A stretch of 64,000 nucleotides of DNA, from positions 744,001 to 808,000 of the forward strand of contig CM065878.1 of the NCBI GenBank assembly GCA_033439255.1. The letters are read 5' to 3'. The stretch is from Hericium rajendrae. Taxonomy: Eukaryota; Basidiomycota; Agaricomycetes; Russulales; Hericiaceae. Positions 1-64,000 of the stretch are shown here, piece by piece. The first letter of the stretch is position 1; each line of letters begins with the position of its first letter. The position numbers and the translations under genes are program-made. Under the pieces are notes generated by a model. The model was not told the DNA's origin and made no database searches. It saw only the letters and a list, made by a program, of their open reading frames with translations.

Positions 1-530
1 TGTTGCTCCCGCCTCACGGCTATAGCTCAAGAAGACTACCGTCCATCCACATCCAAGCGTTGGCTAACGCGAAATCATATAGATGATAAGGAAGAACGAG
101 AACAGTACCATGGGGTGCTTGATCAACTTTGTAAAGCAGCTTAGGCTTTGATTCCTCTGCCGCAATCTACTGGGGTGAAAGTGAAGATCAGCTTCCCGTG
201 TACGACACGGGCGTAATAGCACTGTCAATTGGAGCTGTCGAGGCCACCCACCGCATTTCCCTGGACTACACACACTGTTCGTCCGTCAGGGATATGGGTC
301 CAGTGTCGGACATCGTCGGTCGTAATGGGCCATTACCCACAGGTCGAACGACGTGTCAGCCGTGTCACTTCAATGCTTGTCAAAGGAAGCCAACAATAAA
401 ATAGACAATACACCCACTGCTGCAGACGCTGGAGAACGCCGATGAGGAGTACAGGTGGGTTAACACGGCTCTCACCAGTCGCGAGCACGCATCCTCCGAC
501 AGGTACATATCCCCGGACGCAAAGAAGCCC
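1..530. other. intergenic, no gene recognised
   Basis: Short overlapping frames only, none with a recognisable protein or splice structure. The segment ends at the TATA box of the following hydrolase gene. Confidence 0.5.
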
Positions 531-532
531 TT

Positions 533-538
533 TATAAA
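533..538 (+). promoter_or_regulatory. TATA box of DLH copy 1
   Basis: TATAAA lies 87 bp upstream of the start codon at 620, a normal distance for a TATA-driven fungal gene with a short leader. Confidence 0.6.
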
Positions 539-619
539 CTCCAAACGTCCGCATCTTCGCAGCCCGTCTTCGCATACCGACCTATCTTCCGCCCGCCGAC
601 CTACCTTCCTACCACAACC

Positions 620-1655
620 ATGTCCACAGACCGCGTCCTCGCATCCGCCCCCGGCGAGTGCTGCACCAAGACGGTGCAGCACACCGGCACCGCCGTCGGC
701 GAGTGGGCGCAGCTCGGCCCGCTGAACACCTACGTCTCGTACCCGCCGCAGAAGGCCGAGAAGTACGACCGCGTCATCTTCTTCCTCGCAGACATCTGGG
801 GCGTGATGTACATCAACAACCAGCTCCTCATGGACTGGTTCGCGGCGCAAGGTGCGCGCCATTGACCACGTCTGGAGGCGCGCTGATGGCGGTGCGGCAG
901 GGTATCTGGTGCTGGGCCCCGATTTCCTCGAGGGCGACCCGGTCACGCTGCACCTCGGCCAGCCCGGGTGGGAGCTCGCGCCGTGGGTCTCGCCGAAGCG
1001 CGAGAAGGCGTACACGACGCTGCCGCTGTGGGTCGACGCGCTCAAAGAGAAATACGGTCGGGAGAACACGAAGTACTTCCCGGTCGGGTATTGCTTCGGC
1101 GGGCCAGACGTCTTGAACTTCTGCGCTACGGACTGGATCGCGGCGGGTATGCCTTTCGGTTCTGAGTGCTGTGCATCTTCACTACATCTGACTTGTATTC
1201 ACGTTCCCAGGCGCCTTCGCGCACCCTGCATTCGTTAACGAAAGTCACTTCGAGAAAATTAAGCGTCAGTAGCATCGTAACGGGATTTAGACTTAAGGCT
1301 AACCAGATCTCATCTTGCAGGCCCGCTGCTCATGTCCTGCGGTGGTATGTCGTCTCCGCTCCAGATTGTCGGAATCTGTACTGATGAACATGTTCAGAGA
1401 CAGACCACACATTCCCTACCTCATCTCGACGCAAAGCAGAGGACATCCTCGTCGGTCTCAAGGCCGAGTACCACATCCAAGTCTTCTCGGGCGTCGTGCA
1501 CGGCTTCGCGATCAGAGGCAATCCGGAAGTGGAACATGAGAGTGCGTAATTCGCGTTTCTGCGAGTCTGCTCAGAGCTGAACTCGGAAAATAGGATGGGC
1601 CAAAGAGAAAAGCGCAGAGGCCATCATCGAATGGTTCAACAGGTTCAGCAAATAA
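620..1655 (+). CDS. dienelactone hydrolase family protein (copy 1)
   Basis: An alpha/beta hydrolase of the dienelactone hydrolase family, soluble and presumably cytosolic, probably opening lactone or ester bonds; the substrate cannot be read from sequence. Six exons: 620-851, 901-1146, 1211-1264, 1321-1344, 1398-1541, 1594-1655, totalling 762 nt and 253 residues, the usual family size. The nucleophile motif G-Y-C-F-G is near residue 142, the acid is the Asp of C-G-E-T-D near 188, and the base is the His of V-H-G-F near 220, giving the Cys-Asp-His triad of the family. A paralogue with the same exon lengths apart from one split exon lies at 49938-51043. Convergent with DUS1, about 105 bp away. 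The alternative that one copy is non-functional is not supported, since all catalytic residues are present in both. Confidence 0.9.
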
Positions 1656-1760
1656 TCTTACCTCTGAAAAGAGGCTGTGCACCATGTTGTAAGAGTAAGC
1701 GAGAATGCAGTCTATGATTATGGATTCCGTCTTGTATACCATTAGGGTACATATGATAGT

Positions 1761-3501
1761 CTATGCGCACACGGGGATATCAGTGGTATTTGAAGAAAGT
1801 TTTGCTCGCTTGGACTCGTCCTCTGGCTCAGGCGTCCTGTTCGAAAGCGGTCGTTTGCAAGCTAGATTGCCCTCCTCCGGATCAGGATCGGCAGTCTGAA
1901 GAGAAGCTACAATATCACATCAGAGACGAATTACGATTAAAGTAAAGGCTAGTTATACCTGCTTGCGAGGCATCGTCTTCCGCAACGACTTCCTTCTGTT
2001 CGGGCAAAGGACGGAAATAGGGCTGCGCCAGCCAATGCGGGAGGACCTTCAGTCCCGTCGCTTTATCGTAAGTGATAAGTTCCGCGACAGACTTCTCCGC
2101 AGCGGCCTCTGCATCGCGGTCCATGCGCCGCTTCATCTCCTCTGCGACCTCGAAAAACGGCTCCAACAACGGCCCGCGCGTCCGACCGAGCTTGTCGCGC
2201 AGGTCCGGTTCGCGCGCGAGCGCAGGCCGCATGAGCTTGAACAGATGGCCCTTGATGGCGCTCGAGTTCGTAGGCGTCTTCTGCACCTGAACGATGGAGA
2301 GATATTCGAGCGCAAGATCAGCGTGCCGTGGGTGCAGACCCGCGTCGAAGGTGTCTGAAGGGAATGGAGGGAACGGGCTTTGTGAGGAAGACGGATCAAT
2401 AGAAGGGCTGGTGTTTGTGGTGGAGGCTGGGAATTCGGATGGTATAGGTGGGATGGCGGGTGCAAACAAGGCGGCATTATAGAGCTGCCCTTCTGCAGAC
2501 ATGACGGCATCTGCTCCGGTTTCCGCCAGGCATCGCTCGATGTCGGAATGGTATAGAATATTGCCGTTGGCAAAGACAGGAATGGATACGGCCTCTTTCA
2601 CGGCGCGGATCTTCGCCCAGTCCGCAAGACCCTGCAATGCCCATTGTCATGAATAGAGCTTCTTACCCAGGAAGAGATAGGACATACCGATCTATGGCCT
2701 CGCTGTTCGCGCAAACGCCCGTGACAGGTAAGAATCTGGGCTCCGGCGCGCTCGAGCAATTTTGCGTACTCGACAGTCTTCTCGACAGTGGGGAAGACGC
2801 GGAATTTCGCAGTAACAGGGATCGAGAGGTTCTCATGCAAGGTATTAACTGAAGGCGTGTGAGTTTATGAGATAAAATCTCATCAATTGGACTTACTGAG
2901 CTTGTATATCAGCTCCCATTCGTCTTGCAAAAAGCTTCCATAGCGCCCTTTCTTCGCAATGTCCTGCGGGCAGCCCAGGTTCAGGTCGATGGCATCACAA
3001 TGAGGTTCCAATGCTTTGGCCGACGTCAAGAGTTTATCTGGGTCATTAGCACAGAACTGTATAATAAGTGGTCTGTCTTCGGGTCCACCCTCTTCTCCAT
3101 TCGCTGTATTGAAGTTCTGTTCTCGGTAGGGACTGCGAGTGGCCTCGGCGAACATCTTGAGGATCTGTCAGCCAAAGGACACGGCGCGAGATCAAGGTAA
3201 TGAATGTACCTTAGCATTAATCATAGGAGTATACACAAGCTAGATTCAACGACCGTCAGTTATCAAGTCGTTGATATGATCCTATGTGTACTGACCTGCG
3301 CTCCGTAACGTCTCGACAATCTTCTCCATGCCTGCAAACATAATTTAGAGAATAAATTATATCCATAGAAACACGACATACCAGTTCACTCTGGTCCACC
3401 ATCGGTGCAACCACATACTTCGGGCTCCCAAGAATCTCTCGATAGAATTCATAGCCTTGCAGCTTCCGAGGCCGGGACGCGGGTGCTTGAGCTACAGTCA
3501 T
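1761..3501 (-). CDS. DUS1: tRNA-dihydrouridine synthase, DUS1 type
   Basis: Flavoenzyme that reduces uridines 16/17 of the tRNA D-loop with NAD(P)H. The N-terminus reads M-T-V-A-Q, then after a first intron A-P-M-V-D-Q-S-E-L joined to [12 protein letters not shown], the classic FMN-binding opening of DUS1. The catalytic Cys sits in N-L-G-C-P-Q-D-I-A, followed by the H-G-R substrate loop and the F-A-N-G-N-I FMN-phosphate segment. An extended C-terminal domain ends with [13 protein letters not shown]. At 1907-1958 a 52-bp GT-AG intron, if spliced, adds a charged tail of about 48 residues ending at 1761; read through, the frame stops at 1915. The start at 3501 is preferred, but an in-frame ATG at 3534 would add 11 residues. 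Several short introns interrupt the gene. Confidence 0.92.
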
Positions 3502-3834
3502 ATTTACAAGGTTGTCGCGCAACTTGCGCCGCAAAAGCGACTGAATTTTGACCTCACTTCTGGTTTTGTCTAGAATAAAGATATAGTCGTGCTATGAAGC
3601 GGGAAACCGAGCGGATGATGTCGAGAGCATGGAAGGTAAGTAGCACGGAAAGTATTGGAGTCTGGACAGAGTATGGGCGGCTATCGCAAATCGTTGTTTA
3701 CGCTTATTATGCTGCAGCCTCTAGAAAACCGTATTTGGCAACTCCTCCTCGCAGTTCATTCATGTGCTCCGGGGAGAAAGCACATACAGCCGTTTTGTAC
3801 CCTGCCAACTTGCCTAAGGTAAATATCAAAAGAT

Positions 3835-4581
3835 ATGGCTCCAAAGAAAGGAAAGACCGTAGAGAAATTGGAGGTCGAGTCACCCGAAGAGAGAGTGCGC
3901 AGACTTCGTAGGTTGCTATTCTCCGTCGTGAACAAGAAGACCCTTTGACAGAGCCTCGCTTTATAGAAACAGCGTTCGAGAACCTCAATAAGTCGAGCGC
4001 AAATGCAAGCAGCGCGCCGACGGGCGCATTTGATTTTGGAAGCAGGGAGACATTTCCTGTTCCTCCAAGTGACCGTGTGTTACGTCTACCAATCTATAGA
4101 TGTCTCTAACCAGCTTCTGTAGTATTGGAGAGGGTGCAAGCCTTCCTTCCCGAGATGGAAGCTTCCAATGCGCAATTATTGCAGCAAGACCCAGAAGCTG
4201 TGGACATCGAAAATTTGGGCGAAGACGAGGAGCAGTACATCGAAATGGTACGCTGGAGTTGCGCTACAGCAATCTATTCCTACACGCCTGACCTACATCG
4301 CGCTTCAGGACCTTGGACTTGGCGTGTTCGAGCAACGGAAGGATCCCACCACCGGGTCTGAAGACGAAGGCAGCGAGAGCGAGAGCGACTCTTCAAACAA
4401 CACAAGCACAACCTCCGACTCCGCATCTGGATCGTCCGACAGTGAAGACGATTTGATATCAGCCATCACCAAAACCGCCCGACCTGTGAAGCCCCTTCCA
4501 AAGCGTGCACGTCCAGGTATCGAGGTCCTCGACCAATCACCCACCCAACAGACCTCTTCCACTCCCAACTCCCCAGCATAG
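3835..4581 (+). CDS. NOPCHAP1-like box C/D snoRNP assembly factor
   Basis: Homologue of human C12orf45/NOPCHAP1, a chaperone that bridges NOP58 to the RUVBL1/2 ATPases during box C/D snoRNP assembly; nuclear. Proposed exons are 3835-3907, 3952-4074, 4114 (or 4123)-4247 and 4309-4581. The diagnostic core is V-L-E-R-V-Q-A-F-L-P-E-M followed by an I-E-N segment, then I-E-M spliced to D-L-G-L-G-V-F-E. An acidic Ser-rich stretch and a basic segment ending I-E-V-L-D follow, in the same order as in the human protein. The N-terminus is Lys-rich (M-A-P-K-K-G-K). Function is inferred from that architecture; the third-exon acceptor is ambiguous between two AGs nine bases apart, both in frame. Convergent with DPH4, 53 bp between stops. 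Confidence 0.75.
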
Positions 4582-4634
4582 ATCTTTCCACGGGAGCACA
4601 CCTAACGGGTATACAGTCACGATTGGGCACATTG

Positions 4635-5267
4635 TCATCCTTGGCCAGTCTCGTCCTCCACGACTTCATATCCTACCCATACCACCTCCGAACAGCTGCC
4701 GCACGCAACAAGATGCTGTCCCCTTTCCAAATCCCCCTCCGTTATCCTGTATACCCCGCCGCACCGACACGCATGTGTCCATGTCAACACCGCGCCCTCC
4801 CCATCCTCCTTAAAATCCTCAAGCGACACGATCTGCGCCGGCCGCGGCCCCTTCTTCTCCTCGCGATCATGATCTCGCCCTCGTCGGCGCATTTCTGCAT
4901 CATATTCTTCTCGCAGAGCTGGCGTCGACAGCGTATGGTATGCATCCTTGATGCGGCCAATATCCACGCCAGATGGTGTCGCATTGGCAGAGGTCGAAGG
5001 CGTCAGGGAGATGGGTACGAATGGTCGGTGTCGGTCTGGGTGGTATCGCAGGAGGACGTCATGGTACGCTTTCTTGATCGCGGCTTGATCTGCAGAGTAC
5101 GGGATGCCGAGGACAGCATAATGGTCTGATTCTATTGGATGGTCCAGTTTGGACCCAAGATGCCACGCTGAATCGCGTTGAAGAGAAAAGCCTGAATTCC
5201 GATCTTATCGACGTTGGTGAGTAAAGCTGCCCGCGAGTTTTGCAGCCGAGTGTGAATGTGACATCAT
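4635..5267 (-). CDS. DPH4: diphthamide biosynthesis J protein DPH4 (DNAJC24-like)
   Basis: J-domain protein carrying a CSL (DPH-type) zinc finger, which donates electrons and iron to the Dph1/Dph2 step of diphthamide formation on translation elongation factor 2. The J domain begins S-D-H-Y-A-V-L-G-I and contains the H-P-D tripeptide (L-L-R-Y-H-P-D-R). After I-K-D-A-Y-H-T-L comes the CSL finger with C-R-C-G-G at one end and C-G-S-C at the other, the four Zn ligands, then a short acidic tail. The main exon is 4635-5131. The start is uncertain: an ATG at 5267 can be joined through a weak donor (GTCGAT) to the acceptor at 5132, giving a 55-nt first exon in phase. The identity is secure; the first exon is not. 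Confidence 0.85.
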
Positions 5268-5544
5268 CTGTCACAAATGTTATGTCACGCTTCACTTCAG
5301 ACCGCCCAGCTTCGAGATGAGAAAGCGTTTCAGCCTTTTCCTCGATGTTTCTTCTTTGTATCAGGATTGCACGCGGTGAGGGAAAAATATTGTACACGAG
5401 ATGCAACGTTCATATATCGTGACAAGCGAAATGATTGCGAACAGTCATGGCCAGTAATCGTCAAGTTACACATAGTACAGGATACAGATAATGCACCAGG
5501 TTCATGAATGCACTGTCAACGTTCCAATTCCAACTCTATTAGTC
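5268..5544. other. intergenic, nothing recognised
   Basis: Separates the head of DPH4 from the tail of DSK2. No conserved frame or RNA gene was seen. Confidence 0.4.
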
Positions 5545-7064
5545 CTACAGTCCTCCGCCACCCAGGATGTACTCGATCGCCGAATGTACGTTGCCTCCCG
5601 TCGCCAGCAACGCGCGGACATTCTGCGACGCATTAGTGAAGCCCATGTCTTGCAATTGCTAAAATACGGTCATAATCGCTTAGACAAGACAAAAACGTGC
5701 ACAGCAGGATCGCGCACCTGAAGCTGAACTTGGAACCGCTCCTCGGGCGCCCGTGTATCCGCAGGCGGAGGCGAGCCCGCACCAAACCCAGCGCCTCCAA
5801 ACCCGCCGGTGAATCCACCAAACGGACTCGCACCCGCGCCCGCACCCGCACCTGCGCCTGGGCCCCCAAGACCCGCGCCTCCGAGCCCACCCAGCAGCTG
5901 CATCAGCGCGTTGGGATCAGGAGGCGGCCACGCATTCGCGTTCGATCCGGCGAACGGGTTCGGCATCGGCGTCGCGCCAGCACCGGGCGCGCCGGCTGGT
6001 GGCGGTGATGTAGGGCTCGTGGTGCTCGAGGGTGTCGATGGCGCGTTCGGGGTGCCGGGCGCTGGGAAGCCGCCGGGCGCGGGGAATCCGCCTGGGGCGG
6101 GGAAGCCGCCCGCGCCGCCGCCGCCGAGCATCTCGGGCCCAAGGCCGGCCTGACGCATCATATTGGACATCTGCAGCATGCCGCGCAGCGCTTCTGGGTT
6201 CGACCTGAGAGAGCGTGGGATCAGCGTAAGGTGGGAGATAAGGGAAGACAAAGGCGTTGCGTACATGATCTGGCGGAATCGTTCGCTCTGCAGGACTTCG
6301 CGGACCTGCGGGCCCATGGCTGCGAGTTGGGGGTTGGACGCGAGGATCTGATCGAGGACGGCGGGGTTGGACATCACGCTGGTCATTTGCTGCAGGAACT
6401 CGGGCGAGTTCATCATGTTTTGCATCTGTAAGGTAGTCAGCGTCGGTGCAGAGCACTGGAATGGGATCAGCGTACCATGTTCGGATCGTTCGGGTTCAGC
6501 CCCATCTCCTGAAATGGGTTGAGCCCCGCCATCAGCCCATAGCCCATGTGGCTGTTGAGCTGGGTAAGCGGGTCATGTACGTTCTGGCCCGTCTGCATAC
6601 TAGGAAGCGGTTGCGCAGCTGCCGGCTGGGCACCCGATGTCGACGCTGCTGAGCGTGCGGCACCCTTCACCATGTGGATTGTGTGGGAGGATTGGATCTT
6701 GTACACGGAGAGCTGGTCATCGTCCTGGTGGCACACGCGTCAAAGGATGTCATTACGAAGAGAGATCGTGGCACTGACTTTCAGCACCCGGCCTGAACGA
6801 CAGCACAGGGGTCAGAATGTTTGTGGATAAGTCATGACGAATAGCTCGCGCACCTGAGTAAATAAGACGCTGACGATCGGCCTCGACATCTGACTTCTCC
6901 GCAACGGCCTGCTTCAGCTCGCGGACGGTCTTATCGGTGCTGATAGTAATCTGGAGCTTCAGCTCGCTAGGTCCTGAAAACATGTTATTATCGAAAGCAC
7001 GTTATAGAGCGCGAAACATACCCTTGACATTGATCTGAATTTCTGAAGGAGCTGGCTCCGTCAT
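5545..7064 (-). CDS. DSK2: ubiquilin family proteasome shuttle (DSK2)
   Basis: UBL-UBA adaptor that carries ubiquitinated proteins to the proteasome. The start at 7064 begins M-T-E-P-A-P-S-E-I; a short first exon is spliced inside K-G-P-S-E-L to the UBL, which has the T-V-x-E-L-K-Q-A-V and R-L-I-Y-S-G signatures. A central STI1-type region is rich in Met/Asn (N-P-A-V-L-D-Q-I-L, S-N-P-E-A-L-R-G-M-L). A Gly/Ala/Pro-rich linker follows and contains three copies of G-G-F-P-A-P. The last exon encodes the UBA domain, D-M-G-F-T-N-A-S to Y-I-L-G-G-G-G-L, ending at 5545. The whole domain order and a length of roughly 390 residues match Dsk2. Divergent neighbours are absent; COG8 lies upstream on the same strand, 181 bp away. 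Confidence 0.93.
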
Positions 7065-7245
7065 TATGGTAAGAAGGTAAGTTGTTGACGCCTGTGTTCG
7101 CGAACGCTCTCACTTCCAATAAGTATCGATTACGTAATGGCACCAATCCTTTGTTGAAGCTCACAAATACTTGGCAGCGTGACTCGGATACCGCCCGATT
7201 CAACATGTACGAATATTGATTTACGCCGCCCTATAGTCCACGCAG

Positions 7246-8946
7246 CTACGTGTCGAAGGCACTGTCCACCTTTCCATCTTCCTTGAGGTCCAACCATGCC
7301 TCCCAATCCCTGATGACCCCCTTCAAGCCAGCGTCCATCACGACCCTGCTATCAACCACGCTAGCCCCATACACACCCTCCGCCAAAGCCCTCCTCACAA
7401 ACGGCACGAAGACGCGCACGAACACGACAGCAGACGCCCTCAGCACGCGCTGCTCCTGCTCCTCCAGCTTGCCAGTCTGCCGTGCATACTTCAGGAGCCC
7501 GTCCGCCGCGTCTTGCAGCGCCGCATCCAAACTGCGGACGAGATCAGGCAGAAGCGACGTGGGTGCGAGAAGCCGCAGGCTGTTGAGCGTCGTGAGGATC
7601 GCATTGAGGTAGTTCGCAATCGGCGGATACGAGGCCAGCAGGTGCGGCGGAACGTGCGGCGGCCCCGATAGCGCGCTCTCCGGAGACGAGGGCGGCGATT
7701 GTATAGTGTCTGGCACGATAAGCCATGTACTCGGCTTGCCCGCGGCCTTGACGACGCTGCAGAACGCGGTCGACGCGTCATGAAAGTCGCTTGCCACGCC
7801 ACCGCGCACGGCGTCGGCGAACAGCGGCGGCAGTAGAGCGCGGAAATCGAGCCCGACGCGCGCGAAGGACGTAGCGCAGTACGTAAGCTGGGTGAGGAGC
7901 GAGGTGAGGGCGGTGGGGTCCGAGATGTGGGGGAGCCCGTCTCGGAGGGTCGCCAGGAGGCGCGTGAGCAGATGCGATGTGAACGTGGGGAGAAGCGAGC
8001 GAAGGGTATCTGATGAGACCGGTGACGATGATGTCGGGGTAAAAGTCGTGGATGGGCGGTCGAGGAAGATGGTGGTATACTGCGTGACGACGTCGTGGAC
8101 TCCCTCTCGCCACGCGTCGATGTACTTTTTGAGATACCGAAGCCATGCGTCCTTGTCGTGCTCCCGGTCGACGCCTTTCTTCTCCAGCTCTACCGACTGC
8201 AAGGCGAGGTTCAAGGTCTCCAGCCGGCCTGCGAGGAAGGCAAGCGCGAGCTCCTCCTCAGGCAAGATCTGCATCTTGCGCAGGAAGTTCACGGATTTGA
8301 ACAGGACGGGAAGCTTGGCCGGCTCGCGCAACATGCCGAGCAATTGCGCGAGGAGGTTCCGCACGGCGTTGTCGACTTCTGCGTGGACGTCCTGCACGAT
8401 CTGGATGTCAGGGAAGCGTGCAGCAAGGTTGGCCGCATGCGTGGATAGGTCAAGGGCTTCCTGGTAGTATCCATTCCGCACACATGCGTCGGCAAGAATG
8501 GGGAGTTCAAGGACGTCTTGGAGCTTCGCGCTCTGCTCGAGCACCAAGGAGGCGCGCCGTCGTTCGGCTTGGACACCGTTCACTTCAGTTGAGAAAGAGC
8601 GCGCCGCGTCTTCTAGGGATGGGATGTCGTCGAGAAGATGAGTGAGAGAGGTCGAAAAGGAAGATAGTGTGTTCGAGAGGCCGGTCGTGGCAGCATGGAG
8701 GGATAGGAACGTAGGGTAGGACGACGTGCAGAGGGTGGTAAGTGCATTTGTCAGTTGCGAGGAAGTCGAGGATAGGTTTGTCGGCTCTGACAGGAGGGAT
8801 GGTAGTGGAAGGGAGACAAGTTGAGCGAGATATGATGCCGCCTCTGGGCTTGCGAGGTCAGCGCTGGATGAAGCCGCGGAAGGTGTGGAATTGAGCACGT
8901 CTATTAGCTCGACTGCCCCGCCATTCCTAACAAAACTAGTGCTCAT
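7246..8946 (-). CDS. COG8: conserved oligomeric Golgi complex subunit 8 (Dor1-like)
   Basis: Subunit of the COG tethering complex that captures retrograde vesicles at the Golgi. It is a single uninterrupted exon of 566 residues, unusual in this intron-rich region. Family features seen: S-Y-L-A-Q-L-V-S-L-P-L-P-S-L-L near the N-terminus, a long predicted helical part with L-P-I-L-A-D-A-C-V-R-N-G-Y-Y-Q-E-A-L-D-L, then V-N-F-L-R-K-M and L-A-F-L-A-G-R-L-E, which are typical of the Dor1 domain. The C-terminus is Val/Arg/Ala-rich and helical. No membrane segment, as expected for a peripheral complex member. The ATG at 8946 is the first in frame. Confidence 0.9.
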   Translation of the reverse strand: MSTSFVRNGGAVELIDVLNSTPSAASSSADLASPEAASYLAQLVSLPLPSLLSEPTNLSSTSSQLTNALTTLCTSSYPTFLSLHAATTGLSNTLSSFSTSLTHLLDDIPSLEDAARSFSTEVNGVQAERRRASLVLEQSAKLQDVLELPILADACVRNGYYQEALDLSTHAANLAARFPDIQIVQDVHAEVDNAVRNLLAQLLGMLREPAKLPVLFKSVNFLRKMQILPEEELALAFLAGRLETLNLALQSVELEKKGVDREHDKDAWLRYLKKYIDAWREGVHDVVTQYTTIFLDRPSTTFTPTSSSPVSSDTLRSLLPTFTSHLLTRLLATLRDGLPHISDPTALTSLLTQLTYCATSFARVGLDFRALLPPLFADAVRGGVASDFHDASTAFCSVVKAAGKPSTWLIVPDTIQSPPSSPESALSGPPHVPPHLLASYPPIANYLNAILTTLNSLRLLAPTSLLPDLVRSLDAALQDAADGLLKYARQTGKLEEQEQRVLRASAVVFVRVFVPFVRRALAEGVYGASVVDSRVVMDAGLKGVIRDWEAWLDLKEDGKVDSAFDT

Positions 8947-10667
8947 CTTTAGTCTGGATTGTATTCGGCAATGTTATTGTATCACTCACCTCATCGTACT
9001 CACCTTCAACGGAAGACAAAAGTAGGAGATCGCGGTCACTAGCAGCACTCAAGTACGCAAGTGCCGCGTCGAGATTTCACGGGCGTCTAATGTCTAACTG
9101 CGACGGCACGTAATCCGCATGACTACTTGCTGGTCTTCACCGAGAACACAGAACAGCACAAACGATGCTGGCTAGAATTTCCTTGCATGCGCAGTAGTTT
9201 TCTCGCCTATATGTGCGCTCGTCTCCCTTAACCTCCCGCAGGTACCTCATACCACCGTCGGCTCAAGTCAAGGATACCAGTGTATGGCGTTCAAAACTCA
9301 CGGGTCTCACGACAATTGAACGACAGTAGCAAGTACCCTTGCATGCAGTGGTCAATTATATCCCTGTCCACTTATTATACAGATGCATTCGCTGCTATTG
9401 TCCAGGTGGCCGGGCTGTCGTCGTGCTTCAGCTCGTCTGTACCTTCGGCTGCCTGGATTTTGACGCAGATGGCTTTGAAGCCTAGGCGAAATACGCGTCG
9501 CAAAACCTCGAACGTGCAGTTGAGATCAGCAGTAGTGAAGTGTGGAAGCTCATAGAGACGATGGTGAGTCACCCAGAACTGCAACCATTGTCTGGTCGCG
9601 ATTGCCCGTTGATTGTCACGTCCAGGTTTCTTGCAAGCCACGGTCGACTTCATGACTTTCCATGGGATTTGCGAGGATTTCTTGGATCCCATCAGCCAGC
9701 CTGATCTTCCGTCAACATTGCATATCCATCGCGAGAAGTCTCGTCGGCATGAAAGCTATCGCTTCTCTCGCCTTTGGACACATCTTCAGAGGACGTGTGG
9801 GGTCTGTATAACATCCCAGCATCCAGAAGCAAGCTGTCGTCTTCCTTCGTTCGAAAGGGCGATGAGCGGTTATTCTTGAGATCTTGGCGCAAGTTTCATT
9901 GACGCAGGAAGGTACATCTATTTCTCTTCCTCAGAGACGAGATCGTGTGCCAGTGACCATGTGGATCAAGGACTCACGCCGTAATTTATAACACGATGCT
10001 GAGAACGTCGTGTCACCATACCTGATGACAGCGCTAGCAGGCAATCTGTCTTCCCTGACTAGCGAACTCGTCGACGAAGCCCGCCCCATCGCACCGCTTA
10101 CTACCCGCACATCTTCAAGCCGCTTCTCGCACTCACCCTCAGCACCCCATCTCATGTCTTCTGCAGCACCGCCGCATCTCTCGCCGCATCTCTGTATTCT
10201 CCACACGCCACGCTCGACTGCAGTGGCATCAGACACCGCGGACGGGCTCGGTGTGTGCTGTAGAAAGAAATAATTCCGACGAAGGGGCTTGACTGCTCCG
10301 TGTTGCAGGCCAGCATGAACTGTTCACGTTGCAGGGGCAGATCGAGTTCTGCGGAAATGTCGCATTGTAACTTAATATTGTGGTTTCCATCCTACCTATC
10401 GCGTGCTCCCGCCGACCGCATTCTGTAGTCGAAGAGACTCACAACTGTTCGGAATGACTGATTTCTTAAATCCCAATATTATGACATAGCAGCACGAATC
10501 TGTATCACTCGAAAAGTGGTGTGCTAAGATTTGATTACAAATGTATGGACCTATCTAAAGATGCAAGTAAGCATCGAAGGGAACACTCGAACAATTCATT
10601 TGCCTATCCCAAGCGTCCGCTAATAAGCGAACATCAACAGGAAGTGCAAAAGAAAAGAAAGAGTGAT
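8947..10667. other. long gene-poor interval
   Basis: About 1.7 kb with no convincing gene. On the minus strand, frames at 9692-9892 and 9375-9692 could be joined, giving an aromatic-rich stretch (W-L-Q-F-W-V-T-H-H-R-L-Y), but I recognise no family and no complete model. It may be a decayed gene. Confidence 0.35.
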
Positions 10668-10853
10668 CCCCTGACGACGCGGGCCGATAGTGCAGCGGCG
10701 AGGTCATCGCGCCCCCGAGTTGCAAGCAGAGCCCAGGGAACCGGGGCGGCAAAAATTGGATAACCAAGAATGGGGGCAGTGCCCCCATAATAGTGGTTAA
10801 ACTATTAAGAACAGATACTACACTTGATCTAAGCCAAAAGGCCAGAGTGGTAA
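10668..10853 (-). ncRNA. U2: U2 spliceosomal snRNA
   Basis: The minus strand contains the near-invariant U2 5' half: the GGCCTTTTGGCTTAGATC segment followed by AAGTGTAGTATCTGTTC, which holds the branch-point recognition sequence GUAGUA. A GC-rich stem-loop (GGGGGC-ACT-GCCCCC), then an Sm site AATTTTTG near 10750, then stems that could form loops III and IV down to about 10670. The 5' end is set by alignment with the 21-nt spacing to GGC known from fission yeast U2, and is good to about 2 nt; the 3' end is approximate. A TATATAAG box lies 25-32 bp upstream of the inferred 5' end. Confidence 0.93.
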
Positions 10854-10877
10854 GGAAAAGTAGACGTCGCGCGCCCG

Positions 10878-10885
10878 CTTATATA
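10878..10885 (-). promoter_or_regulatory. TATA box of the U2 snRNA gene
   Basis: TATATAAG on the minus strand spans positions -32 to -25 relative to the inferred U2 5' end, the canonical TATA spacing. Confidence 0.7.
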
Positions 10886-10889
10886 CTGC

Positions 10890-12160
10890 GAGGGCTACGC
10901 ACGGACCAACAGAGCCTGCGGAGTTTGAACTTCCGGCCAGGTCCGAGCGTAAACCGCCACGAGGACGATTACTAATTCCCGCTACCCCTGGGTAGTGGGT
11001 CTTAGACGACGAACATGTCATTTCGTTTTCCCTTCAAAATCTAGGTTCAGTGGCTGTGTCTTGCAGCCGGCAATGTCCGACTGCATTCTACGGCAGGAGT
11101 GCTCTCGAGTCTCTCATCTGCATCGACCAGTGCAGAAATTCCTTTGGTGTATGTATCTCATGGTATCCGTAAATGTGTGCATGAACTGCTCATACCATCT
11201 GACGCAGTCGACGGATTTGCATAAAGGTGTCAGCGATACGGTAGCGGGCATTGCCGCAAAGACGGCCCTACGAGTTATACTTACGTGAGCGGGTTGGAAC
11301 GAACCTAAAGTTACCACGAAGACAACCCTGCGTTCATTATTCAACTCGTCCAGTCTCCAGATCCAGTGAATCCAGCTATTTTATAGTTCGCGTTTTCCAG
11401 CTTTAAGCTTCCTGTGCGCGGCGTAATTTCTCAACTAACCTCTTTGGCCGTTTCGCCCGTTTCCTTCGTCGCTCTGGTTTGTTTGAATCCTGCACGTCGT
11501 ACTGGTGACACTTTCTGGATTTCGACGGGCAACATCGAGAGGCGAGTAATTGCTCTTGGTCGAGTCTCGATTTAGTTTTCTGCTTGCTGAAGCGATTAGC
11601 CCAAAATATTCTATGCATAGCATCATTCATCATTCAGCTGTTATCAGACTGGTCACCGGTCCAGTTTGTTGCATGGCGGCCATGCTGCTCATCTCATCGA
11701 GCAGGGTAATCGATAATAACGGCTCCAATAGTCTCCATGTTTTCCCGGAGGGATCATCTGTGTGTGTCGCAAACATCCAGCAGAGGTGCGATGTACGGAC
11801 AGTTCATCGACACCAAGGCCCAAGTATCACCTGGGAAGGATGCACTGTGAATGCATTCAGCCGTTCTTGATTTCTGGTGAGCACTCTCTGTCGCATCTTC
11901 TGTATATCACGGTACGCTCCAGCCCATTCGTCATTCACTGCTGCGGCCCGACTCAAACCATGTGCCAAACCGCAATTGCGAGCGCGAAGGCGGGTGGCAC
12001 CAGCACATCATATGATGCCAATCATCTGACCCCGCAAAGACGCTCACCACGCATCAGTTCCCGAATTCTCATCTCAAGAAGTTGCGTTGATGCGGCATCT
12101 GATTCGTGGTAAACGCGGGCGGCCGTGCTGGCTACGCTATGGTTTTGCCTACGTGCGACC
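10890..12160. other. intergenic, nothing recognised
   Basis: About 1.3 kb. A short very basic minus-strand frame at 11403-11633 looks compositional rather than real. No RNA gene or repeat was seen. Confidence 0.4.
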
Positions 12161-12168
12161 GCGATGCA

Positions 12169-12176
12169 TATTTAAG
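12169..12176 (+). promoter_or_regulatory. possible TATA box of the sugar transporter
   Basis: TATTTAAG about 146 bp upstream of the ATG at 12315. Confidence 0.4.
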
Positions 12177-12314
12177 GATGCGGTCTTCGCGCGCTCCAAA
12201 GTAAGTTCCTACTTCCCTTCGCCGTCGCGCTTCTTGTACGGTCCTGTGAGCCGAGTGTACCAGCGCTACGCAGACTGACGTTTGCGACGCACGACCTGAT
12301 CTCTCTGAGCAGCC

Positions 12315-14745
12315 ATGGCAGTCCCTACGAACACAAGGGCTATCCTGTTCGCCATCTTCATAGCATTCGGTGAGTGGTTGGTTCGATCATATACTTTGCA
12401 ATGCTAATGCATGAACTGTGACTGTCAAGGCGGTTGGCACACTTCGCAACAATACATTACGAGAGACTGTGAGTTAATTTTTTCATACCATGATATCTAT
12501 AACTCAAAGTCGCTCGTGTAGGATCGCTTTCGGATACAGGATTTCTCTTTGGTTACGATATAGGTGTTATTTCGGTGAGTTCTAAGATCATTCAAAGATT
12601 CGACCATGTAACGCTCACGGATCCTTAATGTTGGTCAGGGATGTCTAATCATGCCAGACTTTATCCAACGTTTTGGAGAACAGCAGGATGATGGCACCTT
12701 CGTCTTATCGTCAGCGCGCCAGTCCATAATTACGTCCCTCCTTTCTGCTGGGTACGTCTTTTCTGGTCTGAGAGCGCGATGCAAGATCTCACTGTTGTTT
12801 TCACACCAATAGTACATTCGTGTAAGCGATAGTTTTGAGCTGCCTCGCGCTTCCGACTGACGATCGCCCGCAAACGCAGCGGCGCGCTTGGACAAGCACT
12901 CACGTCGGACCGCTATGGCCGTAAAGGCTCCATCTTCATCTGGTCGACTATCTTCACTGTCGGGGTGGTGGTCCAGACCGCGACCGAGACGTCGATTGCG
13001 CAGATCACTGTGGGACGCTTCATTGCCGGTTTGGGAGTCGGCGCCTTGTCCGGTGAGCTTTCATGGACATATGGATAGTGGTGGACATCGATTGACCCTC
13101 CCTTTAGCTATCGTTCCTCTGTACAATGGCGAGACTGCGCCCAAGGCGATTCGTGGTATGATCCTAGTGATGTATCAGTTGCAAATCATCATGGGGTACG
13201 CATTTTCGCAGAGATCTCGACCATATATAATAGCTGATATCTGCGAAGTATATTCTTGTCCTACATTATCGACCTTGGGACCCATTCTATCAACAACTCC
13301 GCTTCCTGGAAAATACCTGTTGGTAAGTGTAGATCTCGCTTCAATGTGTAGGGAGCGTGAATTCTGATCCATATTCGGACATAGGTCTGCAGATGCTCTG
13401 GGGCTTGATCCTCATGAGCGGCATCTTGTTCCTTCCCGAGTCCCCGTACGTTATGCTCTTCCTCATTATTTTTCAATGACTCTCAGCTTCGGCCATCCAG
13501 ACGTCATTTGCTCTACACTGGTCGCGAGCAGTTCGCGCGCGAGGTCATCGCTGAGCTGAACTCGGTGCCTGTCGAGGACGAGCTGGTCGAGTCATACGTC
13601 GCGGAACTGAAGCTGGCCATCGCGGAGGAGAACGAGGGTGGCCAAGCGACGTGGCTTGAGTGCTTCTCGACACGGAACCAACTGTGGAAGCGGACGATAA
13701 ATGGCATGATGCTACAGTTCATCCAGCAGCTGAACGGGCAGAACTTCTATTGTGCGTCTCATCTTGCAAATCATCAGGCCCGGAGTCTCATCAGCTTTCA
13801 GATTACTATGGCGATACTTTCTTCCAGAGTGCTGGAACCCAGTGAGTGTCTTCGACCACGCGCGGAATGTGGGATGTTGGTGTTGACCAAATGCATAGGC
13901 TCTCGCCGTACGTTATCCAGACTATCCTCGGCGCTGTCTCTGTCGCAGGCACCGTTCCAGCTCTGTACCTCATCGAAACATGGGGTCGTCGTCGCGTAAG
14001 CTCGAATACTTCCCAATCTACATTGGCCAGCACCATACTGACAGACGGTGCAGTCCCTCCTGACTGGCGCAGCTCTCGAAGCGATCTGCGCTCTCATAGC
14101 GGGTCTCGCCGGCCACTTCCTGCTCGCGCCAACTGGAACACCCGCAGACCAGCTCACACCACGCAACAAATCTGGCGGCGACACGCTGATCGCGTTCGCG
14201 GTACTGCACGTCTTCTCCTACGCCATGTTCTGGGGCCCAACGCCATGGGTGTACCTTGGCGAGAGCTTCCCGCTACGCGTGCGCCCGAAGAGTATCGCGC
14301 TCGGCAGTGCGACGAGTGCGTTCTATGTTCCGTGCATGTACTATCATGACGAGTCCATGCTGACTGCGCATGGTAGACTGGTTGTGGAACTTCTTGCTGT
14401 CGTTCTTCTCCCCGCGCATTGCGGCTGATATCGGCCCACTCATTCTGTTGATCTTCTTCGGAGTGCTCGTCTTCGGATACGTCTACGTGTATATCTTCAT
14501 CCCGGAGACGAAAGGTCTCAGTCTCGAGGAGGTGCGTTCTGGCGCATTCATCTTCGCCGAATACAATTCGCTGACTTATCTGCTCTTTCGCGTGTCAGGT
14601 CGATCAGTTGTATCGCGAAAACGTGAAGCCATGGCACTCATCAAAATGGAGACCCCAACCTCCGGAGACTCGGGAAGACACAGATGCGAAAGATGAAGTT
14701 GTTACGGACAACATCGACACGGCTAACGAGAAGACCGAGGCATAG
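12315..14745 (+). CDS. MFS sugar (hexose-type) transporter
   Basis: Twelve-helix major facilitator of the sugar porter family, plasma membrane, proton-coupled uptake of a monosaccharide by family inference. Motifs in order: F-L-F-G-Y-D-I-G-V-I-S in TM1, S-D-R-Y-G-R-K-G loop 2-3, G-R-F-I-A-G-L-G-V-G-A-L-S, P-E-S-P at the end of TM6, Q-Q-L-N-G-Q-N-F-Y-Y in TM7, and P-E-T-K-G-L-S-L-E-E after TM12. At least a dozen exons. Exon 1 is 12315-12369 and joins best to 12522-12574; using the stretch between them as an exon (starting G-W-H-T-S-Q-Q) would create an in-frame stop. A 9-nt exon at 12813-12821 keeps the frame between L-L-S-A-G and F-V-G-A-L-G. The C-terminus is acidic, with V-D-Q-L-Y-R-E just after the last helix. 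Confidence 0.9.
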
Positions 14746-16100
14746 CTGGCGACTGGTGGAGGACATACCGGCGAATTTGACAACTATCTCAATATTAATA
14801 TTTCTGTGCTCATGAGCGGAATGTATTATTATGAACGTTCATCCTATGTATGGTCATGGTTCGACGAAGCTGAGCGTATGGGTGTTCAACGTTGAGATAC
14901 AGAGCCTTAAGACCTTATACTCCGCACCCTCACCCAGTCCGGCCGGAAACGGCCAGAAAAGTATGTTCGGTAGAGCCAAGAACTCGGGTCCACTGCCAGC
15001 TGGTGTCGCTTGCTCTGCGATGACACTGACAACGACGCACAACGACGACCACGACGCCAACCATCGACGCCGGTGATGCGAATGACGGAAATCACTCTTC
15101 CTCGAAAGTGATATTAACGAATGAGGTCAACTTGTAACCTTTTAGCTCTTTGTCTTCCTGGTTTCAAGCTTGTCAAGATACTCTGTATGTAGACATGACT
15201 GGAGCGCCCCCCGCAGACACAGCGTTTGCAGCAATCGATACTGCGCCCGCTGCATTTATGGAGGGCAAGGTTTGATTCGTAGATTCTTGGTCATGGCTTC
15301 TCATTGCTGTGTACCAGCGCGTTCATCCGTCGCGTCTAGGAAACAATCGTGTATCTGATTCCTCTAGATACCAGATAAGTCCAAGCCCGGGTCCTCAAGG
15401 CTGCGCAATGGAGATTCCACTGTCTATTGCTTAGTATATATTCTGATCTCTTGAGTCCGAAAGTCCCAGTTTCAGGAACATCTCTGATTTCACGAGGGCA
15501 ACCGCTGACTGAACCAATTTTTTTGTGGACAGCTTAGTACGCTTTTGACGACATGCTTCTCTAGATGGGTCCCGTTAGCACTGACTTGTCCTGGCGACAT
15601 GTTCACTCCCGGGAGCGAACCTCTCTCGTTCGCTGTATACCAAAATGTACGTGGCCGTGATACCCGCAGCTATCATCCCGAACCATCTGAACCTGTCGCA
15701 TTGCCTTAGGTCTGTCCCAGCGCTCATCGCTAACATCTTTGTGGTGTTTTCGATGGCGTTGTACATCAGTCGGCGTCGTCTGAGATCAACATCACTTGGA
15801 TGTAGAACGGAGGGTGATAATTGCGCGCCATGATCCAGGGCTGACGTTAGGACTGAAGGCATCTGATTCAGTATTTGAATGTGTCATCCTCGGCGCTGGA
15901 TGCGAGACATAGCCATACACTATCATGTAGGCTTGTCCTTCTCCTCTGTGCTTTCCGCGCAAGCATGTCCCTGCATCCCGCACAGTCGATGTGCATTGAA
16001 CCGTCATCGGACTCTGATGGTCGTTGCACGGGTAGATCTTCGTTGGTATCGATGCTAGTCCCTGGATCGTAATGTGAATCGCTAACGGTGTCCCCGCAGA
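14746..16100. other. intergenic, nothing recognised
   Basis: About 1.35 kb. A minus-strand frame at 15575-15862 has one hydrophobic stretch but no recognisable family or splice context. A TATA-like TAATATATAG at 16101 marks the promoter of the next gene. Confidence 0.4.
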
Positions 16101-16220
16101 TAATATATAGTCAAGGACTAATGGTAGAAGTGCTGCCTTCGACCGCGGGCGGCCAAGACCTAAACCGTTTTTTCATTTTTTCATCATCTTACCGTGCTGG
16201 TCGCGATTTACTGATTATTT

Positions 16221-18412
16221 ATGGCACCCGTCATTCAGCAAGACTATATTGATGAGGACATCAATGGTGCATCCTCTCGCAATATTCATCGAATGTCACG
16301 GACTCACCTTTCCGACCGTTGTCTAGACGTCATCTCGGACATGCTCCATGCCAGATACCTTGTGCACCGCGAAACGGCGCCTTGTATCCCGCTTGGTGGA
16401 CTCCTCCCGATGTACACCCGGAGGGTGGAAAAGGACCCTTGAATTACGTCCGCAAACGGAATCGCTGCCCCCAACCGTCACCGACGTCTCCGAGTTCCAT
16501 TAGTGAAGGTATGAGACCCGTCGTTCCAGGTGTAAGGCCCCTCACTAGACCACCCGCTCCAGCCACTACTTCGACACCCCAAACGCCGAGCACGACATTG
16601 ACTTCGACAGCAATATCGACATTGGACCAGGAGCCAATTGCGACCACCACTCCACAGGCAGATAGTTCTACCTCGGCATCGACAACCAGTATGCTAGACT
16701 CGACGAGTTCTACACAGAGTCCAACCGGCGCTCCGGCCAATGCCGTGGCTTCGGTCGCAATGAGCAGTTCTTCCGTCTTGCAGCATTCGGCAAGTACCAC
16801 GAACAGCACTCCAAGCTCTGCCTCCGCTTCTGCATCGCTTCCGCCCTCCTCTACATCTGCCAGTCAATCGTCGTCCTCTCTTCATGGCTCCGTAACGACA
16901 TCAGGCCTATCCAGCCCAACTACATCCAGTTCATCTGGCTTCACATCATCGAGCTCAACTTCCGCATCTCCTTCGACCTCTTCAGGAACGACACCCGTTG
17001 TCGTTCTGCCGGGCATACCTACATCATCGCCGGGGAGCAAGACATCAACAGCAGCAGATACACCGCCCACTCCCAGTCCGACACTGACCAGCGGCCCTGC
17101 GCAGCCTTCCGGCACGGACTCTCCGAATGACCAAAACGGCGGGCAACACCATCCGACTGGCACCAGTGCGAGTCCTGGGCCAAGTCCCAGTGGAGGCAGC
17201 AATCCAGGAAGTGGTCCCAGCAGTGATCCTGGCAATGGTCCGGGAGCAGCCCGAGTCCGGGAGGTCCAGTTGCAGTTCCAATTCCACCGATTCCCGCTCC
17301 AATTCCAGTTCCACCGATTCCTGACCCTATCCCTGGTGGTCCGCCTGGGAGTGGCGGTCCTGGTGATTCGCCATCAGGCAAGCCTGGAAAGCCCATGGGC
17401 AACCCAGATACTACGAACAGTCCTGGGGGCGACGATAATGGCGGCTCAGGCAATCCAGCGGCTCCTGTCACTGGAGGTCCTGGTGCCTCGCAGCCAGGGG
17501 AGTCTGGACATGCAGAACCCACCGGGGAGCCTACCAGTGTGACAGGAAAAAACCCTTCGTCAAGCCCGACTGCTGTTCTGCCAGATGGTCCAGGGCATTC
17601 CACTGACGGATCATCGGGAACCAAAGATCCGCCCGTCACAACGAATGAAGGTCTACCCCAAGCCAGTATCCCGGCAGGAAATGGCGGTCAACCCAAGCCA
17701 ACTATATCACCCGTTGCTCCGCCTAGTAATGGCGACCCCGAGCCATCAGCGTCAGTCACGCCATCTGCATCAGTCTCGCCGTCCGCGTCAGCCTCCCTCT
17801 CCGCGTCAGCTTCGCCATCCGAGATGAAGTCGGACGACGATTCGGCTCCAAAGACATTTAGCGTGGATTTCTCGTTCGACTCCGAGGGTGGAAAGCCCAC
17901 ATCCGGGAAGTCCACAGCCGCACCTTCCGCTACGCATCACACGAGCACCAGCAAGGCGCACCAAAGCCGCACGTCGGCTGCGTCCAAGGGAACGTCCTCC
18001 AAGTCGGGTTCCAAGACGACGTCAGCGAGCGATTCTGAGACTTCGGAATCCGCGTATCTCTGCTAGTAAATTGTAAGTGTCGTCTAACTGTTTAAGTCAT
18101 CGAGTCTGACCTTGCGATGACAGCGGCGGGTACCTCAGTCCTGCGCAGGCATCGAACGAGATCGTCTTTCAGCGTAACGTTCTTCCAATCGCCGCAAATG
18201 CTCATAAAGCTGAATTGTATGTCTCCATCTACGCAATCATATAGAAATTATCCAGAGCTGACGAAATCAAATGCAGATTGAACACAACCATCGTGATTTA
18301 CCTCCTCGGCATCATATCCATTGTGTGCTTACCTCTCATCCTCATCATCATGAGGCGACAGATGGGCCGTAAGTCGAAGGCTTCTAAGGGATCGGAATCG
18401 GACCTACCGTAA
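16221..18412 (+). CDS. Ser/Thr/Pro-rich single-pass membrane protein (family member 1)
   Basis: Function unknown; probably a cell-surface or wall-associated protein judged by the heavily O-glycosylatable composition. The start M-A-P-V-I is followed by a short acidic exon 1, as in the paralogues at 39.7, 54.8 and 59.3 kb. Splicing to the body is uncertain (best in-phase acceptor near 16433). The body is a long Ser/Thr-rich domain, then Pro/Gly-rich repeats, then SAS-type repeats, then K-T-F-S-V-D-F-S-F, the motif shared by the family. After a splice near 18062 come about 30 residues, a splice at 18216, and an anchor helix (I-V-I-Y-L-L-G-I-I-S-I-V-C-L-P-L-I-L-I-I-M) with a basic tail ending at 18412. 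The coding frame changes near 17214-17269, explained either by a 56-bp GT-AG intron there or by a one-base deletion. Confidence 0.65.
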
Positions 18413-18984
18413 CCTGGCTTCTTGAACACACCTTGTGAGAACTGGAAGGGTCGAGCAGGATTTCTTGAGGAAAGCTTCGCATTCCGTTGTGGCATCTGTA
18501 TTTGGTTTGACGCAGTGGAATTGTGTGTGCTATTCCAATGATTGCAAGGTCATGAAAATGGGTGTTTAGCCACCTAGCTAGCGCTGCGAGCCATGAGTGG
18601 GTTCTTGAAGCTTGAAGAGCGTAAGTTACGCTCTTCTACGCTGCGTAACAGATATTTGCCGATAGTGTGTAGTCAAAATGATGACGTCAGCACCATCCTC
18701 TTGGTCTTCCCTGAGCCGAGGTTGTCCTTCTCGCCATTTTCCTCCTGCACCATCTCCATGTCCACCATTTTGTAGCAAGCCATCTTCTGCAAATTATGGT
18801 ACTTTTTCTATGAAATACTGATACAACCACATCCGCGCCGACGGACGCCCATGGCTCAACGACGTCATAGCTTGCGGGTGGAGATTTCCTGTGCAGACCT
18901 GAGACTTCCTACTATGCTCTGTCCGACGTCTTTCTCGTCATTGACGACGACGGCACACAGCTCATTGCTGTATATCTTGGTGCG
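18413..18984. other. intergenic, nothing recognised
   Basis: About 570 bp. No conserved frame; an upstream exon of the following gene could lie here. Confidence 0.4.
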
Positions 18985-20264
18985 ATGACCTCTTTTTGCG
19001 AAGGCTTCGTTTCTACCTGTGTTTTCTTGTACAAATTGATGTACACGACTACATGCCTTCTGCTGTCCTTCGCCCTCCAAACACCTATCTTCGGCCACAA
19101 ACTTTATATCGGCCGCATCTCCTTTTTATCTCTTGGAAACGTCTCTCTTTCGCTCCCAGATTCACGACACACCATATCTCCGGCCACGAACATCCGCTTC
19201 ACCAGCTTCTCCCTGCACCCGAGGCTCCCAGAATTCCGCACACCAACCCCTCCCGAGTCCGAGGACCAGTTCCGCACCCCACCACCCACATTCCTCACGC
19301 TCAACCTCCGCTCCGCCCTCCTCACCAGCGCGCTCAGCACCGTCTCCACCACACACACCACCGTGCACGTCCTGCTCTATCCAACCTCATGGCCGCACCG
19401 CACGACCGGCTCGCCGTTCGTGCACACGACGCTACGCGGCTTCAGGCTGCGCATCTTCTCGAGCATGCATACACCGCACAACGTGCAGCGCCTGCGGGAG
19501 GCGCTCGTGGGCACGATTGTGTTCGGCGAGGTGCTGCGCTTTGCGGAGTTCAGGACGAAGGTGCAGTTCGGTCCTGATTTCATAGGGCATGGTCAGGACA
19601 TGACTGGGCCGGGCGTCGAGAAGATGGGCATGCACGACGGCGACGCGAGCGTGGATGACCACAACGACAAGAATGGCCACGCTCAGGATGCCGAACAGGA
19701 CTCGGATGACGACGGCGATTCAGATGACGGCTGCGACGCAGGACCGCTCGCGAGAGACGCGCCCGACGCCGGCGCTGACGACCTGCTCGTGACCGCGCAC
19801 GCCGCGGCGCTGCACATGGACGATCTCAAGGGCCGCGTGTACGCCTTCGACGAGGTCACGGCGTGCCTGCGCCGCACCTGGGGCGCGTACGCGCACGACA
19901 CTGCAGATGCGCTCGGGAAGCCGAACCGTGGGGAGTACGAGATGACGGCGGAGGGCTCGCGCTGGGTGCGCATGCCCATGGTCGCGCTGCGCGACCAGCC
20001 AGAGAGGTGGTGGCGCGTCTGGCTCGCTAAGTATGTGTCTTGCTTGCGTGCAGAGGATGTCAGACTGATTGATGGTCTGGATGTAGCATGAGATTTGTGC
20101 TGCTGACGCTCCCGTATACGCTCGTTACGGACCCGATGTTGCATGTGGATCTGTACGTCCCCGACGCGCACATCCGGTTCGACGACTTTCGCATCCGGGA
20201 TGCGGAGCTCGTGCGGCAGGGCTTCGAGGTGGCGGCGCGAACGTACGCATACATGCACGCTTAG
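18985..20264 (+). CDS. unrecognised protein, membrane-tethered N-terminus
   Basis: Two exons, 18985-20030 and 20087-20264, give 407 residues in frame. I do not recognise the family. The N-terminus has a hydrophobic stretch (L-Y-K-L-M-Y-T-T-T-C-L-L-L-S-F-A-L), then K-L-Y-I-G-R-I-S-F-L-S-L-G-N-V-S-L, a pattern resembling the start of large lipid-transfer or membrane-contact proteins, but the protein is short. A central highly acidic Asp-rich insert (residues roughly 215-260) interrupts the fold. The C-terminal exon reads L-Y-V-P-D-A-H-I-R-F-D-D-F-R-I. The two ends look beta-rich. The resemblance to lipid-transfer proteins is only a guess. Neighbour on the same strand is a wax-synthase-like acyltransferase. 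Confidence 0.7.
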
Positions 20265-20636
20265 CGGGACGATGGACTTGGATACGCACATCGGCGAGGT
20301 TGCACGTACAGTAGGTTACAATTGCATTTGTATGTACACACGGACGATCTTGTATTGTATTCTTGGCTACAAAATACACAGTGCTGCTGATCAGAAACCT
20401 CGAGGAACGTCGCCTTTGCGATTCGCATGTCGCATGACCACCACATCCTTCTCACGACCTCGATCTTAGCAACATACAGGCCAGAACAGTGTCGCCCATT
20501 GCCACTCACGCTACTGCGCTGGTGCACCCCACATTATACCTGCATCCCTAGATGACGACTACAGTAGGCTGGATGCCCTTTTCTCAAATGTAAGGGTCCA
20601 CACGCAAGCAATCGAGCGCCCAACGCTTAATGCCCA
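20265..20636. other. intergenic, promoter region of the acyltransferase
   Basis: About 370 bp between two plus-strand genes. No gene seen. Confidence 0.4.
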
Positions 20637-20643
20637 TATAAAT
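20637..20643 (+). promoter_or_regulatory. TATA box of the acyltransferase
   Basis: TATAAAT 46 bp upstream of the ATG at 20683, implying a very short leader. Confidence 0.6.
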
Positions 20644-20682
20644 CGCAGCATATCCCACAAAATCTCAGTCGTCCTCCTAGCG

Positions 20683-22001
20683 ATGGACACCGATACCCGC
20701 TTGCCGTTCTCCCCGCTGGTACACCTCCTGCTCCCCGACCTCCTCCTCACGCTCCTCCTCACGCTCTACCCGCGCCCGATCCCGCGCCTGCTCGCGTACC
20801 TCGCCCTCGCGTACTTCGCGCTCCACAACCTGCGCTCCACCTCCGGCTCCGCGCTGCAGGACTACTCCCTCGGCAGCGCGTTCATCGGGCAGCTCTTCAC
20901 CGGGACGCACCTCCTCTGGCTGGCCCGCCCGCCCACCACCTGGCGACACGAGCGCGACGCGCTCCCCGCGCGCGCGCAGGGCGCAGCGAGCCGCTTCGCG
21001 CGGGTGTTCGCCGTGCTCCACGGCCCGCGCGGCGTCGGGTGGAACTACCAGGTGCGCCCGTGCCCGCTCCCGCCCCCGCCGAGTGAACGCACCCCGACGC
21101 GCGACAGGTCGCGCACATCCCCCCGCGCCCCGCCGCACACACGCCGCGCAGCGCGTTCCTCCTTGCGCGCGCGCGCGACATCGCGCTGTACCTCCTCCTG
21201 CTCGACGCCTCGCAGACGTACACGCGCCTAAACCCGCTCTTCCGCGCGGGCGCGCCCCTCGGCGCACAGGGCGCGCCCATGCGCGCCGCGAACATCGTCG
21301 CGTTTATGGGCGCGCCGTACGCGCTGCTGAATCTGCAGTATGCCGTGCTGGGAGTGGTGGGCGTTGGGGTTGGGGTGGGCGGGAGTCAGGTGCAGGACTG
21401 GCCGGAGCTGTTTGGGCGCTGGGCGGATGCGTGGAGCGTGCGGCGGTTCTGGGGGTGAGTACTGTATGTGCTCTGTCTATGCTTGAGCGCTGCGGACCTG
21501 ACCACCCGCGCCGCAGACGGACGTGGCACCAGATGATACGCCGCGTACGTGTGCGCGCACTCGTGTTTTTGTCCGTGCGCTGAGATGGCGATGCAGTATA
21601 CGGGCGACGCAGGGAGGGCGCTCGTCGTGCTGTTTGGCTTCGAGCGCGGCACGAATGCCTCTGCGTACACGCAGCTCTATACCGCGTTCCTGATCTCGGG
21701 GCTCATGCACGCCGGCGGCGACTACATGGTCGCGCCCGCCGCCTTTGGGTCCTCGATCCCGTTCTTCCTCATGCAGGCGGTGGCCATCACGCTTGAGGAC
21801 GGCGTGATCGCGCTCGGCCGGCGCGCGGGGATGAGCGACGGGCGCGCATGGCGCGCGATTGGGTACTGCTGGGTCGTTGCGTGGTTCTGGTGGAGCGTGC
21901 CGTCGTTTGTGGATTGGAGTCTCGCGCGGGGGGTTGGGCGGAGTCAGGTATTGCCAGTGTCGCTTGTGGAGAGCGTTGGGAGGTGGGTTGGAGTCTTGTG
22001 A
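20683..22001 (+). CDS. wax-synthase-like membrane acyltransferase (MBOAT-type)
   Basis: Multi-pass membrane acyltransferase of the wax synthase family, which in basidiomycetes often acylates terpenoid or other secondary products; the substrate is unknown. Exons are 20683-21051, 21108-21454, 21517-21544 and 21597-22001 (382 residues; an alternative last acceptor at 21584 adds four). The first exon begins with several hydrophobic helices. The family signatures are F-W-G-R-T-W-H-Q-M-I-R, spread over exons 2 and 3 (exon 3 is only 28 nt), and S-G-L-M-H-A-G-G-D-Y, whose His is the expected catalytic residue. Further helices follow, including W-V-V-A-W-F-W-W-S-V-P. No other biosynthetic core enzyme was found beside it, so a gene cluster is not supported within this window. 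Confidence 0.82.
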
Positions 22002-22800
22002 GTAGTCCTGTATCATGTGCATTAAGATGGTGATGGGTAGATGAGACCCGTCATTGCTGAGCGCTGAGCGCTGAGCGGTGGGGGGGATCGTCAAAATCAC
22101 AAATCAGTGAAGATGAAGATGATTTAAATTATACATGTAGTGTGGATGTCCGTCTCAGGACGCATCGCACTCCCAGCTTTCAGTGCATTCGGCACCTTTG
22201 TCTGAGGCTCACCTCGACGAGCAAAGTTAAAGCAAATATGTTGGCGGCGACGCTTCCAAGCGTGGTCGGCAGAGGTCGGCTTGAGCCTTGAGATCGGCAT
22301 CCGCGCTGTGTCCGCTAGGTGCCGGCGCATCGGCGCGATGACAGGAACTTGTGGATCTCGACACCAAGGAACTCATCGTTGGCCACAACGCCGTCGACAA
22401 CACAATGCGACGATGACCACCCGGACGGTCTCAGTTCCTCTGTAGCCTCTCGTGACCATGCTGTCCAATCTCTATGGGAAGCCCCGCTGATCAGGTTGAT
22501 CGTGGCTAGCGATATGTATGCTTGATGGTATCGATGGACATTCAGAATGATGCGTGCCTTTATGTATGTTTGTTGGGAATATCATTTTATCTGACATTTT
22601 CAGTTCGCGCTCGTTCAAGTCGAACGTCTTCAAGTACCTTCAGCATCGTCATCATTCAAGGGCCGAACACTTTTCAGTTCTAGTATGAGTTCGCGTGGAC
22701 CTTTGGTCGAGAGTACGCTCTGTAGCAACGGCTCTTTGCCCCGGTGCAATATCATCAAAATCATCACAACTTTGGATCTCCCAAACATGGCGCTCTCACG
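22002..22800. other. intergenic, short 7-bp tandem repeat
   Basis: About 800 bp with no gene. Around 22056-22078 a GCTGAGC heptamer is repeated about three times. The right end leads into the promoter of the next gene. Confidence 0.4.
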
Positions 22801-22802
22801 TC

Positions 22803-22810
22803 TATATAAG
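22803..22810 (+). promoter_or_regulatory. TATA box, Ser/Thr-rich gene 2
   Basis: TATATAAG about 275 bp upstream of the ATG at 23082; the leader is pyrimidine-rich. Confidence 0.5.
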
Positions 22811-23081
22811 CATTCCGCGTCGCTGTGAGCCTCGCAGTACAGCCTCAGCATAACTATGCTTCTCAGGCTTTGGCGCTCGACTACATACGGACCATCTCTT
22901 CTTTCCTTTCTCCGTCTCTTTTACTGTGGCGGCCACCTCTTTCTCTTTCTATCTACTTTATCTTCTCCTTCCTCTTTGGATCTGTAGCTCCGTGGACTTT
23001 CTAATCAGTTTATGAATTCATCGAACGTTGCTGGACTTGACGTTCTTCTTACCTTTTTTGATTGACTGACAGTGACAGGAC

Positions 23082-26000
23082 ATGCCACCTCTCGGACGTC
23101 TGGAGTATGCGTCCAGGAGACGCAGCGATACTCCGGATGCAAAGAACGGGACCGATTCGCCGGGTGAGTGTCGCTGATCTGCCCTCGTCCGATTTATCAT
23201 GCTCATGTGCATATCGAACACAGATGCTGCGGGAAAGCAGTCGGATGAGTCTAAGGGATCTGGCGTGGCATCGTTTTCAGCAGAACCTTCTCAGGCCAAA
23301 CTTGACAGCGCCGAACCATCCTCTACTTTATTCTCAACTGAAGCGGCAGACACCTCGAAGGCTGCCCTGCCCACCGAATCACCCACACACTCTGCTCCAG
23401 GCCCTGCGGGCTCAGGATCGGAGTCCTCCAATCGCAGTGCACCCTCTTCTTTTAAGCCTTCGGAAGGTACGACAACGACGAAGTCCAATGCCACTACTCG
23501 TTCCGCTGCACCCTCCGAGTCCGCAGACAGCAGCAGCCATCAGAATTCCACTGACGCATCGGCATCATCTTCAGTAACAGAAGCTGTCACGACGACAAAT
23601 GCGGGCACCGAGCCCTCGCCGAGCTCGAAAGATGCAGATCCGTCCGAGTCCCGCCAGCAGACATTGACGTCTTCTAGTGGCGCTGTCACCGCCTCTACCA
23701 CTGTCACAAGCGCGAAGGATCCTCCAAACGAGACAGGCAGCTCACAGCATCAAAGGAGCGACTCCATCAGTGCAAGCACGGATCGGGACAGGACAGCATC
23801 GCAATTACCATCCACGTCTGGATCAGATGTTTCATTGACAAGGTCTTCAAGTAGAATATTTACGACGGATGTCGGGCTTTCTTCCTCTTTCTCGTCCTCC
23901 TCTCCTTCCGCCACCGCCCTTTCGACAATGCTCTCTTCTTCTGATCCACCGGGCCACGCGACAACGTCCGGGGTCGATGCCGGGGTTCCCTCCGAGCCCG
24001 CGAACAGCAGCGTTCATCAGAGTTCCACGGACGCGGAGACTGCGACGAACTCACGGGCACAAGCATCGGCATCATCATCAGTGACTGCGACGGCGACAAC
24101 GAAGGTGGATATCTTTGACCCATCTTCGAGCTCGACTTTGCCAGATACGTCCGACTCCCGCATGCCGACGCCGACGTTTTCGAGTGGATCGGTCACCCCT
24201 TCCATGTCATCTCCTCCGGGTCAGACTTCCCCTCTGAAGGAAACAGGCACTTCGCAGAATCAGAAGAGCGATTCCATCAGTGCGACAGGGACGGATGGGA
24301 ACAACACGGCATCACCATCCGCATCCACATCGACATCCGCACCTACTTTCGCATCCAAGTCTCGATCAGACGTTCCATTGCCGTCGGCGCCTGCCACCAT
24401 AACTACGACGAAGGCCGTTTCCGCTCCGTCCCCTTCTCTCCCGCCCGCGAAGTCGCCCGAGTCATCTGCGCACACGCAGGGCAGCAACGAGACGACGCGG
24501 AGTGGTAGCGCTTCTTCGACCGGCAGGCCTTTCGCACCTTCGTCCGTGCAAACAACTGATACATCAGTATCGTCCACTCCTTCATCCTCCGACAGCCCTA
24601 GTTCTAGTATGTTTCCGCTCCCAAAGACTTCACACTCGCCCTTGGGGCCGCCCGTGTTTCTCCCGCTGCCGCTGTCGAGCATATTTGATTTTCCTCCGAA
24701 GACGTCCCAGACAACTTCAGCAACCAGCACTGTGAAAATCCCGCCTCAACAGCTACCTATAGGGACTTTGAGTTCGGGCAATGGAAATGGCAATAAACAA
24801 GGCAGTGCTCCGACTGTTTCGATTACGACTCTGTCTACTTCGGCCACGACTTCGTCTGCTTCATCTGCTTCGCCTATCCCGCCGCCGCCTCCGGCTTCGC
24901 CGCCAACTGCTTCAACTACGCTACTGCCGCCTTCTCCGACTTTGACATCATCGCCAGGAGACGGCAGTGAAACCCAGACTGGCGGTGACAACGGGGGACG
25001 AGGAACCACAACACAGAGCGGGAGCCAAGGCCAAGGCAACGGAGGAGGGGACAAGACGTCGTCTACGACACCGACGGCCGCTCAGTCATCTTCCCTTCCG
25101 AGTAACGGAGATGGCGGCGATAAAGGTGAGCCCGGCGGTGATCACGTTGAAAAGTCACAACGGAGGGGTTCCAACAGATTTGCATGCTCAAATACTGTCT
25201 TCCCCAGGTAGCAGCGGCCCGAGCAGCGGCGTCAGCCAAAGTAATGGCAGCGCAGGGACGCAGACAACTCCACCCGCTTCGGCGATAACATCGCAGGTTC
25301 AGTCAACTTCGTCCGCAGGGGGAGGTAACAGTCAAGGCCAGAATGGCAGCGGGAACGGCAATGGAACCGGCGGAGGCACCCAAGCTCCGCCGTCTTCGTC
25401 GGTGATATCACAGCCTGCAGCGATAGGTGGGAATGGTGGGAATGGTGCCAGTGACGCTCCCTCTCCACCTGGCCAGACGAGTTCTGTCATTGCTTCACCT
25501 CCTGCACTCCCATCTTCCACATCCGTGTCGACCACCAGCGCAGCGTAAGTTATCAGCAGCATGACGTGACCAATAATCCACTCACTGCATACATTCAGTC
25601 CCAAATTGCTCGGGGTTTCTGCCCAAGACGGCGCTATCGCTCCCGATCCCACAGCCGTCGGCGGCGACGCGGCTCAGTTGGGGCCGCTCACTACCTTTAC
25701 ATCGGCTTTTCTGACACCTATAGTGACCGATGTCCCGGTGACGACCACGGATGGGTCGTCTACGGTCGTAACGCTAGTGCCGACTACCTCATTCGTGGAG
25801 ACATCGGCGGTGATAACGACCCGTCTGCCCACCGGAACTGCAGCGTCCGGCGCGGGCTCGGGAAATAGCAATAGCTCCGGAGCCTCGTACGTCTCTCCAA
25901 TCGCTCGATTATTATTCTTCATGGCAATCTTATCCACGAACGCAGCGCCAAACACAACCTCCTCCCACTCATCCTCGGACCCATCCTCGCCGTCCTCCTG

Positions 26001-26411
26001 CTCGCCGCCCTCCTCGGCGCGTTCCTCCTCTACCGCCGCCGGCGCCGCAGCCTGCGCGAGACACAGGCGTTCAGCTTCGTCTCGCCGGTATTGCACTCGC
26101 ACTCGCGCGCGGGCTCCGTCGCGGAGATGGCACAGGCCGACGACGGCGTGGCGGTCAGCGTGCACACCCCGCCGACGTGGGCGCTCCCGCCCGTCGCCGG
26201 CCGCCGCACCCCCGAAGCCGAGCGCCCGCCGTCGTGGGAGCACGACGCGCAGCTCGAGAACCCGTTCGCGGACGCGCATTCGGCGCGCCGCTCGGGCTCC
26301 TCAGGATCGTTCCACACCAGCATGTCGGGGCCTGCGCCTGCATCGCCCGGCGTGTCGCCCGGCGTGTCGGAGGAGAGCGGCGCGAGCTCGGTCACGGTCA
26401 GAGAGACATAG
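23082..26411 (+). CDS. very long Ser/Thr-rich single-pass membrane protein with cytoplasmic tail (member 2)
   Basis: Function unknown. Five exons: 23082-23163, 23224-25125, 25208-25544, 25599-25886, 25946-26411, in frame, 1024 residues. Exon 1 starts M-P-P-L-G-R-L and has no signal peptide. Exons 2-3 encode some 700 residues of Ser/Thr/Pro, then Gly/Gln/Asn-rich sequence. Exon 4 is a less repetitive Thr/Val segment (L-T-T-F-T-S-A-F-L-T-P-I-V). Exon 5 opens with a membrane helix (L-L-P-L-I-L-G-P-I-L-A-V-L-L-L-A-A-L) followed by a run of Arg and a tail of about 120 residues. It lacks the family S-F-S-x-D-x-S-F motif and has a much longer tail than members 1, 3, 4 and 5, so it is probably a separate sensor-like protein of similar layout. 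An extracellular stalk plus cytoplasmic tail suggests a wall-stress sensor, but this is inference. Confidence 0.75.
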
Positions 26412-27099
26412 TGGCCGCGCCCGCCGAGCGGGGCGTCGCTCGATCCGTTCGTGGATCCGCCAGCTCCGCTCGTGACGGGGGCCGTTGACGAGGGCAGCTT
26501 CGTCATACCCAGGGTCCGAACGGTCCCAATCGCTCGACCGTTTTTGAGCGATCGCGACCGTTTCTGACCGATGTCCGTCAGGTGCCGCAGTCGTCACGTG
26601 ACCTTTTTGCATCTGGCCCCCTCCCGCCGGATCTGCAACCCTACCAACCCTACCAACCCTAGCGCCGGGTTCGCGGGGCGCGAGGGACGAAGTCGAACGT
26701 CCCGCCTGGCGCGCGCGGGCGATCCACGTCCCGGGCGCCGTCGCTCGTTCTCAACCACTCGGGTAGGTAAGCAAGAAGTAGGATTAGATCGGATGTATCG
26801 TAGGTACAGCAGAGCGGGGCATCACGAAGCCCGGAATCAAAGAAGAAAGAGTCGAGAATTAAAGGGAGAAAGTGAGAATAACTGACTGCATGAATGTGCG
26901 TTAAATGTCTTCTGTGCCTCCCTCTTCCACCAGCTGCCTCTGGATGCCAATACCTATGTGCACAGCGCCCGCCTCGTCGCGCTCGTTGCGCCCACGCCTG
27001 TGCCCGCGCGCTCGCCCTGCGCCCGCACCCTATGCTCGTCGCTCGCACCCATCGCGCCTACGCCCCCGTGCGTGCGTTTCGCACTTGCCGTGCACGCGC
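26412..27099. other. intergenic with inverted and tandem motifs
   Basis: About 690 bp. At about 26530-26555 a 7-bp perfect inverted repeat (ATCGCTC / GAGCGAT) encloses ACCGTTT, which recurs just downstream. At about 26637-26661 the 9-mer CCCTACCAA is repeated. This could be the edge of a mobile element at the 3' side of the transposase-like gene, but no matching right end was found. Confidence 0.4.
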
Positions 27100-30000
27100 C
27101 TACAGTTGTTGCTGGCCCGCGCTCGTGCTCGTCACCCCACTTGTTGTGCGTGTGCCGGTGCCAGCGCCGGGTGCGTCAATGACCGCGCCCATGCTTGTGC
27201 TTGCACTTGCACCCGCGCCGGCGCTCGTTGCGCCAACGCCAACGCCGACGCCAATGCCAACGCCGACGCCGGTGCCGGCGCTCGTTGCCCCCATGAACGT
27301 GCTCATCGAGTCTCCGCTCGTGCTGGCACCCGTCACGAGAACAGACCTGTCGATAGCGAGGAACCGCTGCCCGGCGACGCAGATGATGTGATCGTCGAGC
27401 GGCGGCCCTTCGATCTCGAGAAACTCCCACAACTTGAAGAGAATCTTGTCTTCAGTGTGATTCTTGACGAGCCGCATGTCGAGTGTGAGTGTGAATGTGA
27501 TCAAATCAATCGGGAGATCAAGGGGTTCTGACCATCGATGGCGACGCGCTCGTAGACGTCGCGCACGGTGTCGAGAAAGGCGGCGATGTTGAAGTGGGTG
27601 CCATCCTTGTAGATGCCGCTTGGCTGCGGCCACGGCGGCGGGGTGTCCTTATCATCCGAAATCTTGACGCCATCCGAGCAACATTTCAACTTGTGATTTT
27701 CGGGCGAGCCGGTGCTGCAAGGGTACTTGACGGTCTTGCAGCGCGTGCAGACCTGTGTTTTGCGCTGCGAGCAAGGCCCATGTCAGTTGCGTGGTGTGAC
27801 ACAGCGCGTGAATGCGCATGCAAATGCAGACGCACCGCCTTAGCGTCGGGCTTCTCGAGAGCGACGACACCACACTGATCTGTCCAGAACTTTGTCGAGC
27901 CTGACTTAGCTGGAGCGAGCGAGAGTCATTAACGGAACTAATTAATTGAACATCGCATGAAGTACTCACATACAAAATCCCCATCTCTGATGTGGGCTTT
28001 AATCATCTTCTCGAGGACCTTGAGCTTCTCGATAAGGGCGTCAGGGTGTTTGTTGACGGTGCATAGACCCTTCTTCGTATTGCTGGCGCGAAGCCTGTTG
28101 TTGTACGCCGTCGTCGCATCGATCCATGCGCGCGACGTCATCGTGAAGGAGACCCACTTGTACTCTAACCTCATGTCCGTAAACAGGTAATACTCATCGT
28201 CGCCTTCGATCTTCAGCGAATGGGGGTGTACTCTCGTGAGTACAGAGAAAAAGCGCTCCGTGCACGTGAGTCCGTTCAAAGGCGGGATCGGGATGAGCGG
28301 CAGCGCGTTGTCCTTGCGTGGTGCGGCCCCATCATTTCGACTGGTCGGGGGCCTGTGTGGTTGGAAGAACGCGTCGACCCGTGAGCCAACCTTGCTTCTG
28401 CCACCTGGAACGGCGATGTTCGCTGGGATCTGAAATGATGGTGCCGGCCCGAGAGCGACAGAGGAAATATGTATGTGAATGTCGTCAGAGCGAATCAACG
28501 GGACAGGAACCGGAATGGGCGCACCTTAGAAACGGCAGTTACACCCTTGTATTGCGACGGCAGACGCGCTCGCTTTGCCGCAGGTCTCGCCTGATCGCTG
28601 GAATCCTCTGCGTCACCGCGGGTGCGCGTGTCTGACTTCTTGCGCTTCGTTGTCGCTGAAGCCGCTGGCACTGCACGACCGGTTTCCGATGCCGAGTCAC
28701 GCAGGGTGCTTGGGACAGGCTGGGTAGATGAGGACTCAGGATCGACGTGAGCCCCCGAGGCAGGCCGCACATCGTATTCCGAGTCCTCAGTCAGATCCTG
28801 ATCATGCAATGTGTGAGTACAGTCTCCCTCGAACAAAGGACTCGGTACTCACACAAACATCGCTGGCCCCAGGTTCCGGTACGTCTCTCAGCGTCGGCCC
28901 TTCGATTGAGGGCGATACTTGCAATGTAGATTGCTGCGCAGAGAGACCGTCTTGAGGTTGGGAGATGAGGCGAAGGCGCGGGTCGATGTGGTCATCCGAA
29001 AGTGCCGTCGAGGATGTAGGCTGTGAAGTGGGCTGCGCGGCGGCATCACGGCTTTGAGGGACAAAACGAAGACTTGGGTCGATATGGAGCGATGCCAAGA
29101 AGGCGGCGCCCTGCGGGTCGATCTCGTCTGGGTCTTCAAGCTCGACCCGTTCCACGAGGTCGAGCGGTTCCTCGATCTCCTCCTTTGTGGGCGGGGAATC
29201 CTGGAATTTCTTGACCTCGGACTCTACGATCCCGCCGAAGTTCTTCGAGTGCGCCGGCGACGTGATGCCAAACGTTTCGCCACTGGCGACGTTGGGCAGC
29301 TGCGGGCGATCCGTCAATACCGTGTCCTTGTTGTGCCGCCGTTCTATCTGAGATAGAAGCCTGTTCCATGTGGATGCAATGTGGTCAGTAAGATGGACGT
29401 GATGACACCCGTGGGTAGATACTACGAATCGTTCTGATTCGGTCTTCGCATTTTCCGCATTGAGGCGCGCGATGCCGATTCGCATGTTGCGGCGGTGGAC
29501 GAAGTCGTGTGCGAGACCATTAAAGAGCTCGATGCCGCTCGGATGGGAGCGCATTATCGAGTTCCAATGTTTGTTGGTGCCCTCGATACGGCTGCCGTCG
29601 GAGCGAATGTCCTGCCTGCAGCGTGTCAGGCATCCTTTCTCGACGTGCCGAAGTTGATCCTCGTGCACCTGATGGATGTTCCAGCCGCATGTCCATCAGA
29701 AAGTGAAGGTGCAGTGTGAGAGTAGAAGGAACTCACCTTCTGGGCTGCTGCTGACCAAACTGTTCCCTTCTTGACCCACTTCTCGTACATGCTCTTCAAT
29801 TTCTCCTCTTGCTCAGGCTGGCTCCAATATTCGGCCGGCCGTCCTTTCGCGGCGCGTACTTTCAAGATTGCATTGACCACGTCTTGCGCAACAGCTGATC
29901 TGTGTGGGTTCCTCAGCCCATTTACCACCGCAGCTAGATACCTGTACAACGTAGCACTAACACATCAATGTCACATTTCGTGGGGGCAGAATACACAGAA

Positions 30001-31845
30001 CGCACCGCATCATTAAGTGGTACGTGTCCAAAACGACCTGAGTGTTCGGCATCGCTTCGACAATCGCGCTGCGGAAATGGCAACACGAGTCGACGACGGT
30101 GATCTCGGGCAGGGGAACTCCTAGCAGCTCACAGCGCCGCACATAGCCTTTCAGCATGTTGGTGAGCTGCGAATTCGACTGCGATCGGGACATCTCCTGA
30201 GGGGAAATGAGTAGTCAGCATCAGTAAGTCTTGTCAGCACGTCGCGCACTGCTTTGACTTACCCAAAACATCGATTCGGTATGCTCGTTGATGGCGGTGG
30301 TGAGGCCGCCCGTTAGGACCTTGGTGTGCTTGTGGTTACCGTCGGTAACCGTCGCCTTCTTTACAACCTTGAAGGTCGCGTCGGTCGACAAGGAGATACC
30401 TGATGCGACATTTTGGTAAGTCTTTACTGCCGTTGTTGTGAACACAGACTTAGACTTACCGTGCAATGTTCTCATGTATCGCTGTGACTCCGTCTCGCGC
30501 GATCGTGTGGTGAAGTCCAAGTAGACTTCCGAGATTATCTCATCCGAGATTGAGGGACTGCCATATCCCGCGATCTTGAACGGCTCCGCAAACGGCTTTA
30601 GCGGACGGTAGTGGAAGTACGCGCCATGCATACTGCGGTAGGTCTCGAGGTAATCGAGCTGTGCCTTGTTGTATTCAAGCAGGTGCAGCTCTGAACAAGT
30701 GACGGGTGAGCTTTCCCATGGTACGACAACAGCAGGAAGGGAAAACAACTTACGGCGGATGTTCTCTGCCAGTCCGCTTGACGTTGTCGAAGGGCGAAGC
30801 TCGACGATCAAGTCAAGGAGCTCGCGGGTGACGCCGCAGCGCTTGAAGAAGACCGGTACACCACCTGTCGAGCGCGGCGTGTCCCGAGTGCATGTCAGCG
30901 GTGAGAACTGAGATACAAAAGTGATGTAACGTTACGACTTACGAGGGATTGCCCACAGCTCCCACTTCTGCCAGAACTCCCTGCTTGTTGTTAAGCAACA
31001 GAACGGCTCGGTGGCTTCGTCTTCATCGACGTCCTTCGAGTCTGCCAGCGTGCTATTGGCTGACTCGGGCGCCGCCGTCTGTTGTGCAGGGGCGCTCGCG
31101 CTGGCTTTCGCCTTCTTCGAGTTTGCCTTTTTCGAGCTTGCCTTCTTCGATTCCGCCTTCTTCGCGCCTGCCTTCTTCGCGCCCGCCTTCTTCGAGGAGC
31201 TCGACCTGGTGTCTCCCAGTTTCTGATTGCGTTCCTCTTCACAGCGCTTGCAGCGGAGCTGGACTCCGATTGCATGCTCTTCCTGGTGAACACCATGGAT
31301 GTTGCGGTGGCCCTTCGAACTCCACCCCTCCCAACCGATGTTCGTCGAGTCGCAGACGGGACACTTAGCAAGCTTCGGGTAGTAGAATGGATGTATTATG
31401 TGAATTGGCTTCAGGTAAGCTGTGTCTGGTGTAATCTCGGCGTTCTTCTGACGCTTCAATAGATCTTGATAGGCTGGCGGTGAGAACTGCGGGCCGTAAA
31501 GAGGCAGCCCGTCTGGGAGAAAAGACGCGCAATGCGTCCCCGTCGCCATGGTAAGGTGGTGAACGTAGTCGACATACTTGACAATGTTCGCTTCCCACTC
31601 GAGTTGACCTTCAGTAAACGTGCCCGCTTTGCGGTGCTTTATCCAGGAGTTCTTCTTCGAAGTGACCTATGAGAAGAGGTACATCAAATGCGTGGAGTGC
31701 ACCCGCCGTCAGCATGATCTCGCGGTTAAGTCTGCGCTGGGCGACGTACCGCACTCTGCCAATCCACGTCGAAGCTCTTTTGCTTGTCGCGTGGAAGCGT
31801 GTTGCGGATCAGCGCGCGCACAACACATGGATCGAAAGTTGCCAT
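27100..31845 (-). CDS. zinc-ribbon plus DDE-transposase-like protein (D(2)H type)
   Basis: About 13 exons, roughly 1300 residues, all junctions in frame. Exon 1 is 31750-31845 and exon 2 is 30943-31666. A C-P-V-C / C-K-R-C pair near residues 134-174 forms a zinc ribbon (H-P-F-Y-Y-P-K-L-A-K-C leads in), like the DUF6729 domain I recall from basidiomycetes. A Lys-Lys-Ala repeat tract follows. The core then has D in S-T-D-A-T-F-K near 396, D in I-T-V-V-D-S-C-C-H-F near 471, the D-x-x-H signature D-T-Y-H near 492-495, and E in S-R-I-E-G-T-N-K-H-W-N near 596. This order and the D(2)H element match the RNase-H-fold catalytic core of MULE/hAT-like transposases. The rest is acidic, then a basic Arg/Lys patch, a folded-looking domain, a second Cys cluster (C-T-R-C) and a Gly/Ala/Thr-rich tail. 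Either an autonomous transposon gene or a domesticated one. Confidence 0.75.
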
Positions 31846-32294
31846 GGCCGCAAACGAGGTCGGGTGCAAGGACGCTGAGGGGGCGCGAGGATGAGGGACA
31901 CGAGCAGGACGAGAAAGCACAGCGAGCGAGCGACGAAACGACAGGAGGCCACGGAGGCAATCTGTGACCCATTGTCGGTACATTGTAATCGTGAAGTATC
32001 TCGGCTAGTGGTTAATTCCATTTTACCCTGCTCTTCACATTTTTCTCAAGGCTGCACTGGCAGTCTGACATTTCGGCAAGCAGTAAATATGATACACATA
32101 TAGTGGTACAGGATTAGAATATATAAACACACTGCTACAAGGCCATTAGAAAGAATCTCGGAGACAGATACAAGTTATACTATGTGCCATTGGGATCCTG
32201 TATAGAGGAAAGACGTGAATAAATAGTGAAAGATAAGCGCGAGCGCGAGCGCGGGCACGGCGATCACCAGCGCATTTACCTTCGCTCTTCGTAA
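31846..32294. other. intergenic between the two accessory genes
   Basis: About 450 bp, AT-rich in part, promoter of the transposase-like gene on the minus strand. No frame recognised. Confidence 0.4.
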
Positions 32295-33334
32295 TCAGAG
32301 AATATGCATGGACAGCAAGCGAGCTGCCATGGTCTCGGGCGTCGGGACATCTTCGCCCGCTGGGCGCCCGCTCTGGAGTGTGAAACGGACGCGGACGCGG
32401 GAGCCGAACGGCACGTCGTTGAGCGTCCGGAAGGGGCGACGGTTTTCCTCCATGTCGTACACCGGCATGTACGACATGGGGTTCTTGCGGCTGCCCTTAA
32501 CATCCTGTACAAGAATATGATACCATCGAGCAGCTATACAACTTTAAAAAAAGAATATACATACGGCTTTGACAACATCCGATGGGGTCCAGTAAATCTG
32601 GAGCAAGTCCAGATCAGTTGTCATGCGTGGCTTGCCGGGCTCGGGTTGAACGAGCTGGGACGTGATAGCGCCGCCGTCCCTGCCAATTGCCTGCAGGCGC
32701 CGCAATCCCTGCCTCCATACGGCATTCTCCAAGCCTCGTTCGGCCGGCGGACCAAGCCAGCAGGACGCTTGCATACGGTGCGCCATGCCCGCATTGGACT
32801 CGAAGCCGGACTCGCCCCGATCGCCGCGGGTTGTGAGGTAGAAGTCGGGCTCGCGCCTGAGACTTCCTTTCATCTCAAAGATGATGGCCGGCTTATCGAA
32901 GCGGCCACCCTTCTCGTCGACAAAGTGGCGATCCTCGCTGTAGAGGCGCTCCGGCTGTGTGTCGAGGCAGCGGACGAACTGCGCGGTGGGAGGAAGATCG
33001 TTAAGTCCGGGGTTGCAGATAGTGAATGTCCTTTCCTGGTACGCGTGGTAGTCGGCATTGATGGCCTGCATAGCGATGTCGACAGTGTGAGAGCACTGGT
33101 GATGTTTTCGTTAGAGGTAGAGGTTTGCTGCGCCCCTCACAAGGCGCAACCAGTCAGCATTATCAGAGCGCGGCGGAACGTCCTTACTTGGAAATCGAGC
33201 GAGCGGAGAGCAAGGAAGGGTGTCGAGCTGCATATTTCAGTATCTACGCCAAATCTAACATTCAAAGACCCGGACATTTGGGCGTACATCTGAAGCGACG
33301 AGCCCGGAGATCGGATTGAGCGCTTGATAACCAT
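32295..33334 (-). CDS. unrecognised 295-residue protein beside the transposase-like gene
   Basis: Three exons in frame: 33188-33334, 32565-33095, 32295-32504. I do not recognise the family. The N-terminus reads M-V-I-K-R-S-I-R-S-P-G-S-S-L-Q-M-Y-A-Q-M, then a segment with C-L-D-T-Q-P-E-R-L-Y-S-E-D, an F-E-M-K-G-S-L-R-R-E-P-D-F-Y strand-like stretch, and a C-terminus I-Y-W-T-P-S-D-V-V-K-A then N-P-M-S-Y-M-P-V-Y-D-M-E-E-N. No signal peptide or membrane helix. It sits on the same strand as, and 450 bp upstream of, the transposase-like gene, so it could be a partner gene of one element, for instance a DNA-binding accessory; this rests on position only. The true start is ATG at 33334. Confidence 0.65.
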
Positions 33335-33987
33335 CAAAAGAAGCTCTGGTTAAGCAACGGCGGGACCTCCAGCTGTGGACCACCCTTCCCAGCCTCCGGA
33401 CGCGGCCCCGAGACCCTCCCTTCCCACTTTTTTTGCTGCCTGCGGCAGCCAGACCCTTCGTATGACCGATTTCGCGTTGACGAGAACAGGCTGAGCGCGA
33501 TCAGCTCGGGGATGGAGGCGGGGTCGGACGTTGCGAGTCTGCGCGTGAGTCTTCGCTGTTGATTTTTGCCGTGTCGGTTGATGGCTGATGGGGTGCGGGT
33601 GTCCGTCCAGTTCGAGGCGATATGAGGGGGTGTGGACGTGTTTTGCAGATTCGCGTGATGCATGCTGGAGTTTGTGTAGAAGCTCCGTCCGCTCGTTTAA
33701 GAAGAGGAAATTTGGGTGTTGATTCGGGAGGAGATGTGTTCTTGTGGCGTTAATTGAAGTCTGGAACTTATTCACTGCTCCTGCATTTTCTGACCGAGCA
33801 ATGGTGCAACGTCGATCGTGGACCTTATACTTAGGCTGACCATCCGACATGTGTATCTCATGTACTTAGTCTTACATTGCAAGCAAGCAACAAAGCCATT
33901 CATACCATGTACATCGTGTCCATATCGTTGTTACCGCAGTGTGCAATGCAGCTACAACGTGTATAAATTACCACATGATAATTACCC
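33335..33987. other. intergenic, nothing recognised
   Basis: About 650 bp. A minus-strand frame (33350-33850) covers most of it but its composition is not protein-like and no family is recognised. It may include the left border of the accessory block. Confidence 0.4.
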
Positions 33988-35567
33988 TCACGCAACCTGC
34001 ACACCCAGCGGCCCCTTCTGCGACCTGCCCATCGGCGTAGGCGTCCCGTCGTCCCGCCCCGCCACAAGCGCGGGCACTGCCCGCATGCGCTCGTTCGCCG
34101 GGCCCAGAGGCGCGCCGAACACGGCTTCGGGCGAAGGCAGCGGGCGCGCGTCGGGCGGCGTCAGAAACGCGGGGTTCTCCTGCTCCTCGGAGCTGCTCTC
34201 TGCTTCTGTGCTGACCCTCTCCTCGGGAACTTCTTCTACCTGAAGCTCCTCTACCTGAAGCCCCTCTGCCGGAAGGAGGACGGGCGGCCCATTCGCGGCA
34301 CGCGCTTCAATCGCAGCGACAATTTCTTTAAATTCCTTCTCGCCTTCCTCGAGTCCCTCCTGCGCGTCGAACCCCTCCGCCATAATGCCCTCCCAATCGG
34401 CGTATCCCTTCCCCTTGACAATCGCGTCGTGCACGGCTTTTCTATGCGCCTTCGTGAGGGTCGTGTGCGCGCCCTTGAACTGCGCCACGCAGAACTTGGT
34501 GCTCGAGGGGTGGTTGTTGAAGTACTTGCAGAGACGGACGTACGACGGGATGAATGTCTTTTCGAGGTCGGTGAGCGGGGTGGGGGAGAAGATCGTGGGG
34601 TTGGATTCGGCGGCGGTTGCGATCATGCACGAGTCGGCATCTGCAAGATGCGCGATCAGATATAAGTAGTGTGAGCGGGACATTCTATACGCACCGGTGA
34701 TGGCTCGTATCCGCCTGCCGTCTTCATACCCAACGCAATCGCCATTCTGCACCACCGCGACATCCCGCCCCAGCCCGCGCACGAACTCGACGACCTCCCT
34801 TAAGCGATGGATCAGCGCCGGCTCGCGCTGCCGCATATTCCGCGTCCTACAATGCACCGTGATGCAGCTCACGCCCGTCGCGACGATGCGCTCGACGAGC
34901 CGCAGCGTCTCCGCGCGGTCCGGCAGCAGGCGGATCTTCGCGGACAGGGCGACGCGCGGCGGGAGCGCGCGGCGCAGCGCGGCGAGGATGGCGCAGAGGA
35001 GGTCTGGATTCGCGAGCAGCGCGGCGCCCATGCCCGCGTGCGTCGAGAAGGGCTTGGGGCAGCCGCAGTTGAGGTCGATGCCTGCGACGTCGTCTTGGAT
35101 GACTTTGGCGGCTTGTACGGCGAGCTCGGGCGAGGAGGAGCCGAGCTGGAAGATGAGGAAGGGTTTTTCGATGGGGTGCGTGGTGAACATGGCTTTGGAT
35201 TTGCCGTTGTATGATATTACGCCGGTTTTGGCTGTAAAGGTATGTCAGTGCGCAGATGAAGAACAGATGAAGAGCACGGCGTACGATCAACGACGCGTTC
35301 GGCGTGGAGCATGGCTTTATCGACCATTTCTGGGCCCCAAACGAGTTTGGCACCATGTTTCAGCGCGAAAAGGCGGGTAGGTACTTGCACGCCAAAGATG
35401 AGCTTCAGGCTCCATTTGAAGTCAAGAGGGGACTTACGTGCACCAGAACGGACCATGGGAGCTAGGATGAGGCCATTTCGGTAGTCATCTGGGGTGAGAG
35501 CCTCCAATCGCGGACGCTTTGCCTCGCGTGAATGGTCGGAAGTTAAGGAAAGGGATCGCCGGGACAT
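33988..35567 (-). CDS. DUS2: tRNA-dihydrouridine(20) synthase, DUS2 type
   Basis: Flavoenzyme that reduces U20 in the tRNA D-loop. Starts M-S-R-R-S-L-S-L at 35567. After L-I-L-A-P-M-V-R-S-G (FMN-binding opening) and an intron come P-T-R-L-F-A-L-K-H-G-A-K-L-V-W-G-P-E-M-V-D, then another intron. The catalytic Cys is in D-L-N-C-G-C-P-K-P-F-S, and V-H-C-R-T-R-N-M is the tRNA/FMN loop. C-terminal residues include P-S-S-T-K-F-C-V-A-Q-F-K, the helical domain characteristic of DUS2 (F-N-N-H near it). An acidic low-complexity tail of about 120 residues ends at 33988. Distinguished from DUS1 at 1761-3501 by the opening and by the C-terminal domain. Four exons at least. Confidence 0.92.
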
Positions 35568-36124
35568 GGAGTCTCTGAAGAACTTGGGGAAGGTATATTT
35601 ATATTCACAGTTCAAACTGAGCCTTGCAAGCATGTAACTGCGCCTTTAGACGCTCAAAGGCGAGGACAGCAGAAAGAGACCATGCAAAGGAGGTGAGAGG
35701 GTATGTGTGAGATGGTGAGATGACAGTCAGATGGATGCAAAGTCTCGGAAACTTCGGAGATCTCTGTTTGCTGAAAACAAACATACGGCATTTGCCGATC
35801 CGCTATGGGCGCTTGTGGGACAGTACTTGCTACCGTCACTAACTCGTACCACGACATCATATAGTTGCTCTCTACCTTCATCTGCCTCATATCTTCCATT
35901 TTGTCTGCTGCAGATTGATACTGATCGTTTGTGAGGTTGTAGAAGCAGATAGTTGTCCCTTGTCCCGTCTCGGAGCAGTGTGCCTGCCCGGAGGGCAGAA
36001 GCAATAGGTATAGTACAACATATCGGTCTAATGGTTTTTAGATCTCATGAGCATCCGTTATATAGCCAGTCTTATTGACGCTCCATCAATTCTACCCTCT
36101 GACCGCGATTACCGATAAACCGCC
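35568..36124. other. intergenic between divergent DUS2 and EXO84
   Basis: About 560 bp. On the minus strand a TATATAA lies near 36057 and a frame from 36004 to 35654 opens with a signal-peptide-like hydrophobic run (V-V-L-Y-L-L-L-L-P-S-G-Q-A) but lacks an ATG. It may be a broken small secreted protein gene; not called as a gene. Confidence 0.35.
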
Positions 36125-38681
36125 ATGGAATCACTGCGCAACCGCAAGGCTTCCGTCTCTGCCAAAGCGCGCCTCAAGAAGCAGCAGAACGGAAGCGGGC
36201 CCCCACCTGCAAAGCTCACCCGTCCCTCAAAAGATGCACGCAAGTCCCGTGTCGACGATAAAATCAAGAAGCGCATGTCCATGCGCTATGCAGACATCTC
36301 TGGCCCGACAGGCGTTGCAGGCGCAGTTCCCGCCGTGCCATCCGTGCCCATTGGGTTGAGGCCGGGTGGAGGCATGCGTATGAGAGAGACGGATGAGGTT
36401 CTGAACCAAGGTCCGGCACTCACGAAGGAGGAACAGAAGACGGCGGAGAACAGGCTACTGGATGCGGAGAGTTTCGACCCTGATGCTTGTGCGTGGTATC
36501 ATTCTTCCGCTTGCACTTTCGCTGACGTGCGAATGTAGACCTAAAGCTCAAGCTCGCAAACTCTACGGAAGCTGAGCTGAAGTCCTTGCAATCATCATTG
36601 CAAGCATCCAAAGATGACGTCGCATCCGACCTACAACGGAATGTATTCAAGAAGTACGTCCGGCGAGCTAAAGCCACTCACACATGCTAAGCATCGTATA
36701 GCTACGCAGAATTCGTCCTCATCTCGAAGGAGATCAGCACCCTCGAGAACGAAATGCTCGAGCTCAAGGAAAGCCTCGCAGAGTGGAAGAGCATGCCCTC
36801 CGTCCTGCACATCGACGAGTCCAGCTCAGCCGCCGACAGGCGGCGGAACGTACGCTCCTCCGTCGCCGACCTGCGCGTCCTGTATGCATCCCAAATGCAA
36901 GCTCTGCACTCCCAAGTGGAAGGCTCGACGAAGTTCGTGCCGACCACACCTGGGCGCCACATCGTCGCGGAGACGGACGGCATCGTCTCGCTCAACGCTG
37001 CCACGTACAAGCCTGTGTCTCATGTGCGTTTCGTCGTGCTCGACGATGCGGTACTTGTGGCGCGGAAACGCAAGCGGCGAAATGTGGGCGAGGGGGACAA
37101 ATTGGTGGCGGAGAGGTGTTGGATGCTGAACGAGATGTTGGTGCTGGACACGAAGGACACTGCTTGTGAGCTTCATTGACATTTTTCTCATGCTGTTTTA
37201 GTGATCCGTTCCGCAGCCATGGCCAATGTTTTCAAGATCAGGCACAACAAAGAGACGCATGTCTACCGCGCAGAAACGGCTACTGATAAGAAGAACCTGC
37301 TCTCCCAGTTCCGTCAGGTTGCGGAGGAACTTGCTGCGAAAAGGCGGAAAGAACGTGAGGGCGAACATGAGCGGCGCAAGAGTATGTGGAACTCGGGCGA
37401 CGTAAGTTCTCATTTCTTTTAAATTCACAGCATTTGACAACAGCACGCTATCTAGCGATCGTCCTTACTGTACGGCAACGATGTGCCACCGATGCCAGAC
37501 TGGATGGTCGATCTCGCGCAACAGGCGGGCATGAGCGATGGCGCGAAGAACAAGGCAGAGAGAGATGCGCGGTGGATCGGCGAATTTGCGGATGAGTTGA
37601 CGGTAGCCATCGCGCTGCGCGAATGGGATCGAGCAGTTGATCTCGTCGAACAAGGTAACTAATTTTTGTGCATCTTGTGTGTCGGAAGGTGACACGCGTT
37701 CAGGCGAAGCCAAGCTCTCCACAACCCCAGCCTTGGCACCGAAGCTTACCTCGCTCACTGCCTCGCTCACATCCGCCGTCCTTGATTGTCTATCCTCCCC
37801 GAATAACCACAAGACGACCGTAGTCCACCTGATCTCGCTCCTCCAGCGCCTACATGCCGGTCCTGCTGCGCGGTCGACCTTCCTCGCCGCGCGGGGCGAG
37901 ACGATCCGCAAGTTGGTGCGCATGATCCGGTTTGAAGGCCACATCGGGATGTACTTCAACGACCTGGCGGTTGTGATGTTTACTGCGATCAAGCATACGG
38001 CGGATTGGTTCCTAGCGAGCTTCAAGGAGAACGAGGTGGCGAGTTGTGCGTGACTCTTCCTGTTGTTCATGTTGCCGGACGAGGCTTGATGGTTGGATGT
38101 TGTGCAGGCTTTATCGACTGGGCCAAGAAGCAAATTGAACTGTATGCGGAAATGTTCCGCAGACAAGTCTACAGTTCTGATGTCGACGAGAAGACCGTCG
38201 CCGAGGCACTCAAGGTCACACACTCGCAGAGCCGCAAGGTCAGTCGGACACTCCTTCCATCAACAATAAACACCCTTCTCACCTTAGTATCTAGCTTCTC
38301 CAAGAATTCGGCCTCGACTTCCGCTTCCTCCTCGATGAACTGCTCGTCCCAAATCCCAAACCAACACCCACCGCACCCAAACCCCACCCCCCGCCGTCCT
38401 CCACCCCGCCCATAATCGCGCGCCCCACGCCCCGCAGCGCGCAGGCGTCGTCCTCCAACTCCACCACCACCCTGTCCTCGACACACAGCACAATCTCGAC
38501 GCCCTCGACGCCCTCGACGCCCGTGCGGCGCGCCGTCACGCCGAGCACGCTGCGCACCGCGTCGTCGTCGTCGCACTCGCAGTCGCCGGGCGGGCGCGCG
38601 AGCCCCGCGCCGCCGCCGCGTTCGAGGGACCGGCCGGGGAGCTCGGCGGGGCGGTCGGCGATGAGGGGGAATATGTTTTGA
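36125..38681 (+). CDS. EXO84: exocyst complex component EXO84
   Basis: Subunit of the exocyst, which tethers secretory vesicles to the plasma membrane. Multi-exon. The N-terminus M-E-S-L-R-N-R-K-A-S is basic and disordered. Then the Vps51/Exo84 helical segment F-D-P-D-A spliced to Y-L-K-L-K-L-A and N-Y-A-E-F-V-L-I-S-K-E-I-S-T-L-E-N-E-M. A PH-like domain follows (V-L-D-D-A-V-L-V-A-R-K-R, then C-W-M-L-N-E-M-L-V-L-D-T). The C-terminal Exo84 helical domain has the sequence R-W-I-G-E-F-A-D-E-L-T-V-A-I and I-R-F-E-G-H-I-G-M-Y-F-N-D-L-A-V-V-M-F. It ends with a Ser/Pro-rich tail and R-G-N-M-F. Domain order and length fit fungal Exo84. Several introns of 45-60 bp; the acceptor before the last exon gives L-L-Q-E-F-G-L-D-F-R-F-L. 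Confidence 0.9.
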
Positions 38682-39510
38682 GCGTGAGGTGCAAAGTGGG
38701 GATGTATGGATTTTGGATTGTAGGATATGGATACTGTTGTATATGGATAGGGGTGGAATCTGCACGATACCTGAGGGCGCTTGGATTTGTTGTGATGTTG
38801 GGCGAATGGGTATTTATACCGTTGCAGTCACTTTAGTCGATTTGCAATGCCAATCGTGAAGTTGGTGTCGGGCGCTTACCCGCGGCCACGGGCGGCTATT
38901 TGCAGCTCAGATGAAACGATCCTGAGGCACGATGGTTGAGTCATCATCTACTCTGCCTTAGGGAGACTATTTGCAGCGCCCGAACGCGTTTCCACAAGCC
39001 AAACCACTATAGGACTACTACACTGACCAGCGTTTTGTTCACCATGTATATCTATGTACAACCTTCAATTGGCCATGCAAAAGAGTGTTTCCCGTGAATT
39101 CACATCTAAGTGCGGTTGTCGACTCCATTCATCGGCGCTTCGCAGAGCTCTACCGCCGTCGCGGTTACTTATCATCGAGCTCAGTGAATACTACTCAGTG
39201 ACTGACGGTGAGGTTTCCATACAATGTGCCTCTTTCGAGTTCACTGAAGTTCATCTTCATCGTCAGGCTGTGTCCCCATCGCCATGACCATTCATCGCCA
39301 TGTTCAGAGCGATGCCGATCATTACCGACCCTGCCCGTCGTCTACGATCACTGACGACTGCAGGGTCTACACGCAGCCTTCTTTGCCAGCGCTGGGAGGT
39401 GTTGCTCCCTTGCGTTGCTGCTCGCGCTACAATGAGATTGCAAGCACATGCCGTCGATCATTGCGCTGTGATCCTCTCGGCTGTGCCTCTGGCCGGATTC
39501 TTTGCAGGGT
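38682..39510. other. intergenic, nothing recognised
   Basis: About 830 bp. No convincing gene. Leads into the promoter of Ser/Thr-rich member 3. Confidence 0.4.
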
Positions 39511-39515
39511 CAGCA

Positions 39516-39521
39516 TATAAA
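39516..39521 (+). promoter_or_regulatory. TATA box, family member 3
   Basis: TATAAA 195 bp upstream of the ATG at 39711; the same TATA-to-ATG distance (195-203 bp) recurs at members 4 and 5. Confidence 0.65.
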
Positions 39522-39593
39522 CATCTTCGCCTCCTTTCTTTCGCCGTGCGACGTCAATCCTCGTCCCATTTTTTCGCCTCTATCATTGAGGTC

Positions 39594-39634
39594 CCGCTGG
39601 CGGGAACCATTTCATTCGTTGCCCAGTTGATCTG
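39594..39634 (+). promoter_or_regulatory. conserved 5' leader element, member 3
   Basis: The leader holds CCGCTGGCGGGAACC and, after a T-rich spacer, CCCAGTTGATCTGG. Both blocks recur in the leaders of members 4 (from 54694) and 5 (from 59176). The leader contains no ATG. Role unknown; possibly a translational or transcriptional control element. Confidence 0.5.
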
Positions 39635-39710
39635 GCTTCTTTGCGTTCCGTGTTCAATTGCTGCACTGACGACTACTCCGGTCTTCTCCAGCCTTTTTTA
39701 GTAACACATC

Positions 39711-42278
39711 ATGGCGCCTCTCATTTCTCGCAAACCGTCGTGGCTGCGCCTTGGTTCTGAAGAGGGTGGTAAGCCAAAATATCCTCCTTGCTTATACTCC
39801 ATGATGAACCTATCGTTCTTATCCATTAGATGATCCTTCCCTTGAGGCACGTAAACTCATAACGTTGCCTCCCTTCGTCGTCATCAACGACAGTCCAACG
39901 TCGACCACGCAGTTCAACATACCAACGTCGATACACTTCGGCCCGGGTATCGAGATTGGACCAACGACGAGACCAGAAAGTTCCCCGCCGATACGCACAT
40001 TTACAAGCCTATTCCACGGCCCAGGACCTGTTATCTTTACATCGTCCACCCATTCGATGTTCATTGCCGGTCCTTCAGATCTTACAGGATCCGCGCCTCC
40101 GCCTCCCAGCCCGACTTCGGTGCCAGATCAACCTACCATTTTGCCGCAGCCGGTGAGCTCTACGAGTACGGTGTCCATACCCAAGAGTGATACCATCTCC
40201 GTCACCGATTCTTCCACTTCTTTGGCTGGCTCATCCACCTCTTCCACGGGCTCACCCTCAGCCACATCTTCTACGGGCTCATCTACCTCTTCACCTGACC
40301 CATCGACTGCTAGTACGGACTCATCCTCTGCCTCTATCTTGGAAACGTCTATATCCAGCGCGGAGGGATCCAGCTCTACTTCCACCGCCGAGCGCACAAT
40401 TACATCCTCCCCGTCGTCCTCTGTCCCGAGTTCAACCACGTCGTCATCATCATCGTCTTCACAGACACCCATTCCAGTGCCGCCCCCAATCTCCAGTAAT
40501 CCCGGCTCCTCGCAGAGCAAGCCGACGAAGACTCCTGCGAGCACCGATACGCCTGACCAGCCGGAGCCGACAGGCCAGGCCGGCAAGCCTGGTGACGGAG
40601 ACCCTCCGGATGGCAGTAGTCCACCTGACGGTCCCGGAGGAGGCGGTGGAACCCCGCCCGACGGCGGCGGTCCACCAGGCGGGCTCCCCCCTCCTCCACC
40701 ACCACCACCCCCGCCCGTCGGCGGTGGCGGAGGAGGAGGAGGAGGCGGCAGTCCTCCGCCTCCGCCTCCTCCACCGCCTGGCGGCAGCGGTGGCGACGGC
40801 GATGGAGGCGGAAGTCCTCCGGACGGCGGCAATCCACCAGGCGATGGAGATGGTAGTGGCGGCGGTGGAGGGAAGCCTCCTGACGGTGGCAATCCACCAG
40901 GCGGTGGTGGGAGTCCCCCGGGCGGCGGCGGATCCCCCCCTCCTCCGCCTCCGCCTCCACCCCCACCTGGTGGCGGAGGTGGTGATGGAGGTGGAGGCCC
41001 TCCAGTCATACCGCCTGGTGGTGATGGCGGCGGCGGAGGACCTCCAGATGGTGGCAATCCTCCAGGCGGCGGCGGAAACCCGCCAGGTGGAGGAGGTACT
41101 CCAGAGCCTGGAGGCGGGGATGGCAATCCTGGAGGCGGGGATGGTGGCGGTGGCTCACCACCACCTGATGGTCCGAAAAATCCTCCAAACGGCCCTCCGA
41201 ACGATCCTCCAAATGGCCCGCCGAATGACCCTCCGAACGGGCCTCCGAACGACCCTCCAACAGATCCCACCGATCCGAAGGACCCTCCTGGAGGCAACCC
41301 CACTGCACCACCCATAGACCCGGACCCTGGAAACAATGATCCAACGCCAACAGCGTCTGCGTCCGCCTCAATCACCGAGTCCGCGTCTGACACCCAGTCC
41401 GCAAGCAAGTCTGCTAGTGAATCTGCGTCCCAGTCCAAATCGAGTTCTAAACCATCAAGACCGAAGTCGTTTAGCATCGACCTCTCATTCACTGATGGCG
41501 ATGCTCCTACTTTGACGGACTCTAGCCCGCAAGCCACGAGGACCAAGTCTGCTAGCAGATCCGCATCCCAGTCCAGTGGGGATGTTCCGAGCTTGACGGA
41601 CTCTCGCACGCAGGCCACGCCGACTAGATCTGCTAGCGAATCCGCATCCCAGTCCAAATCGAGCTCCACGTCGTCGCGATCGAAGTCCTTCAGCGTCGAC
41701 TTCTCGTTCACTGATGGCGCTACGCCTACTTTGACGGACCCTGGCGTGCAACCTACACAAACCGAGAGTGATGTCCAAGCCAGCGGGACCTCGAGCACAA
41801 GTGGCAGCGACGACACTGAGCCGGCGGAGTCGACCAGGACGCATTCTAGCTCCGTACCGTCCACAGCGTCGCCGACTTCCACTGCGAACAGTGGTCAGAC
41901 CGAAGTTGACCCCAAAGGGTCCAGTGACGCTTTATCGTACGTCCATCGGTTACTCATCCCTGTTTTGCTAATGACAATTTATATGAACCGGAATTACTAT
42001 CGTACAGCGTCAGAGCCGCTGACATCAATTTTTCTGCGGGCCTACGCGACATTCCTGGAACAAACATTGGCCTGCTTAACATGGCGTACGTCTCCTGCTC
42101 CGTTCTTTATTTTTAGCATCCTAACGCTGTTCGCAGTTCCGCATCTTCTTTCGATGGTGTTAGCAGTACCTTCGTACCACTTGCGCTCTTCAGTGCACTT
42201 CTCATTTGCCTCGTGTTTGTCGCCCGGAAGCGCAGTCACAAGATGAAGGGAACAAGGGGCTCGACGCTTGGGGTGTAG
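39711..42278 (+). CDS. Ser/Thr/Pro/Gly-rich single-pass membrane protein (family member 3)
   Basis: Function unknown. Four exons: 39711-39768, 39830-41936, 42008-42085, 42137-42278, 794 residues in frame. Exon 1 is M-A-P-L-I-S-R-K-P-S-W-L-R-L-G and 58 nt long, exactly as in member 5. Exon 2 opens D-P-S-L-E-A-R-K-L-I, then a Ser/Thr region, then a long Pro/Gly region of alternating poly-Pro and poly-Gly, then N-P-P/D-P-P repeats. Two copies of K-S-F-S-x-D-x-S-F-T-D-G (near 41466 and 41686) sit between Ser/Lys repeats. Exon 3 encodes I-P-G-T-N-I-G-L-L-N-M, conserved in the family. Exon 4 is the anchor helix (F-V-P-L-A-L-F-S-A-L-L-I-C-L-V-F-V-A) with a basic tail. No signal peptide is visible. 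Confidence 0.8.
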
Positions 42279-42529
42279 GCAATATGTAGCGTACAGGCTC
42301 ATGTACAATGTGTATTGTCCTTGCTACATATATATAATCCTACATAATAGACGGATTCCTGTGGTGTAGTATTTTCTCCGATCCACGGCTCGCGTCATCG
42401 CAACAGGTTTTCTACTCTGTCGGTACTGAAAAGGACCAAATGAGCCTGTATTCTCTTCTACCTGACCTGACGATAACGCACCAGGCGGATGATCAACCTC
42501 ATTCAGATACCACGCCCCTTCCAAATCCA

Positions 42530-45064
42530 TCAGCTCTCAAGCTCACATTTAAAATAAAGACACCAAATCTCACGATCGCCCGTCATTGTCTTCTCATTCC
42601 ATGTCCACCCAGCGCCGAGCCAAGAAAACCGGTTCGGCTCCTCGTCCAGGGGCTCATAGTCGAAATCCTCCCAGCGCGGGTGCGAGAGCGTATGCACAGC
42701 GTGCAGGCAGGAACCTGCACCAAAAATAAATCGGAGGGGATATAGGTGCGTAAATGTGTGAAAGGACGATGCGCACCAGGCCAGAGGGCAATGACGCGCC
42801 CTGCATCGTTCTTGTACCACGATTTGCAGTTGTCAAGATATACGGTCTAGCACGTAGCGAACTTCATCCATGCAAGGATAAAAGCCGCTTGCAATATCGA
42901 GCTCACCCTCGGAAAATACGACTGTACAGTGCAGTTAGAACATCAATCCAATCAAACCTCCGCACTGAGCACTCACATCAATATACGCACTCCAATCCGC
43001 GACCGCCGCCTTCTTCACCTCCACGCTCCGCAGCCGCTCGCGCTGCAGCTTCAGCGTCGCCGCGACCGCATAATCAACCTCGCGCTCAAGCAGCGCAAGC
43101 AACGAGCCCGAGTTGAGGCCGCAGTTCGGCCCGAGCCCGAAGAACAGGTTCGGGAAGCCGTCGACGGCGATGGAGAGGTACGCCTCGGCGTGCGCCGCCC
43201 AGCGCTGTGTCAGCGGCGTGCCGCCGCGACCGAGGATTGGGAACGGGAAGAGGAAGGACGTGTCGAATCCCGTCGCGCAGATGAGGACGTCCAGCGGGAT
43301 GTGCTGGCCCGAGGACAGGGTGACCCCAGTAGGCGTGATTTCGCGGATGGGTGTCGGTTCGAACGTGACCTAGAAGCAGATTAGGAAGGACGAGGGGAGG
43401 TTAGTGGTACGCACATTGTCTTCGCAGAGGGCTTCAAGGAACCCAGGGCCGGGTGTCAGTCGGCGGCAAGAGACCGCAAAGTTGGGGATGACTACATGTT
43501 TCTCGTGGGCGGTGTAAGAGAGCCGTAACGTAGAGGGACGTACGATAGTCTGCGATCCATGGCTTCCTTGCAAGCTTCTGCCTCATGACGTCCTCGAACA
43601 GCGTGGCTGCCTGCTTCTGCATATCCGAGCCCCGATAGCTGACCCCGTACACAGACTGCGATCGGGCACGTTGCCAATGACGACACAATATAGACACCGG
43701 CAAAGGTAACGTACATTAAGGTCGCTTTCGATTTCGTGTCGGAACTTCCTGTAGTACTCAGGATCCTTTGCGAAGGCCGCCCGTTCTTCGTCGGAAAACA
43801 CATCTGTAAGCACGGGATCATCAGCTCAAGACGAGCTCGCCGTATACCAGGGTGACTTGCAATTGCCCCACTCCGGTTTGCGCGACGTCAGCTCGACCAT
43901 TTTGTCGATAGCAAGCGGCGCAGCTATCCACGTCTTCCCGCGAGCGAACTGAACAATTTGCTTTACCTTCGGTTGAAGCGCAGGCACGATCTGAACCGCA
44001 GAGGATCCCTGGCAAATACAACGACCATCAGATGTGCCTTGAGCATACACGAGTTTGTCACTGACCAGTCCGATGACACCAACGGTTTTGTCACCCCAGT
44101 CCTTCACTGACTCTTGCCAAGTCTCGCCCGGCACGTCCCACATCGCACTATGCACGCGCGTGCCCTCAAAAGACGCCAGCCCGGGGATATCAGGCCACAC
44201 CGGCCGGCTCAGCACACCGACGCCCATGAACAGCACGTCCGCCGTATCCTCGAACTCCTCTGTCGCCGAGCTGTCGGCGCTCTGGGGGCGGCGCAGGCGG
44301 AGATGCCACTTCGCGGACGGCTCGTTCCAGCGGGCGTGGAGCAGCTCGGTGCGAAGTTGGATGTATCGCATCAGTTTGTACCTCTCGACGATGCGCTGCA
44401 TCTCGGCGAGGATTTCGGGACCGGGCGCGTAGAATGCGGACCATTGCGTCTATCATATGCAGGATCAGCGTTCAAACCATGGCCAGATGTACGGGTGCTC
44501 GCGTGTCGACGACCTACGTTTTCCTCAAACGTCAATTGGTACTAAAGTCGAAGTCAGATATTCCTTCCACATGACCAGACAACCCACTCACGCAGTGTGC
44601 CGGAACATCACATGCCAATCCCTTCGGTAGGATTTGACCTTCGCATCAGCTTACTGCAAGCGCGTTTCGGACAGGCTTTGCGTACGGGATATCGATTCGC
44701 CCACCAAGCCCCACCTATCCCAGCCTGTTTCTCGTAGATGGTCAGCTGCAGATTCGGCACCCTCTGCGAAAATCTTTAGAGGTGAAAGGATCAAATGCTG
44801 TCATGATGAAACTGCATTAATTCAAAGAATGTCATCGTACCGAATGCCAGCGATGATGCCGCTATAGCCCGCGCCGATGCAGACCACCTTCATCGGCCTG
44901 TACTCGTCGATAGCGAGGTCAGTGATCCGCACGGAAGGCTTGACTCCATTTGCATGGGCTGGTATTCCGTTCCCGTTGACAATCGCCTTTACGCTGCCAT
45001 TGGTCGGAGGGGGAGCGGGTGGTTCGACTTCCTCCGCACGTAACGGGGATAGTCCAGGAGACAT
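42530..45064 (-). CDS. FAD-dependent Baeyer-Villiger-type monooxygenase
   Basis: Class B flavin monooxygenase; substrate unknown. The start M-S-P-G-L-S at 45064 leads to V-V-C-I-G-A-G-Y-S-G-I, the FAD dinucleotide fold. After splicing, Y-E-K-Q-A-G-I-G-G-A-W-W-A-N-R-Y-P and then two very short exons, one of about 30 nt (G-L-A-C-D-V-P-A-H-C) and one of 24 nt (Y-Q-L-T-F-E-E-N). The sequence F-E-G-T-R-V-H-S-A-M-W-D matches the Baeyer-Villiger fingerprint F-x-G-x-x-x-H-x-x-x-W. The NADPH fold reads V-G-V-I-G then Q-G-S-S-A-V-Q-I-V-P. Later I-C-A-T-G-F-D-T and D-G-F-P-N-L-F-F-G-L-G-P-N. The 3' end is uncertain: read through it stops at 42530, but a further exon may encode Y-L-N-E-V-D-H-P-P just downstream. 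Confidence 0.88.
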
Positions 45065-46978
45065 GGTGCTGAGCCAGAACAGTGTGATGAAAGACGACAG
45101 GTCCCAGGGCTATACTTGCATCTGCCCTCCCTCTTTTAAGCTGCTGTGCATGTGCCCTGATCCACAATAAGCACTCGAAATGGAACATGCCCGCTTAATT
45201 TGCAGATCCGACGACGCATGACAGGAGAAGATAGGCCAGTTATTGACATATCCGGTGAGAACGAGGGACGCAGAGAAGGCAAACGATGACTCGTGATGGA
45301 ACGTCTTTTGCGTCGCACCGATTCTGGACTTCGATGCCAAAGGCGTAAGCCATGTTACATGCCTTTCCCAAGTCGGTCGTGTGATACCTGAGAAGAGATC
45401 AGTTGCTGTCCAGACTGATCACGAACTGACCACAAGGTGATGCAGGTTTGACAGCGTATCTGAGGGCGCCAGTCGTGGAAATAGCAACATCTAGACGTGT
45501 CCCCTGCTCATGTGGGACATGGTGATATATGTATGGTAGGCGGGTCACCTAATGACGCATACAGCCTGTAAAGGAGCATGAGAACGCGCGTACTTGATAG
45601 AGTAAACTGAGCTTGTAACGATAAGCCGGTGAGACGCTGACCTGCATAACGCCTAAGTGTAGCGGCAGCGCACACGGCGTTTGATACAGACGGGCCATTT
45701 TGACGGATGGAGCGTGAGTCGTTGTGTGGGCACTGACGCTTGGACAAGTGCAATGGGATTGCTGCGGGGACTAAGATGCTTCGATGAAGTATCGGGGGGA
45801 TCGACAGTTTTCAGCGCGCTATTCGCGGGCAATCGTAACTCACAAAGTCCGGAGCAATTAAAGCAATTGTGCGTTAGACGAGTCATACTACCCGTCAAGG
45901 GCTGAATCGGCTTGGACCCACATGACAGCACGCCTACCGAAAGTGTGTAAGATTCGCTGGACCAATGACTGGTCTCGACTCAAACGTGAATTGGAAACAG
46001 CGTGACGGTGACCAAACGGCAGCTATGCTGCGGGAGGGGGCCATACAGTATCACCGCGTACGGACAGCGATTCGACCGAAACAGAAGACATGATATTTGC
46101 AGGTCCAGGTGTGACAGTTATCTAAATCCTCGTTCAGCCATACATTATCGTTCAGCCAGAATGCAAATACCTCGATAGCTTGCTAAGAACCCAATGAGAT
46201 TGTAATTGGATCATGACAGTAGCAATCCATGCTCCATCCATAGATAGAGAATTAAACACAGGGAATCCTCCAATTGAGGGAGAAGCAAGCGAGACCCAGG
46301 CCTTGTACATGCGTTCATCCTGAGGCCTGAGGTCGAGGCGCGGAAGTTGAGTTAAGCAATTACTATGCCTTTGAGAATCCGAGTTCAGTCTGCAGCCGCA
46401 TCCTTCACTTCACCGACAACACTGTTGATGTTAGAGAGGTATGTAGGGCAAATTTTTCTTCTTGAAAACATAATCCAGGCGCTCCTTTCCGGAACTTCCG
46501 TGTCCTGGTCGAAGGAACGCAATGAAGCAACGTGTGCAGTAGCTCCGTACGACACACAGCATTATGGACTTGGAAGACTTGCAACATAATATCAAAGCGA
46601 ATGAACATGTCAAATCATTATAAGCAAAACATACGGCGGCAGCGAGGGTGGTCGGGTGCTATTATCTTGTCAAACACGCGATGCTCTAGACCGGTGACGG
46701 CCTTAAAAGTCCCCAAGCGTCATTGTCGTCACCGATTATGTAGTCTGCTACACTGTAAGTTCGAAATCGGATAATCGACTGACAAGCGGGGATGTGAAGA
46801 GCTTTAGGAGCGAGGAAGTCGGAGAGCAGATGATGGCAGGTTGCAAGCCGCCGCGCCACTAGACGCCCGGCGGCTCCCAGGTTTCGTCTCTACAACGATC
46901 TCTTCCTCTCGGGCAGCCACCACCACTCAGTCCGTCCTTTTTCTTCCAACTCGACCGCCGAGACGGTTGTCGTCGACG
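45065..46978. other. long gene-free interval
   Basis: About 1.9 kb between divergently arranged genes. No frame, RNA gene, or repeat that I can support. A 5' leader for the Skt5 gene must lie at the right end. Confidence 0.45.
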
Positions 46979-48691
46979 ATGTACGCTTCACAGTCTCGAC
47001 CCACGTCGCTTGCCAACGATCTGCGGCCGCCCATGCCTCCGCCAAAGTCGTCCAGAGAGTTCAGAGAGTTCAGCGGCCCGGATGACGATCAGAACGTGGA
47101 AACTCGTCCTCCTCGGTTGAGCCAACCGCCTTCTTCATCGTTCCAGTCGGCGGCCCAGTCATCGTACTCACTACAGCAGCCACAACAGTACCTCCCAGAT
47201 CCGCAGTATGACTACGATGATCAGGGCGCGGAGACTCCCCCCGACCCAGATACCGACGACTTCTACACGTCTCAGCCAGATGGCTCATACCCAGAACAGG
47301 CGCTGTATCCTCAGAACACTGGTCCTCCCCGTTCAATAGCGACGCAATCCATGCGAGCTCCATCACCGCCCGGCCCTATCCTCGACCATTCCCATCTCCG
47401 CCCAGGCAACCAAGCCGCCCTTCTCTCTCACGAACGCACCCTCGAGCTCTACCGCGCCAACGCAAAGAAGAACCAGGATCCCGATGTCCAATTCGAGTTT
47501 GCCGTCTTCATGATCGACGCCTCCAAGACACTTCCGATCCCCACCCCCACCCCGGGCAACGTCATAGAGGTCGAGCGCGCCGTCCAGAAGCGCGAAGACC
47601 TCATCCGCGAGGCAACCGCTCTGCTCAAGAAGAACGCAGACCGCGGACACATGCCCTCGCAGTACTTCCTCGCCGACTGCTACGCCAACGGCATCGGCAC
47701 GCACAAGAACCGCCAGGACTTCGACCGCGCCTTCCCGCTCTTCATCCTCGCCGCCAAGCACGGGCACCCCGACGCCGCGTACCGCGCCGGCACCTGCTGC
47801 GAGAACGGCTGGGGCTGCCGCCGCGAGAGCGCCAAGGCGATCCAGTTCTACCGCAAGGCCGCCGCGTCGCTCCACCCCGGCGCGATGTACCGCCTTGGCA
47901 TCGCCGAGCTCAACGGCGAGCTGGGCATGTCGAAGCGGCCGAAGGAGGGCGTGAAGTGGCTGAAGCGCTCCGCGGAGCACGCGACGGCGGAGTTCCCGCA
48001 CGCGCTGCACGAGCTCGCGCTGCTCCACGAGCGCGGCATCGACAACGTCGTCTTCGTCGACTACGAGTACGCCGCGGAGCTGCTCGCGCAGGCGTCGGAG
48101 CTCGGGTACGCGCCGAGCGCGTTCCGCCTCGGCGAGTGCTACGAGTACGGCAAGATGGGCTGCCCGCAGGACCCGGCGCTGTCCATCCACTACTATGTGC
48201 GTGTCGCTTTCTGCCCGCCGTGCGTGCTCTGAGCCCCGCGCAGAATATCGCAGCCCAGCAGGGCCACCGCGACGCGTGCTTCGCGCTGACGGCGTGGTAC
48301 CTCGTCGGATCTCCCGGCGTGCTGCCGCAATCCGATACCGAGGCCTATCTTTGGGCGAAGAAAGCCGCCGACGCAGGCCTCGCGAAGGCCATGTATGCGG
48401 TCGGGTACTTCCTCGAGACGGGTATCGGCACAGAGGCCAACTGGAACGAGTGAGTGTGCTCGTTCGGAGGCAGTAGCGTTGCTGACGCGCGGGTGCAGGG
48501 CACTGTCGTACTTCAAACGTGCAGCGGAGTTGGGAGATAAGCGTGCCAGCCAGCGGCTCAAGGGCGGCACCAGCGGGCCAATGCCGCAGCCTGGCGGGCC
48601 CGGCGCCGTCATCAGCCGTGACGATTCTGACGTACAGTCGCAGTCGAATTCCGGGAAAGGTGGGAAGGACAAGGATTGTGTTATTATGTGA
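46979..48691 (+). CDS. SKT5: chitin synthase activator, Skt5/Chs4 type (SEL1 repeats)
   Basis: Activates and localises chitin synthase at sites of growth and septation. Exons are 46979-48196, 48244-48449 and 48499-48691, 538 residues. The ATG at 46979 (M-Y-A-S-Q-S-R-P) is the first true start in frame. An N-terminal disordered Pro/Ser/Gln region of about 140 residues precedes SEL1-type TPR repeats with the G-x-A-x-A-x-Y and A-A-x-x-G-H-x-D-A consensus: D-R-G-H-M-P-S-Q-Y-F-L-A-D-C-Y, K-H-G-H-P-D-A-A-Y-R-A-G, E-L-G-Y-A-P-S-A-F-R-L-G-E-C-Y-E, Q-Q-G-H-R-D-A-C-F-A-L, A-G-L-A-K-A-M-Y-A-V-G-Y. The protein ends C-V-I-M, a CaaX box predicted to be farnesylated, as known for Chs4. The long antisense frame is a codon-bias shadow. 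Confidence 0.93.
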
Positions 48692-49627
48692 CATGGCAGA
48701 TGGTGCGTCTGAGCGTAGGAGGGTGTATCGACGATGGGGTACGACGACGCCCGCCTATGGAGGTGCCGGTGAGCGGGTCTATTCTTACATTAAGACACTG
48801 TGTAGTACGCATACGCTGCGCGGACAGCATGGACATTGTGCATTGTTAGATAATTAATGATTCTGGATTTCGCGGTTCTGGAGCTATTGCCTTGTTGTTA
48901 TCCTGCTCGAGGAAGGAAAAGTATAAATTTGGATGGCCCATAGCTCCGGATGTCTCGAGGTGCGTCGCGGAGCTCGATACCGGGCAGCTGTAGCTGATGG
49001 GATTCCTCACGGCTGGTATCACATCATTGGCGTCCAGCAGAGTAGCAGCCTTACTCAACCAGGACATCGGGTCACTTAGCGCTTCTTGCATCGTCGAAAC
49101 AGGGCGCTGGTTCCGCCACGATGAGAGAGCAGCCTATTAATCTCGGAGTGCCACCGTTCGACGAATATGACGCATATACGCCCGTCCGTGGTCGCACTAA
49201 CTGCAATGCGCTGTCGGTGCGTTTTGATTACTATACTGCAGTTGCGATCTGGTTGCGATTCCGTCTTTCCACGACTCCAACGGAGCATGATCTGACGACA
49301 TGAGATCACGTACATAGCTAGAGTAACGCCGTCCGTATCTCCGTCGACATGATCACGCACATGGCTAACATCGTTTGTATCTCCGTAGCAAAGTTACTCA
49401 TTCCTCGGCGGAACTGATACTTTCAGGCGATCGGAGCTGATGACAATCTTACAGTAAATGGAGAGGCGTAACTCACGCAGTTCTTGATAATTTGCAGACT
49501 GCTGGTATGTAAGTATGCACATGATCTCATGATGGTGGTGACTGATGCTAGCTGATGCTCGACTCGAAGCGTCGCAGCTCTTAGCGCGGCATAGCTATAG
49601 ACAGGTCGCACATGCGGCACGCCCCCC
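48692..49627. other. intergenic, nothing recognised
   Basis: About 940 bp. No conserved frame. Confidence 0.4.
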
Positions 49628-49752
49628 CTTCGACGACCAATTCTCATGTGTATTGACAATCCCCATTAATCCATAACACAGCATGTCGCCTTCCAACGAC
49701 CAATTACCCTGTGTATTGGAATACTGCATTAGTCCACAACACAGAGTGCTCG
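49628..49752. repeat. imperfect tandem duplication, ~62 bp unit
   Basis: Two units each starting near CTTC(C)-ACGACCAATT and containing TGTGTATTG and CA(T/C)AACACAG, starting at about 49628 and 49690. Diverged at several positions; just upstream of DLH copy 2. Confidence 0.6.
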
Positions 49753-49937
49753 TCCTTGGCGCGATTGCTCCGCCGTCGACGTTCATCGCTCGTCCTCAAA
49801 TCAGCCGATGAGTAAGTACGCTCGTGACCAAATCTGACTGAAGGAGTGGAAGAAGATGCGAATCGAAAAAAGGTATTTAACATGTCAAACTCTCACCGTA
49901 GAGCTCATCTTCCACCCTTGGGCATTTTCCTCTCGGC

Positions 49938-51043
49938 ATGTCTTCCGAACGCGTCCTCGCTTCTCCTCCTGGCGAGTGCTGCACGAAGACGGTGCAGCAC
50001 GCTGGCGAGGCTGTCGGCGTATGGGAGCAGATCAGCTCCATGAAAACCTATGTATCCTATCCCGCGAAGAAGAGCGACACCTACGACCGCGTTATACTCT
50101 ACTTTGCGGACGTATTCGGCCCAGAGTATATCAACAATCAGCTCATCATGGACTGGTTCGCGTCGAAGGGTATGTGATCTCCCCGCGTTGTACGATGTCT
50201 TTTTGACGAAGCTCTGCGACAGGCTACTTGGTCGTGAGCCCGGACTACATGGAAGGCGATCCCGCCTTCCATCACCTTGACAGGCTCCAGCGCCCTGATT
50301 TCGATATTGCTGCATGGGTCACCGAATGGATCATGCCGAAGCGCATCCGCGCGAATGATCTGGTGCCGTCCTGGTTGGACGCCGCGAAGGCCAAATACGG
50401 TATTATTGCGATCTCACCTTCTCATCCTCGTTATTGAGACGACTCGACTCAGGAAACGAGAGTACAAACTATTTTGCGGTGGGATATTGCTTCGGCGCGC
50501 CTGATGTCTTAAAGCTATGTGCGACAGAGTGGCTGGCTGCAGGTACGAGCAACTTCTGCAAAGAACGGCATGGTTTCTGACACGTTATCTCGCTCCCAGC
50601 TGCCTTGTCCCATCCTTCGTTCTTGAACGAGGAGCATTTCGAGAATGTCAAGAGTCAGTAAGATGTTCATGATCTCTGAATCGCGTTACTGACCGGTTCG
50701 TCCAGAGCCACTTATCATTTCCTGCGCGGGTACGTACTTTGTTTTATCATGCGGTTGTCAGGGAATTGATCAAAAATATGCGCAGAGCACGACGTCGCGT
50801 TTCCGACTGAATCGCGCCGCAAAGCGGAGGATATCCTCGCCCGCATCAAAGCTGAATATCACATCAGGGTGTTTGCGAAAGTCGAGCACGGTTTCGCGGT
50901 GAAATGCGATCTCAGTGTGCCTCATGAAAGTAAGTCTCCACCGCTGAGTAAAGGGAAATTCGATACTAAGTAGGGACACAGAATGGGCTAAGGAGCAGAG
51001 CGCCATGAGCACCATTGATTGGTTTGACAGATTCAGCCAGTAA
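49938..51043 (+). CDS. dienelactone hydrolase family protein (copy 2)
   Basis: Paralogue of the hydrolase at 620-1655. Exons: 49938-50169, 50223-50399, 50453-50542, 50600-50653, 50706-50729, 50786-50929, 50982-51043, giving 260 residues. Exon lengths 232, 54, 24, 144 and 62 are identical to copy 1; only the second exon of copy 1 (246) is here split by an extra intron after K-Y-G into 177 and 90, with seven additional residues. Nucleophile G-Y-C-F-G, acid E-H-D and base E-H-G-F are all present. The N-terminus M-S-S-E-R-V-L-A-S-P-P-G-E-C-C-T-K-T-V-Q-H is very close to copy 1. Substrate unknown. A TATTTAA-like box lies about 70 bp upstream of the ATG. Confidence 0.9.
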
Positions 51044-51599
51044 AGCACGCTTGACGAGGTCCAGGAAGGTTTGGACCATGTACAATTAGGCTGCGGATTT
51101 TGTACACGTTGAATCACCACTCTCATGTAGAATGTCATACAGTGAGAGATGGAATATTTACAGTTCCTGACCGGTGTAGCACTTGGTACACACAGGTTTG
51201 GAGTATAAGTACACGGTCGTCGAAAGTTGAAACGGCGTTGTCAGACGCGCTCCCGACGCGCTCTCGTTTGACGCCACTTTCGCGCTTGCTTAGTCATCAA
51301 TATCGCGTCCGCCTTTCGGTGGACGCGAGCCGCCTCGAGCGGCTCTCACACTTCATCTAAGGCGCGTTGTCCGTATATCAGTGAAGGTCAGTCGGCTCTC
51401 GGAGTCTTTCCTTGACTAGGGCTAACCTGGCCATGTTCGTAGGTCTGATTCTGAGAGTCCGGACCGGACAAGGCTCATCGCGAGGCGTTTTAATTTGGCA
51501 AGTCGAAGTGTTCCCAGTGCTATGACACTACTGGAACTGTAACTTATGTGATCGACATCCAGGACATTGTGCTTTTCCGGAAGCAGGTCTGTCGTAGTT
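51044..51599. other. intergenic with two adjacent hairpins
   Basis: About 555 bp. At 51304-51327 CGCGTCCGCC and GGTGGACGCG can form a 10-bp stem with one mismatch and a 4-nt loop; at 51328-51344 AGCCGC-CTCGA-GCGGCT is perfect. No gene. Confidence 0.5.
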
Positions 51600-53910
51600 A
51601 TGTCTATCCCGCTTCCAGATCCCAAGCCCATTCTTCCGAACCCACCGAGATGGGAACCCTCTTCCGATCCCGCGTCTATCCACATACCAGGTCTTGACAA
51701 CACCGCATCTGTCCATGATCAGATAGACCAGATCGAACAGCTTATTACTATGAAGCTGCAGGCTCGTATTACGCATGTTCGTTTCTTGGCCGAGGCGTGC
51801 TCATTTTGCTTGGTGTCCCTAGAACATCGACGCGAATTTCTCGAAGATGCAGCAAATTATGTCCAGTAGACTGTTGCCTGCATTCAAGAAATATGCTGTG
51901 GGTACGCAACCAGTCCGAGAGGCAGCCAAGGTGCGTTCCAATGCGTTCAAGTTTACGCGCATCTCACCTCCACACCAGTTCTGGACGTCATTCTACGAAC
52001 AAGCAGCTCAAATCCGCATTCCCACTTATGAGGACTATTCTTCTATGCATGATCCATCGTCTCAGACCTCTCGCACTGAGGATGAACAAGAATCAGAACA
52101 TACCGTATCTTCGTACGAACACGAAGCAAATACAACTCCACAGCCCCATCCGGACACCAGTACCGCATCGCTCGATCCCTTCCATCCCGAATCTTCCTTT
52201 CTTCCCGCGCAAGCCATCTCATCTACCCCTGCTGCCAAATCGCGCTCTCGCATTGAGCGGCATGAACAGAATCCACATGATACATTCACCACGCAAGGCT
52301 CCGACCCGTCATGGACAACATCGCTCGAGTCGCCGATGGTCAGGTTGGACCGAGACCTCCGCGAGTTCACGAGGGCGGAACAGATGTCAGGCTCTGATAC
52401 CATGAATTCCTCTCAAGACTACGTGGACAACACTTTCGACGAGACGATCCACGCTCGCAGCTCTAGATATACCCAATCGCAAGAGGCGGATACCACTCAA
52501 ACCCCGTCTGAGCTTCGAACACGGTCTCCCTCCCCATCTAAGGGCAAGTCGCGTGCTCAGTCATCCCTACGCGTCGACGTCCTCCGAAGCGGCGCTGCTA
52601 CCTCGCCGCTCAAAGTCCGCAAACCCAAGACGCCTGTGACAGTATCGAAGAATCCTTACCTCCCTTCGGGTACGCAGCCGCGCGACTGGTCTGGCGTCGT
52701 CGATCTGCGCGATCCCAATGTCCTGACGCCTCGACGGCCATCAGCCCGAGGAGGAAACATCCTTAGCAGAAAGGACGATATGCCTGACGACGACGACGAC
52801 GACGATGATTGGGATCTGCCTCCAGGCATGTCCCCGCCAATGATGATGGACATCGCGCGGCTGCCCCAACTGGGGCGCACACCGGGCAAAGACGCAGCTG
52901 CGCGCATCGGGCGCGACCTCGTCGATGCCCAAAGCCTCTTCAACCGGGCTCCGTCAAACTCTGTGACAGACTCATCATCTTCGTACCAATATAACGCCTC
53001 TGGTTGGGATCCGGCGCGTAAGGTGGAATCGAGTATGAGCTCGGCACCGACACCGCCATCGTTGTCGAGGTATACGCGGCGCGCATACCCTGAGAGCGAG
53101 AGCGGGAGCATGGTAGCGGACGCCACTCTGGAGAGTATGATACGGCGAGTTGGGCTCATGGGGTATCAGCAGGAGCAGCCGTCGGCTTCTGGTTCTGGAT
53201 CGCATCTGGGATCGACTGCTGCTGCATCCGGACTCGCTCCCGCACCTGCATCTGGTTCTATGGCATCTACACCACGCTTCACGGAGCAAACATTTGTGCC
53301 AGCCTCAGGATTAATACCGGCTACATTCCTTGTCACACCGGTCCCACCCCTGCAGCCGCGCCATGTGCCTGCTTCTACTGCATATCCACCATCTCCACCC
53401 ACGGCCCCTCTTCCCGCCTCCAACTCGCCCTCACCCATTCCCGAAGCAGACCTCTCCGTCGGTTCCATCGGCTCCGCGTCCTCCACCGACTCGCTCGACG
53501 AATATGAGGAGATCCACAACACCGCGCACCCGTCCGCGGCGTTCCTGATGGCGTCGCGCCAGCGCGGGCAGAACGACGCAGACGACTCGTTCGGGAGCTC
53601 GAACGACAGCGCGGACTCCGACTTTGACGACGACGGCGCGGTGCACCCGTTCGCGCGCGCGGTGGAGGACGACGCGCTGTCGGATGAGGACGAGTCGTTC
53701 GATGTGCCGCGCGCGGAGGAGGAGACCGTGTTTGGCGTGCCGCCGGCGGAGCGGGCGCAGCGCGAGCGCGAGCGGCTGAGTGTGGCGGGCGGGGGGATCA
53801 GGATGATGGGGCAGGAGCTGTTGGAGGATACGATACAGGCGCAGCGGGCGGGCTTGGTGCAGGAGAGTCCGACCCCGTGGGTTCCGCAAGGCGGCGAGAG
53901 AGAGAGTTAG
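51600..53910 (+). CDS. ASK1: DASH complex subunit ASK1
   Basis: Subunit of the DASH/Dam1 ring that couples kinetochores to microtubules. Exons are 51600-51761, 51823-51930 and 51979-53910, 733 residues. The conserved core is D-Q-I-D-Q-I-E-Q-L-I-T-M-K-L-Q spliced to N-I-D-A-N-F-S-K-M-Q-Q-I-M-S-S-R-L-L-P-A-F-K-K-Y-A, then P-V-R-E-A-A-K spliced to F-W-T-S-F-Y-E-Q-A-A-Q-I-R-I-P. The first intron appears to have a GC donor (CAG|GCTCGT), since no GT donor keeps the frame. The rest is a long Ser/Thr/Pro-rich region with acidic runs, normal in basidiomycete Ask1. The C-terminal block M-M-G-Q-E-L-L-E-D-T and P-T-P-W-V-P-Q-G-G recurs as a relic at 58221, because the downstream segment is duplicated. 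Confidence 0.88.
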
Positions 53911-54610
53911 ATGGCTTTTTGTGATTTCCTGTCTTCTTTCATTGCAATTGTGGAATCATGCTTGATCAAAGTATCTCCCGGGTTCGGGACAGTAAGTATT
54001 AGAAGCACTTGAGCCGGGCGCTTAATTCAGCGCAAACGCATGAACTTAGACGCTCATCGACATCCTTTGACTTCCGAAGCGTTCATTCGGACGAGTTCAA
54101 CACTGATTCACTCAGTTTCCTCCTCGACACCACGGCGACGGTATTCACTGAGCAAATGCAAGTATTTCTATCCGCCGTATGATGAGCTCTTTCGGATGGC
54201 AGCTACTACTTAGATCCATTGATGTCGCAGTGGTATCTGCGTCACAGCCGACACTTCGCACCGAGGCTGGGATGGTGCGCACTTGGCTGTACTCACGTCC
54301 AAGGATACCTGTTTTCTCAAGTGCAGCTGAACATACCTGACGACTCTGCTGTGGTACAGGTTTCTGATACTGTGCTAAATGAATTACACGCCCGCTCAAT
54401 TTGTGATCCCATTGATATGATTGTTCATCGTTATGTGGAGCCTTGTCAAAGCCATGCACGGTCATCCCATCGCCCACTATATGTTCTTATCTGCGAGCCT
54501 TGACAACCTGGATCTAGCGCTAGGACAACGCGTAGCCTCATCACTGGCACTCAGGATCGGTGTTGTATGGCTTACAATGGGGTTGTGAGTGCATTTGTTC
54601 TAATTCATTG
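53911..54610. other. intergenic within duplicated block
   Basis: About 700 bp, aligned with 58376-59090 but with many differences. No frame. Confidence 0.5.
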
Positions 54611-54615
54611 GTAAG

Positions 54616-54622
54616 TATATAT
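54616..54622 (+). promoter_or_regulatory. TATA box, family member 4
   Basis: TATATAT 203 bp upstream of the ATG at 54819. Confidence 0.6.
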
Positions 54623-54818
54623 GCCCTCGCCTCGCATCCGTCGCATCTTTTGACGTCGTCCCCCCGTCGTCCCTTAACTCTCTTTCTTTTCTGCCCGCTG
54701 GCGGGACTGCTTTTTTATTTTTCTTTCATTACCCAGTTGATCTGGTTTTGTGCTTCATATTCAACTGCTAAATTGACAGCTTCTGCTAGTCTTCTGTAAC
54801 GTTGCTCAACGGCAACAT

Positions 54819-57324
54819 ATGCCTCCTCTAGATCTCATCTCTCACAAACGGTGGTTCTTACGTTTCGGTGCTGAAGAGGACGGTACGCCCTAATGCCAAT
54901 CTTGAACTTGGTCAACTGAAACCTGTAATTTCCTGCATCAGATTCCTCTTCCCTCGTCGCACGTCGACCTATAATCACACCTTCAGATGTGCTCAGTCAT
55001 GGCAGACCAACCTCAAAAAGCACATCTGATCGGGCCAAGGTGCGCATGGTGGGTCCACCAGTGGTGCCGCCACCAAGGAAAACCAGTAGCACGGAATCTT
55101 CCACAATCTCTCTTTCGAGTTTGGACCTCGGCCACGGGCCCGTAGTTAACCCAACGCCAAGTGATACAGCCCCGCTGTTGTCGTCGAGCCTTGACCTCGG
55201 CCACGGACCCGTAGTCAATCCAACGCTGAGTTCGAGCACCACAAGGTCCGCGCTTCCTTTCTATACCCCGCCCTAGCCTTAAGCTCCTCCCAGCCCAACC
55301 TCAATCGACGTTATTACCTCCGCGCCGAAGCCCTCGGACTCCGTGACGAGCACGTCCAGCTCCTCCACGGAAACCCAGTCCGGGATCTCCTCTGCTCTTG
55401 GTTCTCCTGCCTCTGGCACAGACACATCTACCTCGAATACGGATTCATCGACCTCTATCCCAGATTTTACTTTAATGACATTTTCCTCCACCTCGGACGC
55501 ATCTACTCCTACCTCGAACACACCTACTCCTACCTCAGGCACACCTATCCCTACCTCAAACACATCTACTCCTGCCTCGGATGGCCCGACCTCTACAACA
55601 GACTCGCCTTCGTCTTCATCTTCCGAACCCACAACTTCGAGCGGTTCCGACTCTTCCCGCAGCCAATCGACGAGCACGAAATCTTCAGCAGATACCGACA
55701 CAAATGAAAATACTACGCAAACAAGCACGTCTGACCGACCTACGCAGTCGGTTACGTCGGACCGATCTACGGAGCCGCGTACGTCTAACCAACCCTCGCG
55801 GACAATTACGTCTGATCAACCGGACCAGACAGATGAGCCCGACGACCCTGGAGACGATGGAGATAATGGCGATCCTGGGAACGGCAGTGGCAACAGCGGA
55901 GGAGGCAGCAGCGAAGGAGGCAGCAGCAGCGGAGGAGGCGGGAGTAGCGGAGGAGACGGTAGCAGCGGTGGTGGAAGCGGTAGCGGCGGAGACGGCGGCG
56001 GAAGTAGTGGAGGCGGCGGAGGAAGCAGTGGAGGTGGAGAAAACGGCGACGGTGGAGGAAGCGGCGACGGTGGAGGAAGCGGCGACGGTGGAGGCGGCAG
56101 CGGAGGAGGCGGCAGCGGAGGTGACGGCAGCGGAGGTGGCGGATCAGGTGGGGCAGGGGCAGGGGCAGGAGGAGCAGCAGGAGACGATGGGGACGGAGAA
56201 GATGAACCGACAGCAAGTGGCTCTGCATCTGTCTCTATTACCAAGTCCGTGCAGTCGGCGAGTAAATCCGAATCCAAGTCTGCTAGCAAGTCCCGATCCT
56301 CCACTACATCCCAATCGCAGTCCACGAGCAAATCCGAGTCCAAGTCCAAATCAAGTTCCAAGCCGTCGCGACCGAATTCATTCAGCGTCAACTTCTCGTT
56401 CACTGTTGGGTCTGCTCCCACTTTGACAGACCCTGGCACGCTGCCGACAGGGACAAAGACCAGCGCGAAGCCCAGCAAGACCTCGAACCCAAGTGATAGC
56501 GGCGAGACCGAGACCGCGCGGCCAAGCAGGACACGCTCCAACTCGTCATTGACTTCGACAAATACCCACAGACTCACTTCTCAAACTGCATCTACGTCTA
56601 AAGGGCGAAGCAAGACACTTACACCTACCCTATCCACGTCTGGTTCTTCCACGTCATCGCCAATTTCCACCGCAGATGATAGCCAGTCTGACAATGATCC
56701 TGGCCCGACTGATGATCCCACTTCAACTGACGATCCCAACCTAACCGACGATCCCGCTTCAACCGACGCCCCTACCCTGACCGACGACCCCGTCTCAACT
56801 GATGATCCCGCTCCGACTGACGATCCCGATCCAGATAACGGCGATGGAGGTCAGAATAACAACGGAGATCAGAGTGATAGCGTCTCGACCACTGACGGCT
56901 TCGATGCGACGTCCCTATCATTGGGCTCGTCGAGCACGAAAGACTCAACTTCAGGGTCGGAGTCTCCGTCCGCCCTTCCCGATGGATCAAACGATGATCT
57001 CTCGTATGTCTTTCTTCTCTGCATGATTCATAGACGAGTCTATTCATAAATTGCCATTGGATAGCGTCAGACATGTCCCTCTCAACCTCTTGACAGGCCC
57101 GGCGCACAACCTTCCTGGGGAAAATGTGGGCCTGCTTGGCATGCCGTACGTGCTTCACTTCTCTCTTATTCTTCTCCACTCTTGAACATCATCCTAGACA
57201 TACCGAGACTTCCAACGGTACAGGCGACGTCTTCTTACTCTTTTCGCTCATGGGTATAATTGTTCTTTTATTCCTGCTCTTTGTCTCTCGACGCCACGGT
57301 CGCAGACCAAGTCTAGATATATGA
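54819..57324 (+). CDS. Ser/Thr/Gly-rich single-pass membrane protein (family member 4)
   Basis: Function unknown; duplicate of member 5. Exon 1 54819-54882 (M-P-P-L-D-L-I-S-H-K-R-W-F-L-R-F-G), exon 2 54942-57003, exon 3 57065-57145, exon 4 57198-57324. Exon 2 carries two in-frame stops (TAG 55274, TAA 55280). A 48-bp GT-AG unit at 55246-55293 would remove both and keep frame, giving 761 residues; otherwise the copy is interrupted. L-G-H-G-P-V-V-N-P-T is repeated near the start. A Gly/Ser tract, then S-F-S-V-N-F-S-F-T-V-G-S-A-P-T-L-T-D, then D-D-P repeats. Exon 3 encodes V-P-L-N-L-L-T-G-P-A-H with N-V-G-L-L-G-M, and exon 4 the anchor (V-F-L-L-F-S-L-M-G-I-I-V-L-L-F-L-L-F-V) and a basic tail S-R-R-H-G-R-R. 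Confidence 0.72.
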
Positions 57325-58220
57325 AACATCTGTCATTATGAGGAACTTTGCTACGGGATAAATCAGGCCGATATGCAGTCAAGTCAGTCATTTGTCCATA
57401 AGTTCTCCGGTTCGAACTGGAGTACAGGAACAGAGGTCCAGAGGCTAAAGTCGAAACATGTCATGTATTTGCTCATGGGTTGGAAGAAATCAGCAATTCA
57501 AACACTAATGCAAGTCCATACCTACCTGATTGTAATTCCTCGAGACTGGATTATGCCACGCAATTGTAGGGACATACAGTACATTGCTGATCACCTTCCG
57601 ATGGTCCCACACGGCTCGTAGTCCTCGTTTGTTTCGATTAGATATACCTTTCCATCCTTCGAGTCGATTGGCACGAACATGCGCCCACAAAGCACAAACT
57701 GCTTGGCCAGCTGTGCCTTCAACGCAACATCTGCATACTTCGCCTTGCGCCCTACTTTCAATTCGAGGAGCCGATGTGAACCTAGGACTCGGAAGTGCGC
57801 AAAGCGATTGGAGCGCGGTTATATCTGGCGGCTTAATGAAGATTGTCTTCATATCCTGCATTAGCCAGACGACTTGTTGTTTCTAGTCTTCCAGAGGCAG
57901 CTGAGAATAGATGAGCACTCGACCGTCATGCCTCAGGATCGTCTCATCTGATGCTGGATCCGTCCGCTACACCAGCCCTGGACGTCCTTCCAGTCGCCCA
58001 TCAGGCCGAGGCCGCGCCCGCGCCCTTCCGCGATGGCATCTTGCTCTCGATCATAAGTACTCTTCCCTACACGGCCATGTGGTATTCTCAATATCGCGAC
58101 ATATGCGAAGCAAGATACGAACTTATCATAAGGCCATGACGTCGCCCAGAGGCGCCTATTCGAGGACGTCTGGTCGATCCCTCTTATCCTTCGGCATCAT
58201 GAACTCCCTTACCATTTGAC
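57325..58220. other. intergenic, partly outside the duplication
   Basis: 57396-58220 has no counterpart in the other block. A plus-strand frame at 57951-58139 is protein-like in composition but has no recognised family and no complete gene; it may be a relic. Confidence 0.4.
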
Positions 58221-58375
58221 GCAGCGCGAGCGCGAGCGGCTGAGTATGCGGACGGGGTGGATCAGGATGATGGGGCAGGAACTGTTGGAGGATACGAGAC
58301 AGGTGCAGCGCGCGGGCTTGGTGCATGAGAGTCCGACTCCGTGGGCTCCGCAAGGCGGCGAAAGAGATAGTCAAA
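58221..58375 (+). pseudogene. duplicated 3' fragment of ASK1
   Basis: Matches the last ~155 bp of ASK1 (R-E-R-E-R-L-S, then W-I-R-M-M-G-Q-E-L-L-E-D-T and P-T-P-W-A-P-Q-G-G-E-R-D). No start and no upstream exons, and the original stop is lost (the frame continues past it). It was carried along at the start of the duplicated block and is not a gene by itself. Confidence 0.85.
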
Positions 58376-59097
58376 TGTATTTTTGTGGTCTCCTACCTTT
58401 TGCATTGCATTGTATGTTAGAATTGCGTTTCCAAAGTATCTGCTCTTCTCTGGGATTGGCAAAGCAACAGACTTGACCCCGGCGCTTCCTTTGGCGTAAG
58501 CGCGTGCTAGACGCCCAGCCTTCCACGCCGGACTTCTCAACCGCAACGTTCACTCGGTCATCAAGCTCATCAAGCTCAAGTGCAGCGTTCATTGATTCAC
58601 TACTAGTACTCATTTTGACCACGGTCCTCACTGCGGCAATGCAAGTGTTTTCATTCTGCATACCATGAGCTGCCTGGTACGCCTATTTCCATTGGTGCTG
58701 CAGTGGTCTCTGCGACGTTAAGTTCGCACCGAGACTGGGATGGTGCGCATTTCGCTCAACTTATGTGCAAGGATACCGCTTTTCAGAATGTAGCTGAGCA
58801 TACCTAGCGACTGTGCTGTGGTGCAGGTCTTCAAAACACCGCTCACTACACGCACGCTCAGTCTGCGGTCCCGTTGATACGATCATTCATCGTTGTATGG
58901 ATCCTTGTCAGAGCAATGCACTGCCTTCACCGTCGCCCATCTTATGTCCCTATCTACGAGCCTTGACAGGCCTGACAACCTGGATCTAGCGCTGGAACAA
59001 CACGCAGCCTCAAGGCCTCATTGCTAGCGCTCAAGGAATCGTTGCTACATGGCTTACAATGGCGTTTCGAGTGCATCGGGTCTAGTTCATCGGTAAG

Positions 59098-59106
59098 TAT
59101 ATATAT
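59098..59106 (+). promoter_or_regulatory. TATA box, family member 5
   Basis: TATATATAT 200 bp upstream of the ATG at 59298; the leader between them has no ATG and contains the CCGCTGGCGGGAACC and CCCAGTTGATCTGG blocks. Confidence 0.6.
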
Positions 59107-59297
59107 GCACTCTCGTCGTATCGTTGCATCTTTTGACGTTAATCTCCCCCGTCGTTCCTTAGCTCTTTTTTCAACCCGCTGGCGGGAACCGCTTTTTCAT
59201 TCTTTCATCACCCAGTTGATCTGGTTTGGTACTTCGTATCCGATTGCTAATTTAACAACCCCTGCTAATCTTCTCAAACGTTCATCAACTGCAATAT

Positions 59298-61948
59298 ATG
59301 CCTCCTCTCATTTCTCGCAAGCGGTGGTTCTTACGTTTCGGTGCTGAGGAGGATGGTAAGCCGTAACGCCGTAACGCCTATCCTGAGTGTCGACTAACAG
59401 GAACCTGTAATTTCATTCGTCAGAGCATTCCTCCCTCGCTGCACGCAGACGCGTGATCTCGCCTTCAGATGTCCTCAGTCACGACGGCCCAACCTCAAGG
59501 AGCGCCTCCGATCAGGTCGAGGCGCGCCTGTTTCCTCCTCTAATATTTCCGCCACCGAGGAAGAAGACCAGTAGTACGGAATCTTCGACAACCTCTGTTT
59601 CGAGTTTAGACCCCAGCCACGGGCCCATACTAATCAACCCAACGCTGTTGACACCCCTTGGCCTCGGCCACGGACCCGTAGTCAACCCAACGCCACCAGG
59701 GCCACCCGGTATAGCCAGCACAGGCGACTTCGGCCACGGACCCGTGGTCAACCCAACGCCATCCGGTATAGCCAGTACAGGCGACTTCGGCGATCCAACA
59801 CCAAATCCATTCACGCCCAGCCCAACACCGAAGACTCCAGTCACGCCGGTGCCGTCAAGTGATCCGACTTTCAGCATTTCAGTATCCGTGCCTCTTTCCG
59901 GCGCCCCGCCCCCGCCTTCTTCCAGTTCCACGCCGAAGCCCTCGGACTCCGCGACGAGCACATCCAGCTCGTCCAAGGATTCTCCTACTTCGCACACAGA
60001 TACCTCTACCTCGAGCACAGACTCGTCGACATCTACCCCACACTTAACTCTGAAGACATCTTCCTCTACCTCGGTTCCACATAGTTCTACCTCGGATGGC
60101 CCGATCTCTACTACAAACCCGTCTTCCTCTACATCTTCACTGTCAGCAAGCAAGACCAAGGTGGCAGCACCGCCTACGACTTCGAGTAGTTCCAGCTCTT
60201 CCCGCAGCCAACCAACGAGCGCGAAGTCTTCAACAGGAACCGACACGGCTGACCAGCATACGCAGACGGGCACGTCTGACAAGCCTACGCATTCGAACAC
60301 GTCTAACCGGCCATCGCGGATAACTACTTCTGATCAACCGAACCAGACGGATCAGCCTGGAAAGGGTGGAGGTAATGGTGGAGGTGGCGGCGGCAACAAT
60401 GGAGGCGGCGGCGGCAACAACGGAGGTGGCGGCAGCAACAATGGAGGCGGGGGAAGTGGAGGCGGGGGGAGCGGTGGAGGAGGAAGCGGTGGAGGAAGCG
60501 GCGGCGGAGGGAGCGGCGGCGGTGGCAGCGGCAGCGGAGGCAGCGGGGGAGGAGGCAGCGGTGGAGGAGGAAACGGAGGCGGAGGAAACGGCGGCGGGGG
60601 AAGCGGTGGAGGAGGAAGTGGAGGAGGAGGAAGTGGAGGCGGCGGCGGCGGAGGAGGAGGAAGCGGCGGCGGAGGAAGTGGAGGAGGAGGAAGCGGCGGC
60701 GGAGGAAGCGGCGGCGGAGGCAGCGGCGGCGGAGGAAGCGGCGGAGGAGGCAGCGGCGGCGGTGGCAGCGGTGGCGGTGGAAGCGGCGGAGGAGGAAGTG
60801 GAGGCGGAGGAAACGGAGGCGGAGGAAACGGCGGTGGGGGAAGCGGTGGAGGAGGAAGTGGAGGAGGAGGAAGTGGAGGAGGAGGAAGTGGAGGAGGAGG
60901 AAGTGGAGGCGGCGGCAGCGGCGGCGGAGGAAGTGGAGGCGGCGGCGGAGGAAGCGGCGGAGGTGGAAGCGGCGGTGGCAGCGGTGGCGGAGGAGGAAGC
61001 GGAGGAGGAGGAAGCGGAGGAGGAAGCGGAGGAGGAGGCGGAGGATCAGGAGGTGACGGGAATGGAGACAATAACCCAACGGCAACAGCTTCTGCATCTG
61101 CTTCTATCACCAAGTCCGTTCAGTCCAAGAGTGCATCCGAGTCTCAATCTGCTAGCAGATCGAATTCCCAATCCTCCAGTAAATCCGAGTCCAAGTCCAA
61201 GTCAAGTTCTGAGCCGTTGCCACCGAAGTCATTCAGCATCGACCTCTCATTCACTGATGGGGCTACTCCCACTTTGACAGACAATCACACGCGGCCGACA
61301 GGGAAAAGGACCAGTGTGCAGCCTAGCAAGACCTTGAACGCAAGTGCTAGCAAATCCACATCCCAGTCCTCCAGCAAAACCCAGTCGCGGTCCACAAGCG
61401 AATCCGAGTCCAAGTCGAAATCAAGTTCTAAGTCGTCGCGACCGAAGTCATTCAGCATCGACTTCTCGTTCACTGTTAGGTCTACTTCGACTTTGACGGA
61501 TCCTGGTGCGCTGCCAACAGAGACAAAAACCAGCGCGCAGCCCAGCAAGACCTCGAACCCAAATGACAGCGGCGAGACAGAGACCCGGTCCCCCCTTCCC
61601 AATGGATCCAGCGACGGTTTATCGTATGTCTTTCTTTTGCTCTTCTGCGTGATCCATGAACGAATCTATTCATAAATTGTCGGTGTATAGCATCAGAGGT
61701 GTCCCTCTTAACCTCTTGACAGGCCCGGCGCACGACCGTCCTGGAGCAAATGTGGGCTTGCTTGGCATGGCGTGCGTGCTTCACTTCTCACTTTATTATT
61801 TTCCTTTCCTAACCATCATCCTAGACACAGCTCGACTTCTAACGATACAGGCGGCGTCCTCCTAGCTTTCTCGCTCATGGGTATCATTCTTCTGTTTCTG
61901 GTCTTTATTTCCCGACGCCGCGGTCGCAGACCAAGCCCAGATATATGA
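59298..61948 (+). CDS. Ser/Thr-rich membrane protein with long GGGGS-repeat linker (family member 5)
   Basis: Function unknown. Exons 59298-59355, 59424-61623, 61691-61771, 61825-61948, 820 residues, intact. Exon 1 is M-P-P-L-I-S-R-K-R-W-F-L-R-F-G and 58 nt. Exon 2 begins with L-G-H-G-P-V-V-N-P-T repeats, a Ser/Thr region, then ~230 residues made almost entirely of G-G-G-G-S/N units (60361-61060), then Ser/Lys repeats flanking two motifs, K-S-F-S-I-D-L-S-F-T-D-G and K-S-F-S-I-D-F-S-F-T-V-R. Exon 3 gives V-P-L-N-L-L-T-G-P-A-H and N-V-G-L-L-G-M; exon 4 the anchor helix (V-L-L-A-F-S-L-M-G-I-I-L-L-F-L-V-F-I) and S-R-R-R-G-R-R-P-S-P-D-I. Long antisense Pro-rich frames over the repeat are shadows. 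No signal peptide visible. Confidence 0.82.
60361..61060 (+). repeat. GGGGS coding repeat tract
   Basis: About 700 bp of imperfect 15-bp units of the type GGNGGNGGNGGNAGY, encoding roughly 40 GGGGS or GGGGN pentapeptides with occasional three- or six-Gly variants. Synonymous third positions vary between units, so the amino-acid repeat is better conserved than the DNA. Confidence 0.9.
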
Positions 61949-62591
61949 AACATCTTGTATTATAAGTGGCTTTGCTACGGGATTAGTCGAGCCGACGCCA
62001 GTCATTGTAAAGAGAAGGCGGGGAAACAATGATGATGATATAGGCAAATTATGCGTGGTTGACTTAGTCTGCTCAGTCGAACATTCCGCACATCCTATGT
62101 TCAACGAGGTGCTTCCTTGGCCGTATCACATGCTGAGAGAATCCTTTGAATGGCATGGAGGCGCCTACGTATTGGCATCTTGTCTTCCGAAGAGGCAGCT
62201 CCGCTCGCATAGCAGACTAAAGGAAGCAAATGGTCATATTTTTGAAATGTCCCTCTATTTCGGGAGAAACACAACGAATGCGCCGGCTCATGCAAGCACG
62301 CATGTTTTGACGGCACGACTGGACTAGTCGATACATAGATTGGATCTGGATGCGGCTTGTGTTTTCGGCGACTTCGTATCCAGAAGTTGTTCACACAGCG
62401 AGAATTATTGTGCTTTCATGACTTCGTGTTTCTAGTGGGGAAGAGCGTATCATCACGACAGATCAAGATAGGTATTCATTTGAGCCATTCTGTGCCTGCA
62501 CGTAAGTCAAATCAAGCAACAGTGGAAGCAAGTACGCGGCAACGCCGGAGATCAAAGAACAAATACAACATATATCCCAGGAAGCATTAGA
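61949..62591. other. intergenic, nothing recognised
   Basis: About 640 bp separating convergent genes. The first 60 bp belong to the duplicated block. Confidence 0.4.
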
Positions 62592-64000
62592 TCAATTCGC
62601 GTTCTCATTCTGAACGTTCCGCAAAACGCGGACTGCCGCCGATTGTATCTGCATGAGATTGGCGAACTGCTGCGAGATGGGAGTAAAGTTGACCGCCCTC
62701 GCCTTGATCGTACACAAGGCCTTGAAAGCGACCTCGAAAGCGAACTTCTCCCCGTTCTTCAGCTGATATGCACACGAGGCGCGCAACTCGTCCAGATTGG
62801 ATAGGGCGGTTATCAAAGGGACGTCGGGCCCTTCGGCATATGGCTTGCGAACCTTTTCGTGAAAGTGCGCAGTCTTGGGAGTTGACTTGCCCTTCTTCGA
62901 TGTAGGTTTATCGGAGCTCCCCCAGTACTCTCGGTAGCCCTGTTGGCTTTCCTCGACATGTTTTCGGATGCGCTGCAGTTCTTCCTGGATGAGCGTCTGC
63001 GAGACGGTGAGAGCTTTCTCGAAGGGTAAAAGAAGATCTTGGTCCGGTCGGTTGTGCTGCGTGACCAAGCGTTCGTAGCTTTCAAGATGTATGTCTTGGA
63101 GCTCCCTCCCTGTGGCGAGTAGGCTATCAAGAACAAACCTGGGAAGGCCCTTTCGGCGGCGTAAGGAGATTCGGTTGTCTACAGTTTCATTCTCCGCTGC
63201 ATCTTCCGATTGCATGCATTCAGGTTTCGGAACGTCGTACTTCAGGAAGTCCTCCCGGACGACTGCTTGCTTTAACCGAAGGCCGGTTTTCTTAGCGTCG
63301 AGGCAAGTGGTAAACCTGTGAGAAGTGAGCAATCATCCTCCCGGAGAGGAGCAATGGAGACATACATGTAGGCCAGACGGACGGCCTCTGGGTCGTTATA
63401 TCCACGGGCATAGACCACGTTGTCATTGAGCTTGGAATATTTGCCGACCTTGGTGTCCCCGAGTCCAGCGAGTAACGCTTTCAAAAGTCGTTCTTGGGCA
63501 TCAACGGGCCTCAAATCTGCAAACTCTGTCACCTGCTTGACATCCGATTCGAAACTGTCCTTGATCTCAGGCGGCTCCGGAACGAAGGCATGGTTCCTGA
63601 AGGGTTCGACGATAGATGGCTCCCACGTGACCATTGCAACGTCTGCGATACAGGTTTAGGGAATTGAACAAAATGGAGGACAGTAAGGCTTTACCGCCAT
63701 CATAGTCTATGCAGAAGATACGTTAATAAGCCTCATCAAGTAAACTAAATCGGAAAACGCACCCCCTCCTCCAAGATAGCTGGCCAGCGAGCGGGCCCCT
63801 TTGACCGAAAATACAATGACATCGACGTAGTCGAACAATGCGGGGTGCGCAATGGCGGTCACCTTGCAGCAGGGAATGGTTGTCAAGCTACTCAACGATC
63901 CCAAGAAGCTGAGATCATACCTTCTGCACATCAGAGGCTACCCGTGCGGGATTTCGGCTCACCTTCGGATGGACTGAGATTAGTTCCGACATATGACTAC
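62592..64000 (-). CDS. RNAi-type RNA-dependent RNA polymerase (3' part)
   Basis: C-terminal part of a eukaryotic cell-encoded RdRP (QDE-1/RDR family), which makes double-stranded RNA for silencing; the 5' part lies beyond the right edge. Reading on the minus strand: S-R-N-P-A-R-V-A-S-D-V-Q-K, spliced to V-T-A-I-A-H-P-A-L-F-D-Y-V-D-V-I-V-F-S-V-K-G, then S-Y-L-G-G-G joined to D-Y-D-G-D-V-A-M-V-T-W-E-P. D-Y-D-G-D is the catalytic D-x-D-G-D metal-binding loop. Most of it is encoded by a 12-nt exon at 63695-63706. Downstream the C-terminal helical region has L-A-G-L-G-D-T-K-V-G-K-Y-S, A-R-G-Y-N-D-P-E-A-V-R-L-A-Y and ends at 62592. The catalytic residues are intact. Confidence 0.9.

Follow-up and report, generated by a model that had tools for sequence, protein, structure and literature searches.

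A two-gene cut-and-paste DNA transposon from Hericium rajendrae whose putative DDE transposase carries a DUF6729-like N-terminal region

A spliced gene in a 64,000-nt stretch of the Hericium rajendrae genome (the window; positions below refer to it) very probably encodes the transposase of an autonomous-looking cut-and-paste fungal DNA transposon. By lineage, the enzyme falls within the broad assemblage of DDE enzymes that includes Mutator, IS256 and ISL3, with DUF6729 proteins as neighbors. The transposon would work like Mutator and ISL3 elements, and none of the tested families (curated MULE, ISL3, and KDZ) fits it in full.

Structure, gene content and copies of the element

The element and its parts are as follows.

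33476..33484, no strand: target-site duplication copy 1, CTCGTCAAC on the coding strand of the element
26493..33475, minus strand: whole DNA transposon, 6983 bp, delimited by both termini, the 9-bp duplication and borders common to other copies
33454..33475, minus strand: 5′ terminal inverted repeat, GCGAAATCGGTCATACGAAGGG, 22 bp
32565..33071, minus strand: ORF1 exon 1 (aa 1–169), with relatives upstream in 16 other loci
32295..32504, minus strand: ORF1 exon 2 with the stop codon (238 aa in all), preceded by a 60-bp GT-AG intron
31750..31845, minus strand: transposase exon 1, start codon
30943..31666, minus strand: transposase exon 2, zinc ribbon C134-x2-C137/C171-x2-C174 and Lys/Ala-rich linker; DUF6729-like by profile comparison
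30754..30864, minus strand: transposase exon 3, with the second half of the stretch that is DUF6729-like by profile comparison
30460..30690, minus strand: transposase exon 4
30263..30399, minus strand: transposase exon 5, D394 at 30382–30380 (DATFK)
30006..30196, minus strand: transposase exon 6, D469 at 30091–30089, D490 at 30028–30026, H493 at 30019–30017
29737..29941, minus strand: transposase exon 7, between D-x2-H and E
28853..29668, minus strand: transposase exon 8, E594 at 29584–29582 (RIEGTN)
28525..28797, minus strand: transposase exon 9, low-complexity linker
27970..28429, minus strand: transposase exon 10, where the conserved C-terminal domain starts
27836..27909, minus strand: transposase exon 11
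27501..27764, minus strand: transposase exon 12, second Cys cluster (C1112, C1115, C1135) and stop codon
26493..26692, minus strand: 3′ subterminal 200 bp with four CGGTC/GACCG words, candidate transposase-binding sites
26493..26514, minus strand: 3′ terminal inverted repeat, reverse complement GGCAGCTTCGTCATACCCAGGG, 22 bp
26484..26492, no strand: target-site duplication copy 2, CTCGTCAAC

The two copies of CTCGTCAAC are identical, forming a perfect 9-bp target duplication, and the inverted repeats are imperfect (14 of the 22 positions of the 5′ repeat agree with the 3′ end). The 5′ terminal pattern occurs, with up to three mismatches, at 17 places in the genome and the 3′ pattern at 11, with one place in common, and the reversed controls yielded none. 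Inverted repeats with a target duplication of constant length, a general property of DDE transposons, were found at nine of the ten loci with both ends: the 9-bp duplication was perfect in seven and matched at 8/9 positions in two, against a chance per locus of 5e-5 for 9/9 and of 0.0034 for at least 8/9, and the tenth locus (L027) has no matching duplication. Among ten elements, the 3′ subterminal 200 bp contain 3–6 CGGTC/GACCG words each, the density inside the elements being 0.2–0.7 per 200 bp.

The element contains two co-oriented genes, ORF1 and the transposase gene. The latter comprises 12 exons (31845–27501, minus strand) separated by 11 GT-AG introns of 55–95 bp each, identically recovered by a splice-aware aligner, and encodes 1193 aa with no internal stop. 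The preliminary description had foreseen a spliced gene bounded at 31845 and free of inactivating stops, as is the case in the best 12-exon model; its thirteen or so exons, approximately 1300 residues and far boundary at 27100 have to be replaced by 12 exons, 1193 residues and a stop codon at 27501. Matches to ORF1 adjoin copies of the transposase core, and this gene goes with the family. ORF1 had no Pfam match (pieces at E ≤ 10; whole protein at E ≤ 1), so that a TET/JBP passenger gene, a candidate raised by PMC12730594, is not in evidence.

Matches to the transposase core occur at 27 places in the genome, corresponding to about 25 elements. Two members of one pair are 99.2–99.8% identical across about 7.2 kb aligned and those of another are 98.3% identical across 5.4 kb, indicating recent movement; many copies contain stops or frameshifts in splice-aware alignments. 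The core is under purifying selection, with dN/dS values of 0.06–0.15 in seven divergent pairs, several of them with dS near saturation. Values for the near-identical pairs (0.28 and 0.48 for the core; 0.57 and 1.23 for the C-terminus) derive from few changes, and for L024 from a poor gene model, and were set aside.

Domains of the transposase and its relationship with DUF6729

The putative catalytic residues were located nearly where they had first been read, as D394, D469, D490-T-Y-H493 and E594. In an alignment to the window protein, which favors agreement, and counting rows with a letter at the site, D394, D469, D490, H493 and E594 are kept in 23/24, 23/24, 24/25, 25/26 and 23/25 rows, respectively; this conservation, together with the low dN/dS of the core, places the motif beyond chance. 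The proposal that the gene encodes a DDE transposase bearing the D(2)H signature is further supported in that, at E < 0.01, the core matches transposase families alone, and that inverted repeats and the 9-bp duplication flank the gene. A profile search of the PDB returned no relative and a single irrelevant match (E 0.61).

Outside of the core, the N-terminal zinc ribbon was confirmed (C134/C137 and C171/C174), and the reported Lys-Lys-Ala tract does exist as a Lys/Ala-rich stretch but is a variable linker: in a comparison of six close copies it is Lys-rich in L010, acidic in L015, and otherwise different. The second Cys cluster, at about residues 1112–1135, had been considered foreign to transposases; matches to the C-terminal domain adjoin core copies elsewhere in the genome, so that it belongs with the family.

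In profile comparison the N-terminus is related, though divergent, to Pfam DUF6729 (PF20499), with an hhalign probability of 95, an E-value of 3.4e-8 and a score of 57.7, whereas 50 column shuffles gave at most 22.1 and the reversed control 18.1; here and below, hhalign was run in local mode without realignment. The relationship, which the preliminary description had raised, emerges from profiles and not from direct Pfam scans of the window protein, which gave no DUF6729 match at E ≤ 10; two of five single DUF6729 sequences scored weakly against the N-terminal HMM (0.0023 and 0.04). The literature searched, which excluded subscription papers and Repbase, contained no mention of DUF6729 or PF20499.

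The likeness extends into the core, whose nearest comparisons are, in this order, a DUF6729 protein from the same genome, bacterial ISL3 and, weakly, MULE. The profile score against the DUF6729 protein was 42.9, versus a maximum of 20.8 in 100 shuffles. One DUF6729 gene of this genome (G000:C7:2670200-2672090) has, in the same order as the transposase and with profile matches in both parts, a zinc ribbon and a helical region followed by the start of a DDE-like core, with D-H-S-F-K-V and later M-D-S. Unlike the transposase, it shows by eye no D-x2-H or E after the second D and continues into a 3′–5′ exonuclease (PF01612, E 1.5e-9).

Placement among DDE transposases

The combination of two genes, 9-bp duplications, and a protein joining a DUF6729 module, a D-x2-H DDE core and a Cys domain may define an undescribed superfamily of eukaryotic transposons, a proposal that we put forward tentatively and rate somewhat short of an even chance.

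That it is an ordinary but divergent Mutator-like element (MULE) seems to us rather unlikely, even though the catalytic order D..D..[CD]-x2-H..E is that of MULEs and the Pfam MULE model (PF10551) was weakly matched by five of 11 cores (best E 7.3e-4) and, when the genome was scanned, by a single copy at E 0.0087. The window copy itself has no match to PF10551, SWIM or FLYWCH at E ≤ 10, and the scores of the core against two MULEs from the same genome, 19.6 (1/100 shuffles as high) and 12.1 (36/100), are at or near the shuffled level, in contrast with the 42.9 (0/100) for the DUF6729 protein. The target duplication agrees with this assignment, since entries for MULE groups in Table 1 of PMC6446971 are of 8–11 bp, many of them 9 bp; the Mutyl subgroup is listed there with 22-bp repeats, duplications of 9–10 bp and a pair of ORFs, of which the second is antisense.

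Descent from bacterial ISL3 transposons, as their eukaryotic offshoot, appears improbable. DDE_Tnp_ISL3 (PF01610) was the best curated match of the core, found in nine of 11 cores (best E 9.8e-7), and the comparison with a single ISL3 sequence scored 25.4, with 0/100 shuffles as high. However, no match along the whole core was found, the similarity being confined to the segment from D2 to just after D-x2-H. Pieces of the core scored 23.6 and 24.0, above the PF01610 cut-off of 23 bits, and the full-length protein fell just below it, at 22.4; among NCBIfam models, IS256 matched 5/11 cores and ISL3 4/11. Against an alignment of seven plasmid ISL3 transposases, the score over 26 columns was 23.0, barely above the best of 30 shuffles (22.3); with the default realignment of hhalign, the ISL3 comparison was uninformative. 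The plasmid search returned ten weak matches (best E 0.03), including one annotated as an ISL3 transposase and another annotated as a transposase, which resembles it. Matches of phages by tblastn were at E 0.5 or worse, and the pattern matches in viral (41) and genome (18) contigs included no confirmed relative. In the literature searched, DDE_Tnp_ISL3 was mentioned only in relation to cas genes, and a search for ISL3 with fungus and transposon, excluding subscription papers and Repbase, retrieved no fungal transposon by title. ISL3 elements generate 8-bp duplications, versus 9 bp in the window family.

Domestication, in which a host gene retains the transposase fold after losing mobility, had been offered by the preliminary description. 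It would account for the length and integrity of the gene, for the purifying selection on it and for its additional low-complexity and Cys-rich parts, but is very improbable because the gene belongs to a multi-copy mobile element of about 25 related members, is flanked by inverted repeats and by an exact 9-bp duplication that contradicts this reading, and shares its extra C-terminal part with other copies.

Proposed mechanism, and comparison with known systems

The DUF6729-like zinc-ribbon region would bind the element ends, perhaps at the repeated CGGTC sites, and the putative RNase-H-fold core (D394, D469 and E594, with two metal ions) would cut there and join the ends to target DNA at positions staggered by 9 bp; repair of this stagger would then yield the target duplication. 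Binding or assembly may be assisted by the C-terminal Cys domain and by the product of ORF1.

These results suggest a function for DUF6729, as a domain tied to transposition, add a two-gene lineage of DDE transposons barely seen by curated transposase models, and show how such elements can remain unannotated in fungal genomes. If the element does represent a separate superfamily, Pfam DUF6729 would correspond to the module at the N-terminus of its transposases. The DUF6729-exonuclease proteins encoded in this genome would then be products of host genes derived from a truncated transposase, which kept the zinc ribbon and the first two aspartates and had its E-bearing part replaced by the nuclease. 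Such a derivation from a transposon would offer a testable case of transposase co-option.

Compared with ISL3, the two spliced genes, the 1193-aa transposase and the 9-bp duplication are particular to the window element. MULEs share with it the catalytic order, the 9-bp duplication and, in some cases, short repeats and two ORFs; they differ in that the window copy does not reach PF10551 and shows weak profile similarity to two MULEs of its own genome. hAT elements, with 8-bp duplications, were discarded, as no hAT model was among the matches of the window protein or of 11 copies and the duplication is of 9 bp. The KDZ (Kyakuja-Dileera-Zisupton) elements are likewise fungal DNA transposons and are common in this genome, with at least 174 matches; they were rejected because their domain PF18758 had no match in the window protein (E ≤ 10) or in 11 copies (E ≤ 1). 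They also differ in their target sites, since Zisupton, and Zisupton-1_PGr of the Dileera lineage, produce 8-bp duplications according to PMC12730594, versus 9 bp in the window element.

Transposase gene and termini of the window element

In the transposase gene of the window copy (window at G000:C1:744001-808000), a purpose-written splice-aware aligner recovered 11 introns and no stops; a second gene, ORF1, precedes it on the same strand:

31845-27501, minus strand: transposase gene, 12 exons joined by GT-AG introns, 1193 aa
33071-32565 and 32504-32295, minus strand: ORF1, two exons, 238 aa, upstream of the transposase

The motifs assigned by eye in the preliminary description were recovered in the predicted product (C134-x2-C137 and C171-x2-C174 of the putative zinc ribbon; D394, D469, D490-T-Y-H493 and E594 of the predicted catalytic core), as was the second Cys cluster, which lies close to the C-terminus.

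Similarity among the genomic copies of this gene reaches far outside of it, and at the borders of similarity the window copy ends in 22-bp imperfect inverted repeats, identical at 14 of 22 positions (5′, GCGAAATCGGTCATACGAAGGG; reverse complement of the 3′ end, GGCAGCTTCGTCATACCCAGGG), with CTCGTCAAC on either side of the element. Both ends were present in 10 of the 27 fetched loci; a 9-bp duplication was perfect in seven of these and matched at 8/9 positions in two more, while locus L027 showed both ends without a matching duplication. Under random placement, the chance per locus is 5e-5 for a 9/9 match and 0.0034 for 8/9 or better, although the weight matrices used for the ends were built partly from these same loci and some ends were first positioned by eye, when the duplications were already visible; two loci used in neither matrix, L025 and L032, still showed duplications (9/9 and 8/9, respectively). 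Elements flanked by duplications span 6.7-7.6 kb, with that in L032 reaching 8.3 kb. The words CGGTC/GACCG occur three to six times in the last 200 bp at the 3′ end of each of the 10 two-ended elements, compared to 0.2-0.7 per 200 bp in their interior and zero to four at the 5′ end.

The insertion site of the window element coincides with the 3′ end of a plus-strand gene or lies immediately beyond it; the gene encodes an S/T-rich protein that contains a membrane-spanning stretch:

26409-26492 and 33476-33570: insertion flanks, 3′ end of the plus-strand gene for the S/T-rich protein or just beyond it

When the flanks are joined, reading continues across the insertion site, yet there is an in-frame TGA around 70 bp upstream, so the coding sequence may or may not be interrupted.

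Copies of the family in the genome

Across the 46.8-Mb assembly (19 contigs), the core matched at 27 places (83 exon-level matches, grouped by eye), or 25 after merging two pairs of same-strand neighbours. In one of these pairs, the element is interrupted by a direct repeat of 1 kb with 99.6% identity (L031 5219-6237, L033 3550-4569), which suggests that an LTR element lies between the two neighbours, with the repeat as its LTRs. ORF1 matched 28 genome stretches, 26 of them no more than 8 kb from a match to the core and the others at 18 kb and 39 kb (C6:3038057). The C-terminal domain carrying the second Cys cluster matched 51; for 46 of these the distance to a core match is at most 8 kb, and for the others it is up to about 15 kb. 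This clustering indicates that both belong with the family. One version of the 5′ terminus was found at 17 places and the other at 11, giving 27 distinct sites (none with reversed controls), and seven of these are more than 100 kb away from any core match:

Remote 5′ termini, assembly G000: C1:645096, C1:4145882, C1:5258182, C2:1528084, C6:1104918, C6:1105933, C11:60784

These may be non-autonomous or decayed copies.

Many copies of the family carry stops or frameshifts, none of which occur in the window copy. In seven divergent pairs, with dS close to saturation in several, dN/dS was 0.06-0.15 for the core and 0.10-0.33 for the C-terminal domain. Two copies share 99.2-99.8% identity over three blocks totalling approximately 7.2 kb, and another pair is 98.3% identical across 5.4 kb; these near-identical pairs indicate that the family has moved recently.

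Other repeats were also seen within the family loci. A 380-bp repeat, perhaps a solo LTR, is inserted in three of them, twice in L032, with 97-99% identity (coordinates on the coding strand):

L013 4930-5311: 380-bp repeat
L018 6637-7020: 380-bp repeat
L032 4545-4924 and 5206-5587: 380-bp repeat

Additionally, loci L028 and L034 (G000:C17) share 2.4 kb of internally repeated DNA, 94% identical.

Affinities of the transposase and of DUF6729

Comparisons with Pfam and NCBIfam were done with 11 core sequences out of the 27 places. Pfam DDE_Tnp_ISL3 matched nine of them (best E 9.8e-7) and MULE five (best 7.3e-4); in NCBIfam, five matched IS256 and four ISL3. The Pfam search did not match KDZ to the window protein or to any of the 11 cores. 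In the genome, KDZ transposases gave at least 174 matches which, along with the presence of spliced genes, point to a probable basidiomycete. A PDB search with the transposase retrieved no relative and a single irrelevant match.

We compared profiles of the stretch from D394 to D490/H493 against column-shuffled controls (100 shuffles each). The highest score was to a DUF6729 protein from the same genome (42.9), followed by one ISL3 transposase (25.4), with none of the shuffles as high in either case; the lowest were two MULEs from the same genome (19.6 and 12.1, with 1/100 and 36/100 shuffles as high). The score against a seven-sequence ISL3 alignment, 23.0, is at the limit of chance (shuffled maximum 22.3, 30 shuffles).

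Pfam placed DUF6729 (PF20499) at six other sites of the genome, and a direct scan did not match it in the transposase itself. A profile of the N-terminal region (residues 110-184 and 255-390, linker omitted; 21 of 27 loci, the first part from 10) matched an alignment of five of these six sites (probability 95; E 3.4e-8); the score was 57.7, compared to a shuffled maximum of 22.1 (50 shuffles) and 18.1 when reversed. Taken singly in a five-sequence search, the best of the five gave E 6.5e-10, and the two weakest gave 0.0023 and 0.04. One DUF6729 gene was spliced by hand:

G000:C7:2670200-2672090: DUF6729 gene (loci L050/L051)

In its product, DUF6729 is followed by a stretch resembling that around D394 and D469 of the transposase (blastp E 5e-4, 88 residues) and then by a 3′-5′ exonuclease domain (PF01612, E 1.5e-9). 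We infer that DUF6729 could serve a lineage of transposases as their N-terminal, DNA-binding part; the DUF6729-exonuclease fusion is possibly a co-opted transposase.

Proposed mechanism and comparison with known elements

From general knowledge of DDE enzymes, the zinc-ribbon region would bind the element ends, which would then be cleaved and joined in a staggered manner, 9 bp apart. The literature searched on DUF6729, PF20499, DDE_Tnp_ISL3 and fungal ISL3 yielded no such fungal transposon; a MuDR entry may exist in Repbase, outside this search. Among the rows compared from the survey table of MULEs in PMC6446971, none joins the features of this element, and Basidiomycota appear in these rows in one subgroup only, within Hop.
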